Part shown: one piece after another, positions 1 to 64,000 of the stretch
Layout: every line of letters starts with the position of its first letter
Position numbering within the stretch: the stretch's first letter is position 1
Assembly (NCBI GenBank): GCA_022563195.1
Contig: JADFNV010000015.1
Coordinates: forward strand, 657 to 64,656
Reading direction: 5' to 3'
Source: Pseudomonadota bacterium
GTDB taxonomy: Bacteria > Pseudomonadota > Gammaproteobacteria > Steroidobacterales > Woeseiaceae
DNA length: 64,000 nucleotides
The notes under the pieces: model-generated
Told to the model about the DNA's origin: nothing
What the model saw: the letters and a program-made list of their open reading frames with translations, nothing else
The model's database searches: none
Translations under genes and position numbers: made by a program

Positions 1-155
1 CTACGCATCGGGGCGCCTCGGCTTGAACTTGCTTAATGCAGGATTGACCGCTCGCTGACGCTCGCGTTGTCTCGCGCCGAATTCGCGACGCGATGCGTCG
101 CCGCCGCTCGGCTGAACCTGCTTCTCACGCAGAACCAGATCCTGCCTCGATAGCG

Positions 156-199
156 AAAATGAAAAAGCCGGCCCCGATGGAGCCGGCTCTTTTCATTTT
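156..199 (-). terminator. Rho-independent terminator downstream of tRNA-fMet
   Basis: GCCGGC hairpin flanked by AAAATGAAAA / TTTTCATTTT arms; U-tract on the minus strand. Confidence 0.75.
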
Positions 200-276
200 T
201 GGTAGCGGGGGCAGGATTTGAACCTGCGACCTTCGGGTTATGAGCCCGACGAGCTGCCAGACTGCTCCACCCCGCA
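200..276 (-). tRNA. tRNA-fMet (CAT), initiator type
   Basis: Cloverleaf with CTCATAA anticodon loop, GGG/CCC anticodon-stem pairs typical of initiators, GGTTCAAATCC T-arm, encoded CCA. Confidence 0.95.
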
Positions 277-374
277 TCGGCAGGGGCGCGATAATACTTG
301 CAAGACCCTGTACTGACAAGGGTTTCGGCGATTTTTTTTAAAAATAGCCTGTTCGGCGTCAGTTTGGGCCGGAA

Positions 375-1808
375 TCAGCCCAGAATGGCCGTACACAGCT
401 CCCAGAGCCAGCCAGGCACGATGCCTAGTGCGAGCACTGCGACTCCGTTCAGGCTCAGCACGAGGCGCGTGTCAGCGCTTGCCTGCAGCACCGCGCGCTC
501 GTCCGTGCCTTCAAAGTACATGTACCAGACAACGCGCAGGTAGTAGAAGGCGCCCACAACCGATGCCAGCACCATGAGAACGGCTAGCCCGGTGAATCCC
601 GAGCTCAACACTGCATCGATGACGTTCAGCTTGCCGAAGAATCCAATAAACGGCGGTATTCCGGTCAGGCTTAACATGATGAACATCATCATCAAGGCAA
701 ACCAGGGACTACGCGCATTGAGCCCCTTGAAGTCGGACAGGTTTTCGGCCTCGTAACCTCGGCGGCTCAACAGTATTACGATGCCGAATGCACCGGCTGC
801 AGCGACCACGTAGGTCAGAGTATAAAAGAGTGCTGCGGCGTAGCCCTTGCCGGTGCCACAAAAGACCGCGATCAGGATAAATCCGATGTGGGCGATCGTC
901 GAATAGCCGAGCATGCGTTTGATGTTGCTCTGTGCGATCGCGACGATGTTGCCGACCAGCAGAGATAACACCGCGACGACCATGACCATGTCGGCCCAGA
1001 CATCATGCAAGTCGCCAAGAGCGTCGACGAGTATGCGCAACGTCAGTGCCAGTGCCGCAAATTTTGGTGCTGAAGCAATATACAAAGTGACCGGGGTCCG
1101 AGCGCCCTCGTACACATCGGGCAACCACATGTGAAACGGCACGGCACCGAACTTGAATGCGATGCCCACAATCAGGAAGGCTATCCCAAACCACAATGGC
1201 AAACTGTTGAGGCCTGGATCGGACGCAATCGCCAATGCGATTTCATCGAATTTGAGTGCTCCCGTAACGCCGTATACCCACGAAATTCCGTAGAGAAGTG
1301 CCCCGGACGCGATAGCCCCGAGGACAAAATATTTCATTGCGGACTCAGCCGCCACCGGATTCTTACGGTCCAGCGCAACCAGGGCGTATTGCGACAGAGC
1401 CAGTGTTTCGAGGCCCAGATACATCGTCAACATGCTGTTGGCCGAGATCATGATCATCATGCCGAGCAGGCCCAGCAGACCGAGAATGTAATATTCGCCT
1501 TTGTGCAGATCATTCGCCCGCAAGTAATCGCGTGCGTACAGGAACGCTATCGCGACAAAGCCAACGGCGGCTACTTTGAGTATTTGCGACAGTGGATCGC
1601 TGACGTAGCTGCCATCAAATATTACAATTCGACCTAATGGCGCGGTTGCAAGAAGCACCCACATCGTGATCAGCAAGCTGACGATCGTCATCCAGAAGGT
1701 CAGCATGCGGTGCTCGTCATCGACAAACAGGTCCGCTAGCAGCACCACGCAGATCAAACCCAATAAGGTCATCTCCGGAGCCGCTGTTAAAAAGTCAGTC
1801 AGGTTCAT
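375..1808 (-). CDS. nuoN: NADH-quinone oxidoreductase subunit N
   Basis: Multi-TM antiporter-like protein at the 3' end of the nuo operon. Confidence 0.96.
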   Translation of the reverse strand: MNLTDFLTAAPEMTLLGLICVVLLADLFVDDEHRMLTFWMTIVSLLITMWVLLATAPLGRIVIFDGSYVSDPLSQILKVAAVGFVAIAFLYARDYLRANDLHKGEYYILGLLGLLGMMIMISANSMLTMYLGLETLALSQYALVALDRKNPVAAESAMKYFVLGAIASGALLYGISWVYGVTGALKFDEIALAIASDPGLNSLPLWFGIAFLIVGIAFKFGAVPFHMWLPDVYEGARTPVTLYIASAPKFAALALTLRILVDALGDLHDVWADMVMVVAVLSLLVGNIVAIAQSNIKRMLGYSTIAHIGFILIAVFCGTGKGYAAALFYTLTYVVAAAGAFGIVILLSRRGYEAENLSDFKGLNARSPWFALMMMFIMLSLTGIPPFIGFFGKLNVIDAVLSSGFTGLAVLMVLASVVGAFYYLRVVWYMYFEGTDERAVLQASADTRLVLSLNGVAVLALGIVPGWLWELCTAILG

Positions 1809-1819
1809 CGCATAGACCG

Positions 1820-3340
1820 TTACAGCTTCGACTGCCCGATCTGCTGGATCAGTTGTTCAACCGTTGTGTTCATCATGTCAACGAGTGGTGCTGGCCACAA
1901 ACCGAGCAGCAATACGGCCGCTGCGAGAACAGCCAGTACGACGAACTCGCGACTATTCAGGTCCTCAAGCGCGGCGACATTGTCATTCGCAACCTCGCCG
2001 TAAATCACTCGTTTGACCATCCAGAGTGTGTAGGCAGCACCGAGTATCAACGTTGAAGCAGCCAGAAACGCGTACCAGAAACTGGCTTTGAAGCTCGCGA
2101 CGATGACCATGAACTCGCCGACAAATCCGGACGTGCCCGGAAGTCCTGCGTTCGCCATGGCAAACAGCACCATGAAGGCTGCAAATTTCGGCATCGTGTT
2201 GGCGACGCCACCGTAGTCGGCGATCTGGCGGCTGTGCATGCGATCGTAAAGCACGCCCACACACAGGAACATCGCGCCAGAGATCAGGCCGTGCGAGACC
2301 ATTTGCACCATGCCGCCCGTCATACCCAGGCCAGCGCCCATGCCGGCCGATATTTTCCAGACGAGAAAGATTCCCAGCGTTGCGAATCCCATGTGCGCGA
2401 TCGACGAATAGGCGATCAACTTCTTCATGTCCGTCTGCATCAGTGCCACGAAGCCGATGTAGACGATCGCGATCAATGACAGGGCGATCATCATGCCGGA
2501 AAAATAGTCACTGCCGTCAGGAACGATGGGCAGTGACAGACGCAGAAAACCGTAACCACCCATCTTCAACATGATCGCAGCCAGGATGACCGAGCCGCCT
2601 GTCGGTGCTTCGACATGCGCGTCAGGCAACCACGTATGCACCGGCCACATCGGCACTTTAACCGCGAATGCGAGTAGAAACGCGATGAAAATCAACTTTT
2701 GCGCTTGCAGCGGCAATGATGCGTTCATGAAACCGAACAGATCGAAGCTTCCCGTCACCCCGTACAGGTAGATGAATGCGACGAGCATCAACACTGAACC
2801 CAGAAACGTGTACAGGAAAAACTTGAGCGTCGCGTAAACGCGTCGTTCGCCTCCCCAGACGCCGATGATCAGGAACATCGGTACCAGCATCGCCTCCCAG
2901 AACGCGTAGAAAAGCAGGCCGTCCAGGGCGCAGAAGACACCGATCATCAATCCCTCGAGGAACAGGAAAGCCGCGAAATACTGTGCCGGCCGCACTTTGA
3001 TCGTGTCCCATGCCGAAATCACAACCAGTGGAGTGATAAACGTCGTCAGCAAGATCAGCGGTGCCGATATACCGTCGACACCCAGGTAGTAGTGAGCGTC
3101 CAGTGCAGCAACCCAGGAGATGCGCTCAACGAATTGCATGGCTGCTGCTTCATTATCGAACGCGATATACAGCACAACGCTGAGGGAAAATGTGAGGATC
3201 GTCAACCAAAAGGCCGTGGCGCGCATCATCGCGGCTCTCGCCGACCGAACATCACCGCCGTCACCCATGGCCAGCAGCAGGCCGCCACCCACTATGGGAA
3301 GCCAGATCAGTGTGCTCAGTAAATACGGCGATAAATTCAT
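1820..3340 (-). CDS. nuoM: NADH-quinone oxidoreductase subunit M
   Basis: NuoM-like sequence (KVPMWPVHTWLPDAHVEAPT), operon context. Confidence 0.97.
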   Translation of the reverse strand: MNLSPYLLSTLIWLPIVGGGLLLAMGDGGDVRSARAAMMRATAFWLTILTFSLSVVLYIAFDNEAAAMQFVERISWVAALDAHYYLGVDGISAPLILLTTFITPLVVISAWDTIKVRPAQYFAAFLFLEGLMIGVFCALDGLLFYAFWEAMLVPMFLIIGVWGGERRVYATLKFFLYTFLGSVLMLVAFIYLYGVTGSFDLFGFMNASLPLQAQKLIFIAFLLAFAVKVPMWPVHTWLPDAHVEAPTGGSVILAAIMLKMGGYGFLRLSLPIVPDGSDYFSGMMIALSLIAIVYIGFVALMQTDMKKLIAYSSIAHMGFATLGIFLVWKISAGMGAGLGMTGGMVQMVSHGLISGAMFLCVGVLYDRMHSRQIADYGGVANTMPKFAAFMVLFAMANAGLPGTSGFVGEFMVIVASFKASFWYAFLAASTLILGAAYTLWMVKRVIYGEVANDNVAALEDLNSREFVVLAVLAAAVLLLGLWPAPLVDMMNTTVEQLIQQIGQSKL

Positions 3341-3352
3341 TTTGTCCCTGGC

Positions 3353-5320
3353 CTACTTGAACCAAAGAAGCCAGCTGAGCAACATGGTCAGCCCGATGAT
3401 CATTGAGAATGCATAGGTATACAGATACCCGGTTTGCAATTGCCGCATGACGCCAGCGAGCCTGCTGACCGTGTTGGCTGTACCATTGACGAGCAGGCCG
3501 TCGATCAACAGCTCATCTCCTTTTTGCCAGAGGAAACTGCCTACAGAACGTCCACCTGCAGCGAATCCCTTGATGTACAGGTCGTCCATGTAGTACTTGC
3601 GATCGAGCAAGGTGTAGAGCCCGGAGACCTTGTTCCTGATCGTTGCCGGAATGTCCGGCCGCTTGAGGTACAGGAACCATGCCGTGAACGCTCCGGCTGC
3701 TGCGAGCCAGAATACGGGCGTTTGCACCGAGTGCAACACCAGCGCCAGGCTGCCATGAAAACTCTCGCCGATGTGTGCGAGTACATCATGACTCGACCTG
3801 ACAACAATGGAGTCTCCGAAGTAATCGTCGAATAAAACGTCCTGCACCGTAAACCAGCCGATGACCGCGGCAGGAATCGCGAGAAGAATCAACGGCACCG
3901 TCACCACCCACGGTGATTCGTGTATGTGGGACCTTGTCTCGGCATCCATACGTTCTTCGCCGTGGAATACGAGAAAGAACAGTCGAAATGTGTACAAGGC
4001 TGTGACGAACACGCCGAGCAACACACTCAGGTAGGCGATCCAGTAGACCCATGGCTCACTGTGCCAATGCGAGTTCCGGATCGCTTCGATCAAGAGATCT
4101 TTGGAGAAAAATCCGCTGCTACCCGGGAATCCAATGAGAGCGAGTGAGCCCACCAGTGCCGTCCAATACGTAATCGGCATGTATTTACGCAAACCACCCA
4201 TCTTGCGGATGTCCTGCTCGTGATGCAGAGCAATGATCACAGAACCCGCCGCGAGGAATAGCAGTGCTTTGAAAAACGCGTGGGTCATCAGGTGGAACAT
4301 CGCCGCACTGTAAGCCGACGCGCCCAGCGCCACAGTCATGTAGCCCAGTTGTGACAACGTCGAATAGGCAATGACCCGCTTGATATCGTTTTGCACAATA
4401 CCGATCAAACCCATGAAAAATGCCGTGATCGCACCTATGACTATGACGACTGCCAATGCTGTTTCAGAAAATTCGAATAGCGGCGACATGCGCGCGACCA
4501 TGAAAATACCTGCGGTCACCATCGTTGCAGCGTGGATCAATGCAGATATTGGCGTCGGACCCTCCATCGAGTCGGGCAGCCAGACATGCAGAGGAGCCTG
4601 TGCCGATTTGCCCATCGCGCCGATGAACAAGAGAATGCAGATAACCGTCATCGCATTCCACGGCGAGCCCGGGATAACCTCGATATTCTGCGTGGCGATG
4701 CTCTCGGCGCTCGCGAATACGGTGGCATAGTCCAGTGTCCCGCTGATCATCACCACGCCGGCGATGCCGAGTATGAATCCGAAGTCGCCGACTCGATTCA
4801 CCAGGAATGCCTTGAGATTCGCAAATATCGCCGATTCGCGCTTGAACCAGAAGCCGATCAGCAGGTACGACACAAGGCCAACGGCTTCCCAACCGAAAAA
4901 TAGCTGCAAGAAGTTATTTGACATCACCAGCATCAGCATCGAAAACGTAAACAGCGAGATGTAGCTGAAGAAGCGCTGATAACCCGAATCGTCATGCATG
5001 TAGCCAATCGTGTAGATATGCACCATCAGCGAAACGAATGTAACCACGACCATCATCAGGGCCGTCAGGCGATCGACCAGGAATCCGACTTCCATTCGCA
5101 AACCGTCGGTCACTGCCCAGGTATAAACACTGATGTTCTCGGCCGTACCGCCATCGAAGAAAAGATGTTTGAACACCGCGATGGACAGCAGGCACGAAAG
5201 GCCAACGGCCAGATTCGTGAGCCAGTGGGCGCCGGCGCGGCCTATCTGCTTGCCAAACAGGCCAGTAATGATCGCGGCAGCCAGCGGCGCCAACACAATG
5301 GTCAGGTAATAGTTTCGCAT
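3353..5320 (-). CDS. nuoL: NADH-quinone oxidoreductase subunit L
   Basis: NuoL-like sequence (APLHVWLPDSMEGPTPISALIHAATMVTAG). Confidence 0.97.
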   Translation of the reverse strand: MRNYYLTIVLAPLAAAIITGLFGKQIGRAGAHWLTNLAVGLSCLLSIAVFKHLFFDGGTAENISVYTWAVTDGLRMEVGFLVDRLTALMMVVVTFVSLMVHIYTIGYMHDDSGYQRFFSYISLFTFSMLMLVMSNNFLQLFFGWEAVGLVSYLLIGFWFKRESAIFANLKAFLVNRVGDFGFILGIAGVVMISGTLDYATVFASAESIATQNIEVIPGSPWNAMTVICILLFIGAMGKSAQAPLHVWLPDSMEGPTPISALIHAATMVTAGIFMVARMSPLFEFSETALAVVIVIGAITAFFMGLIGIVQNDIKRVIAYSTLSQLGYMTVALGASAYSAAMFHLMTHAFFKALLFLAAGSVIIALHHEQDIRKMGGLRKYMPITYWTALVGSLALIGFPGSSGFFSKDLLIEAIRNSHWHSEPWVYWIAYLSVLLGVFVTALYTFRLFFLVFHGEERMDAETRSHIHESPWVVTVPLILLAIPAAVIGWFTVQDVLFDDYFGDSIVVRSSHDVLAHIGESFHGSLALVLHSVQTPVFWLAAAGAFTAWFLYLKRPDIPATIRNKVSGLYTLLDRKYYMDDLYIKGFAAGGRSVGSFLWQKGDELLIDGLLVNGTANTVSRLAGVMRQLQTGYLYTYAFSMIIGLTMLLSWLLWFK

Positions 5321-5326
5321 CCCCCC

Positions 5327-5632
5327 CTAGCCCTTCAAGGTGTTCAGTTCTTGAACATTGATGGAGCTTCGATTGCGAAACAGCACCACGAGAATCGCGA
5401 GCCCGATTGCGGCCTCTGCCGCGGCAACAGTCAGGATGAAGAATACGAACACCTGGCCCGTGTCGTCACCGAGATAACGCGAAAACGCGATGAAATTGAA
5501 ATTTACAGCGAGCAGCATCAACTCGATGCACATGAGCATGAAAATCAGGTTACGCCGGTTAATAACGATGCCCGCAATACTCAATACAAACAGCATCGCC
5601 GATATGGTCAAATAATGTTGCAGGCCGATCAC
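5327..5632 (-). CDS. nuoK: NADH-quinone oxidoreductase subunit K
   Basis: About 100 aa, [19 protein letters not shown] motif. Confidence 0.96.
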
Positions 5633-6234
5633 AACTTCTTTTCCGACTTCATCTTGATCACGCGGAGCCGGTCCTCACTGCGCACCGCGACCTGCTCTGC
5701 AATGTTTTGAACCTTGACTCCGGGGCGCTTGCGCATCGTCAAGGTAATCGCAGCCACGATTGCCAGCAACAAGATCACCGCTGCAATTTCAAACGCGTAC
5801 ACGTGTTCGGTATACAACACCGAACCCAGTGCCTTGGTGTTGCTGTAGCCTTCCGGATAGCTGCGAAACAGGAGCGGGCCGTCGTCAAGCTGGCTTCGCA
5901 ACCAGATCAACTGCACCATTTCGAAAGCCATCAATAGCGAAACCGCGATTCCCAGCGGGGCATATCGGGTCAGGCCTTTGCGAACTACCTCGACATTGAT
6001 ATCGAGCATCATGACGACAAACAAAAACAGGACCATGACGGCGCCCACATACACCAACACGAGCACGATGCCTAAAAATTCAGCTTCAGCCATTATCCAC
6101 AGGACGGCGCTCTGGAAAAATGCCAGAACCAGAAACATGGCGGCATGCACGGGATTTCGCGAAACGATGACACCGATCGACGCGACGATCAGCAGGCCCG
6201 AGAAAAAGTAAAACATAATGGCGTGAAATAACAT
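5629..6234 (-). CDS. nuoJ: NADH-quinone oxidoreductase subunit J
   Basis: [36 protein letters not shown] motif. Confidence 0.96.
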
Positions 6235-6244
6235 CTGAATTACT

Positions 6245-6733
6245 TTACCGGTACGCCGCGTCTGCCGCCTTGTCCGCCGAAATCATCGCCTCATATTTAT
6301 CGCCAATCGCCATTAACTTATCTTTGGTCAATATGTTCTCACCGGGCGCTTCCATGTGATATTCATGAATGCGCGTTTCGACGATCGCGTCGACGGGGCA
6401 GGCCTCTTCACAAAAACCGCAATAAATACATTTGAATAAATCGATGTCGTAGCGAGTTGTGCGCCGGGTGCCATCTTTACCGACTTCCGACTCAATCGTG
6501 ATGGCCAGCGCCGGACATACGGCTTCACAGAGCTTGCAGGCGATACAACGCTCCTCACCGTTCGGATAACGTCGCAACGCGTGTAGCCCGCGAAATCGCG
6601 GCGACTGTGGCGTCTTTTCGTCGGGATACTCCAGCGTAATGCTCTTCTTGAAAAAATTTCGCTGCGTAACCGCCAGCCCCTTGAAGAGCTCCCAAAGAGC
6701 GAAGGTCTTGATGTAGCTGATTGCTCGATTCAT
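6245..6733 (-). CDS. nuoI: NADH-quinone oxidoreductase subunit I
   Basis: Two 4Fe-4S motifs ([24 protein letters not shown]). Confidence 0.97.
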
Positions 6734-6749
6734 TGCACTTAACCGCCGG

Positions 6750-7841
6750 TTAAACGATTGCCAGTCCGGCCCAGGGCCCGACCTGCATCCACGCCATCAC
6801 GCCTTCAACGGCGATCCAGAGAATCGTTATGGGAATGAACACCTTCCAACCCAGGCGCATGATCTGATCATAGCGATAGCGCGGGAATGTCGCGCGAAGC
6901 CAGAAGAACGTATACATGAAGAAGCATATTTTGCCAGCCAGCCAGAAAAAGCTGCCTTCTCGCAACCAGGCCAGCCCTGCGATATTGTCGAGGAACAGCC
7001 AGCCCTCAAACGGCGATGCCCACCCTCCCAGGAAGAAAATTGCCGTCAGGGCCGAGACCAGTATCATGTTCGCGTATTCGGCGAGGAAGAACAGGGCAAA
7101 AGCGACGCCCGAATACTCGACATGAAAGCCCGCAACGATCTCAGACTCCCCTTCGGCGACATCGAACGGTGCACGGTGGGTTTCTGCCACACCGGATATC
7201 CAGAAGACGAAGAACAATGGCAGTAGCGGAATCAGGAACCAATGGCTGAAACCACCCGCCTGAGCCCTGACAATATCGCCGAGATTCAGGCTGCCAGCGG
7301 CCATCAGGACTCCCACTAATGCAAAACCCATCGCTATTTCATACGAAACGATCTGCGCACCAATGCGCATGGCACCGAGAAATGCATAGCTTGAATTCGT
7401 CGCCCAACCTGCGAGGACCACGCCGTAGACTCCAACTGATGTCAGAGCCAGCACATAGAGCAATCCTGCATTGATATCGGCGATGACGTACCAGTCATTG
7501 AGGGGAATGACGGCCCATGCCGCCAGCGCGGGAGTCAATGTCAACAATGGCGCAATCACGAACAGGAACTTGCTCGACCGCGACGGAACGATCACTTCCT
7601 TGATCAGCAGCTTGAGCACATCGGCGAACGGCTGACCCAGGCCGAGCGGGCCGACCCGATTCGGCCCAATGCGCGCCTGCATGCTGCCGATCACCTTGCG
7701 CTCGAAATAAGTCGAGAAAGCGACGGTCAGCATCACGACGATCACCACGAAGAGAATCTTCCAGGTAACTATCGTCACGTACTGCACGAGCGGTGGTAGG
7801 GAATTCCACATTCCCAATGCGTAGTCGACGATGCCGCTCAT
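6750..7841 (-). CDS. nuoH: NADH-quinone oxidoreductase subunit H
   Basis: [33 protein letters not shown] motif. Confidence 0.97.
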
Positions 7842-10012
7842 GATCTAGAACCCGTATCGGCGGCGCGTCGTGCTTCATCGGTCATTTGCAGTGCGTTCGC
7901 CCGTCTTACCAGGCCATCGACCGAATACAACGGCGTATCGATTTCGGCTTCCCGCGCGTCCCTACCTTTCGGTGCAGCAATCTTCTTGCGACCCGGGTAA
8001 TCGTTATCGGGCGAGACGTGGCCAAGCTGACCAGCGATTTCACTTTTGACATCTTCGCTGGTCACATAATCGAAATCGGGTGCTTCGAGCAAATTGCCGA
8101 TGACGCGCAGAACTTTCCAGGCCGGTCGCGATTCGCCGACCGGATTCGCGATGCCCGAAAAACTCTGCCAGGTTCCGGCCACATTGACGAAGGTGCCCGA
8201 TGTCTCGGCGAATGTACCAATCGGCAGCAACAAATCGGTCGACTCCAACAACGCGTCCGAGACAAACGGCGTTAATGCCACAACAAAGGTTTGCTGCGCC
8301 AATTTAGCGACTGCGTCGGCGCAAGCAAACAAATCTGCATCCGGTTCCACATGGACAAGCACGACCGCATCGAGTGCTTTGTCGAGCATTGCTCCAGCAT
8401 CCAGTCCGGCCTTGCCACGCTTCACGCCGCCTGCCAGACGATGCGGCAGAACTCCCGCCAGATGAGCACCTGCGGCGTTAGATCCCGCGGACAGGTAGCC
8501 AAGTCTGGCGCCCGTCATTTTGGCAATGCAGGCCGCCAGGGCCCTGACTGCGCTGTAGGCCTGATCTCGCACGGCGATATTGCCGAGCAGTACCAGTCCC
8601 TGATCTGCGTCATTGAGTGACGCAGCCAGTCGTTTCTGCTCCGCACTGGCTTTAATTCCATTACACAGACCCGTGACCGACACCGGTAGCTTTGTTCGAC
8701 CTGCGGCAGCAACGGCTACACCTGACAGCGATTCAACGAGGCCGGCATCGCATAGATAATTGGCGACCTGAAAATGGTAGTCATGCCTGACACTACTGAC
8801 GAAACTGACTTGCGCACCTGCCAGTGATGCTTTGCGTAAACGATGCGCGATAATGGGTGCTTCGCGGCGCACGTTCGAGCCCACAACGAGTACCGCATTC
8901 TGTTTCTCGATGTCCGCGATATCGCAGCCAAGCCACGGATAGACAGGATCATTGTCCTGATCCGAAAAATCGCGGCGACCAAGACGACAATCTATGTTGG
9001 CCGTATCGAGATGATCGGCAAGTCGTGCCAGAAGATGCGCTTCTTCGAGCGTCACACTTGGCGATGCGAGAATACCCACCTTATTCGGCTGCGCACCATT
9101 GAGTGCATCGGCGGCACGTGACAGTGCTTCTTCCCAGTCGAGCTCGCGCCACTCGCCACTCTCTTTGATGCGCGGCAGCGCCAGGCGATCGCCGCTGTAT
9201 ATCGCCTCGTAGCTGAATCGATCGCGATCGGCCAACCAGGTCTCGTTAATACTTTCGTTAGCTTTGGGGACGACGCGCTTTATGGTGCCACGAAGAACGT
9301 GTGCATACATGTTGGAGCCAACACAGTCGTGCGGCGAAATCGTTGCCCGTTGCTCCATCTCCCAAGCGCGGGCGCTGTATCGATACGGCTTGTTATTGAG
9401 TGCACCAACAGGACACAGATCAATGATATTGCCTGATAGCTCATGGTCGACACTCATTTCGACGTAAGTTTCGATCTTCAGGTCCTCGCCCCGCCCGGTC
9501 GTGCCAAGCAGCGGCATGCCCGTAATCTCTTCGCCGAATCGCACACACCGGGTGCAATGAATGCATCGCGTCATGTCGGTTGAGACGAGCGGGCCGATGT
9601 CCTTGTCTTGAACGACGCGCTTGCCAGAGTTGTAACGCGAAACATCGCGGCCGTAACCCATCGCGAGGTCCTGCAACTCACATTCTCCGCCCTGATCACA
9701 GATCGGGCAATCGAGCGGATGATTGATTAAAAGAAATTCCATGGTCGCTTTTTGCGCCGCAATCGCCTTCGCCGAGCGCGTAAAAACCTTCATGCCCTCC
9801 GCCACCGGCGTAGCACAGGCAGGCATCGGCTTGGGCGCGTTTTCGATTTCGACCAGGCACATACGGCAATTCGCGACCACGCTCAGTTTTTCGTGATAGC
9901 AAAAGCGCGGTATGTACGCACCGATCGCATCGGTCACCGCCATGACCATCTGGCCCATGCGAGCCTCGACCGGCTTGCCGTCAACTTCGATATTTACGAT
10001 GTCATCACTCAT
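7838..10012 (-). CDS. nuoG: NADH-quinone oxidoreductase subunit G
   Basis: 2Fe-2S/4Fe-4S ligands ([30 protein letters not shown]). Confidence 0.97.
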
Positions 10013-10017
10013 GCCAG

Positions 10018-11322
10018 TTACGCGGCGGCGGCCGTGGGATCATCGATGATGCTGCGGCCGTGATTACGAACCATATAGTCGAACTCTTCATAGAAGTGTT
10101 TCAGGAAACTCTGCACGGGCCAGGCCGCCGCATCGCCAAGCGCACAAATCGTGTGTCCTTCAATCTTGTTGGCCACATCCAGCAATTTGGCAAGATCATC
10201 ATCCTGACCTTGGCCGTCGACGATACGAGTCAACATCCGATACAACCAGCCTGTGCCTTCGCGGCAGGGTGTGCACTGGCCACAGGATTCGGCCATGTAA
10301 AATCTGGCTATGCGACGCAGCATGTTCACCATACAGGTCGTCTCGTCCATGACCACGACCGCACCCGTGCCGAATGACGATCCAGCGTCCTTTAGTGAGT
10401 TGTAATCCATTGTGCAGTTCATGATGATTTCGCCAGGCAACACCGGTACTGACGATCCGCCAGGAATTACGGCCTTCAGTTTGCGACCGTTCAGCATGCC
10501 GCCACTGATTTCGAGCAACTCGGTGAACGGAATGCCCATTGGCAGTTCGAAGTTGCCGGGTTTTTGCACATGTCCGGATACCGAAAACAGTGCGGTACCA
10601 CCGGATCCGTCCGGACCCAGACCGGAGAACCAGGCTGCGCCGTTGCGGATGATCGCGGGAACACTGGCAAGGCTCTGCGTGTTGTTGATTGTGGTGGGTT
10701 TGCCGTACAGACCATAATGTGCCGGAAAGGGTGGCTTGAACCGCGGCATGCCTTGCCGGCCTTCCAGCGATTCGAGCAATGCCGTTTCCTCGCCACAAAT
10801 GTAGGCCCCGGCGCCGACAAAGGTATGCAAGTCGAAATCGATACCCGATCCCTGAATGTTTTTGCCGAGCAGTCCGGCTGCGCAGGCATCCTGCACCGCT
10901 GCCTCAAAACGTGGCACCGGTTCGTCTATGAACTCCCCGCGAATGTAATTGTAGGCTACCGTGGCACCCATCGCATACGCGGCTATGGCCATGCCTTCGA
11001 CGAGTGCATGCGGGTTATAACGCAGCACTTCCCGGTCATGACAGGTACCCGGTTCGCTCTCGTCAGAATTACAGACCAGGTATTTTTGTCCAGGTGCCGT
11101 GCGCGGCATGAAGCTCCATTTTAGTCCGGTCGGAAAGCCCGCACCGCCACGTCCACGCAGCCCCGACGCCTTAACCTCTTCGATGATCTGATCCGGCGTC
11201 AGCTCACCTGCCAGCACTTTGCGCCAGGCCTTGTAGCCATCGTGATTTTCGTAGGTCGCCAGCGTCCACGAGTCCTCCGAATCCATCGTATTGAAACAAA
11301 CCAGATTTTGTTCCCAGGCCAT
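10018..11322 (-). CDS. nuoF: NADH-quinone oxidoreductase subunit F
   Basis: GRGGAGFPTGLKW, ESCGQCTPCREGT motifs. Confidence 0.98.
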   Translation of the reverse strand: MAWEQNLVCFNTMDSEDSWTLATYENHDGYKAWRKVLAGELTPDQIIEEVKASGLRGRGGAGFPTGLKWSFMPRTAPGQKYLVCNSDESEPGTCHDREVLRYNPHALVEGMAIAAYAMGATVAYNYIRGEFIDEPVPRFEAAVQDACAAGLLGKNIQGSGIDFDLHTFVGAGAYICGEETALLESLEGRQGMPRFKPPFPAHYGLYGKPTTINNTQSLASVPAIIRNGAAWFSGLGPDGSGGTALFSVSGHVQKPGNFELPMGIPFTELLEISGGMLNGRKLKAVIPGGSSVPVLPGEIIMNCTMDYNSLKDAGSSFGTGAVVVMDETTCMVNMLRRIARFYMAESCGQCTPCREGTGWLYRMLTRIVDGQGQDDDLAKLLDVANKIEGHTICALGDAAAWPVQSFLKHFYEEFDYMVRNHGRSIIDDPTAAAA

Positions 11323-11813
11323 CAGTCGAGACCGTCCAGAATGTGATCAATGCGATCGTTGGTCAGGTTTTCGTGGTATTTGTGATCGACCATCATCATG
11401 GGCGCACCACAGCAGGCAGCCAGGCATTCCTCTTCGCGCTTGAGGTATATGCGGCCGTCAGGCGTGCTTTCGCCCAACTTGATGCCGAGCTTCTTCTCCA
11501 CATGCGCGACGACGTCGTCGGCGCCTCGAAGCATGCACGAGATATTGGTACAAATTGCCACGTTGTGCCGACCAACCGGGCGCGTCTGAAACATCGAATA
11601 AAATGTCCCGACTTCGTAGACCTGGATCGGCGGCAGTTCGAGGTACTCCGCGACCGCGTTCATCAGTTCCGCTGTCAGGAACCCGTCATTTTCATGCTGC
11701 ACAGCAACCAAGGCACCGATAACGGCCGAACGCTGTTTTCCTTCTGGAAAGCGTGCCTTCAGGAGATCGATTTCTTGCGTCACATGATCGGACAGCGGAA
11801 TGGAAGCGCTCAT
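11322..11813 (-). CDS. nuoE: NADH-quinone oxidoreductase subunit E
   Basis: Thioredoxin-like 2Fe-2S protein ([19 protein letters not shown]). Confidence 0.97.
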
Positions 11814-13063
11814 CGATCTATCTCACCAAATACGATGTCCTGCGTGCCGATGACGGCGACAACATCGGCCAGCATATGCCCTTCGACCATTTCCGACATC
11901 GCCGCAAGATGTGCGAATCCGGCTGCCCGGATCTTGACGCGAAAGGGCTTGTTGGCGCCGTCTGAAATGATATAGACGCCAAACTCGCCCTTGGGATGCT
12001 CGATCGCCGCATAGGATTCGCCCTCGGGCACGCAGTAGCCTTCAGTAAACAGTTTGAAATGATGAATAAGCGACTCCATATCGTCTTTCATCTCAATGCG
12101 CTTGGGTGCGACGACCTTGTAATCATCGAGCATTACCGGCCCCGAGTTAGTGCGCAGCCAGTCGATGCATTGCCGGACAATTCGGTTGGACTGTCGCATC
12201 TCCTCGACGCGAACAAGGTAACGGTCGTAGCAGTCGCCATTCGTGCCAATCGGAATATCGAAGTCCATCTGATCGTAGACTTCGTAGGGCTGTTTCTTGC
12301 GTAAATCCCATTCGACGCCTGAACCGCGCAACATCGGTCCCGAGAAACCCAGTTGCATCGCCCTCTCCGGGGTGACGACTGCAATGTTGACCGTACGCTG
12401 TTTCCAGATTCGGTTGTCGGTAAGGAGCGTTTCGTATTCGTCCACGCAGGCTGGAAATTTGTCGGTGAACGCCTCGATGAAATCCAGCAGTGATCCAGCG
12501 CGATTCGCGTTCATGCGGTCGATTTCTTTCTTGCTGCGAAACTTCGACTGCTGATACTTCGGCATCGAATCAGGAAGATCTCGATACACGCCACCGGGCC
12601 GGTAGTATGTCGCGTGCATGCGCGTACCGGACACCGCCTCGTAGCAATCCATGAGGTCCTCGCGCTCACGAAAGCAATACAGGAAAATCGTCATCGCACC
12701 GATGTCGAGCCCGTGTGCGCCGAGCCACATCAGGTGATTCAGGATTCGCGTAATTTCATCAAACATCACACGTATATATTGGGCTCGGATCGGCACCGTG
12801 ATGCCCAGCAGTTTTTCTATGGCCAGGACGTAGCCGTGCTCGTTACACATCATCGAAACGTAGTCGAGCCGATCCATGTAGCCGATGCTCTGATTGTAAG
12901 GCTTGGATTCTGCGAGCTTCTCTGTCGCACGATGCAGCAAACCGATGTGCGGGTCCGCCCTGTGGATGACCTCTCCGTCGAGCTCAAGAATCAATCTGAG
13001 CACGCCATGTGCGGCCGGATGTTGCGGCCCGAAGTTCATGGTGTAGGTCTGGATCTCAGTCAT
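11810..13063 (-). CDS. nuoD: NADH-quinone oxidoreductase subunit D
   Basis: [23 protein letters not shown] start; track ORF extends too far upstream. Confidence 0.97.
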
Positions 13064-13757
13064 CGCCGGATCTCTTAAGATCTGCCGTGTAGCGGTTGTC
13101 GTCACGTATGACCTTCGGCACCAGTGTGCGGGGTTCGATGCTGACTGGCTGATACACAACGCGGCCTTTCTCCGCGTCATAAATTACTTCGACGTTGCCA
13201 ATCAGTGGGAAATCTTTGCGGAACGGATGACCGATAAAACCGTAGTCGGTCAATATTCTTCGCAGGTCCGGATGCCCTTCGAACAAAATACCATAGAGGT
13301 CAAACGCCTCGCGCTCGAACCAGTTGGCCGAATTCCAGATATCGACAACCGATCTGATGATCGGTGGATTTTCCGGTCCGGTATATACACGCATGCGCAG
13401 ACGAATATTATGCTGCAACGACAACAGGTGATACACAACGGCAAAACGGCGCGGGTCAAACTCATCAGCTTCGTCGAGTATCACTGCTTCGCGTTCGACG
13501 CCACGACTGAAGCCGGTCTCGGTTGCGCTTGACCCCGTCCACTCGCTACTGCCATAGCTCAAGTAGTCGACGCCACAAACGTCCATCAGCATTTCAAAGC
13601 CGAATGCGGCCTCGTTTCTCAATGCTGTGGCGACTGCGAGCAGATTTTCCTTGTCGACCTCTATCGTCAGCTCACCACAAATCGACGGGACAAATTCCAG
13701 TTGTTCGCCGAAGCGCTCATCCAACCGAGCCGCCAATGTCTCGTATGCATCGCTCAT
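13056..13757 (-). CDS. nuoC: NADH-quinone oxidoreductase subunit C
   Basis: [36 protein letters not shown] motif; start chosen at MSDAYETL. Confidence 0.96.
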
Positions 13758-13765
13758 ATTCGGTC

Positions 13766-14320
13766 TTATCTGGCAATCGTGCTGGTACGACGAATTTTGT
13801 TTTGCAGCTGCATCAGTCCGTAGATCAGGGCTTCGGCCGTCGGCGGACAACCTGGCACATACACATCGACCGGAACGATACGGTCACAACCCCGTACCAC
13901 GGCGTATGAGTAATGATAGTAACCTCCTCCATTCGCGCATGATCCCATGGATACGACCCAACGGGGCTCAGGCATTTGGTCATAGACTTTTCTGAGCGCC
14001 GGAGCCATTTTGTTTGTCAGTGTGCCGGCGACAATCATGCAATCTGACTGGCGCGGGCTCGGTCGGAAAATGATACCGAATCGGTCCAGGTCATAACGTG
14101 ATGCGCCGGCCTGCATCATTTCCACGGCACAGCAGGCCAATCCAAAAGTCATCGGCCACAACGAACCCGTTCTTGCCCAGTTCATTACGGCATCGATGCT
14201 GGTGACAACAAATCCCTTCTCTTGCAGGCTTTGGTCGGCGTCGTCTGCGGCATCGCTCGTTGCGGGTGCCCCGGCATCAGCACTATTTGCTAGTCCCACT
14301 CGAGAGCTCCTTTCTTCCAT
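13766..14320 (-). CDS. nuoB: NADH-quinone oxidoreductase subunit B
   Basis: [11 protein letters not shown] and [12 protein letters not shown] motifs; start uncertain. Confidence 0.96.
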
Positions 14321-14646
14321 TCATAAATGAAACCGACCACAAGGATGGCAAGAAACAGAGCCATTGATATCAGCCCGAAACGGCCAACGGTGTCGAGCGA
14401 GATCGCCCAGGGAAACAGGAAGGCAATCTCGAGGTCGAAAATGATGAAGAGAATGGCGACAAGGTAATACCGCACATCAAATTTCGTGCGTGAGTCATCA
14501 AACGGTTCGAAGCCGCATTCGTAAGGCGACAGCTTTTCGTCGTCCTTCGTGCCTGTACCAAAAAGGAAGCCCAGCGCGAGCAACGCCACACCGATGCCTC
14601 CTGCAACGCCGAGGAAAACCAATATTGGAAAGTACTCTTGCAGCAT
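14290..14646 (-). CDS. nuoA: NADH-quinone oxidoreductase subunit A
   Basis: [39 protein letters not shown] motif. Confidence 0.97.
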
Positions 14647-14732
14647 TGACGAATACGACTCTCGAATCAGCGAGCGTATTGTATCAGTGTGGTGCGTCCG
14701 GAATACACCCGTCTATGGGAAGTATTGAAACT

Positions 14733-14817
14733 TGGTGCTCTGGGCGAGACTCGAACTCGCACGGCTTTCGCCACTGCCCCCTCAAGACAGCGTGTCTACC
14801 AATTCCACCACCAGAGC
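14733..14817 (-). tRNA. tRNA-Leu (GAG)
   Basis: Class II tRNA with long variable arm, loop TTGAGGG, encoded CCA. Confidence 0.94.
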
Positions 14818-14823
14818 ATAACT

Positions 14824-14856
14824 AGTACTCCGTCAAGGTGATATTGACGGAGTACT
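14824..14856. repeat. Dispersed hairpin repeat, copy 1 (perfect 13-bp arms, 7-nt loop)
   Basis: AGTACTCCGTCAA-GGTGATA-TTGACGGAGTACT. Confidence 0.85.
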
Positions 14857-14879
14857 TGCCTGTAGGATTGAAAGCAGGA

Positions 14880-15299
14880 TCACTGGCTTTCGTCGTCGGA
14901 CGCCGGCTCTTCCTCGAGCGCCGGCCAATCCCCTGTGTCTTCTACTGGGTCCAGCGATGGCATGTCCGAATCCGGTGCTTCATCGACACTGGCAGGTGCC
15001 TCGCCGGTATCGGTTTCGACCACCGTCGCGTCCTCGAGCAAACTCTCAGGAGATGTCGAGCGCTGGCTACTAAGGTAAGCGAGCGTCAGGCTGCTTGCGA
15101 AAAACGCTGTTGCCAGCACCGCGGTTGCGCGCGAGAAAAAACTCGATGCGCCGCGAGAGCCAAAAACCGTGCCCGACGCACCGGCGCCAAACGCGGCACC
15201 CGCATCGGCACCCTTGCCCCGCTGCAGCAAAACCAGGGCGATAATGCTGAGGGCAATTACCGTATGCGTAATTAGTACAAATTTCTGAATTGTTTCCAT
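14880..15299 (-). CDS. secG: Preprotein translocase subunit SecG
   Basis: LLQRGKGADAGAAFGAGASGTVFGSRG motif; start at METIQKF. Confidence 0.95.
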   Translation of the reverse strand: METIQKFVLITHTVIALSIIALVLLQRGKGADAGAAFGAGASGTVFGSRGASSFFSRATAVLATAFFASSLTLAYLSSQRSTSPESLLEDATVVETDTGEAPASVDEAPDSDMPSLDPVEDTGDWPALEEEPASDDESQ

Positions 15300-15306
15300 C
15301 TGATCC

Positions 15307-16065
15307 TCAAATCCCTGCGGCCGCTTGGGCGATCGCCAGGAAATCATCTGCCTTAAGCGACGCGCCTCCGATCAGCCCGCCGTCAATGTCCGGCATCGAA
15401 AATAAACCCGCCGCATTGTCGCCTTTCACGCTGCCGCCGTACAAGATCTGCGTGGCTGCCCCGATGTCCGGGTCATGGCCCGCCATCACTGCCCTGATGT
15501 GACGATGCACGTCCTGTGCCTGTTCAGGGCTGGCCGTCTTGCCGGTCCCGATCGCCCAGACCGGTTCGTAGGCCACGACTGCCGTGGCAAAACCGCCGAT
15601 ACCCACAGTGTCAACCACGGCGGCGAGTTGCTCATCGATAACCGACTCCGTATTACCCGATTCGCGTTGTTCCAGTGTTTCACCGACACATAAAATCGGC
15701 TTCAATCCGGCACCGATTGCAGCCTTGAACTTCGCGGCCACTGCGGCGCTTGACTCGCCATACGATGCCCGGCGTTCGGAATGTCCGACGATAACGTATT
15801 CACAACCGGCATCGACGAGCATGGCCGGCGCGATTTCGCCTGTATACGCTCCCGCCTCGTACTCGGCCACGGTTTGCGCACCGAGCGATACGGTACTCCC
15901 TTTAATCTGCGCCGCAACGGCTGCAAGATAAGGAAACGGGGGGCAGATCACCAATCTGACCCTGTTGGATGCCGGCGCTCCCGCCAGAATCCCTGAAACG
16001 AGTTCATCATTGCTCGCTGTGTCGCCGTTCATTTTCCAATTTCCGGCGACCAGAAAATCTCGCAT
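15307..16065 (-). CDS. tpiA: Triose-phosphate isomerase
   Basis: GNWKMNG, VIVGHSERR, VAYEPVWAIGTG motifs. Confidence 0.98.
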   Translation of the reverse strand: MRDFLVAGNWKMNGDTASNDELVSGILAGAPASNRVRLVICPPFPYLAAVAAQIKGSTVSLGAQTVAEYEAGAYTGEIAPAMLVDAGCEYVIVGHSERRASYGESSAAVAAKFKAAIGAGLKPILCVGETLEQRESGNTESVIDEQLAAVVDTVGIGGFATAVVAYEPVWAIGTGKTASPEQAQDVHRHIRAVMAGHDPDIGAATQILYGGSVKGDNAAGLFSMPDIDGGLIGGASLKADDFLAIAQAAAGI

Positions 16066-16166
16066 AAAGTGTAACCCCCAAGCACAAAAGGCGCGCAAGG
16101 ATACCGAGGCTAAACCGGCAAATCAATGCGCTGGCTGTCCTCATATCGAACAAATGTAACGGATTA

Positions 16167-17501
16167 CTAGGCTGCGGCCTCGGCGACGACCGCCGCGAGC
16201 CTCTCAGCCAGCGCGGCGACCTGATCACGGTCCTCACCTTCGACCATGACCCGGATCACGGATTCTGTGCCCGAGGCCCTCAGGACCACACGTCCGGTGT
16301 CTGCAAGCTCATCCTCAGCTGCAGCGACCGCCTCACGAATCAACTCGGACGCGTCCGGATCAAGCCGTTTGTCAGTGCGAACATTGACCATTGTCTGCGG
16401 ATACTTCGGCATTCCTGCCGCGAGCGCCGACAGTGACTCGCCTGTCTCCTTCATGATGGCAAGTATTTGCAGAGCGCACACGAGGCCATCGCCGGTCGTC
16501 GTCTGGTCGAGCATAATCATGTGTCCCGAGGTCTCGCCGCCGATGTTCCCGCCTGTTTTCTTCAGCGTTTCGAGGACATAACGATCGCCGACCTGGGCGC
16601 GGCAAAATTCTATCTGGGCCTTTCCAAGTGCGTGCTCCAGGCCGAGGTTACTCATCACAGTACCCACCACCGGGCCCGTAAGTCGGCCATCGCGATGCCG
16701 CGCAGTCGCCAGGATGTAGAGAAGCTGGTCGCCATCGATGAGGTTGCCTTCCGCATCGACCATGATGACGCGATCGCCGTCACCGTCGAGTGCGACGCCG
16801 ACGTCGGCCCGCACGGCCGGAACAGTCAGTTGCAGCAGCTCCGGATTCGTCGTTCCGCAGCCATCATTGATATTGCGGCCGTTTGGGGAGCAGCTAATCG
16901 GGATCATTTCGGCCCCGAGATTGGCCAGTGTTCTCGGACCGACTTTATATCCTGCACCGTTCGCGCCGTCAAAAACGATTTTGACGCCCTCCAGGCTCAG
17001 TTCCTCGGGAAAAGTCGAAACACAAAAATCCTGGTAGCGCTGCAAAGCCGTATCTATTCTCTTGGCTTTGCCGAGCGCACCCGATTCCCGCGTGATTGCA
17101 CGCTGTTCGAGGTGCGATTCGATTTCGAGTTCAACCTCGTCGCTAAGCTTGGAGCCGTTGCCATCAAAAAACTTGATGCCATTATCTTCGTAGCCGTTAT
17201 GTGAGGCACTGATGACGACTCCGAGGTCCGCTTTTAATTGCCGCGTCAACTGGGCAATGCCGGGCGTGGGCAAGGGCCCGAGCAACAGGACGTCAGCGCC
17301 GGCAGCTACAAAACCAGCCTCTAAAGCCGACTCAAACATGTAACCGGACAGTCGCGTGTCTTTGCCTATCAGTACGGTGCCGCCGCTGGGTACGAGTACC
17401 CGAGCCGCTGCACTGGCAAGTCGCATGGCAAAATCAGCCGTCATTGGATCTGTACCGACCTTGCCGCGCACTCCATCTGTACCGAATACTTTCTTGCTCA
17501 T
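16167..17501 (-). CDS. glmM: Phosphoglucosamine mutase
   Basis: KKVFGTDGVRGKVG, VISASHN, DGDGDR motifs. Confidence 0.98.
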   Translation of the reverse strand: MSKKVFGTDGVRGKVGTDPMTADFAMRLASAAARVLVPSGGTVLIGKDTRLSGYMFESALEAGFVAAGADVLLLGPLPTPGIAQLTRQLKADLGVVISASHNGYEDNGIKFFDGNGSKLSDEVELEIESHLEQRAITRESGALGKAKRIDTALQRYQDFCVSTFPEELSLEGVKIVFDGANGAGYKVGPRTLANLGAEMIPISCSPNGRNINDGCGTTNPELLQLTVPAVRADVGVALDGDGDRVIMVDAEGNLIDGDQLLYILATARHRDGRLTGPVVGTVMSNLGLEHALGKAQIEFCRAQVGDRYVLETLKKTGGNIGGETSGHMIMLDQTTTGDGLVCALQILAIMKETGESLSALAAGMPKYPQTMVNVRTDKRLDPDASELIREAVAAAEDELADTGRVVLRASGTESVIRVMVEGEDRDQVAALAERLAAVVAEAAA

Positions 17502-18328
17502 TGATTGTTTCCTGAATCGATAATGGCCTGGGTGACCTTCAATGCGTCGACCGTCTCAGCGACATCGTGGGCGCGAATAATTTGTGCGCCCTGCTGCACG
17601 GCCATTACGGCCGCGGCAATACTCGCCGGCAGACGATCGCTGACCTCCCGGCCGGTAATGAAACCCAGTGTCGACTTGCGTGAAACACCGATCAACACAG
17701 GGCAGCCAATATCCTGCAATTGTCGCAGATTGCCGAGTAACTCCAAATTGTGCTCCGTCGTCTTGCCAAAACCAAATCCCGGGTCAACCACGATCAGGTC
17801 TTGACCCAGTCCCGCGTCCCGGCATTGTGCCACGCGTTCCCGCAGGAACTGTGTGACTTCGGCCACAACATCGTCGTAGCGCGGATCCTCCTGCATCGTC
17901 CGTGGCTGCCCCTGCATGTGCATCAGGCAGACCGGCTGTTGCAGCTCCACTGCAGTCGCGAGCGCGCCATCCGCTTGCAGGGCCAACACATCATTAATCA
18001 TGCATGCCCCGGCTGCAACGGCGGCACGCATCACGGCAGGCTTGCTGGTATCGATCGACACGGGCACATCGAGCCGGTCGCAGATAAGTTCTATGATCGG
18101 GCCAATACGATCAATTTCTTCCTGCGCATTGACAGCAATCGCCCCTGGGCGTGTCGATTCGCCGCCCACATCAATGATCGCGGCGCCCTCGTTCGCCATG
18201 GCTTCGGCCTGCCGTAACGCGGATTCGAGCCCGGTGAATCTGCCACCATCCGAAAACGAATCCGGTGCCACGTTCAGGATACCCATAACGGCCGGGCAAT
18301 CGATTTCGAGCCGACCGAGCCGTAGCAT
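17498..18328 (-). CDS. folP: Dihydropteroate synthase
   Basis: MGILNVAPDSFSDGG, GGESTRPGA motifs; start at MLRLGRLEIDCP. Confidence 0.96.
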   Translation of the reverse strand: MLRLGRLEIDCPAVMGILNVAPDSFSDGGRFTGLESALRQAEAMANEGAAIIDVGGESTRPGAIAVNAQEEIDRIGPIIELICDRLDVPVSIDTSKPAVMRAAVAAGACMINDVLALQADGALATAVELQQPVCLMHMQGQPRTMQEDPRYDDVVAEVTQFLRERVAQCRDAGLGQDLIVVDPGFGFGKTTEHNLELLGNLRQLQDIGCPVLIGVSRKSTLGFITGREVSDRLPASIAAAVMAVQQGAQIIRAHDVAETVDALKVTQAIIDSGNNQ

Positions 18329-18368
18329 GCTGAGAGTGGTGCTGGCCGTTTGGTCCCGGCGTAGCTGC

Positions 18369-20291
18369 CTAGTGTTCGCTGGCCGGCCCACCAATCGATC
18401 CCGTCGATTCGGCCCGCGGCTTGGACGAGTCTTCATCGGGCTTGGATTCTGGCAAATCATCCCAGTCCGCGGGCGGCTGCGGTTCCCTGCCCTCCATGAT
18501 GTCTTTGATCTGCGTCGCGTCGATCGTCTCGTATTTGACGAGCGCCGCCGACATCGCGTGCAGCTTGTCGACATTCTCCTTCAGTATTTTCTCGGCTTTC
18601 GCATAGTTCTGATCGATGATACGACGAACTTCTTCATCGATCGCGTGCGCCGTTTCGTCGGACACCTGTTTGTGCTTGGTCACAGAATGGCCAAGAAAAA
18701 TTTCACCCTCATCTTCGCTATAGGTCAGTGGACCAAGTCGCTCCGATAAGCCCCATTTGGTCACCATGTTGCGCGCTAATTCAGTCGCCCGTTCGATGTC
18801 GTTGGAGGCACCTGTCGTGACGCCGCCCGGCCCGAGGATCATTTCTTCGGCTATGCGACCGCCAAACAAGCTCGAAATCATACTCTCCACACGTTGCTTG
18901 GACATGCTGTAGCGATCTTCTTCGGGCAGGTACATCGTAATGCCGAGTGCCCGTCCTCGTGGAATGATCGACACTTTATAGACCGGGTCATGCTCCGGCA
19001 TGAGGTAACCCACGATCGTATGGCCGGCTTCGTGGAAAGACGTATTGAGCTTTTCCTGCTCGCTCATGACCATCGAGCGACGCTCGGCACCCATCATGAT
19101 CTTATCTTTGGCCTGGTCGAACTGCTGCATTTTGACAACACGCCCATTCATTCGTGCTGCAATCAGGGCGGCCTCGTTGACAAGATTTGCCAAATCGGCT
19201 CCCGAGAAGCCCGGCGTGCCCCTGGCAATCACGCTCGGAATGACGTCATCATCGAGCGGAACCTTGCGCATGTGCACTTTCAGGATCATTTCCCGGCCCC
19301 TGATGTCTGGCAAGGGCACGACAACCTGGCGGTCGAAACGCCCCGGTCGCAATAAGGCCGGATCGAGAACGTCGGGCCGGTTCGTTGCAGCGATGACAAT
19401 AACGCCCTCACTGCCTTCGAATCCGTCCATCTCGACGAGCAACTGATTTAGCGTTTGTTCACGCTCATCGTGGCCGCCGCCGAGTCCGGCGCCCCGGTGT
19501 CGCCCAACGGCATCGAGTTCATCGATAAAGATAATGCAGGGAGCCTGTTTCTTCGCCTGCTCAAACATATCGCGAACGCGCGATGCTCCCACACCGACGA
19601 ACATCTCGACGAAATCGGATCCCGAAATCGTGAAGAACGGTACATTTGCCTCGCCGGCAATTGCCCTGGCGAGCAAGGTCTTGCCGGTGCCCGGCGGACC
19701 AACCATGAGTAAGCCCTTGGGTATCTTGCCACCCAGGCGTTGAAACTTGCTCGGGTCTTTGAGAAATTCGACTATCTCGGCGACTTCGTCCTTCGCCTCA
19801 TCCACCCCGGCGACATCTGCGAATTTAATGCTGACCTGGTCCTCGCCAAGCAATCGCGCCTTGCTCTTGCCAAACGACATTGCGCCGCGGCCACCGGCGC
19901 CGCCTTGCATCTGGCGCATGAAATAAATCCACACACCGATGAGCAAAAGAATAGGAAAAGAACTGATCAGCAGCTGGCCGATCAGACTCTGTGATTTTGG
20001 TTCTGCCGCACCGAATTGAACGTCATTCTGGTCGAGAAGGCCGATCAAGGTATTGTTATCGGTCTCCGGACTGATTGTGTAGTACGCCAGCGGCTCCCGA
20101 ACGCCAAATCGAATTTTTTGGCCGTCAATCTCGGCTATCGCCACCTGTCCTGAACGAACTTGCTGGAGAAAATCCGAATAGTCCTTGGATTGTGGCTGGC
20201 CACCGCTGACGCCCGAAAGTCCCTGTACGACAGACAGGAGAACGACGATGATGACGATGAAGACAAGGATATTTTTGGTCAGATCATTCAA
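18369..20291 (-). CDS. ftsH: ATP-dependent zinc metalloprotease FtsH
   Basis: GPPGTGKT Walker A, SRH region, HEAGH. Confidence 0.98.
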
Positions 20292-20358
20292 TTTCGGTTT
20301 CCGCGGCGGAATGCGCCAGAAATTAGTAAGTTAGCTGCTACTAAGCGTTTAGACACTA

Positions 20359-20982
20359 CTACAAATGATAGTTTCTCGCTACCAAGTAAACCTCACGGTT
20401 GGCCGCCCTGGAGGCCTTGGGTTTCTTGACTTTCAGGCGTCCAAAAGATTGCCGCGCATCAACCACAAACTGATCAAATCCTTCACCCTGAAACAGCTTG
20501 CAGATAAAGTCTCCCCGCGGCCCCAATACCTGCCGGGCAAAAGCCAGTGCAAGCTCGGCAAGGTGCATGGCGAGCGGCTGATCAACCGACCGAGTCCCGC
20601 TGATATTGGGAGCCATGTCACTCATTACAAGGTCGACACGCGTATCGGCCAGTAAATCCTGCAATGACCTGAGAACCTGGTCATTTGTAAAGTCGCCTTG
20701 TATGAATTCAACCGCTGGCAGCTCGTCCATCGGCAACAAGTCGATAGCCACGATGCGCACGCGCCCCTTCAGTTTCACAGTGACATACTGACTCCAGCTG
20801 CCGGGGGCCGCACCGAGATCAACGCATACCATGTCGGGCCGCAAAATTCGTTCCTTGCGGTCAATCTGTTCCAGCTTGTAGACGGCTCGTGAGCGCCAGC
20901 CATCCCGTCGCGCCTGTTGCACGTATGGATCGCTGGCCTGGCGTTCAAGCCAACGGCCGCTGCTGCGCCGGGGCTTACTCAT
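20359..20982 (-). CDS. rlmE: 23S rRNA (uridine-2'-O-)-methyltransferase
   Basis: VDLGAAPGSWSQ and SDMAPNISG motifs, next to ftsH. Confidence 0.96.
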   Translation of the reverse strand: MSKPRRSSGRWLERQASDPYVQQARRDGWRSRAVYKLEQIDRKERILRPDMVCVDLGAAPGSWSQYVTVKLKGRVRIVAIDLLPMDELPAVEFIQGDFTNDQVLRSLQDLLADTRVDLVMSDMAPNISGTRSVDQPLAMHLAELALAFARQVLGPRGDFICKLFQGEGFDQFVVDARQSFGRLKVKKPKASRAANREVYLVARNYHL

Positions 20983-21087
20983 GGGATAGCAGCCAATGCG
21001 CAAGGATTGGATCGTGACTCGCTGGTACACATGACGCCCATGCCCATAAGTGAATCACAAAAATAAAGACTGATGCCCAACAAGTAA

Positions 21088-21564
21088 TCAGACGTAGCGC
21101 ACCTGCGTTACTTCGAACTGTTTCTCGCCGCCCGGAGCCAGGAACGATATTTCGTCACCCTCGTTCTTGCCCATCATCGCCCGCGCAATGGGCGACGTAA
21201 ATGATATCAGTCCTTGCTTGATGTCCGCTTCATCCTCGCCGACGATCTTGTAGACAATTTCTTTGCCCGTGCCTTCGTCGAGCAAGTCAACCGTCGAACC
21301 AAACACAATTCGACCTCTCGCGTCGATCGCGGTGACATCTATGACCTGTAAGTTCGACAGCTTGCCCTCAAGCTCCTTGATGCGGCCTTCAATAAATCCT
21401 TGCTGATCTTTCGCGGCATGATATTCGGCGTTTTCCTTCAAGTCGCCGTGCGCACGTGCTTCGGCGATCGCTTTAATGACTGCGGGACGGTCGCCGCTCT
21501 TCAGCTTCTTGAGTTCATCTCGCAACAGTTCGTGACCTCGCACCGTCATCGGTACCTTGTTCAT
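21088..21564 (-). CDS. greA: Transcription elongation factor GreA
   Basis: GreA-type sequence ([20 protein letters not shown]). Confidence 0.98.
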
Positions 21565-24500
21565 GCCGCTACCTCTTTGTGCAAATCCTGCAACCGGTTT
21601 ACGTCGCTGTTATCCAAGTGTTCTATGGCCTTGCACGTTGCGATCGCAGCACCGAGCGTCGTGTAATACGTGACGTTTCTGCGCACAGCCTCGGCTCGAA
21701 TCGAATGTGATTCATTGATCGCTTGCTTGCCTTCTGTCGTATTGACGATTAAATCAATTTCGGCGTTTTTGATCATGTCCACAATATGTGGCCTGCCTTC
21801 ACGAACCTTGTTAACACGACGACATGATACCCCAGCGGTGGCGAGTTTTTGCGCGGTACCGTGGGTGGCAACCAGGTCAAAACCCTGCCCCACGAGAATT
21901 TTTGCGAGTTCCACTGCGGCATCCTTGTCTCGATCACGAATACTGAGGAGGGCCGTGCCCTGCCGGGGCAGCACGACACCTGACGCAAGTTGTGCTTTGG
22001 CGTAAGCCTCTCCAAAAGAACGCCCGACCCCCATAACCTCCCCGGTTGACTTCATTTCGGGTCCCAATATCGGATCGGCTCCCGGGAACTTGATAAATGG
22101 AAACACAGCCTCTTTTACCGAAAAATACTCGGGTATGCGTTGGTTGACGAAGCCTTGCTTTGCCAAGGACTCACCCACCATGACTTTTGCTGCGATCTTG
22201 GCCAGCGGAATACCCGTCGCTTTGGACACGAAGGGAACGGTTCGCGATGCACGTGGATTGACCTCAAGCAAATAGACGACATCATTCTGTATCGCGAACT
22301 GCGTATTCATCAGGCCGATGACGTTTAGCCCCTTACACAGTTTAATCGCTTGTGCCGCCAGTTCTTTTTGGATTTCAGGCGACAAACTGAACGGCGGTAA
22401 TGAGCATCCCGAATCACCGGAGTGCACTCCCGCCTGTTCGATATGTTCCATGATCCCACCTATGAGTACATGTTCGCCATCACTGATACAGTCGACATCA
22501 ACCTCGGTCGCCAAGTCGAGAAAACGATCAAGCAGGACCGGGCTGTCGTTGGAAACGTCGATGGCGGCTTCCATATATGTCGCAAGGTCTTCCTCGCCGT
22601 GAACAACTTCCATCGCGCGCCCACCCAGCACATACGACGGCCGGACAATAAGTGGGAAGCCCACATCACCGCTGAGCCGCAGCGCCTCTTCCTTGTTGCG
22701 TGCCGTGCAGTTCGGGGGTTGCTTTAGTTGCAGCGACTCGACGAGCTGTTGAAACCGCTCACGGTCTTCAGCGAGGTCGATCGAATCCGGAGTCGTCCCG
22801 ATAATAGGCGCCCCCGCAGCCTCCAGTTCGCGTGCCAGTTTCAAAGGCGTCTGGCCACCGTACTGGACGATGACGCCATTCGGTTTTTCCTTGTCGATAA
22901 TTTCCAGGACATCTTCTAAAGTCAGCGACTCAAAATACAGGCGATCCGAGATATCGTAGTCCGTCGACACGGTCTCCGGATTGCAATTTACCATGATCGT
23001 TTCGTAGCCGATCTCTTTGAGTGCGATCGCGGCGTGCACGCAGCAATAGTCGAATTCGATGCCCTGGCCGATTCGATTTGGACCGCCACCGAGAATCATG
23101 ATCTTGGGCGCTTGCGTAGGATCAGCCTCGCATTCCTCCTCGTAAGTCGAATAAAGATACGCCGTTGTCGTCGCGAACTCGGCAGCACAGGTGTCCACGC
23201 GTTTGAATACGGGGCGAACTTTGTGGCGCAGACGTCGTTTGCGTACGGCCGCCTCGGCAACCCCGAGGAGCTCAGAGATACGTGCGTCGGAAAACCCCTT
23301 GCGCTTGATCGATCGCATCGTGGCCGCATTGAGCTTGGCCAGGCTGGTGTCGCGTATGGCCTGTTCGGTCTCGAGCAGATCGGCAATTTGTGCCAGGAAC
23401 CAGGGATCGATGCCGGTAATCTTGGCCACGTCGTCAATCGTATAACCGTGGCGCATCGCGTCTGCAACATACAAGAGGCGTTCCGCCCCTGGAATCCTCA
23501 GCTCGCGACGCAGCTGATCTCTCTCAGCGTCGGTCGCCAGTGATAGTGCCCGTTCATTGAGACCGGTGACACCCGTCTCGAGCCCTCGTAGGGCCTTTTG
23601 CAGCGATTCTTGGAACGTTCGGCCAATCGCCATGACTTCGCCCACCGACTTCATCTGTATTGTCAGTCGGTCGTTGGCGCCCGGAAATTTCTCGAATGTG
23701 AAGCGCGGAATTTTGGTAACCACGTAGTCGATACTGGGTTCAAACGAAGCCGGAGTGGCGCCACCGGTAATGTCATTTCTCAGCTCATCGAGTGTGAAAC
23801 CCACCGCAAGTTTGGCCGCAACCTTCGCGATCGGAAATCCCGTCGCCTTGGACGCCAGCGCCGATGAACGAGACACTCGTGGATTCATCTCAATGACAAG
23901 GACGCGACCGTCCGCAGGATTCACGGCAAACTGTACGTTGGAACCACCCGTTTCGACGCCGATCTTGCGCAATACGTCGATCGACGCGTTGCGCAGACGC
24001 TGATATTCCTTGTCGGTCAGAGTCTGTGCCGGTGCAACGGTAATGGAGTCACCCGTGTGTACCCCCATTGGATCCAGATTCTCGATGGCGCAGACAATGA
24101 TGCAATTGTCGTTGCGATCGCGAACGACCTCCATCTCGAATTCTTTCCAGCCCAGCAACGACTCATCCAGCAGCACTTCGGTCGTCGGCGACATTTCGAG
24201 ACCGTGCGTGACGATGCGTTTAAATTCCTCCAGGTTGTATGCGATGCCGCCACCTGTGCCACCTAAAGTGAACGACGGTCGAATAATCGTCGGAAAACCA
24301 ATGCTCTCTTGTTTGGAGACTGCCTCCTCGAGTGTGCGAGCAATCTCGGCCCTGGGTACTTCGAGTCCGATTTCGGTCATCGCCCGTCGAAACAAATCAC
24401 GATCCTCGGCCATGTCAATCGCTTCGCGCGATGCTCCGATCATCTCGACCTTGTATTTCTCAAGGACGCCCTCTCGCACCAGGTCCAGTGCGCAATTCAG

Positions 24501-24797
24501 TCCGGTCTGCCCACCCATGGTGGGTAGCAATGCGTCAGGTCTTTCTTTCTCGATGATTCTTTGTACTGCTGTCCATTGCACAGGCTCGATGTATACCGCG
24601 TCAGCAGTCTCCGGATCCGTCATGATCGTTGCCGGGTTCGAATTGACGAGAATGACCCGGTAACCCTCTTCTTTTAAGGCCTTGCACGCCTGTGCACCTG
24701 AATAATCGAACTCGCAGGCCTGACCGATGATGATCGGCCCTGCGCCGATCACCAGAACGCTCTCGATGTCACTTCGTCCGGGCATGATTTTTCTCAA
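21561..24797 (-). CDS. carB: Carbamoyl-phosphate synthase large subunit
   Basis: Duplicated ATP-grasp halves, about 1078 aa. Confidence 0.98.
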
Positions 24798-24845
24798 GAA
24801 TTCGCATTAAATGTAAATCATAAATCATTGTTTTTAAAAGTTAAA

Positions 24846-26003
24846 TTAGCTCGTTACTGTGGATCTTGCGCCGGTGAGTCTCCTGAAATCCATAATCTGG
24901 ATAAAGCGCTCAAACAATGGCAGCAAATCATGTGGTCCCGGACTGGCCTCGGGGTGCCCCTGGAAGCTGAAGGCCAGTTCGTCTTTGAGCGTAATGCCCT
25001 GCAGCGTCCCATCGAATAAGGAACGGTGGGTTGCCTCGACATTGTCGGGCAAGCTCTCCTCCTCGACGGTAAAACCATGATTCTGGCTGGTAATCAGGAC
25101 CCGGCCGCTTGCAAGGTCCTGCACCGGGTGATTTGCGCCATGATGCCCAAATTTCATCTTCACCGTTTTCGCACCCGCTGCGAGCGCCAGTAATTGGTGG
25201 CCCAGACAGATGCCAAATACCGGCACGCCAACACTTATGAATTCTTTAATTGCGGCAATCGCGTAGTCGCACGGCTCAGGATCTCCGGGCCCATTGGACA
25301 GAAAAATGCCATTCGGACGCAATGCCAGCGTTTCTTCGGCACTGGTCTTCGCGGGTACTACCGTCATGCGGCAGTCGAGATCAGACAGCAGGCGCAGGAT
25401 ATTGCGCTTGATGCCGAAGTCGTAGGCAACGACGTGATAATGGGCGACGCGCCGGCTCAGGATGCGTGCCTTACGACCGAAGCTGCTGCCATGACACCAC
25501 TGATACGCGATATCCGTAGTGACGAACTTGGCCAGATCCATGCCAGCGATGCCCGGAAACTTGCATGCGTGCTCGATGGCGATCTTGGGATCCACGTCAC
25601 CGGTCATGATGCAACCCGACTGCACGCCTTTCTCCCGAATGATTCTCGTGAGCTTGCGGGTATCGATGTCAGCGATCGCGACCGTGTTTCCCTGCAGCAG
25701 AAACTCACTGAAGGAGCGCTCTGAACGCCAATTACTGTTTACCAGGGAACTGTCACGGATGATCAGTCCCGACGCATGAATACGCGAGGATTCCATATCG
25801 TCGCTGTTGGTGCCGGTGTTGCCGATATGAGGACAAGTCAGTGTGACGATCTGGCGGCAGTACGACGGATCCGTCAGAATTTCCTGGTAACCCGTCATTG
25901 CAGTGTTGAAGACTACTTCGCCAATGGTCTTGCCCTCGGCCCCTACCGAGGTTCCGCGGAATATGGTTCCGTCTTGTAGTGCCAGAACAGCAGGCGTACT
26001 CAA
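24846..26003 (-). CDS. carA: Carbamoyl-phosphate synthase small subunit (TTG start)
   Basis: [14 protein letters not shown]-type class I GATase, adjacent to carB; TTGAGTACGCC start after AAGGG. Confidence 0.97.
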
Positions 26004-26021
26004 AAGCGACCCTTTTCAGAT

Positions 26022-26053
26022 ACACAAAAGCGGAAGGACAGTGCCTCCCGCTT
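26022..26053 (-). terminator. Terminator-like hairpin between dapB and carA (possible attenuator)
   Basis: Minus strand AAGCGGGAGG-CACTGT-CCTTCCGCTT then TTTGTG. Confidence 0.6.
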
Positions 26054-26140
26054 GTTATTTCGCCGATCGCCAAGCGATCCGGCATAGTCTACTGAAGCAA
26101 TACTGGTCGCGCCAGACTGCGCGAGCGAAATCTTCTAAAA

Positions 26141-26929
26141 TTACGGTTTATCGAGTAGCACTTCGCGCATTCGATAACGCCCCGGACTTTGGCGGACCAC
26201 CCACCTGGCAGCGCGCAGCGCACCATCGGCAAACACCTGTCGTGATGTCACGCTATGTCGAAACGTTAGGCTTTCAGCCGATGATGAAAGTATTACCGAG
26301 TGGTCGCCGGGCACCTCGCCGCGTCGTTCAACCTCGAAGCGGATGTCACCGGCGGCTGGTTCACGGCTTTTGGCGTCAGGTTCGTACCAGGAGACATCGG
26401 CGAAATTCTGCCGTCTCGCCGCCGCAATAGCTTCGCCCAGCTTCAACGCAGTACCAGAAGGAGCATCGATTTTGTGCACATGGTGGATTTCGTGCACTTC
26501 AGCTTCGAAATCGAAACCAAGCAATGCCGCTGCTTGTCCGACCAGGCTTTCCAGCACCGCAATGCCAATACTCATGTTGCGGTCATAGACGACGGGAACT
26601 ATTGCTGACGCACTATCCAGACGGAGCTGTTGCTCAGCACTCAGGCCGCTGACACCGCAAACCAATGGTGTACCTTGTGCAACGATGGCCTGGAGGACTG
26701 TGTCCGTTGCTTCGGGCAAGCTGAAATCAATAAGCACATCGGCGGCGCCAACGACTCGATTGATGTCATCGCTAAGCAACAGATCGGATGATTGCCTGAG
26801 ATCCGAACATTGCTCCTCGTCGCGCACCCACAGACTCACCAGTTGACAATCCTCGGCTGCGTTGATCGCCTGTATGAGCGCCCGACCCATGCGGCCAGCA
26901 CCTGCGATACCAATAGAGACGGAATTGAT
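26141..26929 (-). CDS. dapB: 4-hydroxy-tetrahydrodipicolinate reductase; proposed AUC start at 26929
   Basis: SIGIAGAGRMGRALIQAI Rossmann motif extends upstream of the ORF-track ATG at 26890; EVHEIHHVHKIDAPSGTALKLGE. Confidence 0.9.
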   Translation of the reverse strand: MNSVSIGIAGAGRMGRALIQAINAAEDCQLVSLWVRDEEQCSDLRQSSDLLLSDDINRVVGAADVLIDFSLPEATDTVLQAIVAQGTPLVCGVSGLSAEQQLRLDSASAIVPVVYDRNMSIGIAVLESLVGQAAALLGFDFEAEVHEIHHVHKIDAPSGTALKLGEAIAAARRQNFADVSWYEPDAKSREPAAGDIRFEVERRGEVPGDHSVILSSSAESLTFRHSVTSRQVFADGALRAARWVVRQSPGRYRMREVLLDKP

Positions 26930-26997
26930 GGCCGCTTCCTTTTCAGAGATCCAGATCGAAGATTACGGCACGGGCATTGCCGCCGCCAGTCGCCGGG

Positions 26998-28122
26998 CTA
27001 GCCGATGCGTTCAAAAAAACGTTTCACCGAATCCAGCCAACCACCGGCGCGCGGACTGTGTTTTTCGCCTCCGTCGCGGATCGAACTCTCAAACCGAGCC
27101 AGCAATTCCTTTTGCTCGGCCGTCAGATTAACAGGCGTCTCTACAGAAACTTTCGCAAACAAATCGCCTTTACGGGGGTCTCGCGCAGTCGTAACGCCTT
27201 TACCGCGCAATCGAAATATCTTGCCCGATTGCGTTCCGACCGGCACCTTCAGGGAAACATTGCCGTCCAGCGTCGGCAATTCAACGTCACCCCCAAGGGT
27301 GGCGGTCGCCATGCTGATAGGAATCTCGCAAGCCAGATCGGCGCCATCACGGGTAAAGAGTTTGTGCGCGTTTACACGTATCTCGACGTATAGATCGCCG
27401 GGCGGACCGCCATTCCTGCCTGCTTCGCCCTCGCCCGAAAGACGAATCCGGTCGCCATCGTCAACACCTGCCGGAACCTTGACCGCCAGTGTCTTGGTTT
27501 TTCGTATTCGTCCGCGACCCTGGCAGGCACCGCAAGGATCCGAAATCACTGTGCCGGCGCCCTTGCAGGCTGGACAGGATTGCTGAATCGAGAAAAACCC
27601 CTGCTGCATGCGAACCTGGCCCACGCCACCACAAGTTGAACATTTGACGGGCTGGGTGCCCTTTTTCGCGCCACTGCCCTCACAGCTCGAGCACGTCACT
27701 TGGGTTGGCACCTCAATGGCGACAGATTCACCGCTAACGGCCTTTTCCAGGTCAAGGCGCAGATCGTAGCCAAGGTCTGCACCGCGAAATACCTGGCTGC
27801 GACGTTGTCTTCCACCGCCAAAGATGTCACCGAATACATCGCCGAAAATATCGCCGAATCCTTCCCCACCAAAGCCTCCTGCGCCGCCGGTTCTGGCGCT
27901 GAGTCCATCGTGACCAAATCGATCGTAAGTTGCCCGTTTATCCGTATCGTTCAGGACCTCGTACGCTTCCTTGGATTCCTTGAATTTTGCCTCGGCGTTT
28001 TTGTCGTTTTTGTTCCGATCCGGGTGATGCTTCATAGCCATGCGACGATAGGCTTTCTTGATCTCCGCGGCTGCGGCCGTTTTCGGGACTCCAAGGACCT
28101 CGTAATAATCGCGTTTGGCCAT
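26998..28122 (-). CDS. dnaJ: Chaperone protein DnaJ
   Basis: J domain HPDRN, four CxxCxGxG-type zinc motifs. Confidence 0.98.
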
Positions 28123-28180
28123 AGCTTCTTAACAATGGGCGCCAGAAGAGGCGCCCGTGCCCGATTTATTGATGCTTACC

Positions 28181-30100
28181 TTAGCCAGACTTCGACTTAT
28201 CGTCGTCCACTTCCTCAAATTCGGCATCCACCACATCATCATCTGTGGCATCCGATGTGGTTTGTCCAGACTCCTCTTCGACCTGCTCGGCGTAAAGCCT
28301 CTGTGCGAGGCCGCCCGACGCTTCGGCCAGCGCCGCGGTCTTGGCCTCGATGGCTTCCCTGTCGTCATTCTCCAGAGCCTTCTTTACATCCGAGATTGCC
28401 GATTCGACGCTGAGTCGTTCCTCGCCGCTGGCCTTGTCACCCAGCTCGCTGAGCGTTTTCTCCGCCGCATGAATCAGGCCGTCAGCCTGATTTCGTGCAT
28501 CGACGAGTTCGCGAAACTTGCGATCCTCTTCGGCATGACGTTCCGCATCGCCAACCATTTCTTCGATTTCTTCGTCTGAAAGCCCGCTCGATGCCTTGAT
28601 CACGATGGTTTGACTCTTGCCCGTTGCCTTGTCCTTGGCCGACACGTTCAATATGCCGTTCGCATCGATGTCAAAGGTCACCTCAATCTGCGGTAAGCCG
28701 CGAGGTGCCGGCGGAATATTTGCCAGATCGAATCGTCCCAGTGATTTGTTGTCGATTGAACGCTCCCTCTCGCCCTGCAGCACATGAATGGTCACGGCGG
28801 ACTGATTGTCGTCCGCCGTCGAGAACACTTGTTCGGCGTTCGCCGGGATCGTTGTATTCTTTTCGATCAGCTTGGTCATCACGCCACCGAGCGTCTCGAT
28901 ACCGAGCGACAGAGGTGTAACGTCGAGCAACAGAACGTCCTTGACGTCTCCGGCAAGCACGCCGCCCTGAATCGCGGCACCCAATGCGACAGCTTCGTCT
29001 GCGTTTACGTCTTTGCGCGGCTCCTGCCCGAAGAAGTTCTGAACCTCTTCTTGCACCTTGGGCATGCGCGTCTGCCCGCCGACGAGGATTACGTCATCAA
29101 TCTCGTTTACCTTCAGCCCGGCGTCGTTGAGCGCGACCTTGCACGGGGCGATCGTGGCCGCAATCAGTTCCTCGACCAGTGACTCGAGTTTGGCTCTCGT
29201 AAGCTTGATATTGAGGTGTTTGGGACCACTCGCATCCGCCGTGATATACGGCAGGTTGACCTCGGTCTGCTGTTGGGTCGAGAGTTCGATCTTCGCCGTC
29301 TCGGACGCTTCCTTGAGGCGCTGCATTGCGAGCGGGTCCTTGGTGATGTCGACACCGCTTTCGCGCTCGAATTCGGACGCCAGGTACGTGATTACGCGCA
29401 TGTCGAAGTCTTCACCGCCAAGGAACGTGTCGCCATTCGTGGCCAGAACCTCGAACTGATGCTCACCGTCGACCTCCGCGATCTCGATGATTGAGACATC
29501 GAAGGTACCGCCACCCAGGTCGAACACAGCGATCTTCGCGTCGCCGCGTTTCTTGTCCATGCCATAGGCCAGTGCCGCGGCAGTTGGCTCATTGATGATG
29601 CGCTTGACGTCGAGGCCAGCGATCTTGCCCGCATCCTTAGTCGCCTGGCGTTGCGAGTCGTTGAAGTACGCCGGCACGGTTACAACGGCTTCCGTGACGG
29701 CTTCACCAAGATAATCCTCGGCGGTCTTTTTCATTTTCATCAATACACGAGCGGAAATTTCGGGCGGCGCCATCTTCTTGCCGTTTGCCTCAACCCAGGC
29801 GTCGCCATTGTCGGCCTTCGCGATCGTATAGGACACCATGTCGATATCACGCTGTACGACGTCATCGTCAAATCGGCGTCCAATCAGACGTTTGACCGCG
29901 AACAAGGTGTTGGTCGGGTTCGTCACTGCCTGGCGCTTGGCGGATTGCCCCACCAACACCTGGTCGTCCTTGCTAAACGCCACAATCGACGGCGTGGTGC
30001 GATCGCCCTCGCTGTTTTCAATAACCCTTGGCGCATCGCCCTCCATCACCGCTACGCAGGAGTTCGTGGTACCCAAGTCGATACCAATAATTTTTCCCAT
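28181..30100 (-). CDS. dnaK: Chaperone protein DnaK
   Basis: [19 protein letters not shown], full-length HSP70. Confidence 0.99.
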
Positions 30101-30144
30101 GTCTATACTCCGAAATCTTCAGGAATTCTTCCAAACTGGCTGAT

Positions 30145-30172
30145 ACGTGGGGCCACAAACGCTTGTTTCAAG
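30145..30172 (-). promoter_or_regulatory. Sigma-32-type heat-shock promoter upstream of dnaK
   Basis: Minus strand CTTGAAA-N13-CCCCACGT, close to consensus CTTGAAA/CCCCATNT. Confidence 0.75.
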
Positions 30173-30192
30173 CCACATCCGGCCTTTTTTGC

Positions 30193-30765
30193 TCAGTCGC
30201 CGGTGGTCTCTTCAGGCACTTCCATGGCGACGATCACCCTGGCCGGCCGCAGCAGGCGACCATTCAACGCATAGCCTTTCTGAATCACGGTCACGATCGA
30301 ACCGGGTTCGAGGTCGGCTGATGGCTGCATGCTTATGGCTTCGTGCCGTTCAGGGTCGAACGGCTCGCCTTCCGGATCAACTTCCTCGACGCCAAATCGC
30401 GCCAAAGCACCGGTCAGTAATTTGAGGGTGGCTTCGGCGCCCGCGCGCAGGCTGTCAGCATCCGCCGAATCCGTCGCTTCAAGGCCCAATTCCAGGCTGT
30501 CTTTGACGGCCAGCAGCTCCTTGCCAAATCCTTCCAGCGCAAAATTGCGTGCGTGTTCGACATCGCGACTCGCGCGCTTGCGTACATTTTCGACCTCGGC
30601 GGACGCCCGCAGGTACAGATCCCAATTTTCGTCGGCCTTTGCCTGTATCGCGGCCATTACTGACTCGACATCATCGTCCGCTGCGGCCGGCGTATCGTCG
30701 GTTACTTCGGTTTCTGTACTCTCGTCGCCGGACTTGGGCACCGGGCGATCTGGCTGACCACTCAT
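30193..30765 (-). CDS. grpE: Nucleotide exchange factor GrpE
   Basis: NVRKRASRDVEHARNFALEGFGKELL, hrcA-dnaK context. Confidence 0.97.
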   Translation of the reverse strand: MSGQPDRPVPKSGDESTETEVTDDTPAAADDDVESVMAAIQAKADENWDLYLRASAEVENVRKRASRDVEHARNFALEGFGKELLAVKDSLELGLEATDSADADSLRAGAEATLKLLTGALARFGVEEVDPEGEPFDPERHEAISMQPSADLEPGSIVTVIQKGYALNGRLLRPARVIVAMEVPEETTGD

Positions 30766-30815
30766 TGCTGGTTAATTCCCATTACGATTCGCAGGCTGTC
30801 ACCGCAGCTTCGAAG

Positions 30816-30842
30816 TGTGGGGTTCTGCCGGCAAATATCAAG
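30816..30842 (-). promoter_or_regulatory. Sigma-32-type heat-shock promoter upstream of grpE
   Basis: Minus strand CTTGATA-N13-CCCCACA. Confidence 0.65.
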
Positions 30843-30870
30843 AGCGCTACGACGTTTTTTACCCTGGCGC

Positions 30871-31929
30871 CTATTGGGTTAGCGCTTTTCTTAATAATCG
30901 GGCTGTAATGTCGACAACCGGCACTACCCGGTCATACGCCATGCGCGTCGGACCAATGACACCCAGCACTCCTATCGTGTCGTCGTCGAAATGATAGGGT
31001 GCGGTTACGACGCTGCAATTATCCAGAATCTTGTATCCCGATTCTTCACCGATAAAAATCTGTACGCCGTCCGCATTGATACTGCGATCGAGCAAATCGA
31101 GCATCATGCGTTTGTGAGAAAATGCCTCGAACAAGCGCCGCAACGTGTCGACATCAGATAGCTCGGCAAAATCCATTAGATTGGTTTCGCCCGCGAGTAC
31201 GAAATCGGCGGTGGAACTCGTGGCTCCCTCCATCGCAGATTGCGCGACCGAGATAATCTCGCGCATCGCTTGATTCATTGAATGGCGTGTTTTGTCGAGA
31301 TCTTCAATAATGCGAGCTCGAACATGCACCATCTCGATGCCGGCGTAGTGATCATTAATGAAATTTGCAGCCTGCTGCAATTCAGAGGAGGAATAATCAC
31401 GATCCGTGTGCAGGATTTTGTTTTGCACCTCGCGATCATTGATTACGAGGATGGTGAGAATGCGATTTTCTGACAGCGGCAGAAACTCTATTTGCCGTAA
31501 TGCTGTGTGCTGGCCCCTTGGAACGGTCACAACACCTGCCAGGCTCGTAATTTCCGACAGCATGCTCGACACAGACGCCACTAACGCACCGGCATCATCC
31601 GCTTTGCGGCGAATTTGTGTTCGCAACATGTCGATATCGCCGTCATTTGGCTGGCGGAAACGGACCAGCGTATCAACGAATAAGCGATAACCCTTGGCTG
31701 TGGGTATGCGCCCGGCTGATGTATGAGGTGCCGAGACCAGCCCCATATCTTCGAGGTCCGACATGACATTGCGGATCGTGGCCGGGCTCAGATCCAGACC
31801 CGGATCTTTGGACAGCGTTCGCGAACCGACGGGCTGCCCATCGCTGATATAGCGCTGGATCAAGACGCGCAACAGGTGTTGTGCGCGATCATTAGGTAAA
31901 GAACTGATTGCTTCTGCAGACATTCGCAA
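30871..31929 (-). CDS. hrcA: Heat-inducible transcription repressor HrcA (start TTG 31929 or ATG 31923)
   Basis: Winged-helix N-terminus LLRVLIQRYISDGQPVGSRTLSK, adjacent to grpE. Confidence 0.96.
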   Translation of the reverse strand: MRMSAEAISSLPNDRAQHLLRVLIQRYISDGQPVGSRTLSKDPGLDLSPATIRNVMSDLEDMGLVSAPHTSAGRIPTAKGYRLFVDTLVRFRQPNDGDIDMLRTQIRRKADDAGALVASVSSMLSEITSLAGVVTVPRGQHTALRQIEFLPLSENRILTILVINDREVQNKILHTDRDYSSSELQQAANFINDHYAGIEMVHVRARIIEDLDKTRHSMNQAMREIISVAQSAMEGATSSTADFVLAGETNLMDFAELSDVDTLRRLFEAFSHKRMMLDLLDRSINADGVQIFIGEESGYKILDNCSVVTAPYHFDDDTIGVLGVIGPTRMAYDRVVPVVDITARLLRKALTQ

Positions 31930-32074
31930 GAAATACCAAAAATTCGCAAGCGGCTCGCTATGTTAGTGTATCTGTCGACACGCTAGCAATGGCTTGGCGA
32001 TCGGTCAAGGGTTTGTGACCATAGACCCCCAGCGTGCAACCAGAGCAACAAATTCCAGAGCGAGCAGGCAGTCC

Positions 32075-32968
32075 ATGGGCAGTGACTTTCAGAAGGTGGC
32101 GGTACTAGGACGCCACGATGATCCGCGCGTCGCGGAACCGATGACATTGCTTGTCCGCCATTTAACTAAAGCTGGGATCGAAGTGTTCGCAGCGGACGAT
32201 ATGACTATCGATCTGCCCGTTAAACGTATCGCCGAGTCGGAATTGGCCGTCAATGCTGACCTGATGATCGCAATCGGCGGTGACGGCACGATGCTTTATG
32301 CAGCTAAGCTCTCTCGTCGCGGTGATATTCCGCTGCTAGGCGTCAACCGTGGTCGACTTGGATTTCTTGCCGACGTCTCTCCCGACGAGATGCTTACGAG
32401 CGTCGATCACATCCTGGGTGGCAACTACACCTGCGAGTCACGTCTCTTGCTGAATGCACACCTGACCAGGGCCGATGGAAGCACCGTGGCAGCTACCGCG
32501 TTCAACGATGTCGTATTGCAGCGTCGTGAGACCGGTCGAATGATTGATCTGGTGACCAGCATCGCCGGCAAATACGTCAATACTCACTCGGGCGATGGCC
32601 TGATTGTCGCAACGCCGACCGGATCCACTGCCTACGCACTCAGTTGCGGCGGGCCGATTATCGAACCCCAGCTCGACGCTGTCGTCGTCGTGCCAATTTG
32701 CCCGCATACGCTAACGGATCGACCCATCGTTGTCGCAGCAAGCCAAACGATCGAGATCAGGCTGCTGCGACGCGAAGATACCGGCGCCGAGGTAGCGATC
32801 GACGGTAACACCATCGGTGCGATCGAGCCCGACGACGTCATTACCGTCAGCGCGGCTGACAATCGTATTCAGCTGATACATCCTCCCGGCCACGACTTCT
32901 TCGGCATATTGCGCTCGAAATTGTATTGGGGACGTGACAGTCGCCAGCGTGACGAGCGGACGGACTAG
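32075..32968 (+). CDS. nadK: NAD kinase
   Basis: IGGDGTMLYAAK, SGDGLIVATPTGSTAYALSCGGP motifs. Confidence 0.97.
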   Translation: MGSDFQKVAVLGRHDDPRVAEPMTLLVRHLTKAGIEVFAADDMTIDLPVKRIAESELAVNADLMIAIGGDGTMLYAAKLSRRGDIPLLGVNRGRLGFLADVSPDEMLTSVDHILGGNYTCESRLLLNAHLTRADGSTVAATAFNDVVLQRRETGRMIDLVTSIAGKYVNTHSGDGLIVATPTGSTAYALSCGGPIIEPQLDAVVVVPICPHTLTDRPIVVAASQTIEIRLLRREDTGAEVAIDGNTIGAIEPDDVITVSAADNRIQLIHPPGHDFFGILRSKLYWGRDSRQRDERTD

Positions 32969-32971
32969 GCA

Positions 32972-34654
32972 ATGCTTACACGCCTTCAGGTACGGGACTT
33001 CGCCATTATCGACCGCATTGCTGTCGAATTCGGTGCAGGCATGACGGTACTCACGGGCGAAACCGGCGCTGGAAAATCTATCCTTGTCGACGCCCTGGGT
33101 CTCGTGCTCGGTGAACGGGGCAGCAGCCAGCTTGTCAGAAGTGGCGCAAAGCGCGCCGAGTTCTGTGCGGAATTTGATGTATCGGGCATGGCGGATGTAC
33201 GCAGCTGGCTCGAAGAACACGCGCTCGACCAGGATAGTGAATGCCTGTTGCGACGGGTCGTCAATGCAGATGGACGATCGCGCGCCTTCATCAATGGCAA
33301 CGCCGTGACGCTGCAGCAGCTAAAACTGCTGGGCGAATTGCTGCTTGATATTCACGGGCAACAATTTCATCAATCTCTCGGCCGGCGACCCGTGCAACGG
33401 GACCTGCTGGATCATTTCGGCAAATTATTGGAACCGCGGAGAGAGACAGAATTAGCGTACGCACGGTGGCGATCATTATCGGACAGCTTGCAACAACTTC
33501 AGGCGGCCGAGGCCGATCGCGCGTCGCGGCTCGACTTGCTCGAATTCCAACTCTCGGAGTTGGACGTACTTGGCGTTACCGCAGCGGAACTCGCCGAACT
33601 AGGGTCAGACAGGCAAAGGCTCAGGCATAGTGGCCGCCTGGCAGAAGGCGTGACTGCGGCTCTCAACAAGCTGTCAGACGACGAAACCGGCAACGCGAAT
33701 ACCTTGCTAGCCGACGCTGCTCGAAGTGTAGCGGCGCTAACTGAGTTCGACAGCGAACTCGAACCCGTGCTCGAGTTGCTGGCAGGCGCCGGGATTCAGA
33801 TCGCGGAGGCAAGCGATACGCTGCATCGCTACGGTGAGTCCATTGACATGGATCCGAATCAATTGAATTGGGTAGAGGAACGCCTCGACTCGATTCAATC
33901 GATTGCCCGAAAACACCGCGTTTCGGGCGACGAGCTACCGGCGCTTTGTGACAGGCTAAGAGTCGAACACGATGCAATCAGTCACGCTGAAGAGCGTGGC
34001 AGAGCGCTGCAGGAAGAAGTTACATCGGCAAAATCCGCCTACCGTGACCTGGCCGAAAGTCTCTCCGAAAACCGCAAAAATGCAGCCAAGAGGTTTTCTG
34101 CCGCCGTGACCGCAGCGATGGATGGATTGGGTATGCACGGTGGTGTTTTCAGAGTCGCCATCAGCAGCCTGCCTGCCGAAGAGGCGCGCCCATGGGGAAT
34201 TGATGACATTGAGTTCCTCATCAGCGCCAATCCCGGGCATCCGCCAATGCCACTGTCACGCGTGGCATCTGGCGGCGAGCTCTCGCGTATGAGCCTTGCT
34301 ATCCAGGTTATCGCCAGCGACGGCAGCGCTATCCCGACGATGGTGTTTGACGAGATCGACAGCGGCGTGGGCGGCAGTGTTGCCGAGATGGTCGGCCGGC
34401 GATTGCGGGAGCTCGGAGCGCAACGTCAGGTTTTGTGTGTCACTCATCTCGCGCAGGTTGCGAGCCTCGCTGACCACCACTTTCGCATCAGCAAAGTCAC
34501 CGACGGCAAGGCTACACGCACTGGTGTCAATGCGCTGGGCAACGACGAACGCATTGAAGAGGTAGCCCGCATGCTCGGCGGCGTGGACATTACACAAAAA
34601 ACCATTGCACACGCGGCGGAGATGCTGGCCGAGGCCACGAGAAAGCAGGCTTAG
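32972..34654 (+). CDS. recN: DNA repair protein RecN
   Basis: TGETGAGKSILVDAL, LSRMSLAIQVI signature. Confidence 0.98.
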   Translation: MLTRLQVRDFAIIDRIAVEFGAGMTVLTGETGAGKSILVDALGLVLGERGSSQLVRSGAKRAEFCAEFDVSGMADVRSWLEEHALDQDSECLLRRVVNADGRSRAFINGNAVTLQQLKLLGELLLDIHGQQFHQSLGRRPVQRDLLDHFGKLLEPRRETELAYARWRSLSDSLQQLQAAEADRASRLDLLEFQLSELDVLGVTAAELAELGSDRQRLRHSGRLAEGVTAALNKLSDDETGNANTLLADAARSVAALTEFDSELEPVLELLAGAGIQIAEASDTLHRYGESIDMDPNQLNWVEERLDSIQSIARKHRVSGDELPALCDRLRVEHDAISHAEERGRALQEEVTSAKSAYRDLAESLSENRKNAAKRFSAAVTAAMDGLGMHGGVFRVAISSLPAEEARPWGIDDIEFLISANPGHPPMPLSRVASGGELSRMSLAIQVIASDGSAIPTMVFDEIDSGVGGSVAEMVGRRLRELGAQRQVLCVTHLAQVASLADHHFRISKVTDGKATRTGVNALGNDERIEEVARMLGGVDITQKTIAHAAEMLAEATRKQA

Positions 34655-35058
34655 TCCTTAATTGGCTTTACGTACAGCACGAGGCTGTGATCCAACAATT
34701 CGTAGCCGTGGCTTTTTGCCATTTCTCTCTGCAGTCGCTCAATCTCTTCATTGACGAATTCGACGATATCGCCTGTTTCGATGCACACCATATGATCGTG
34801 ATGTTGACCGCTGTCGAGTTCAAAAACCGAGTGCCTGCCCTCGAAATTATGGCGCGAAACAAGCCCTGCGGACTCGAACTGTGTCAGCACCCGATACACA
34901 GTCGCCAGACCGATATCCTCGCCTGCCGCGAGCAATTCCTTGTACAGGTCCTCGGCACTGAGATGCCGCTGAGCCGAATCCTCGAAAACCGCCAGAATCT
35001 TGAGGCGAGGCAGGGTGACTTTCAGCCCTGCTTTACGTAATTCCTGGCGTTGTTCCAT
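34651..35058 (-). CDS. fur: Ferric uptake regulator
   Basis: LRKAGLKVTLPRLKIL, HHDHMVCIETGDIVEF. Confidence 0.97.
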   Translation of the reverse strand: MEQRQELRKAGLKVTLPRLKILAVFEDSAQRHLSAEDLYKELLAAGEDIGLATVYRVLTQFESAGLVSRHNFEGRHSVFELDSGQHHDHMVCIETGDIVEFVNEEIERLQREMAKSHGYELLDHSLVLYVKPIKD

Positions 35059-35228
35059 GAATGGAGTCTCTGCAGAAATGAATGCCGAATCAATTCAGCT
35101 TTTGCACCGTTTGGCAAGAAGGTATGATGCGCGGCTATTATGCCGCAGTTAGCAGTTCGCCTCTACCGCTGAACTACCCTAACGCGACGAAACCTGAGCG
35201 GACACTGGTTGTCCAACCCAAATTGGCT

Positions 35229-35555
35229 ATGTTTAAAATTCTACTCATGTCCCTGATCGTTTCTGCATTGGCCCTGTCCGGCGGCTGCGTTTATCGAGCG
35301 AATATCTCGCAAGGCAACCTGATCGAACAGGACGACCTGGACCAGGCTGAGGTCGGCATGACGCGCGTCCAGATACGATTTCTCCTGGGTACACCTATGA
35401 TCGACGATCCCTTCCACAAGGATCGTTGGGATTATATCTACTATCTCAAGATCGGCCGCGATGACGCGACCTTCAAGCGCTGGGTCTCAATTCTGTTTGA
35501 GAATGATATTGTCATCGAAATTCGCCAGGACCAGGAACTCGCTCCCGGTCTATAG
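35229..35555 (+). CDS. bamE: Outer membrane protein assembly factor BamE
   Basis: Lipobox LSGGC, GMTRVQIRFLLGTPMIDDPFHKDRWDYIYY. Confidence 0.95.
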   Translation: MFKILLMSLIVSALALSGGCVYRANISQGNLIEQDDLDQAEVGMTRVQIRFLLGTPMIDDPFHKDRWDYIYYLKIGRDDATFKRWVSILFENDIVIEIRQDQELAPGL

Positions 35556-35557
35556 AC

Positions 35558-35863
35558 TTAATCGCTAGCATTACTCATCGTGCGGCCTGCCAGCGCCAGT
35601 TGACGCCGCGCCTCGCGCGGGTCGATTTTCAGTTGCCGATAGACCTCGACCCGGTCGCCGTCTCTGAGGCGATAGCTGCGGTCCACGATGCTTCCCCAGA
35701 CTCCGACCGGACAGTCCTGCTGGTGTGCGTCGGATGCTTGATCAAAAATGCCCGATTGTGCAATCGCATCGGCAACGGTTGCCCCTGCTTCCAGTGACAC
35801 CGTCAGCAGCGGCTGCGAATCCTGCAGCGCGAATATAAGCTCTACCGTGATTTTATTACTCAA
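35558..35863 (-). CDS. rnfH: RnfH family ubiquitin-fold protein
   Basis: VGVWG..LRDGDRVEVYRQLKIDPREARRQLA; next to ratA. Confidence 0.93.
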   Translation of the reverse strand: MSNKITVELIFALQDSQPLLTVSLEAGATVADAIAQSGIFDQASDAHQQDCPVGVWGSIVDRSYRLRDGDRVEVYRQLKIDPREARRQLALAGRTMSNASD

Positions 35864-36308
35864 TTCCGCCCCTCGACTCGCCGAAAGTCACGTCGGCCCT
35901 GCGTGTAAATGCATCTATGAGGGTGTTGCATATTTCCTCGAAAAAAGATCCAAACATCAAGTCGACGACGCGATTGGCGAATTCGAACTCGAGTTCCAGC
36001 GCGACTTTGCAACCCGCATCACCGAGTTGCGTGAATTTCCACCCGCCGGACAGGTGTCGAAACGGGCCGCCGACCAATTCGATGTCAATTTCCTGACCGG
36101 CACGAGATGTGTTTCGCGTTCGAAAATGTTTGCTAACAGAGCCACGATGTAATTCGAGAGTGGCTTCGACCACATTTTCCTGTCGAAAGTGAACGACGGC
36201 GTCGCGACACCAGGGCAGAAACTCGGGGTAGGCCTCGATATCATCGACCAGTGAGAACATCTCGCCGACAGAGTATGCGACCAGGGCGCTTCGGCTTACC
36301 TTTCGCAT
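35856..36308 (-). CDS. ratA: RatA-type START-domain protein (ribosome association toxin / coenzyme Q-binding family)
   Basis: SALVAYSVGEMFSLVDDIEAYPEFLPWC. Confidence 0.94.
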   Translation of the reverse strand: MRKVSRSALVAYSVGEMFSLVDDIEAYPEFLPWCRDAVVHFRQENVVEATLELHRGSVSKHFRTRNTSRAGQEIDIELVGGPFRHLSGGWKFTQLGDAGCKVALELEFEFANRVVDLMFGSFFEEICNTLIDAFTRRADVTFGESRGGIE

Positions 36309-36338
36309 GAGCGCTGCGGCACCGGAAACCTGACTCGC

Positions 36339-37730
36339 TCAAGTCAGCTCGGGCAACAGCCCTACAGCCTTGAGGAACACAAATATGATGCCTACCGGTG
36401 CAACGAAGCGCACCAGTACTCGCCAGAGCTTGTATGTCGAACCGGCGCCGCCAAGCTCTTCTGCCGTTGAGTTGCGACACATGACCCAACCTGCGAACAC
36501 CGTGATAAATACACCGCCGAGCGGCAACATGATGTTGCTGGTCAGGTAATCAACGTTGTCAAATATTGTGCCCCTGTAAAAAGTGAAGTTCGAGAGCACA
36601 TTGAAAGACAAGACGGAACCGATGCCCAGCGCCCAAATCAGCACTCCGATTACGACGGCCGCCTCGGCACGAGTCCGATTTAAGTGTTCAACATACCAGG
36701 CGACAGCGGGCTCCATCAGACCGATCGCCGAAGTCCATGCCGCGAATGCGAGTAACAAAAAGAATATGGTCGAGAAAAATGCACCGCCGGTCATTTGGCC
36801 GAAGGCTACCGGCAGTGTGCCGAAGACGAGACCCGGACCGTCTGCCGGGTCAAGGCCAAACTTGAAGACGATAGGGAATATCACCAGCGCGGCAAGGATC
36901 GCGATCAAAGTATCAGCCGTTACCACCGCAACGGATGTTCCATTAATCGATGTATCGTCGGGCAGGTAGGCTCCATAGGCCATGACTGCGCCCATGCCGA
37001 TCGACAAGGTAAAAAATGCGTGGCCCAGAGCGATGAGCACACTGTCCCAGGTCAGCTTGCTGAAGTCGGGCGTAAACAGGAATGCGACTCCTTCACCAAA
37101 ATGACCAGACGTAACTGAGTAACCCAGCAGCACCAGCATCAGTACGATCAGTGCCGGAACCATGATACGCACAGCCTTTTCCAACCCCCGCTCGACACCG
37201 CGAGCCACGACGAATATCGTCAGGCCCATAAACAGCGTGTGACTGAATCCAACCAGTTTCCAGTTGCCGACGAATGCGCCGAAATGGTCGCCTATCTCAC
37301 TCGCACTCGCGCCCGAGAAAATGCCCGATGCGCTCTTAAAGACATAGGCCAGCGTCCAGCCCGCAATCACACTGTAGTACGAAAGAATCAGGATTCCGGC
37401 AATCACACCCATACCGCCGACCCATTGCCAATTGCGTGAACCGCCCTCTTCCTGGCCCAGTAAAGCCATCGTCGCGACTGGATTGCGCCGACCGCGTCGA
37501 CCGATCAGGATCTCCGACATCATCACGGGCATGCCGATCAACACGACACAGAACAGGTATACAAAGACAAATGCACCGCCACCGTTTTCCCCGGCGATGT
37601 ACGGAAACTTCCAGATATTGCCCAGACCAACGGCCGAACCTGTCACCGCAAGGATGAATGCCGTCCTCGACGACCAGAAACCATGCAGCGAGGTGCGTTT
37701 TGGTGAATCGGTAGCCTGACTATTCGGCAT
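36339..37730 (-). CDS. Sodium-dependent transporter, SNF family
   Basis: FILAVTGSAVGLGNIWKFPYIAGENGGGAFVFVY signature. Confidence 0.95.
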   Translation of the reverse strand: MPNSQATDSPKRTSLHGFWSSRTAFILAVTGSAVGLGNIWKFPYIAGENGGGAFVFVYLFCVVLIGMPVMMSEILIGRRGRRNPVATMALLGQEEGGSRNWQWVGGMGVIAGILILSYYSVIAGWTLAYVFKSASGIFSGASASEIGDHFGAFVGNWKLVGFSHTLFMGLTIFVVARGVERGLEKAVRIMVPALIVLMLVLLGYSVTSGHFGEGVAFLFTPDFSKLTWDSVLIALGHAFFTLSIGMGAVMAYGAYLPDDTSINGTSVAVVTADTLIAILAALVIFPIVFKFGLDPADGPGLVFGTLPVAFGQMTGGAFFSTIFFLLLAFAAWTSAIGLMEPAVAWYVEHLNRTRAEAAVVIGVLIWALGIGSVLSFNVLSNFTFYRGTIFDNVDYLTSNIMLPLGGVFITVFAGWVMCRNSTAEELGGAGSTYKLWRVLVRFVAPVGIIFVFLKAVGLLPELT

Positions 37731-37884
37731 TATTATTCTCTCAGGGCAGACGAAGCCTGAGATTCTCATACAAAACCAGTACACAGACAACAGGGTAGTC
37801 AATGGCATGTCGATGGAAATGAGCTTATGTGCACCAAGAAGACCGTATAATCGCGGGCCCGCATTCGAGCCGTGACACGAATCA

Positions 37885-38358
37885 ATGAGTGCCAACAAGT
37901 CGAACAAGCCCCAAAGCAAAGTTATCGCCGTCAACAGGAAGGCGCGGCATAACTATTTCATTGAAGATACGATTGAGGCCGGCCTCGTGCTCGAGGGTTG
38001 GGAGGCCAAGAGTTTGCGCGCGGGCCGCGCGCAACTGACCGAAAGTTACGTCACCATTCGAAATGGAGAAGCCTGGCTCATCGGCGCGCACCTCTCGCCG
38101 CTCCATACCGCGTCTTCCCACGTCAAGGCCGACCCAAGCCGTTCGCGCAAACTGCTGTTGCACCGCTTGCAGTTGGATCGCCTGATAGGCGCGGTCGAAC
38201 GCAAAGGCTACACGCTTGTGCCGCTCGATCTGCACTGGCACAAGGGACGCGCCAAGCTTGAGTTCGGTCTCGCCAAGGGCAAGAAACAACACGACAAACG
38301 AGCGGCAAGCAAGGACAGGGATTGGCAGCGCCAAAAGGCAAGAATTCTAAAACAATAG
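37885..38358 (+). CDS. smpB: SsrA-binding protein SmpB
   Basis: [35 protein letters not shown]; adjacent to ssrA. Confidence 0.98.
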
Positions 38359-38498
38359 TAGTTTATTCAATCATTTATTAGATATTTTTAATCTAATTCA
38401 TTACCTTTGTGACGAATGCCTGGCACCAAGTTTGTGCGCCCGATGTGCGCTGTGCGCATTGTTTTTCGACGAGAAGGTCATAAACTATGGCCAACACG

Positions 38499-38859
38499 GG
38501 GGGTGACATGGCTTCGACGTGGGTCGCGACACTCTGAGTGCATGCCGAGGAACAGACTACCTCGTTAATCCAGCTGTAAAACCTATAGTTGCCAACGACG
38601 ACAACTACGCACTAGCTGCTTAAAAACCAGTTTAGCGCCCTCTGACCAAATGTGCCTGTGCGTTCGGGGTTCAGGGGTCACCGACACGGGACCGCGGCAA
38701 GGGTGTGTTCAGGGCCCAAACCGTTAAATCCTTCCTGAGCTGGCTATGAGTCTTCCCTGCCCGTCGGGTAGCCCATAGTGAGATTAAAGACGGAATAAGC
38801 ATGTAGATCTTGGGGCAGAGGGCTTGCGGACGTGGGTTCGATTCCCACCACCTCCACCA
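38499..38859 (+). ncRNA. ssrA: tmRNA (one-piece), encoded CCA
   Basis: 5' GGGGGTGACATGGCTTCGACG pairs with 3' CACCTCCACCA; tag ORF; T-arm GTGGGTTCGATTCCCAC. Confidence 0.97.
38591..38623 (+). other. tmRNA proteolysis tag ANDDNYALAA*
   Basis: GCC AAC GAC GAC AAC TAC GCA CTA GCT GCT TAA. Confidence 0.93.
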
Positions 38860-38862
38860 ATT

Positions 38863-38912
38863 GTTGTGGTTTTTCAGTAACTTACAGATGAGTTACTGAG
38901 AGACCCCACAAC
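38863..38912. repeat. Nested inverted repeat immediately 3' of ssrA
   Basis: GTTGTGG..CAGTAACT-N8-AGTTACTG..CCACAAC. Confidence 0.8.
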
Positions 38913-39005
38913 CAACCCTCCAATCGCTCTGCTTGTGCGATCTTCTTCTATGCGGGCGGCAAACCAAGCGCATTGCGCAAACTCTCGTCGAATGTCGAAA
39001 ATGCT

Positions 39006-39803
39006 TCAAAGGCTTCGGAAAGGTATTCTTGACCTACGTGCGATTGGAACTTCAGTGACCTGCGCTGCTGCACGAGCCGACAACGCTTGGTTGACGCACG
39101 GGCCAACTATGCATTCTTCGATCGAAGGAAGATGGAAAAGCACATGAGGAAACACAGAGATGCGCCCTGGTCTGAACTTGATGCAAGGGTCTCCATCAAT
39201 TATTCGGGGCGATACCAATCGCCATTCTTGCTCGTGAGCGTATGCGGAGTGTTTCAATACCGGCGTTAGTGTATCCATCGCTTGCTCCAGATCGGCTCGG
39301 AGCCCAGTCAGTGATGATGGCTCGTCGGAAATCTCCCCGCGCAAGAATCTCCCGATCTCATCGTCATTTAGACTGTTCATGTATCGGAATCCTTCGATAC
39401 TGTTCCTGATTACTTCGTCAACAAGCCTAAATTGCTCTTCACCCTCGTACTCACATTTCACCAACCTCAACGGAGCCTTTATTAGGCTGACTTCCTCTTT
39501 GGCCGCTTCACGAAGATCGGTAGGTGAGAAGCCAATGCTATACCCGCCATCCTTTGGGCAATATCCCTGCCACTGACTCAGTACGTCCCCGACAGCCGAA
39601 AATGACACGACGTAGTAATCACCTTGATGCTCATGAAGGTCCTTAGGAGATTTCTGCAGATACCTAAGGTAGAGCGACTCATTCTCGTCGTCCGCATCAA
39701 CGGCGAATTGCTCCTGCCTTCCAATAAACAACTCTTGAGCGTAAATGTACTCAGATGCGTCGTTGAGATACCTGATATTCGTCGCGAACTTGCGCGATAA
39801 TAC
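39006..39803 (-). pseudogene. DUF2971-like protein, 5'-truncated
   Basis: Open frame continues upstream of the track start as KFATNIRYLNDASEYIYAQEL, then meets an in-frame TAA with no start; YVVSFSAVGDVLSQWQGY..GYSIGF. Confidence 0.7.
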
Positions 39804-40113
39804 TTATGCGGGTCAGTGCCGTCGTCGATAGTGCATCACCAGGGCGATTGACGCCTGCAAGATCAAGCATGTAGGCAACGACAGCAAGATATTCATCGTC
39901 CGACAACGAACCCGGCGACTCGCCTGGCATCGTCTGTTTCGTCGTAGAAAATAAATCAGCCGCCGTTCGACCCAACCAGTCACCCAACATTCGGCGTTTT
40001 ATTTCGATGGGCGCATGGCAGCGTGCGCAATGGGCGCCAAACGTCTGTTCGCCTTCCGCCGCGGCGAAACCTGACACCAGTGATGCGCACAGCGCAATCA
40101 GCAATACCCGCAT
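39751..40113 (-). CDS. c-type cytochrome, probably with altered C-terminus
   Basis: Signal peptide, CARCH heme motif; C-terminus reads out of frame into the DUF2971 sequence. Confidence 0.75.
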   Translation of the reverse strand: MRVLLIALCASLVSGFAAAEGEQTFGAHCARCHAPIEIKRRMLGDWLGRTAADLFSTTKQTMPGESPGSLSDDEYLAVVAYMLDLAGVNRPGDALSTTALTRISIIAQVRDEYQVSQRRI

Positions 40114-40180
40114 ATTTTGCCCCCCCGGCGGACGATAGTATCATCCGTCTCCTCAGCCGACCGACACTTGAGGAAATCTG

Positions 40181-41854
40181 ATGACTAATAAGCTGGTTCT
40201 GTTTTTGATTGCTTTGTTGATTGTTGCTTGCAGCGCCGAATCAACGGAGGAGCCTGCTCCGGTCGTCGACGAACCTGAAGCTGAGGCAATTCACGAGGAA
40301 ACAGACACTCCCGTCGTGCCGCTAACCGGACTTAAGGCGGAAGCGGCGGAGAAAGTCGATGGCATGCAGAAACTCACACAGGAAATCATCGACAGCCTGT
40401 TTTCATTCTCGGAGCTTGGGTTCCAGGAATTCGAGACTCAGCGCTATCTGACGCAAATTCTTGAAGAGAATGGCTTCACCGTAGAACTTGGCGTATCGGG
40501 CATTCCCAGCGCGTGGTGGGCAACCTGGGGCAGCGGCAAACCGGTTATCGCCTTGGGCTCGGATGTCGACGGTATACCGAAGTCATCTCAGATGCCGGGT
40601 GTTGCGTATCGCCAACCCATGATCGAAGGCGCGCCCGGGCACGGCGAGGGCCACAATTCAGGCCAGGCGTTAAACATCACTGCAGCGATTGCGGTGAAAG
40701 AAATCATGGAACGGGAAGGCCTTGCCGGGACTATCGTCCTGTGGCCGGGAATTGCTGAAGAACTTGTGGCGACAAAAGCGTGGTTTGCACGTGACGGTCG
40801 CTACGACGACGTCGATGCCGTTTTGTTCACGCATGTATCCAACAACCTGCGCGTCGGTTGGGGTCGTCCCCGGGGGACCGGCCTCATATCCGTTGAATAC
40901 AGTTTTGATGGAGTAGCGGCGCACGGGGCCAGCGATCCATGGCGCGGACGCAGCGCGTTGGACGCTGTTGAGTTAATGAATGTCGCGTGGAATTTTCGAC
41001 GCGAGCACCTGCACCCGCTACAACGGTCACATTACGTCATCGTCGATGGTGGCGACCAACCGAATGTTGTGCCGTCGAAGGCGACCGTCTGGTACTTCAT
41101 TCGGGAAATCACCGCGGAGAAGATTCGCGAGAACTTCGCCACCTTACAGCGCATCGCCGAGGGTGCGGCCATGATGACCGACACGAGTGTCTCCCGGCGT
41201 ATTGTTGGCGCCGCTTACCCACGCCATTTCAACAAGCCGGTTGCGCTGGCTATGGATGAAAACATCAAGGCCGTGGGTCTGCCGGAATGGACCGAAGACG
41301 ATCAGACCTTCGCTCGAGCGCTACAGGAATTGATGGGGGCAGAGGAAATCAAGGGATTGGCAACAGAGTTAGAGGGCATCGAGGAAGCGGAAGAAGATCC
41401 GGTTTCCGGTGGCTCAGACGACATCGGCGATGTTTCCTGGAATACACCGACCGTCACATTGCGTTTCCCCGCCAACGTTGACGATTTGCAATTTCATCAC
41501 TGGTCCAGTGCCATGGCCATGGCGACACCGATTGCGCACAAGGGTACGACAGCCGGCGCCAAAGTCATTGCAGCAACGATGCTGGATTTGATTCAGGATC
41601 CTGCACTGGTGGAGGATGCGTGGCGTTACTTCCGCGAGGAGCAGACAGCCGACGTTCAATACGAATCGTTTGTCGGGGCGGATGATGAACCGGCGATCGA
41701 GAAGAACGCAGCGATAATGGCCCAGTTCAAGGATCAGCTGGCGGCCTTCTATTACGATCCGACTAAATACGATACCTACCTCGAGCAACTGGGCATCGAT
41801 TATCCCCAGCTCGAGAGACCCGGGTCGGAAGAAGAAGCGGCCGAAACACCGTAA
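40181..41854 (+). CDS. M20-family amidohydrolase lipoprotein (AbgB-like)
   Basis: Lipobox IVAC; GSDVDGIPKSSQMPG, GHGEGHNSGQALN, AAHGASDPWRGRSALDAVELM. Confidence 0.85.
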   Translation: MTNKLVLFLIALLIVACSAESTEEPAPVVDEPEAEAIHEETDTPVVPLTGLKAEAAEKVDGMQKLTQEIIDSLFSFSELGFQEFETQRYLTQILEENGFTVELGVSGIPSAWWATWGSGKPVIALGSDVDGIPKSSQMPGVAYRQPMIEGAPGHGEGHNSGQALNITAAIAVKEIMEREGLAGTIVLWPGIAEELVATKAWFARDGRYDDVDAVLFTHVSNNLRVGWGRPRGTGLISVEYSFDGVAAHGASDPWRGRSALDAVELMNVAWNFRREHLHPLQRSHYVIVDGGDQPNVVPSKATVWYFIREITAEKIRENFATLQRIAEGAAMMTDTSVSRRIVGAAYPRHFNKPVALAMDENIKAVGLPEWTEDDQTFARALQELMGAEEIKGLATELEGIEEAEEDPVSGGSDDIGDVSWNTPTVTLRFPANVDDLQFHHWSSAMAMATPIAHKGTTAGAKVIAATMLDLIQDPALVEDAWRYFREEQTADVQYESFVGADDEPAIEKNAAIMAQFKDQLAAFYYDPTKYDTYLEQLGIDYPQLERPGSEEEAAETP

Positions 41855-41959
41855 TCGCAGTACGAAACAGTCGCTTTGCTGCGCAGTGGCCCTCAGGAAT
41901 GAGGGCAGTCCGCGCATGCTAATATCGACCAACAGCGGGTTTTTACGGGGGAAATTGAA

Positions 41960-42598
41960 ATGCGCGGTTTAATCAAATCCGTTCTACTAATTGTCTCACT
42001 GCAATTAGCCACTACTGCGTATTCCGCGGTTAAAGTCGACATTATCAAGAACCCCTACGGCGGCTCACGAAATGTGCCCGAGCTATCGACCAACCCGGAC
42101 TACAGTCACGCGGCCGGGCTTGAGCGTCTCATCGAAGAATGGAGCGGAGAACTCATTCGACCGGTTCAGGACATTCGCCTGACCGAAGATCAGGAAAAAC
42201 AATACGGGCCGTGGAATCGCATGGCACTTGTCAATTCGAATTTCGCGGACGTCGTTCGGGAGGGATTGCAGGACGGCCTGCTGACGATCGGACTGGAGGC
42301 CAACTGCAATGATCTTCTCGGCATGCTGGCGGGACTTAAATACGATTCAGATGGCAATGCACGGCGTGTCGGTCTTGTTTTCATCGATTCGCACGGTGAC
42401 TTTAATGTTCCCGAAACAACGCTGTCCGGAATGCTGGGCGGCATGCCTGTTGCGGTGGCCGCCGGTCACGCACTGCACAATCTGCGGCGCACGACGGGAT
42501 TGAACGAACCATTGCCCATGAGTCATATCGTGTGGGGCGGTGTCCGGGATCTCGACCCGCTGGAGGCCGACCGATTCCGCAGCTGCCGCGCGAATTAG
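41960..42598 (+). pseudogene. Arginase/agmatinase-family protein, 3'-truncated (homology ends about 42578)
   Basis: FIDSHGDFNVPETTLSGMLGGMPVAVAAGH and HIVWGGVRDLDPLEADRF, then abrupt RSCRAN stop. Confidence 0.65.
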
Positions 42599-42769
42599 AT
42601 TGCGCATGCGGTCTTCCATTGCCTTAACTTCGTCGGCCGATTTGCCTCGGGTGTGCTTCCAAAACGGGACGGGGTCCCATTCGTCGACCATCCACTGAAG
42701 ATATCCGCTCGGAATTTCGCTCAGCTCTTTTCCCTCGTGCGTTCCGAACCATATTTTTTCCGCAGTCAC
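42577..42769 (-). pseudogene. DUF3820-like small protein, start GTG 42769; 3' end fused to arginase antisense
   Basis: IWFGTHEGKELSEIPSGYLQWMVDEW motif; AGGGAGGG SD before GTG. Confidence 0.5.
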
Positions 42770-42798
42770 GTAGCCCTCCCTAAGGCGCCCAAGTATAG

Positions 42799-42811
42799 GG
42801 AACATAGTTCC
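42799..42811. promoter_or_regulatory. 13-bp palindrome GGAACATAGTTCC adjacent to a TATACT -10-like box (minus strand)
   Basis: Perfect palindrome with 3-nt centre; minus-strand TATACT at 42791-42796. Confidence 0.45.
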
Positions 42812-42863
42812 GGTCGTGTTACCTGGTCGCAGCTGCGAGTAACTTTTTTTTGATTTCGGCCAT

Positions 42864-42878
42864 TGGGACTCAGTCTCA
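42864..42878. repeat. 15-bp palindrome TGGGACTCAGTCTCA
   Basis: Member of the TGRGACTNAGTCYCA set. Confidence 0.6.
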
Positions 42879-43069
42879 ACGGGAAAGGACGCAAACTCAT
42901 GCGACATCCAGACTATTTTTTTGAAAATCGTCAGGGCGATTCCCACCACATTGAGTCGACTTCGCAATCCAGCCCCTCCCCCTCCGTAAAAGGTACCCCC
43001 CATCGAGTTTCTCTCGCTTCACCGGTCAGCCAGTAGTGTGGACAATCACAATTAGCTTCATGTGAAACT

Positions 43070-43084
43070 TGAGACTTAGTCTCA
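43070..43084. repeat. 15-bp perfect palindrome TGAGACTTAGTCTCA
   Basis: Member of the TGRGACTNAGTCYCA set. Confidence 0.65.
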
Positions 43085-43123
43085 CGAGCGGCCCAGAAGT
43101 CCGGCGGCCTATGGTCCTGTTGG

Positions 43124-43138
43124 TGGGACTAAGTCCCA
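43124..43138. repeat. 15-bp perfect palindrome TGGGACTAAGTCCCA
   Basis: Member of the TGRGACTNAGTCYCA set. Confidence 0.65.
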
Positions 43139-43293
43139 AAAGCTCGAAACAACATAAACTGATGTAACTTAGATACATCTGCTCAACTATTGACAACACT
43201 TTGTTGGTCGTTTTGTGGGGTCCAATCGAATGATTAGCCGAGATGACATTAAGACAGTCGACACATTGTGGAGGAAGTCTCCCCCACTCATGT

Positions 43294-43593
43294 TCAGTAG
43301 GCTGCGAGACGCTCCCTGACCACGGGCTCCAGGCCAGTCAATCCGGCTGACCTGCCGTAGCTGAGGGCCTCCTCGTCATCCGCGCCGCTCAATCTGTGGC
43401 GCAGAGCGAGGATTGCGCCAACTCGATTGCCGCTACCGCAATGCACGAGGACCGGTCCCTCGTAGCTGGCAAGCATCTCGTCGAGTTTTCTGGCGTTGTC
43501 GACATTGATCGCGTCGAGCCCGCTGATGGGTAGCTCCACGTAGTCGAGTCCAAGTTCTTCGACGAGAGTTTTTTCATCGAAACTCCGCTGCGT
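43294..43593 (-). pseudogene. Beta-lactamase-hydrolase-like/DUF442 phosphatase, 5'-truncated
   Basis: DEKTLVEELGLDYVELPISG...VLVHCGSGNRVGAILALRHRL; frame runs back directly into the stop codon of the upstream gene. Confidence 0.6.
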
Positions 43594-45345
43594 TCAATCC
43601 TGTAATCTGACACTGCTGTTCATCACGATTCCCTTGTCGGTGAATCGTATATCGACGGACATTCGATCGTAGATATCGGCGACGGCGAGCATGACGTCCT
43701 GCATTGCCGCCTGGAATTCCGGCGGCATCGGATTATCGTCATCCTGGTCCACTGCGGCCATCGCTTCGCCGATGAATGCGTAATAGCGACCTGCATCCAT
43801 GCTGAAACTAAGGAAAGTACCGTTCTCTTCTGCGTCGGCGGAGAGCATGTCCGCAAGCTCTGCCTCGACACCCTCGCCGATGGATATCGCGAGCGCATCG
43901 TCTGTCAATGCGAGATACATATTGTCCATCATCGCGCCCATTTGCGTCAATTCGAACCGCACCGGTTCGCCATTGGGTTCTATATTCAGGCCCATCAGTT
44001 CAGGGCTCATCATGGCACCCAGCGATACGAGAGCCGCCGCATTATTCATGGCAAGCAGGAATCGCGCATCGATCGAAGTAGGCGGCATCTGTTTGACCAT
44101 ATCCAGCCCTTCTATATTATTTACGACTCCGACGAAGCCCTTGAAATCATAAGCCATCGGTAGCATCGGCTGGTTCAGCGCCATTCGACCGGATGCGACG
44201 CTGTGCTGCAGATCCGCAAACATTTCGCACTCGAACGGCTCAGCCTCTAACGCATCGAGGCGCGCCGCGACGAAGTTGCGCAACGCCTTTACGTTGATAC
44301 TCATGCCGAATGACATCAGACCGCCCTGGTCTTCGCCAAGGCCGGGAACGGCGCTCGGTAGTGTTGCCAGGCCGCTGGCGATGTCATCTCGCATTTCAAT
44401 GACGAGCTGCGAGCTCAATCTCTCTGCCGAAATATCCGTGTAACCCATCACCATGCGCGGTGCGATACCGGCAAGCGATCGGATTTCCGATCGGCAAATG
44501 TCCGACAGCTCCGAGTTATCGTGCTCCATCAACGCGATCAGATCGGCATCGAGGCCGGTCGCATCACTGATGAAGGTGTCGACAATGCGGGCGAAATCGA
44601 CGTAGCCGACAAAGTAGCTGATATAAGCATATTCGTCTGCAATACTTGTTAAGGCACCAGAATCCGCGATGCTTGAATCCGGCAGCGTCAGGCCAAGCAG
44701 CGTGCTCAGCTGCCCGTCGTCGAAATTCGACGGAGCCACTGTGATTACGACCTGGTCGCCCAGCACGGCGACGATGACTTTCACGTCATTATGCTCAAAG
44801 TAGCGAAATGAACTGTTGCCAATCGTGGCCACCGGCATTTTTTGTCCGGCCTTCGTTTCGATACGCGCCAAAGCGGCGTCAAACAGCGCACCATCAGAAA
44901 CGTGCATGCGCAATACCGGCAACAAGCCATGGCCATAAAAGACGGCTGTAGACTCCCGTCCGAATCCCGCCCCTCTCAAGCCCTCGATCGACATCAGCGA
45001 CGACAATTCGGTAACCACGGCAGATGCTGTCTCAAAATCCCCGGCATCGCCCTCCCCCTCGGCAACCTTCGAAGTTGCCATTGCCATCACTTGGCGCAGT
45101 AGTCCCTCGTACGACGCCAATATCCGGTCGAATTTAGGCTCCAGCTTGTCGAGAATGTCATCCGGCAACGGTTCGACACTTGCAAAAACGTATGGCGAAT
45201 CGGCCGGCACGTATCGCAGAATTGAATCGTTGGATGCGAGCAGAGACGATCCGCCGGCGGAATCATCAGACTGATCGCATGCAACCAATGACAGTGCGCC
45301 GACAAGAATAAGGATAATTAATCGCTTGCTATCAAACTTGAACAT
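43594..45345 (-). CDS. Uncharacterised lipoprotein (about 583 aa)
   Basis: Signal peptide with lipobox LSLVAC; long uninterrupted ORF. Confidence 0.8.
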   Translation of the reverse strand: MFKFDSKRLIILILVGALSLVACDQSDDSAGGSSLLASNDSILRYVPADSPYVFASVEPLPDDILDKLEPKFDRILASYEGLLRQVMAMATSKVAEGEGDAGDFETASAVVTELSSLMSIEGLRGAGFGRESTAVFYGHGLLPVLRMHVSDGALFDAALARIETKAGQKMPVATIGNSSFRYFEHNDVKVIVAVLGDQVVITVAPSNFDDGQLSTLLGLTLPDSSIADSGALTSIADEYAYISYFVGYVDFARIVDTFISDATGLDADLIALMEHDNSELSDICRSEIRSLAGIAPRMVMGYTDISAERLSSQLVIEMRDDIASGLATLPSAVPGLGEDQGGLMSFGMSINVKALRNFVAARLDALEAEPFECEMFADLQHSVASGRMALNQPMLPMAYDFKGFVGVVNNIEGLDMVKQMPPTSIDARFLLAMNNAAALVSLGAMMSPELMGLNIEPNGEPVRFELTQMGAMMDNMYLALTDDALAISIGEGVEAELADMLSADAEENGTFLSFSMDAGRYYAFIGEAMAAVDQDDDNPMPPEFQAAMQDVMLAVADIYDRMSVDIRFTDKGIVMNSSVRLQD

Positions 45346-45388
45346 GAGCGTGGCATCCCTCGATGTAGTACCAATTCAACGAAACCAA

Positions 45389-45410
45389 AAATCACGATAC
45401 GTCGTGATTT
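45389..45410. repeat. Inverted repeat AAATCACGA-TACG-TCGTGATTT upstream of the lipoprotein gene
   Basis: Perfect 9-bp arms. Confidence 0.7.
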
Positions 45411-45621
45411 CCGAAATACAGGCGAGTAAAGCAGTATGCCGACGGTCTGATTGTTGTGCATCGGTCGGTGCCGATCGCCGTCGTAGGCGGAGTATACGCA
45501 ATGCGTGCCTCCAATGGCGAGACGCGCATGAGGATAGTTGGACATTCCTGCGCATCGAAGTTCCGTTTTTGTGACACGATCCCGCTTTGCGTGAGCTCGG
45601 TGGCCAACCTAAACTGAATCC

Positions 45622-46110
45622 ATGGAAATTGAAATCTCCCGGGTACTGTCATCTGACCTGGTCGCTATTCTAAGCTTGAACGAATCGGAAGTTCCCGGTT
45701 TGGGTTCCGCTGACCTGGATCTGATGCAGTGGTTTGCCGACAATGCCGCTTATTTTGGAGTGGCAAGACACGAACAACGGCTCGCCGCATTTCTGATCGG
45801 ATTGCGAGCGGGAACCGATTATGCAAGCCCCAACTACCGTTGGTTTTGTGATCGCTATGACGATTTCGCCTACGTGGACAGAGTAGCCGTTGCAAAGGGC
45901 TACCGCCGGCATCGACTCGCATCACGCCTGTACGAGGATTTTGCGGAATCGGTTCCGAAATCGATCGAATTCATGACCTGCGAAGTCAACACGAAGCCGC
46001 CGAATGAAGGGTCGATGCGTTTTCATGCAAAGCTGGGATTTGAGCAAGTTGGTTCGCTCGCCAGCGAAAACAGAAGCAAGCAAGTGGCCATGCTAGTGAG
46101 GAAACTCTGA
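45622..46110 (+). CDS. GNAT-family N-acetyltransferase
   Basis: YVDRVAVAKGYRRHRLASRLYEDF. Confidence 0.85.
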   Translation: MEIEISRVLSSDLVAILSLNESEVPGLGSADLDLMQWFADNAAYFGVARHEQRLAAFLIGLRAGTDYASPNYRWFCDRYDDFAYVDRVAVAKGYRRHRLASRLYEDFAESVPKSIEFMTCEVNTKPPNEGSMRFHAKLGFEQVGSLASENRSKQVAMLVRKL

Positions 46111-46269
46111 CTGTTCGTAATCGCCTTGTGTTGAAGGCCCACGGCGGATTGTAAGCGTCTCGGCACAATCATGCGTGTGAAATCAGAGATTGAATGTTGC
46201 CTCGATTGCAAGCGACCCGCAAGATGCGTCCAATGACAGTCCATAGGTGTCACATTCAGTGACTTACGC

Positions 46270-47274
46270 ATGAAAAATACGGGTGACGCTGCTACCCTGG
46301 CGTACTCGCAGCTGCAACCGGAGCATATCTTCCACGCTCTTGAGAGCCTCTCATTTCGCTGCGATGGGCGGTTTCTGGCGCTAAACAGTTATGAGAACCG
46401 GGTCTACCAGGTGGGTATTGAAGACGATTCGCCGATCGTCGCAAAATTTTATCGGCCAGGGCGATGGAGTGACAATGCCATTCTTGAGGAACATCATTTT
46501 ACGATCCAGCTAGCGGCAGCCGACCTACCCGTGGTTGCGCCGCTGGAAATCTCCGGAACAACCTTGCACATGTCGGGGCCATTCCGGGTCGCTGTCTACC
46601 CCTGCTGCGGTGGCCGATCGCCCGACCTCGATAACTACGAGTTGCTGCGGCAACTGGGTCGCTTCGTTGCACGGATCCATTTGATCGGGGAACTCAGCGA
46701 CTTCGACGACCGGCCAACGATCGACATCGACAGTTATGGCACAGCGTCCTGCGAATACCTGCTCGAACACGATTTTATACCTGCTGAATTGCGCCTGGCG
46801 TACGAAGGCGTTGCGGAAATGGTCCTGGACGGCGTCGAGGCGAGCTACGTTCGAGCCGGATCAAGCGCTTATCTGCGCATACACGCTGATTTTCATCCAG
46901 GCAATGTTCTCGTCACCGAGGACCAGATCCATATTGTCGACCTCGACGACACGAGACATGGGCCAGCGATACAGGATCTTTGGATGTTTTTGTCCGGTGA
47001 CCAGACCGAGCAATCGCCGCAACTTGCCGCTCTCCTCGGTGGTTATGAAGAGTTTCGCCGCTTCGACGCGCGTGAATTGCATCTCGTCGAGGCTTTGCGG
47101 AGCTTGCGGATCATGCATTACGCCGCCTGGATCGCGCGACGCTGGGAGGATCCAGCCTTCAAGATCGCTTTCCCGTGGTTCGATTCACAACGTTATTGGG
47201 ACGATCACGTCCTTGCACTTCGCGAACAGATTGCGCTGATGCAGGAACCACCACTCGTGTGGCTGGGAAACTAG
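46270..47274 (+). CDS. srkA: Stress response kinase A (YihE/RdoA-like)
   Basis: LNSYENRVYQVGIEDDSPIVAKFYRPGRWSD, HADFHPGNVLV. Confidence 0.94.
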   Translation: MKNTGDAATLAYSQLQPEHIFHALESLSFRCDGRFLALNSYENRVYQVGIEDDSPIVAKFYRPGRWSDNAILEEHHFTIQLAAADLPVVAPLEISGTTLHMSGPFRVAVYPCCGGRSPDLDNYELLRQLGRFVARIHLIGELSDFDDRPTIDIDSYGTASCEYLLEHDFIPAELRLAYEGVAEMVLDGVEASYVRAGSSAYLRIHADFHPGNVLVTEDQIHIVDLDDTRHGPAIQDLWMFLSGDQTEQSPQLAALLGGYEEFRRFDARELHLVEALRSLRIMHYAAWIARRWEDPAFKIAFPWFDSQRYWDDHVLALREQIALMQEPPLVWLGN

Positions 47275-47549
47275 GCGCGAGCGCATATTGCGTCACACAG
47301 GTGATCGAGACCTACTTAAGAACTTGGAGTAAGTTGTTGAAACCTTAAAACTTTATATCCGTTAATTGCAGCGTCAATCTACTATCCATATCGATGCAAA
47401 CGGTGGTCCTGATAGGCCCGCTGAGATGCGTCGTGAAGTAGTAGATCGAATTGATCTGTAAGCTCTGCCACACTACAGCGGCTAGTGATTCAATTCGTTT
47501 ATGAATTGCGGAACTCTGCTGCACGCCGCGGCTCTGATTATTTAGGGTC

Positions 47550-48284
47550 TTGAGAACGAGAGACATCGCCGGATATGCCATCTTGATATCTACGACACGC
47601 AAAGCGCTGACGGGGCTACTATTGGTCGCGCTGATCGCCGGCTGCGGCTCAAACGTCACTCTGCAGTTTCCGACGATCCCAAAGCCTTTGATCGACAAAA
47701 TTCCTGTTTCCGTTGGCCTGCGGATGCCTGCAAATTTCGAGAATTACGTGCACAGAGAACAGGTATACGGTCGCGAGGATTGGTCGATTAACCTGGGTAA
47801 TTCGAATGTTGCGCTGTTCACTCAATTATTCGGCTTCATGTTCGAAAAGTTGACGATTCTTCAGGCTGGCGACGATCCGAAATTACTCGATATCGACGCA
47901 CTCATCGAACCCAGCATCGATGCATTTGAATTTTCGGTGCCCAATCAGAGCAAGACAGACTCCTTTGCCGTCTGGATTCGGTACCGAATAAAGATTTACG
48001 ATCGCGAAGGTGCACTGGTCTCGAACTGGCCCGTTAGTGCCTACGGCAAGAGCCAGACCAAATCGATCAGTAATTCGGAGGCCCTGGAAAGAGCAGCCAT
48101 ACTCGCCATGAGGGATGCCGCCGCATTGATAATCATGAAGCTCGACGCGACAACTCTTATCAGCTCGCTCGCAGGACCATCAACGCCTGTCGCCACGCCA
48201 ACCCAAGCGCCGAAAACGGCCGGTTCCGACGAAGAAGAGGCACTAGCCACCGCTGTAGCAGGAGAAGACGATGAGGCCGGGTGA
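47550..48284 (+). CDS. Uncharacterised lipoprotein
   Basis: Hydrophobic N-terminus with lipobox LIAGC; overlaps the next gene. Confidence 0.7.
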   Translation: MRTRDIAGYAILISTTRKALTGLLLVALIAGCGSNVTLQFPTIPKPLIDKIPVSVGLRMPANFENYVHREQVYGREDWSINLGNSNVALFTQLFGFMFEKLTILQAGDDPKLLDIDALIEPSIDAFEFSVPNQSKTDSFAVWIRYRIKIYDREGALVSNWPVSAYGKSQTKSISNSEALERAAILAMRDAAALIIMKLDATTLISSLAGPSTPVATPTQAPKTAGSDEEEALATAVAGEDDEAG

Positions 48285-48948
48285 TCATTCGATAAAACTT
48301 GCAGTCTTTACAATGGTGACGCTGCTAAGCAGCGGATGCATAACATCCAGGGTCGAAGACGCCCGTGAAGGACTCACGGGAATCAATTCAGATGAGGCTG
48401 TCGTCATCATGGCGAAGAGCTATCACCTTGGCAATGAGACAGAAGAAAAGTACATCCGCTGCATCGAGAAGGCACTTGCCAGGGGCTCCAATGGATTAAA
48501 TGTCATTCCGCACCGGGAATTCGTTGATTCACTGTTCCCGTGGTTCGAACCCCGTACCGCCCCTGCGGAGACGAAGAACTTGCCCAAGCTGATGGAACGT
48601 CCTGGCGTCGCGGAGAAAATCGCCGAGCAAGATATTCGTTACATTATCTGGCTTGACGGTGAAACCGAGCGCGTCGCAGGTGGTGGCAGCTTGTCATGCG
48701 CCGCCGGTCCCGGCGGCGCCGGTTGTTTTGGATTCGCCTGGTGGCAAAATGATTCGGACTACAACGCAGCGGTCTGGGATCTGGTCGGCCTGGAGTCGGC
48801 CGGTATCGTGTCCGCAGACGTCACCGGTACCTCGTTCTTGCCAGCCATCATTATTCCAATTCCGCTCATTGCACGGACGCAGTCCAGGGCCTGCAAAAGC
48901 CTTGCCAGTCATTTGCGTGCGTTTATAGTCAACGACGAAACTTCCTGA
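48271..48948 (+). CDS. Uncharacterised lipoprotein
   Basis: Lipobox LLSSGC; ATG lies inside the upstream gene's 3' end. Confidence 0.7.
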   Translation: MRPGDHSIKLAVFTMVTLLSSGCITSRVEDAREGLTGINSDEAVVIMAKSYHLGNETEEKYIRCIEKALARGSNGLNVIPHREFVDSLFPWFEPRTAPAETKNLPKLMERPGVAEKIAEQDIRYIIWLDGETERVAGGGSLSCAAGPGGAGCFGFAWWQNDSDYNAAVWDLVGLESAGIVSADVTGTSFLPAIIIPIPLIARTQSRACKSLASHLRAFIVNDETS

Positions 48949-48962
48949 GCGAGTGTCCTTGG

Positions 48963-49484
48963 CTATCTCGGGCGGCCAGCCCGAATGAGTGCTTTTTTGT
49001 AGTAATCCGATCGTAAACTGCCTATTGATACGACCTTACCTGTCGACGGCGCATGTACGAATCGATCATTGCCGACATACAGGCCGACATGCGACATTTT
49101 GCCGGCGATTCTGAAGAACAGAATATCTCCGACACGCATGTCGTGGCGGCCCACCGGTTTAGCGTCATCCCAAAGCGCCGTTGTTGTTCTCGGCACGGAT
49201 TTTCCCGCGCGCGCGTACGAGTAATGAACGAGCCCACTGCAGTCGAATCCGCCTGGCGCACTGCCGCCGTAACGATAAGGAACGCCGAGTTGCTCCAGAG
49301 CAGTGGCCGCGGCTCGCTCGCCAACCCGCCTGTCGCCACCATTGGTAGTCGCTGTAACAATTCGCCCACCCTCTTTGTGCATTGACGCCGGCATAGTTTG
49401 CTGCGTGGAACACGCCGATGCCATCGACGCAATCAGCACGAGCAGCATCAGTCTGTAAAAATATCCGGCTGTCTGCGATATCAT
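48963..49484 (-). CDS. NlpC/P60-family peptidoglycan hydrolase lipoprotein
   Basis: YRYGGSAPGGFDCSGLVHYSYARAG, GDILFFR..HVGLYVGNDRFVHAP. Confidence 0.92.
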   Translation of the reverse strand: MISQTAGYFYRLMLLVLIASMASACSTQQTMPASMHKEGGRIVTATTNGGDRRVGERAAATALEQLGVPYRYGGSAPGGFDCSGLVHYSYARAGKSVPRTTTALWDDAKPVGRHDMRVGDILFFRIAGKMSHVGLYVGNDRFVHAPSTGKVVSIGSLRSDYYKKALIRAGRPR

Positions 49485-49543
49485 GGGGATAAGAACTCTT
49501 GGACACAGAATAATAAGCGTACGCGATGGAGCCTTGATATCGT

Positions 49544-50866
49544 ATGAACTGCATCTCAGGTTCAAAAACTCGACAGCAAGCATGTATCGGAACCGGGGCA
49601 AAGTGCAAAGGACTGCTGCTGCTGTGTCTCGCATTGTGTACCGCCTGCGGTGCACCCGCATCGGAATCCTCGCATCGAGATAATCCATTGGGTTATCAGA
49701 TCGCCTATACGATCAAACCCAATCCTGTGGACCAGACACTTGATGTCACGCTCAAGCTACGCCAATCCAGATCACTGCTGCGAGAAATGACAATGCGGCC
49801 CGATTCTCGCGTGTCCGAAATCAGGGCCAACGGCGAGCTGGAGATCAATGCAGGCACCGTGCGTTGGCGTCCACCTGTACACGGTGGAACCATCAGCTGG
49901 CGTGTCAAAGTTGAGCACGAGCGAAATAATAACGGTTACGACGCCTGGCTCGGTCCGGACTGGGGATTATTTCGTGCCGAAGACATCATTCCTCGGGTGG
50001 CGACGCGCACACGAAAAGGTGCTCATAGCGATACCCGGTTACTGTTCGAGCTACCGGACCAGTGGTCGGTAGTAACGCAGTACTATGGTAACAATCATCA
50101 ATTTCACGCCAGGAACCCCGAACGGCGATTCGATCAGCCAAGCGGTTGGATCGTTATGGGGAAAATCGGTGTTCGTCGCGAGACCATCGCCGGCACTCGT
50201 GTCGCTGTCGCCGGGCCTGTGGCCAACTCGGTTCGACGGATGGATATGCTGGCGCTACTCAACTGGACACTGCCCGAACTCGGACGCATTCTGCCCGCTC
50301 TGCCCTCACGAATAACCATCGTCAGTGCAGGCGAGCCGATGTGGCGCGGCGGATTATCAGCTCCGCAATCGATGTTCGTTCACGCGGATCGGCCTCTGAT
50401 CAGCGAGAATGCCACCAGCACGGTGCTGCATGAGGTCATGCACCTGGCACTCGCCATCAAGGCCGCGGAGAATTTCGACTGGATCGTTGAAGGCCTGGCC
50501 GAGTATTACTCACTCGAATTATTGCTGCGCAGTAGTACGATATCGCCAACTCGTTACCGGACCGCAAAATCAGATCAGGCCACGTGGGCACAGTCAGTAA
50601 AGGCACTGTGCCGCAGCACATCGACCGGTGCGACAACGGCGTTTGCGGTCACGGTTCTCACAAGCCTCGACCAGGAGATTCGCGACAGCAGCGACGGTAC
50701 CGCCAATTTGGATGACGTAGTACGAAAACTCTGGCAATCGAGCGCACCCGTCGAACTTGTGACACTGATTGAAATCGTCGAGCAACTGACAGGCTCCAGA
50801 CCCGCCGCACTGCGCATCGACAATTTGCCGGGCTGTCATAATATTGTTTCGGATAATTCGGATTAG
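49544..50866 (+). CDS. M1/M61-like gluzincin metallopeptidase lipoprotein
   Basis: HEVMH zinc motif followed by WIVEGLAEYYSLELLLR; lipobox CTAC. Confidence 0.75.
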   Translation: MNCISGSKTRQQACIGTGAKCKGLLLLCLALCTACGAPASESSHRDNPLGYQIAYTIKPNPVDQTLDVTLKLRQSRSLLREMTMRPDSRVSEIRANGELEINAGTVRWRPPVHGGTISWRVKVEHERNNNGYDAWLGPDWGLFRAEDIIPRVATRTRKGAHSDTRLLFELPDQWSVVTQYYGNNHQFHARNPERRFDQPSGWIVMGKIGVRRETIAGTRVAVAGPVANSVRRMDMLALLNWTLPELGRILPALPSRITIVSAGEPMWRGGLSAPQSMFVHADRPLISENATSTVLHEVMHLALAIKAAENFDWIVEGLAEYYSLELLLRSSTISPTRYRTAKSDQATWAQSVKALCRSTSTGATTAFAVTVLTSLDQEIRDSSDGTANLDDVVRKLWQSSAPVELVTLIEIVEQLTGSRPAALRIDNLPGCHNIVSDNSD

Positions 50867-50874
50867 AGCATTCG

Positions 50875-52365
50875 ATGGGCGCACGCCACGATCTCGAAGT
50901 CATATTGCGCTCGCGCACCCCGATCATCGTCATAGAGACTCGGGACGAGGCGCGCATGTTAACAATGCTCCAGTCAATCGCGATTTCAAGTGCAGGCGAG
51001 AATTACTTGCCCCTGTTTCGATGGAGCGTCACCGACGGTCTGCAGCGTCTCGACATCGAACTCCAACCACAGGCATTGAATTCGGACCCGACAACCGTTC
51101 TGAAGCACATTCGTGCCGTCACGAAACCCGGCATATATGTGCTACTGGATTTTCATCCATTTCTCGATGATCCGGTGCATATCCGTCTGATGAAGGACAT
51201 CTGCATCCGCTACGGTAAAATTGCACGACAGATCGTGCTGATGAGTCATAAAGTCAAGTTACCCAGCGAGCTCGAGTCTTTCAGCGCCCGTTTTAAGATG
51301 GCACTGCCCGGGGAAGACGAACGACGCAAGATCATCAGACGCGTCGCTGACGAGTGGGTAAAAGAACATCCTGGCTCACGTGTAAAAGCAGATCGAAAAG
51401 CGCATGAGCTGCTGGTTCGAAATTTGGCCGGGTTGACCTATGGCGATACCGAGCAGTTAGCACGCAACGCCATTTATATTGATGGCGCTATTACCAAGAG
51501 CGACCTGCCTGGTGTCATGCAGGCCAAATACGAGCTTTTGAACCGTGGCGGCGCACTTCATTTTGAATATGACACAACACGATTCCACGATGTTGGTGGT
51601 ATGAAACGATTGAAGACGTGGCTGATGCAGCGAAAGTCCGTGTTTCGCGGCGACGATAGTGCAGCGCATCTCGATTCACCGAAGGGCATCATTCTCATCG
51701 GCATTCAGGGTTGTGGCAAGAGTCTTGCGGCGAAAGCAACGGCGGGAATATTCGGTGTGCCTTTGCTGCGGCTCGATTTCGGTACGATTTATGACAAGTA
51801 CCATGGTGAGACTGAACGAAAATTAAGGGAATCACTCAACACTGCAGATGTCATGTCACCCTGCGTGCTTTGGATCGACGAAATAGAAAAAGGCATTGCC
51901 GGTCGAGGAGGCGAGACCGGCACCACGCAGCGCGTACTTGGTACATTCCTGACATGGATGGCCGAGAAACAAAGCCAGGTCTTCGTCGTTGCAACCGCCA
52001 ATGACATCAGCGCGTTGCCGCCGGAACTGGTTCGCAAGGGTCGATTTGACGAAATATTTTTCGTTGATCTGCCCGACGCCTCTATCCGTGCCTCCATTTT
52101 GGCTATTCACCTGAGCAATCGAGACCAGAAATTGCAAGGCTTTGATATTGACGCCATAGCAAATGCCATGGATGGATTTTCAGGTGCTGAAATCGAGCAA
52201 GCTGTTGTCGCGGCACTGTATGCGGCGCATTCTCAACGACAGACCCTGGAGACTGAGCACATATTAAACGAAGTGCAACAAACGAAACCATTGTCTGTCG
52301 TGATGCAGGAGCGGGTGCTTGCACTGCGCGCATGGGCCGAGGGCCGCACTGTTCCCTGCGACTAA
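50875..52365 (+). CDS. Ycf46-like AAA+ ATPase
   Basis: [15 protein letters not shown] Walker [10 protein letters not shown] Walker B, N-terminal Ycf46-like domain. Confidence 0.85.
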
Positions 52366-52460
52366 CATCACGACGTCAGCAAAGACCTCCTGTTCCTCGA
52401 GATTGTGAGCACGGTCACGGACATATCCGGCCGGTCGATTTAGTCTGTCGCACGATCTGC

Positions 52461-52754
52461 ATGGAGCGCAAATCTCAAATGATGTTCAGCGACGTTACAG
52501 CGGCACGAGCCGCCCTGACCGAAATCCAACAAGCCTCCCAAAGTCCCGGTTCAATTCTGTCCCGCAAGATATGGCTTCCCAAAGTATTTTACGACGCCCT
52601 ACCCTGTTTCTACATCGTCGCCGGATTTGCAGCATTACTTGCGACACTTTATGTCAGTGACTGGTATTGGGTACTACCGCATTCCCTCTTGTTTGCGGCT
52701 GCCTGCCTGCACATGGGAGTGCTTATTTCCAGAAGGCGCGATCGGGACCACTGA
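52461..52754 (+). CDS. Small membrane protein, unknown function
   Basis: Two predicted TM segments; ATG start inside the track ORF. Confidence 0.55.
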   Translation: MERKSQMMFSDVTAARAALTEIQQASQSPGSILSRKIWLPKVFYDALPCFYIVAGFAALLATLYVSDWYWVLPHSLLFAAACLHMGVLISRRRDRDH

Positions 52755-52862
52755 AAAGCATATTTTCTGACGATCGCCCCAACTTTGCCGCTCGCGCATC
52801 GAGCTTGATCTTTATTGACCGGTAGGCAACGATATTGTTTCCGCATAGTCGAGACAACAATT

Positions 52863-53156
52863 GTGAACATTGCAGGCAGTCCAGTGAAAAAAATTGCGAT
52901 CAGGGAAACAGCACTGTTTCTTGGTCTGCTTTTCTTTGGCCTTGTCCTGATGCCAATCGCGATCTACCTGGTTGGCCAGAATATATTCGGCGCATATGGC
53001 GGCCATGGATACGGTGACTTTTTTGGAAACTTGAGCGCGAAGATTCGGGCAGGTGAACTCGTTGCCTGGTTTCTGGTTCTCGCGCCCTATCTTGCATGGC
53101 AAACCCTGCGAGTTACGATTCTCAGCTGGCGATACGTGAGGAAGCCAGGACGCTGA
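52863..53156 (+). CDS. Small membrane protein, unknown function (GTG start)
   Basis: Two TM segments, LRVTILSWRYVRKPGR tail. Confidence 0.5.
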   Translation: MNIAGSPVKKIAIRETALFLGLLFFGLVLMPIAIYLVGQNIFGAYGGHGYGDFFGNLSAKIRAGELVAWFLVLAPYLAWQTLRVTILSWRYVRKPGR

Positions 53157-53326
53157 CCAGTACTGCGAGACCCTCCACGCCGGCCATTTTTGTGAACCGC
53201 GTCTCACTTTATCCTGCTGCAACAGCTCGCTTGGCGCGTTTATCCGGAACATATGTCAATACTGGCACCTGTTGCCCCCGGCTGGATTTATAGTTGGCGT
53301 AGCCCTGTCCAGACAGTAACCATTGC

Positions 53327-53728
53327 ATGCGAACCGCGAAGATGAAGCGATTCTTAAACTGGCTGGCGGATAAAATTTCTCCGCCAAAATTATCACCGCG
53401 TGCGAATCCGAGCCAAACGGGTACACACATGCACCAGACTGGTAGCCAGACCAGGCGCAGGCATACCTCTCCCGAACAGGCCGTACCCCAACGTCAACCC
53501 GAATATGTCAATCTTGACCCACAACTCGAATGCCAAATTGAGGACAGCGGGCCGGGCAAGAACGTCCTGATTCGCAATAAATACATCCGCGAAGATACCG
53601 GTACTCACGAGACCTTGACGATCCTGGATGACTCCCTTGTTGATAGCGAAGAAGAAACAGGACTCGACCCCTACAACACCGGTGAGTTCGACCGCGCCAA
53701 GAACTGGGACAAGCGGTTCGGTAAATAG
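53327..53728 (+). CDS. Hypothetical protein
   Basis: 133-aa ORF in a gene-sized gap; acidic C-terminal half. Confidence 0.5.
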   Translation: MRTAKMKRFLNWLADKISPPKLSPRANPSQTGTHMHQTGSQTRRRHTSPEQAVPQRQPEYVNLDPQLECQIEDSGPGKNVLIRNKYIREDTGTHETLTILDDSLVDSEEETGLDPYNTGEFDRAKNWDKRFGK

Positions 53729-53789
53729 GGCGGCCGATACTCTTCCCACTCCAACGCAAAGCGATTGACGGCTGTTTTCACCGTGCCGT

Positions 53790-53816
53790 ACTCCGTCAAG
53801 GTAGTATTGACGGGTT
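53790..53816. repeat. Dispersed hairpin repeat, copy 2
   Basis: TACTCCGTCAA-GGTAGTA-TTGACGGGTT. Confidence 0.75.
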
Positions 53817-53837
53817 CAGCACACCAGGGGATCCAGA

Positions 53838-54401
53838 ATGAGTCTGCGGGTATCGTTTGAGCTCGATGACAACGATTTAAAGCATTTTCGTCTGATTATG
53901 CGTGAAGCGCGCAAAGCCGCGGCAAGAATGGCGCCTGAGGATATCGTGGCGGCCGCCAGCGATTTATTACAGCAAATCGACGATGACAGCGCACCTGGCT
54001 TCATCGTTGAGCGTCTACGAAGCTTAAAAATGATGATGCGCATGATTTGCGATCTCGACTGGCGACTGCCACACGATGACGCATCGCGTGTTTTGAACGC
54101 CCTGGCCTATTTCGCTGAGCCTGACGACCTGATTCCCGATCATATTCCCGGACTTGGCTTTCTCGACGATGCAATCATGGTTGAACTCGTCGTACGCGAA
54201 CTTAAACACGAACTCGAGGCCTATCAGGATTTTTGTGACTACCGCGACAGGGAACGCCGCAATCGGGGCAAGAAAACCGCAGTCAGCCGGGAAGGATGGC
54301 TTGACAGTCGCCGCCAGGAGCTGCAATTACGTATGAAAAGACGCCGCAAACGCAGCCTGCTGCAAAAACAGGGCTCATCGCACCTGCGATTACTGGACTG
54401 A
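53838..54401 (+). CDS. DUF1232/YkvA-like protein
   Basis: ALAYFAEPDDLIPDHIPGLGFLDDAIMVELV. Confidence 0.75.
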   Translation: MSLRVSFELDDNDLKHFRLIMREARKAAARMAPEDIVAAASDLLQQIDDDSAPGFIVERLRSLKMMMRMICDLDWRLPHDDASRVLNALAYFAEPDDLIPDHIPGLGFLDDAIMVELVVRELKHELEAYQDFCDYRDRERRNRGKKTAVSREGWLDSRRQELQLRMKRRRKRSLLQKQGSSHLRLLD

Positions 54402-54686
54402 ATGTGGCCAGTAGTAGCAGATGGTCATGCCGCATGCGGTCTTAAGGGCATGGCACAAGATTTATACATTGCAGGCAGAAACTCACGGCTGATACGGTGG
54501 TCATAAGCAATGAGACAGGCACGCGATGGGACTCGCGCGAAGAATTCTTTCCAGGTCGGAATATTTAGTGCGCGGGCTTTGGGCAGTAATGGCGAACAAG
54601 TCCTTGATCAAACTGAGCCGGACATCTAGCCTAGCCCAATCGCTTTTGCCATCAAACAATTTTACGTTTTATTGTTGGAGAAAGAT

Positions 54687-56798
54687 TTGAATGTACTAGA
54701 GACGCGTCGTTGCCGCTGGATTGCAGGGCTGCTACTTGGATTGCTGGCTATGCCAACCTTCGCAAGCCAGCAGACGGTTGCGGCCGACGCGCCTCTGAAA
54801 CCGGATTCTCGACACGAGCAAATCGGCGAATTGGTCGCACGATTCATTCAAAAATCACATTATCTTCATATTGCGGTCAATGATGATCTGTCGTCACGTG
54901 TATTGGATAGCTACATGGCAGAGCTCGATCGCAATCGAATGTACCTGCTGGCCAGCGACATTGAATTTTTTGAGCAGTATCGATACGAGCTTGACGATAT
55001 CGTCAGAAGCAAGCCGCTTGATCCGGTATTCGACATGTATTCGATTTATCGCACTCGCGTTCGTGAGCGCTTTCATTTCGCGATCGCTCAGCTTGATGTC
55101 GAGCCCGACCTGTCAGTGGATGAGGAATACCAGTTTGACCGTTCCGAGGCACCCTGGGTGGATTCGTCTGCAGAACTCGACGAACTCTGGCGGCTTCGTG
55201 TGAAAAACGACGTTTTGAACCTGGCGCTGACAGAAAAGCCCTGGGAAGACGCCAGAGAGGTTCTCATTAAGCGCTACCGTCGTTATTTGAAACGCATGGA
55301 TCAGATGAAGAACGACGACGTGTTTGAAACGTTCATGAATGTATTTGCGCACACCCTGGATCCACACTCCAGTTATCTGTCGCCGAGAAACTCCGAGGAG
55401 TATCGAATCCAGATGAGCCTGTCGTATTTCGGCATTGGCGCATCACTGCAAACTGAGGACGACTATGTCCAGATCGTTAGCATTATTCCCGGGGGGCCAG
55501 CAGCTATTGACGGTTCTCTCGGTCCGAAAGACCGCATAACCGGCGTCGCACAAGGTGTAGAGGGAGACATGCTCGACGTCATTGGCTGGCGTCTGGACGA
55601 TGTCGTTGATCTCATTCGCGGTCCGGCGGATACTGTCGTCCGCCTGCAAATCATTCCTGCAGGTGCACTCCCTGGTAACGGCGACATAATCATAAGCCTG
55701 ACACGCGGCCAGGTGCGGCTCGAAGATCAGGCTGCGAAAAGCGACATTATTACTGTCCCACGTGATGGCCGCGAGTGGTCAATCGGGGTCATTGCAATCC
55801 CAAGTTTTTATCGGGATTACCGGGCATTGAGCAACGGCGACAAGAACTTCACGAGCACGACCAAAGACGTAAAGCGATTGATTGCAGAGCTCGAAGAGCA
55901 AGGCATTGATGGTCTCATTGTCGACTTGCGCAATAATGGCGGCGGTCATCTCACCGAGGCGACGGCGCTGTCAGGTCTGTTTATCGATAACGGCCCGGTT
56001 GTGCAGATGCGCAATGATATCGGTCGCATTATCCGGCTTGACGACCCTGATCCAGTCGCACGAGTGGCCTATAACGGACCGCTAGCGGTACTGACAAATC
56101 GCTTCAGCGCATCCGCATCGGAAATTTTTGCGGCGGCCATCCAGGACTACGCACGTGGCGTCATTATTGGTCAAAAGACCTTTGGCAAGGGCACTGTGCA
56201 GAACCTCTATTCTCTGGATCAATACGTGAATCCCGAGGATGACACCGATTTCGGACAGCTGACCTTAACCGTCGGAAAATACTATCGAATTACGGGTGAA
56301 ACCACCCAGCTCCGTGGCGTCGACCCCGATATCATCCTGCCCTCACCGATTGATGCAGAACGTATTGGCGAGAGCACCCGCGACGCCGCATTGTCCGACG
56401 ATACGGTTCAGACGACACGTTTTCGAGCTGGCGAACCGCTGGATAGCACCATCGACTCACTCATCGCCAGTCACTCGGAACGCGCAAAAGACGACCCGAA
56501 TTTTCAATATCTGATGCAATACATCGAGGATGATCGTCAAACGCGCTCCCGCAAGTCCGTATCCCTGAATCTGGATACCCGACGTGAGCAACGTGAAGCC
56601 AACATGGAGCGGGCCTTGCAGCGCGAGAATGAACGGCGATTGGCACTCGGTCTTGAGGCCATAGCCAGCCTGGAGGACCTCGACGACGAAGATCGCCCCG
56701 ACGTACAGCTTGACCAGGCGGCGGCCATTGTTACAGACTTGGCGTTACTGCGCGAAGTCGAGGGTCTGCCGGCGCAAACCGCACAAGTAAGGCCCTGA
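54687..56798 (+). CDS. prc: Tail-specific (C-terminal processing) protease Prc
   Basis: PDZ and S41 catalytic region NRFSASASEIFAAAIQDYARGVIIGQKTFGKGTVQ; TTG start after GGAG. Confidence 0.95.
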   Translation: MNVLETRRCRWIAGLLLGLLAMPTFASQQTVAADAPLKPDSRHEQIGELVARFIQKSHYLHIAVNDDLSSRVLDSYMAELDRNRMYLLASDIEFFEQYRYELDDIVRSKPLDPVFDMYSIYRTRVRERFHFAIAQLDVEPDLSVDEEYQFDRSEAPWVDSSAELDELWRLRVKNDVLNLALTEKPWEDAREVLIKRYRRYLKRMDQMKNDDVFETFMNVFAHTLDPHSSYLSPRNSEEYRIQMSLSYFGIGASLQTEDDYVQIVSIIPGGPAAIDGSLGPKDRITGVAQGVEGDMLDVIGWRLDDVVDLIRGPADTVVRLQIIPAGALPGNGDIIISLTRGQVRLEDQAAKSDIITVPRDGREWSIGVIAIPSFYRDYRALSNGDKNFTSTTKDVKRLIAELEEQGIDGLIVDLRNNGGGHLTEATALSGLFIDNGPVVQMRNDIGRIIRLDDPDPVARVAYNGPLAVLTNRFSASASEIFAAAIQDYARGVIIGQKTFGKGTVQNLYSLDQYVNPEDDTDFGQLTLTVGKYYRITGETTQLRGVDPDIILPSPIDAERIGESTRDAALSDDTVQTTRFRAGEPLDSTIDSLIASHSERAKDDPNFQYLMQYIEDDRQTRSRKSVSLNLDTRREQREANMERALQRENERRLALGLEAIASLEDLDDEDRPDVQLDQAAAIVTDLALLREVEGLPAQTAQVRP

Positions 56799-56808
56799 AC
56801 CACAAGAC

Positions 56809-56849
56809 TTGCGCGTTGGTATATTGGTGTTATACTTCACTATAACACC
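56809..56849 (+). promoter_or_regulatory. Putative promoter with overlapping inverted-repeat operator
   Basis: TTGCGC-N16-TATACT; GGTGTTATA-CTTCAC-TATAACACC overlaps the -10. Confidence 0.5.
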
Positions 56850-56877
56850 TAGCCAGGCATAGTCTGCTGGAGGCCTT

Positions 56878-57420
56878 TTGAAAGCACGATCGACACCAAC
56901 GAAGTTTGCTCTGATAAGCGGTACCAGCATCGTACTGCTGTTCGGGGCCTGGGGTGCGCCTGTCCAGGCGTCAAGCGGTGTCAAGCTTGAATGTCGTGAG
57001 CCCGCAGAGGAACTTTCTGTAACAGAACTCCCGGCTCCACCAATGGCGCTCGACGCCGCCGAGCATGGCGTTTCGAGTGCCACTACCCGCGAAGTCGATT
57101 GCATCGAAACGCCGGTACCACCGACAACGACAGCTTTACCCAAACTGTCTCCTACTGCAGATACCATTCGAAGAATCTTCGGTGAAGACGACGAGACCAT
57201 CGTGGTGGCACCCGCTACGACCAATACAATCGTCGTCACCTCGCCCGCACTGGCTGACGCCAAGAGGACTGCCGAAACAATAAACGCAGAAGGTAGTAAC
57301 AGCACTGACGATTCAGGTGCACCACGAAATGAAACTGAACAGACGCCAGCGGCTGCTCCTGCCGATTCAGAATTGGACCAGCCGCGCTTTCGACGCCGGA
57401 TGTACAGGACCGACATCTAG
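56878..57420 (+). CDS. Hypothetical secreted Ala/Thr-rich protein (TTG start)
   Basis: GGAGG SD, signal-peptide-like N-terminus. Confidence 0.6.
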   Translation: MKARSTPTKFALISGTSIVLLFGAWGAPVQASSGVKLECREPAEELSVTELPAPPMALDAAEHGVSSATTREVDCIETPVPPTTTALPKLSPTADTIRRIFGEDDETIVVAPATTNTIVVTSPALADAKRTAETINAEGSNSTDDSGAPRNETEQTPAAAPADSELDQPRFRRRMYRTDI

Positions 57421-57448
57421 TATTCCGTCAAGGTGATATTGACGGGTT
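57418..57448. repeat. Dispersed hairpin repeat, copy 3
   Basis: TAGTATTCCGTCAA-GGTGATA-TTGACGGGTT; 21-nt core identical to copy 1. Confidence 0.8.
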
Positions 57449-57475
57449 CGGAGCCTCCTCCACCGCGATCAGAAT

Positions 57476-58522
57476 CTAGCGGCTCAGGATATTGGATATA
57501 TTCCAGTAATTCTCGCCGAGCAAGTGCGCGTCACTTTTCTTGACCGCACCACTTGCCTCGATCGCATATATCGTACCGACACTGGCAGCGACCGGCACAG
57601 CATCGTCGTCGGTGCGGAACTGCGCCTCCTCTGCTATTAGCTTGGCCCTCAGTTGCAGGACTTCTGCAATGTCTGTAGCGCTGTCAAGTGCCTCGATGCG
57701 TTTCTGGACGCTCGCAACGATTTCGTCACACGACGCCTTACCGCCGTAGTTAATGGTACCTGCACTTTTTTCACCCGCCTCTTTCGCCATGTTGGCGACA
57801 TTGTCTTTCTCGAAGTGCAGATATATTTGTTGCGCGAATGCAAGAATAATGAAATTGATCATGCGTTTTGTCGCGATATTCAGGCCTTGTGTATCCGGAG
57901 GCTCGTGATTTTGAACTTCATCGTAGCGCTGCAACAGATCACTCTCATTTTGCTGCTCCAGTTCGAGCGTTACCTCCAGGCTATTGAGTATTGCCGTCGC
58001 GGAATGACGCCGAAATATTTTGAGAAATCCGCTCATGGTCGTATATCTGTGTCGTTCCACCTGTAATTGATCTTCGAGAATCTGTACCTGCATTCGCTGC
58101 TCGCCGATCTCACTTTCAAGACCCAAGGCCTCCTGTCTGCGTAGCTCATTCCAATCGGCCAGCAACTGGCTGTGCTGCTTCTTTTCGCGTTGTTGCTTAA
58201 GCTGTTCCGCAAACTTCGCGAGCTTGACCTCGCAACGAAAATTCAGTCCACGTAGCTGGTAGTAGGTGACGATGTTGTTGACCCATTCCGGATCGAAGAG
58301 CAGATTTTCGAGGTGGTCAAATTTCTGTTGCAAGCGAGCCATCACGCCCTCTTGTTCATTGATAAATTCTTTCAGCCGGTATTGCTCATCGCCCAGGTCG
58401 GCGAATTCTTTCTTGAGTTCCTGGCGACTCTTATAAAGGTTCAGGAGCTTATCGCTCTCACTGTCCTCAGCCTCAGCGGGCGTATTTCCGAAAATAGTGT
58501 CCAAAGCTGTCACCGTCGGCAC
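57476..58522 (-). CDS. Uncharacterised coiled-coil protein
   Basis: 348-aa ORF, extended Glu/Lys/Gln-rich helical segments. Confidence 0.75.
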   Translation of the reverse strand: MPTVTALDTIFGNTPAEAEDSESDKLLNLYKSRQELKKEFADLGDEQYRLKEFINEQEGVMARLQQKFDHLENLLFDPEWVNNIVTYYQLRGLNFRCEVKLAKFAEQLKQQREKKQHSQLLADWNELRRQEALGLESEIGEQRMQVQILEDQLQVERHRYTTMSGFLKIFRRHSATAILNSLEVTLELEQQNESDLLQRYDEVQNHEPPDTQGLNIATKRMINFIILAFAQQIYLHFEKDNVANMAKEAGEKSAGTINYGGKASCDEIVASVQKRIEALDSATDIAEVLQLRAKLIAEEAQFRTDDDAVPVAASVGTIYAIEASGAVKKSDAHLLGENYWNISNILSR

Positions 58523-58672
58523 CTCTTAACATAACGCCGCAGCCTGAACCTCAGCGACGACCATGCATGACATCCGGATAATGACAATTGAACGTGCAGG
58601 AAACTCTGACTGAATCGACAGTTTTGCAATCTGACGGCGACCGGTTGACGCTATCGCAAGAGGCAGTGTGCC

Positions 58673-59128
58673 TTAGCGATCGAGGACGAGATGCCCCTGG
58701 TCTGTCAGGTATTCGAGCCACTTGTTCAGGACCACGTTTCGCTGCCAGCGAACATGGAGCTCGGGTCTGCTACCTTGCAGCTGCCGGTGCAGACCCCCTT
58801 GCCGCTGATGGTCATACAGACTCATGGATTCCGCCAGCTGCCCGTCGAGGTAAGCCCTGACCGTCAAGTCAGGATCTGCTACGTCTTTACCGGCTGAGAC
58901 AAATAAATACGTCATCGACAGAGTAACCGTGTAACGACAGCGTTCAAGTATCTCAACATACAGGTCACATTCACCCGCAACCCGTGAGCGGTAACAACCG
59001 TCGAGTCGTTCCAGTTCGGGAATCAGATACAGCAATCGCAGGTAGTTACTTTCATACAATGCCATCAAGCCGGCAAAGCTTTTGGGCTTGATAATTGTCT
59101 GCGGAACAATTTGGCAATCGAGTAACAT
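58673..59128 (-). CDS. DUF1249 family protein (YqiB-like)
   Basis: LMALYESNYLRLLYLIPELE..RYTVTLSMTYLF pattern. Confidence 0.8.
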   Translation of the reverse strand: MLLDCQIVPQTIIKPKSFAGLMALYESNYLRLLYLIPELERLDGCYRSRVAGECDLYVEILERCRYTVTLSMTYLFVSAGKDVADPDLTVRAYLDGQLAESMSLYDHQRQGGLHRQLQGSRPELHVRWQRNVVLNKWLEYLTDQGHLVLDR

Positions 59129-59206
59129 GCAGCCAATATAGCACAGCGTTATCGTTACAAAATGCGTGCAAATATCGTTCCAAGACAGGGACTGACAGGT
59201 TAAAAA

Positions 59207-60031
59207 TCAGGGTCGCACTCGTCGCTCAACACCGGTACTATCGAGAATTCTGCTCGCGATTTCTTCAATCGAAAATTTCGTCGTATCCACGCTCGGTATT
59301 GCATATCGTTTGAAGATTTTCCCCGATTCACGCAATTCATAACGTACCTGCTGCGCCGAAGAATATTTGCCCAGCGATCGCCGTTCCTTGCGAATCTGTC
59401 TTAGACGATCAGGCGCGATCGTCAGTCCGAAAAGTTTTTGTTTTTGCTGAACCAGAAATCCAGGCAGTTCGCCCGTCTCGAAATCCTCCTCAGTCAGCGG
59501 GAAATTGGCTGCGTATACACCGTATTGCAGGGCCAGATAAAGGCAGGTCGGCGTTTTTCCGGATCGTGATACACCAATCAGTATGACGTCAGCCATATCG
59601 TAGTTGCGACTGATACCACCGTCGTCATTCGCGAGCGCAAAATTGGTTGCCTCAATGCGTTTCATATAGGCGTTGATATCGGTCATGCCGTGGGCACGGC
59701 CGGGCTCGTAGGTCGGCTTCTGCTGGAATTCTTTTTCGAGCGGTTCAAGGAATTCATCGAATATATCAAGGTGCAAGCCATTTGCCTTACTGACAATTGA
59801 TCGAAATTCATTCTGCACCAATGTCGAGAAAACGACCGGTCGCTTTGTATCTGCGCTGCCCGCCTTATTGATTTTCCGCACCGCCTCATGCGCCTTGTCT
59901 TCGGTATCTATAAATGGCAAAGTCACTTGCCGAAAATTCTGGCCATCAAACTGCGTGAGAAGGCTGTGACCCAGCGTTTCTGCAGTCACGCCGGTCTGGT
60001 CCGAAAGGAAAAATACGGTGCGTTCGTACAT
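59207..60031 (-). CDS. ppsR: PEP synthase regulatory protein (bifunctional kinase/phosphorylase)
   Basis: VFFLSDQTGVTAETLGHSLLTQF, IGVSRSGKTPTCLYLA; divergent from ppsA. Confidence 0.96.
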   Translation of the reverse strand: MYERTVFFLSDQTGVTAETLGHSLLTQFDGQNFRQVTLPFIDTEDKAHEAVRKINKAGSADTKRPVVFSTLVQNEFRSIVSKANGLHLDIFDEFLEPLEKEFQQKPTYEPGRAHGMTDINAYMKRIEATNFALANDDGGISRNYDMADVILIGVSRSGKTPTCLYLALQYGVYAANFPLTEEDFETGELPGFLVQQKQKLFGLTIAPDRLRQIRKERRSLGKYSSAQQVRYELRESGKIFKRYAIPSVDTTKFSIEEIASRILDSTGVERRVRP

Positions 60032-60131
60032 AGGTAGAAGTCCTGGATTGCCACCATGACGAATATCGCCGTTGTGGGTAAGTGCGATATCGATTGTCCA
60101 TTTCCTGCAGGGGAACACAAGGGAGCAGACG

Positions 60132-62495
60132 TTGGAGCCATATGTCATCAAGCTCGCTGAGCTTGGGATGCAGGATATTGAGGTTGTTGGCGGAAAGAAC
60201 GCCTCGCTGGGGGAGATGATCGGCAAACTAGCCAGCCTTGGCATCAGAGTTCCCGGCGGCTTCGCTACATCGGCAGCAGCATACCGTGACTTTTTGACCC
60301 GCAATGCGCTCGACCAACACATCTCGAAACTCCTTGATAATCTCGATGTCGATGATCTCGATGCGCTAACTACCGCCGGCCAGGATATTCGCGACGCAAT
60401 TCTGGCTACACCCCTCCCCGAGCGCCTGATCGCCGACATCGACGGGGCATGGCAAGAAATGTCCAATGGCCGTGATATTGCCGTCGCCGTGCGCTCATCT
60501 GCGACAGCCGAGGACCTGCCCGACGCATCTTTTGCAGGACAGCAAGAGACTTTCCTCAACGTGCGAGGTCTCGACAATCTGATCGGGGCAATGCATCAGG
60601 TCTATGCGTCGCTTTTCACTGATCGTGCCATCGCCTACCGGGTCCATCAGGGTTTCGATCACAATCAGGTTGCACTTTCGGTCGGCGTGCAAACGATGGT
60701 GCGCAGCGATATCGGGTCAGCGGGCGTCATGTTTACTCTCGATACCGAGTCGGGATTCCGTGATGTCGTGTTCATTACAGCATCTTACGGCCTTGGCGAG
60801 ACCGTCGTGCAGGGCTCCGTCAACCCCGACGAATTCTATGTTTACAAACCAGCACTCGAGCAAAACAAGCACCCTATCCTGAGAAAAAACCTTGGCAGCA
60901 AGTTGCTCAAGATGATCTACAGCAAGCACTCGACGCTGGGCAAAACGGTCGACACTGTCGACGTGGATGAAGCTGAAAGCCAGGTGTTTTCCCTGACTGA
61001 CGACGCCATCATCGAACTCTCGCGGATGGCCGTAACGATTGAGAAACATTACGGACGGCCCATGGACATCGAATGGGGTCTTGATGGCACTGACGGCAAG
61101 CTCTATATCCTGCAGGCGCGGCCAGAGACGGTGCAGAGTCGCAGTGGCCGTTCGATTCAGAGATTTACTCTCAAGGGTCGCTCCAGTGTAGTGACCACCG
61201 GGCGCAGCATTGGCAACAAGATTGGCTCTGGCACGGCCAAAATCATTCGCAGCGTCAAGGAGATGGGTCGCATTCAACCAGGTGACATACTCGTGTCGGA
61301 CATGACAGATCCCGACTGGGAACCGGTCATGAAACGTGCGGCCGCGATCGTTACGAATCGTGGCGGCCGAACCTGTCATGCCGCAATCATCGCCCGGGAA
61401 TTGGGTATTCCCGCTGTAGTCGGTTGTGGAGATGCCACCGAGACGATCAAGGACGGCCAGGAGGTTACGGTGAGTTGTGCGGAGGGTGACGAAGGAATCG
61501 TGTACGACGGTCAGCTCGATTTTGAGCAGAAGCAGATCGAGCTTGATTCACTCCCCGATATTCCGGTCAAGATAATGATGAACGTCGGCAATCCCGATCG
61601 CGCGTTTGACTTCGCGAATATTCCGAATCACGGTGTCGGACTGGCGCGCCTCGAATTTATAATCAATCGCATGATCGGCGTGCATCCGCAGGCTTTGCTT
61701 GAATACGACAAGCTTGACGATTCGACTCGCGAGGCTGTCGACGAGCAAATGGCGGGATATAACGACCCGGTGCAGTTTTATATCGACAAGTTGGCCGAGG
61801 GCATCAGTACGATCGCGGCGGCGTTCGCACCTGAACCCGTCATTGTTCGTCTGTCCGACTTCAAATCCAACGAATATGCCAACCTGATAGGCGGCGAACG
61901 ATACGAGCCGAAGGAGGAAAATCCAATGCTTGGATTCCGCGGCGCGGCACGTTACGTGTCAGAAAGTTTTCGACCTTGCTTTGAGCTCGAGTGTGCCGCA
62001 ATCCGCAAGGTTCGAAATGAAATGGGATTGAGAAACGTCCAGCTGATGATTCCATTCGTTCGTACCGTTCAACAGGCGAAAGATGTCATCGATCTGCTGA
62101 TTGCTAATGGTCTCGAGCGTGGCAAGGACGAACTGAAGATCATCATGATGTCCGAATTACCGACCAATGCGCTGCTGGCGGATCGCTACCTTGAACATTT
62201 TGATGGCATGTCAATCGGCTCGAACGACATGACGCAGCTTACGCTGGGACTGGATCGCGATTCAGCTTTGATCGCTGATCTGTTTGATGAACGCGACGAT
62301 GCGGTCAAGGCAATGCTGGCGATGACCATTGCCGCATGCAAAAAGCAGGGAAAATATATTGGAATTTGCGGCCAGGGACCGTCTGATCACCCGGACCTTG
62401 CGCGCTGGCTCCTCGAGCAAGGTATTGAAAGCATGTCGTTGAACCCCGATACCCTGGTCGAGACCTGGCTGTTCCTTGCCGGCGAGTCGGTATAG
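60132..62495 (+). CDS. ppsA: Phosphoenolpyruvate synthase (TTG start)
   Basis: [53 protein letters not shown]. Confidence 0.97.
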
Positions 62496-62568
62496 AAAAC
62501 CACCTGTAGCCGCCCGCCCCCGTCAAGCGGAGACATGCGGACGATCCCACCGCAGCGGCACGGCAGCG

Positions 62569-62761
62569 GGTATTTGCTCGATGTCTGAACGGCGGATGGG
62601 AGGTTCCTCGCAAAACTCGGCAGGGGCGCGGTATCGGTGTGTTTGCTCGCGCGTCGTCCGCAGCGCTGCGACGCAGGACGCCCAAGCAAGCGCAGGCCGA
62701 TGCGAGCCGAGGCAGGACGCCGAGCGAGGTTCAGCGCGAGCAAATACCCGGTATCGCGCCC
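62569..62761. repeat. GC-rich structured intergenic element with nested inverted repeats
   Basis: CGGGTATTTGCTCG and GGGCGCGGTATCGGTGTGTTTGCTCGCGC oppose GCGCGAGCAAATACCCGGTATCGCGCCC. Confidence 0.6.
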
Positions 62762-62770
62762 TTTCGCAGT

Positions 62771-63448
62771 TTAGAAGCGGTCGTATCGGGAGCGCCGCTG
62801 CAAGCGCATACGCGGTACCCAGATACCCAGCAGAATACCAATCATCAGTACCAGCGCGCCGGCCATGAACCAGTAGCGCGTCGTCTGGCCGGTCAGCTCA
62901 CGGTTCTGTTGTTCGACAGTCGCAAGTTTGATCTCCAACGTGGCCAATTGCTCGCGCAGGCTTATGTTCTGGCTGTTTACCCCAAGTACATTGGCCGCGG
63001 CACGTTTGATCTCGGTCAATTCCTGCGCGAGCTGGCGTTTTTCGCGCTCAAGCGTGGCGATGCGGTCGGTCGCAGTGTTGTACTCGCCTTTGACAGCATT
63101 GAGCTGTGACGTCAGCGAACTGCCCTGCGCGCTGGCATCGGTCAACTGACCCTTTAGCTGCACGAGTTGCACGCGCGCGCTCGGTTCACTCATCAAATAA
63201 CGGATGAGTATCCAACCTTCGGTGCCGGCATTCGTACGCACTCGCGCATATCCTGCAGCGTCATCACGCTCAAGCACCTCTAGTGCCGTGCCGCTGGGCA
63301 ACATCCGTTCTATGGCATTGGCCGTGCTGGGCCCAGTCCGCAACATGACTTCGAACTGATCACTCACCCACGCCGGCTCGGCCGCGACCTGCAGTCCAGT
63401 CATCAGCAACAAGAGGCCAAAAACCTTAATATTCGTCGTCATCATCAT
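62771..63448 (-). CDS. SH3-domain protein, YgiM/TIGR04211-like
   Basis: Signal peptide, bacterial SH3 region, coiled coil, C-terminal TM helix. Confidence 0.85.
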   Translation of the reverse strand: MMMTTNIKVFGLLLLMTGLQVAAEPAWVSDQFEVMLRTGPSTANAIERMLPSGTALEVLERDDAAGYARVRTNAGTEGWILIRYLMSEPSARVQLVQLKGQLTDASAQGSSLTSQLNAVKGEYNTATDRIATLEREKRQLAQELTEIKRAAANVLGVNSQNISLREQLATLEIKLATVEQQNRELTGQTTRYWFMAGALVLMIGILLGIWVPRMRLQRRSRYDRF

Positions 63449-63523
63449 TTCACAGCGCGCCAATCCCGTGTGCCGCAACTATAAGACATGGTCACGGCCT
63501 ACGCCAGTTAAAGATTAGTTAAA

Positions 63524-63907
63524 TCAGTCGCTTATCGGAGACAGTTTAGACACATTCTGCTCCCATTGTTGGCCATCAAATGGATTCACCGTCACAGATT
63601 CGATCGTTTCCGGATCGATGCAATTGACGTTAACGCTGTAGCCAGTCGGGTGAGATCGCGGCACATAGAACGATTTGACGCCACAGTTACGACAAAAATA
63701 GTGCTGAGCGACGCCGGTATTGAATGTATATGTCTCGACATCATCTGCTCCGCTGAGCAAGCGGAATGCGTGTTTTGGAACGATCATGTGCAGATATCCC
63801 GACATGCGGCAGATGCTGCAATTGCACTGATCCGCCTTGATATTGGCTGCCGCGTCAACCTCGAAGCGCACCCGACCACAATGGCAACCACCTTTATGTG
63901 TTGTCAT
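63524..63907 (-). CDS. GFA-family (CENP-V/GFA zinc domain) protein
   Basis: GGCHCGRVRFEV, CNCSICR, FCRNCGVKSFYVPRSHP. Confidence 0.92.
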   Translation of the reverse strand: MTTHKGGCHCGRVRFEVDAAANIKADQCNCSICRMSGYLHMIVPKHAFRLLSGADDVETYTFNTGVAQHYFCRNCGVKSFYVPRSHPTGYSVNVNCIDPETIESVTVNPFDGQQWEQNVSKLSPISD

Positions 63908-64000
63908 GACTATCCCATGGCCGCATTTTCTTCCATACCGCAAGGAAATTATTCGCGGGCATGGCATAGAGCCGCAAGCGCTGCATATTGCCAATCGCTG

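Follow-up and report, generated by a model that had tools for sequence, protein, structure and literature searches.

The dapB gene of this Woeseiaceae lineage very probably starts at an AUC or AUU codon that is read by the ordinary fMet-tRNA; initiation there would be inefficient and IF3-sensitive, partly offset by a Shine-Dalgarno (SD) sequence, and would yield little DapB. DapB is an essential enzyme of cell-wall and lysine synthesis. The location of the start site at the AUC/AUU codon is strongly supported by the comparison of related genomes; beyond this, we infer a low DapB output with a physiological purpose and, by analogy with known systems, control of dapB by IF3.

The dapB locus and its reading frame

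The window, a stretch of 64,000 nucleotides from a Woeseiaceae MAG (82.65% complete, 5% contamination), carries on its minus strand the gene row hrcA, grpE, dnaK, dnaJ, dapB, carA, carB and greA, in which greA and hrcA were named by size, position and sequence, without a family search. dapB (4-hydroxy-tetrahydrodipicolinate reductase; 26141..26929, minus strand) encodes 262 amino acids from the AUC codon, and its coordinates include the terminal TAA (26143-26141). The upstream operon neighbour dnaJ (26998..28122, minus strand) has its stop 68 nt before the AUC, and the downstream neighbour carA (24846..26003, minus strand) has a TTG start. The putative start codon, ATC at 26929-26927, was placed by the comparative alignment column and by the coding boundary in pN/pS. 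It is preceded by the SD sequence AAAAGGA (26943-26937) with a 7-nt spacer and an anti-SD duplex energy of -5.6 kcal/mol, and an in-frame TAA (26965-26963) closes the dapB frame on its 5' side, all on the minus strand. ATG, GTG, TTG and CTG were sought in frame from this TAA to the Rossmann motif and none was found, as the initial annotation had stated; the bases and coordinates it quoted for the TAA, the ATC and an ATG at 26890 are all exact, and the SD that it placed 7 nt before the ATC is borne out by the sequence. Two more in-frame ATC codons (26956-26954 and 26950-26948), not mentioned in that annotation and lacking in relatives, are situated on the 5' side of the SD. The start region has less structure than gene-internal windows, and Rfam matches within the window were confined to tRNA and tmRNA, with no known riboswitch near dapB.

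The product translated from the AUC matched TIGR00036 over its full length (2e-52, 178.4 bits; curated cut-off 122) as well as both Pfam domains, DapB_N and DapB_C, and the substrate/catalytic motif HHxHKxDAPSGTA, aligned to solved DapB, is present as IHHVHKIDAPSGTA. The GxxGxxG loop (window 26900-26885) is one residue shorter, of the GxGRMG type, in 63/63 DapBs examined from the genus group, and the nucleotide-binding loop is GxxGRMG in 7/7 from outgroup families. A second, distant DapB-like ORF (31-34% identity) was seen at G014:C4:2029-2760, G043:C21:35670-36377 and G039:C19:171322-172008, and in G043 it was the sole dapB match found.

Coding constraint, as judged from the alignment, begins at the ATC or ATT (ATY) codon. 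Among 34 ungapped sequences, whose rows are not independent, pN/pS was 1.005 in the 6 codons before ATY and 0.44 in the 8 codons after it, and the other two frames of the same stretch gave 1.4-1.7. These values bear on the first canonical in-frame start, the ATG at 26890-26888 (minus strand), which supplies the Met of GAGRMG inside the glycine-rich loop IAGAGRMGR. Initiation there would produce a DapB beginning MGR that lacks β-strand 1 and half of the glycine loop, whereas the AUC start would give an (f)MNSVSIGIAGAGR-type N-terminus. The Met at 26890 is conserved (GRMG), and automated annotation that accepts no start but ATG/GTG/TTG would pick it; however, the preceding codons show constraint at the protein level, and in the dapB frame only. 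The residues that they encode align to solved DapB structures, the best homologues aligning from query residue 2 (4f3y) or 5 (8d57), and the SD precedes them. When the ATG is taken as the start, the DapB_N score drops from 88.4 to 72.4 bits with the loss of β-strand 1 and the first glycines. ATG/GTG/TTG starts of relatives lie 7-13 codons upstream of the motif and none coincides with the GRMG Met. We therefore consider translation from the internal ATG highly unlikely and do not take it as the true start.

Conservation of the ATC/ATT codon in the genus group

The genus search covered 73 genomes; dapB was found in 65 of them and its 5' end was readable in 64. The codon at the aligned dapB start was ATC in 27 and ATT in 11 genomes (together 38/64), and ATA in none. 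This comparison of dapB 5' ends in sister genomes, which had been suggested as a check, clearly favours the AUC start and agrees with the proposal of an infC/pcnB-like initiation. A sequencing or assembly error, in which a true ATG, GTG or TTG was miscalled, had been named as the main alternative, and the window does stem from a MAG (83% complete, 5% contamination). It fails on the 38 separately assembled, independent species genomes that carry ATC or ATT with a conserved SD, including the 84%-identical G057 and G059, which share the non-canonical codon: its recurrence in 38 species rules out a miscall, and we give the error next to no weight.

In 24 of the 38 ATY genomes no ATG, GTG or TTG occurs anywhere from the in-frame stop to the glycine motif, and in 9 genomes this stop lies merely 4-6 codons before the ATY codon, leaving hardly any space for an earlier start. 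The other 14 have some ATG, GTG or TTG within the open frame ahead of the motif, and in G023, G086, G064 and G024 an alternative GTG or TTG start might conceivably be used. Canonical dapB starts were found in 26 relatives, indicating that the trait can be lost, and members of other families of the order (14 outgroup families checked) all have canonical dapB start candidates. Natural substitutions confirm the start position: G040 carries ATG at the very codon that is ATT in its sister G077 (pair support 1.0), and in G070 an ATG lies one codon upstream of the position where its sister G002 has ATC.

An SD-like purine stretch at almost constant spacing lies ahead of the codon in all 38 ATC/ATT genomes, and a G is present at -10 in 32/34 aligned relatives. 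Judged from these alignments, the recurrence of ATC/ATT at the equivalent codon with an SD at near-constant spacing is far beyond chance. The mean SD duplex energy was -6.5 kcal/mol for ATY dapB versus -2.9 kcal/mol for canonical-start dapB (p = 9e-8, kinship ignored), and the canonical starts are mostly GTG, ATG or TTG codons that overlap or abut the dnaJ stop (GTGA, ATGA) with little SD. This contrast points to two alternating designs, a weak codon with a strong SD and a canonical codon with a weak SD near dnaJ termination.

Since dnaJ ends close by, 10-74 nt upstream, and shares the frame in a few genomes, the DapB N-terminus might also be supplied by an earlier start or by read-through or frameshift out of dnaJ. 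We regard this as very improbable: in the window an extra TAA (26965) stands between dnaJ and the ATC, at least 12 ATY genomes have an in-frame stop at or past the dnaJ stop, the frame relation between dnaJ and dapB varies between genomes, and the sequence from the stop to the ATY is unconstrained (pN/pS 1.0).

Evolutionary history, control genes and initiator tRNA

On a tree built from DnaJ, DnaK, CarA, CarB and GrpE, parsimony gave two solutions for the ATY start, one gain with six losses and three gains with four losses, and the clade of 48 genomes to which most ATY forms belong had a support of 1.0. The third base of the start codon underwent at least 7 changes between C and T and none to A, with few returns to a canonical codon. 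By comparison, an Ile codon close by in β-strand 1 is ATA in 17/34 sequences and shows at least 6 changes involving A or G, so that the third base of the start codon is under a constraint that ordinary Ile codons lack.

These patterns bear on the strongest rival on function, namely that the codon has no regulatory role and that translational coupling to dnaJ makes it near-neutral and free to drift among AUG, AUC and AUU. dapB does follow closely behind dnaJ, where re-initiating ribosomes are already loaded, and in several relatives the canonical start overlaps the dnaJ stop (GTGA, ATGA). Drift should, however, yield AUA and frequent reversion to AUG, and neither ATA nor more than a few canonical returns were seen over a lineage length of ~3 substitutions/site. 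Moreover, strong SDs accompany the ATY forms and weak SDs the overlapping canonical forms, which makes the ATY sites look like sites of de novo initiation. We judge drift under coupling to be unlikely, while granting it more room than any other alternative.

The neighbouring genes served as controls. dnaJ, dnaK, grpE, carA, hrcA and carB have canonical starts near the expected position (48-71 genomes each, with up to 71 genomes in this check, 7 of which are outgroup); the three hits without a nearby canonical start were all truncated or partial, and none had ATH at the expected codon. A genus-wide relaxation of start choice was rejected, since the genes on either side of dapB in the operon retain canonical start codons. 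carA (window 26003), directly after dapB, starts with TTG in 63/67 genomes, a constant weak, though canonical, start. In the syntenic first 38 kb, inspected by eye in 10 relatives, no gene besides dapB was clearly conserved with a conserved N-terminus before its first canonical start; nuoN, nuoF, nuoK, greA, carA and folP were considered as further cases and set aside, as they looked like neighbour overlap, SD region or variable N-terminus. As a positive control, infC had an ATC start with a GGAG-type SD in 30/30 loci (L214-L243), indicating that the lineage retains the classical IF3-discriminated start; this infC start would escape gene callers restricted to ATG/GTG/TTG. pcnB in the genus starts with TTG in 30/30, so that the AUU of E. 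coli pcnB is not common to the genus.

A special initiator tRNA with the anticodon GAU could read AUC and AUU efficiently, and AUC plus AUU without AUA is exactly the reading set of this anticodon. Yet the initiator tRNA matches in 49 genomes had exclusively the CAT anticodon in a search that left the first anticodon base free and tolerated 3 mismatches; incomplete genomes could hide a divergent gene, and we rate a dedicated tRNA as very improbable. The initiator tRNA gene of the window (203-276, minus strand, CAT anticodon) and a tmRNA gene (38499-38859, plus strand) flank the nuo-to-hrcA block, and since many relatives have an initiator tRNA at a distance of ~26-27 kb from dapB, synteny of the block extends over the genus.

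Proposed mechanism and comparison with known systems

We propose that fMet-tRNA (anticodon CAU) would pair with the first two bases of AUC or AUU and be mismatched at the third, and that proofreading by IF3 against such mismatched complexes would render dapB initiation inefficient, with the strong, well-placed SD compensating in part for the weak codon. DapB would as a result be synthesised at a low rate that is sensitive to IF3 and independent of the abundant chaperones encoded upstream (grpE-dnaK-dnaJ). IF3 was found experimentally to repress AUU and GTC starts in vivo, for infC and sigR (PMC5472188), and in vitro the reading of AUU by CAU declines as IF3 is raised (PMC10158994). A plausible purpose would be to keep DapB low despite the position of its gene after strongly expressed, stress-induced chaperone genes; a second would be to couple DAP/lysine synthesis to the IF3:ribosome ratio. 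AUC or AUU at one dapB position, kept over long evolution in a large group of uncultured marine bacteria, suggests a deliberate brake on the amount of enzyme.

More tentatively, meso-DAP/lysine synthesis might stand under IF3, with DapB tracking the IF3-to-30S ratio in parallel to infC and with selection having retained AUC/AUU, to the exclusion of AUG and AUA, during most of the family's diversification. We see this as possible but rather doubtful; if true, it would tie the supply of wall and lysine precursors to the state of the translation machinery.

Starts at AUU or AUC are extremely rare: a survey of 61,358 ancestral AUG starts recorded a single change to AUU (PMC5622118), and according to PMC9410913 two genes of E. 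coli start with AUU. Among open-licence papers we found none that describes a non-canonical start of dapB, and no literature on Woeseia start codons. A metabolic gene with AUC/AUU across tens of species represents a natural experiment on the purpose of a weak start codon, to which sister species differing at exactly this codon add. On the practical side, gene callers limited to ATG/GTG/TTG would truncate the essential DapB throughout a lineage, and comparative scans can reveal conserved non-canonical starts.

Of the known systems, infC resembles dapB in its lineage-conserved AUC/AUU start with a strong SD, the infC of the same genus having ATC throughout the 30 loci; it differs in that it encodes IF3 itself, whose weak codon closes a feedback loop, whereas dapB encodes a biosynthetic enzyme with no known IF3 feedback. 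pcnB is, like dapB, a gene other than infC with an AUU start, which is described as limiting expression in E. coli (Binns and Masters 2002, as cited in PMC9410913), but the AUU is known from E. coli and the genus studied here constantly has TTG. In Streptomyces, sigR starts with GTC in 32/34 cases and with GTT in the other two, has a conserved strong SD and is repressed by IF3 (PMC5472188); it shares with dapB a genus-conserved non-canonical start with a strong SD, and it is misannotated by pipelines. Unlike dapB, sigR has GTC rather than ATY, encodes a regulatory sigma factor, with the start codon determining how much of it is made relative to its antisigma factor, and was tested experimentally. 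dapB fits every tested sequence-level feature of the infC/pcnB/sigR class, and by analogy a response to IF3 is predicted. We accordingly file it, by its sequence features, as a putative new and clade-conserved member of the very small known class of IF3-discriminated starts.
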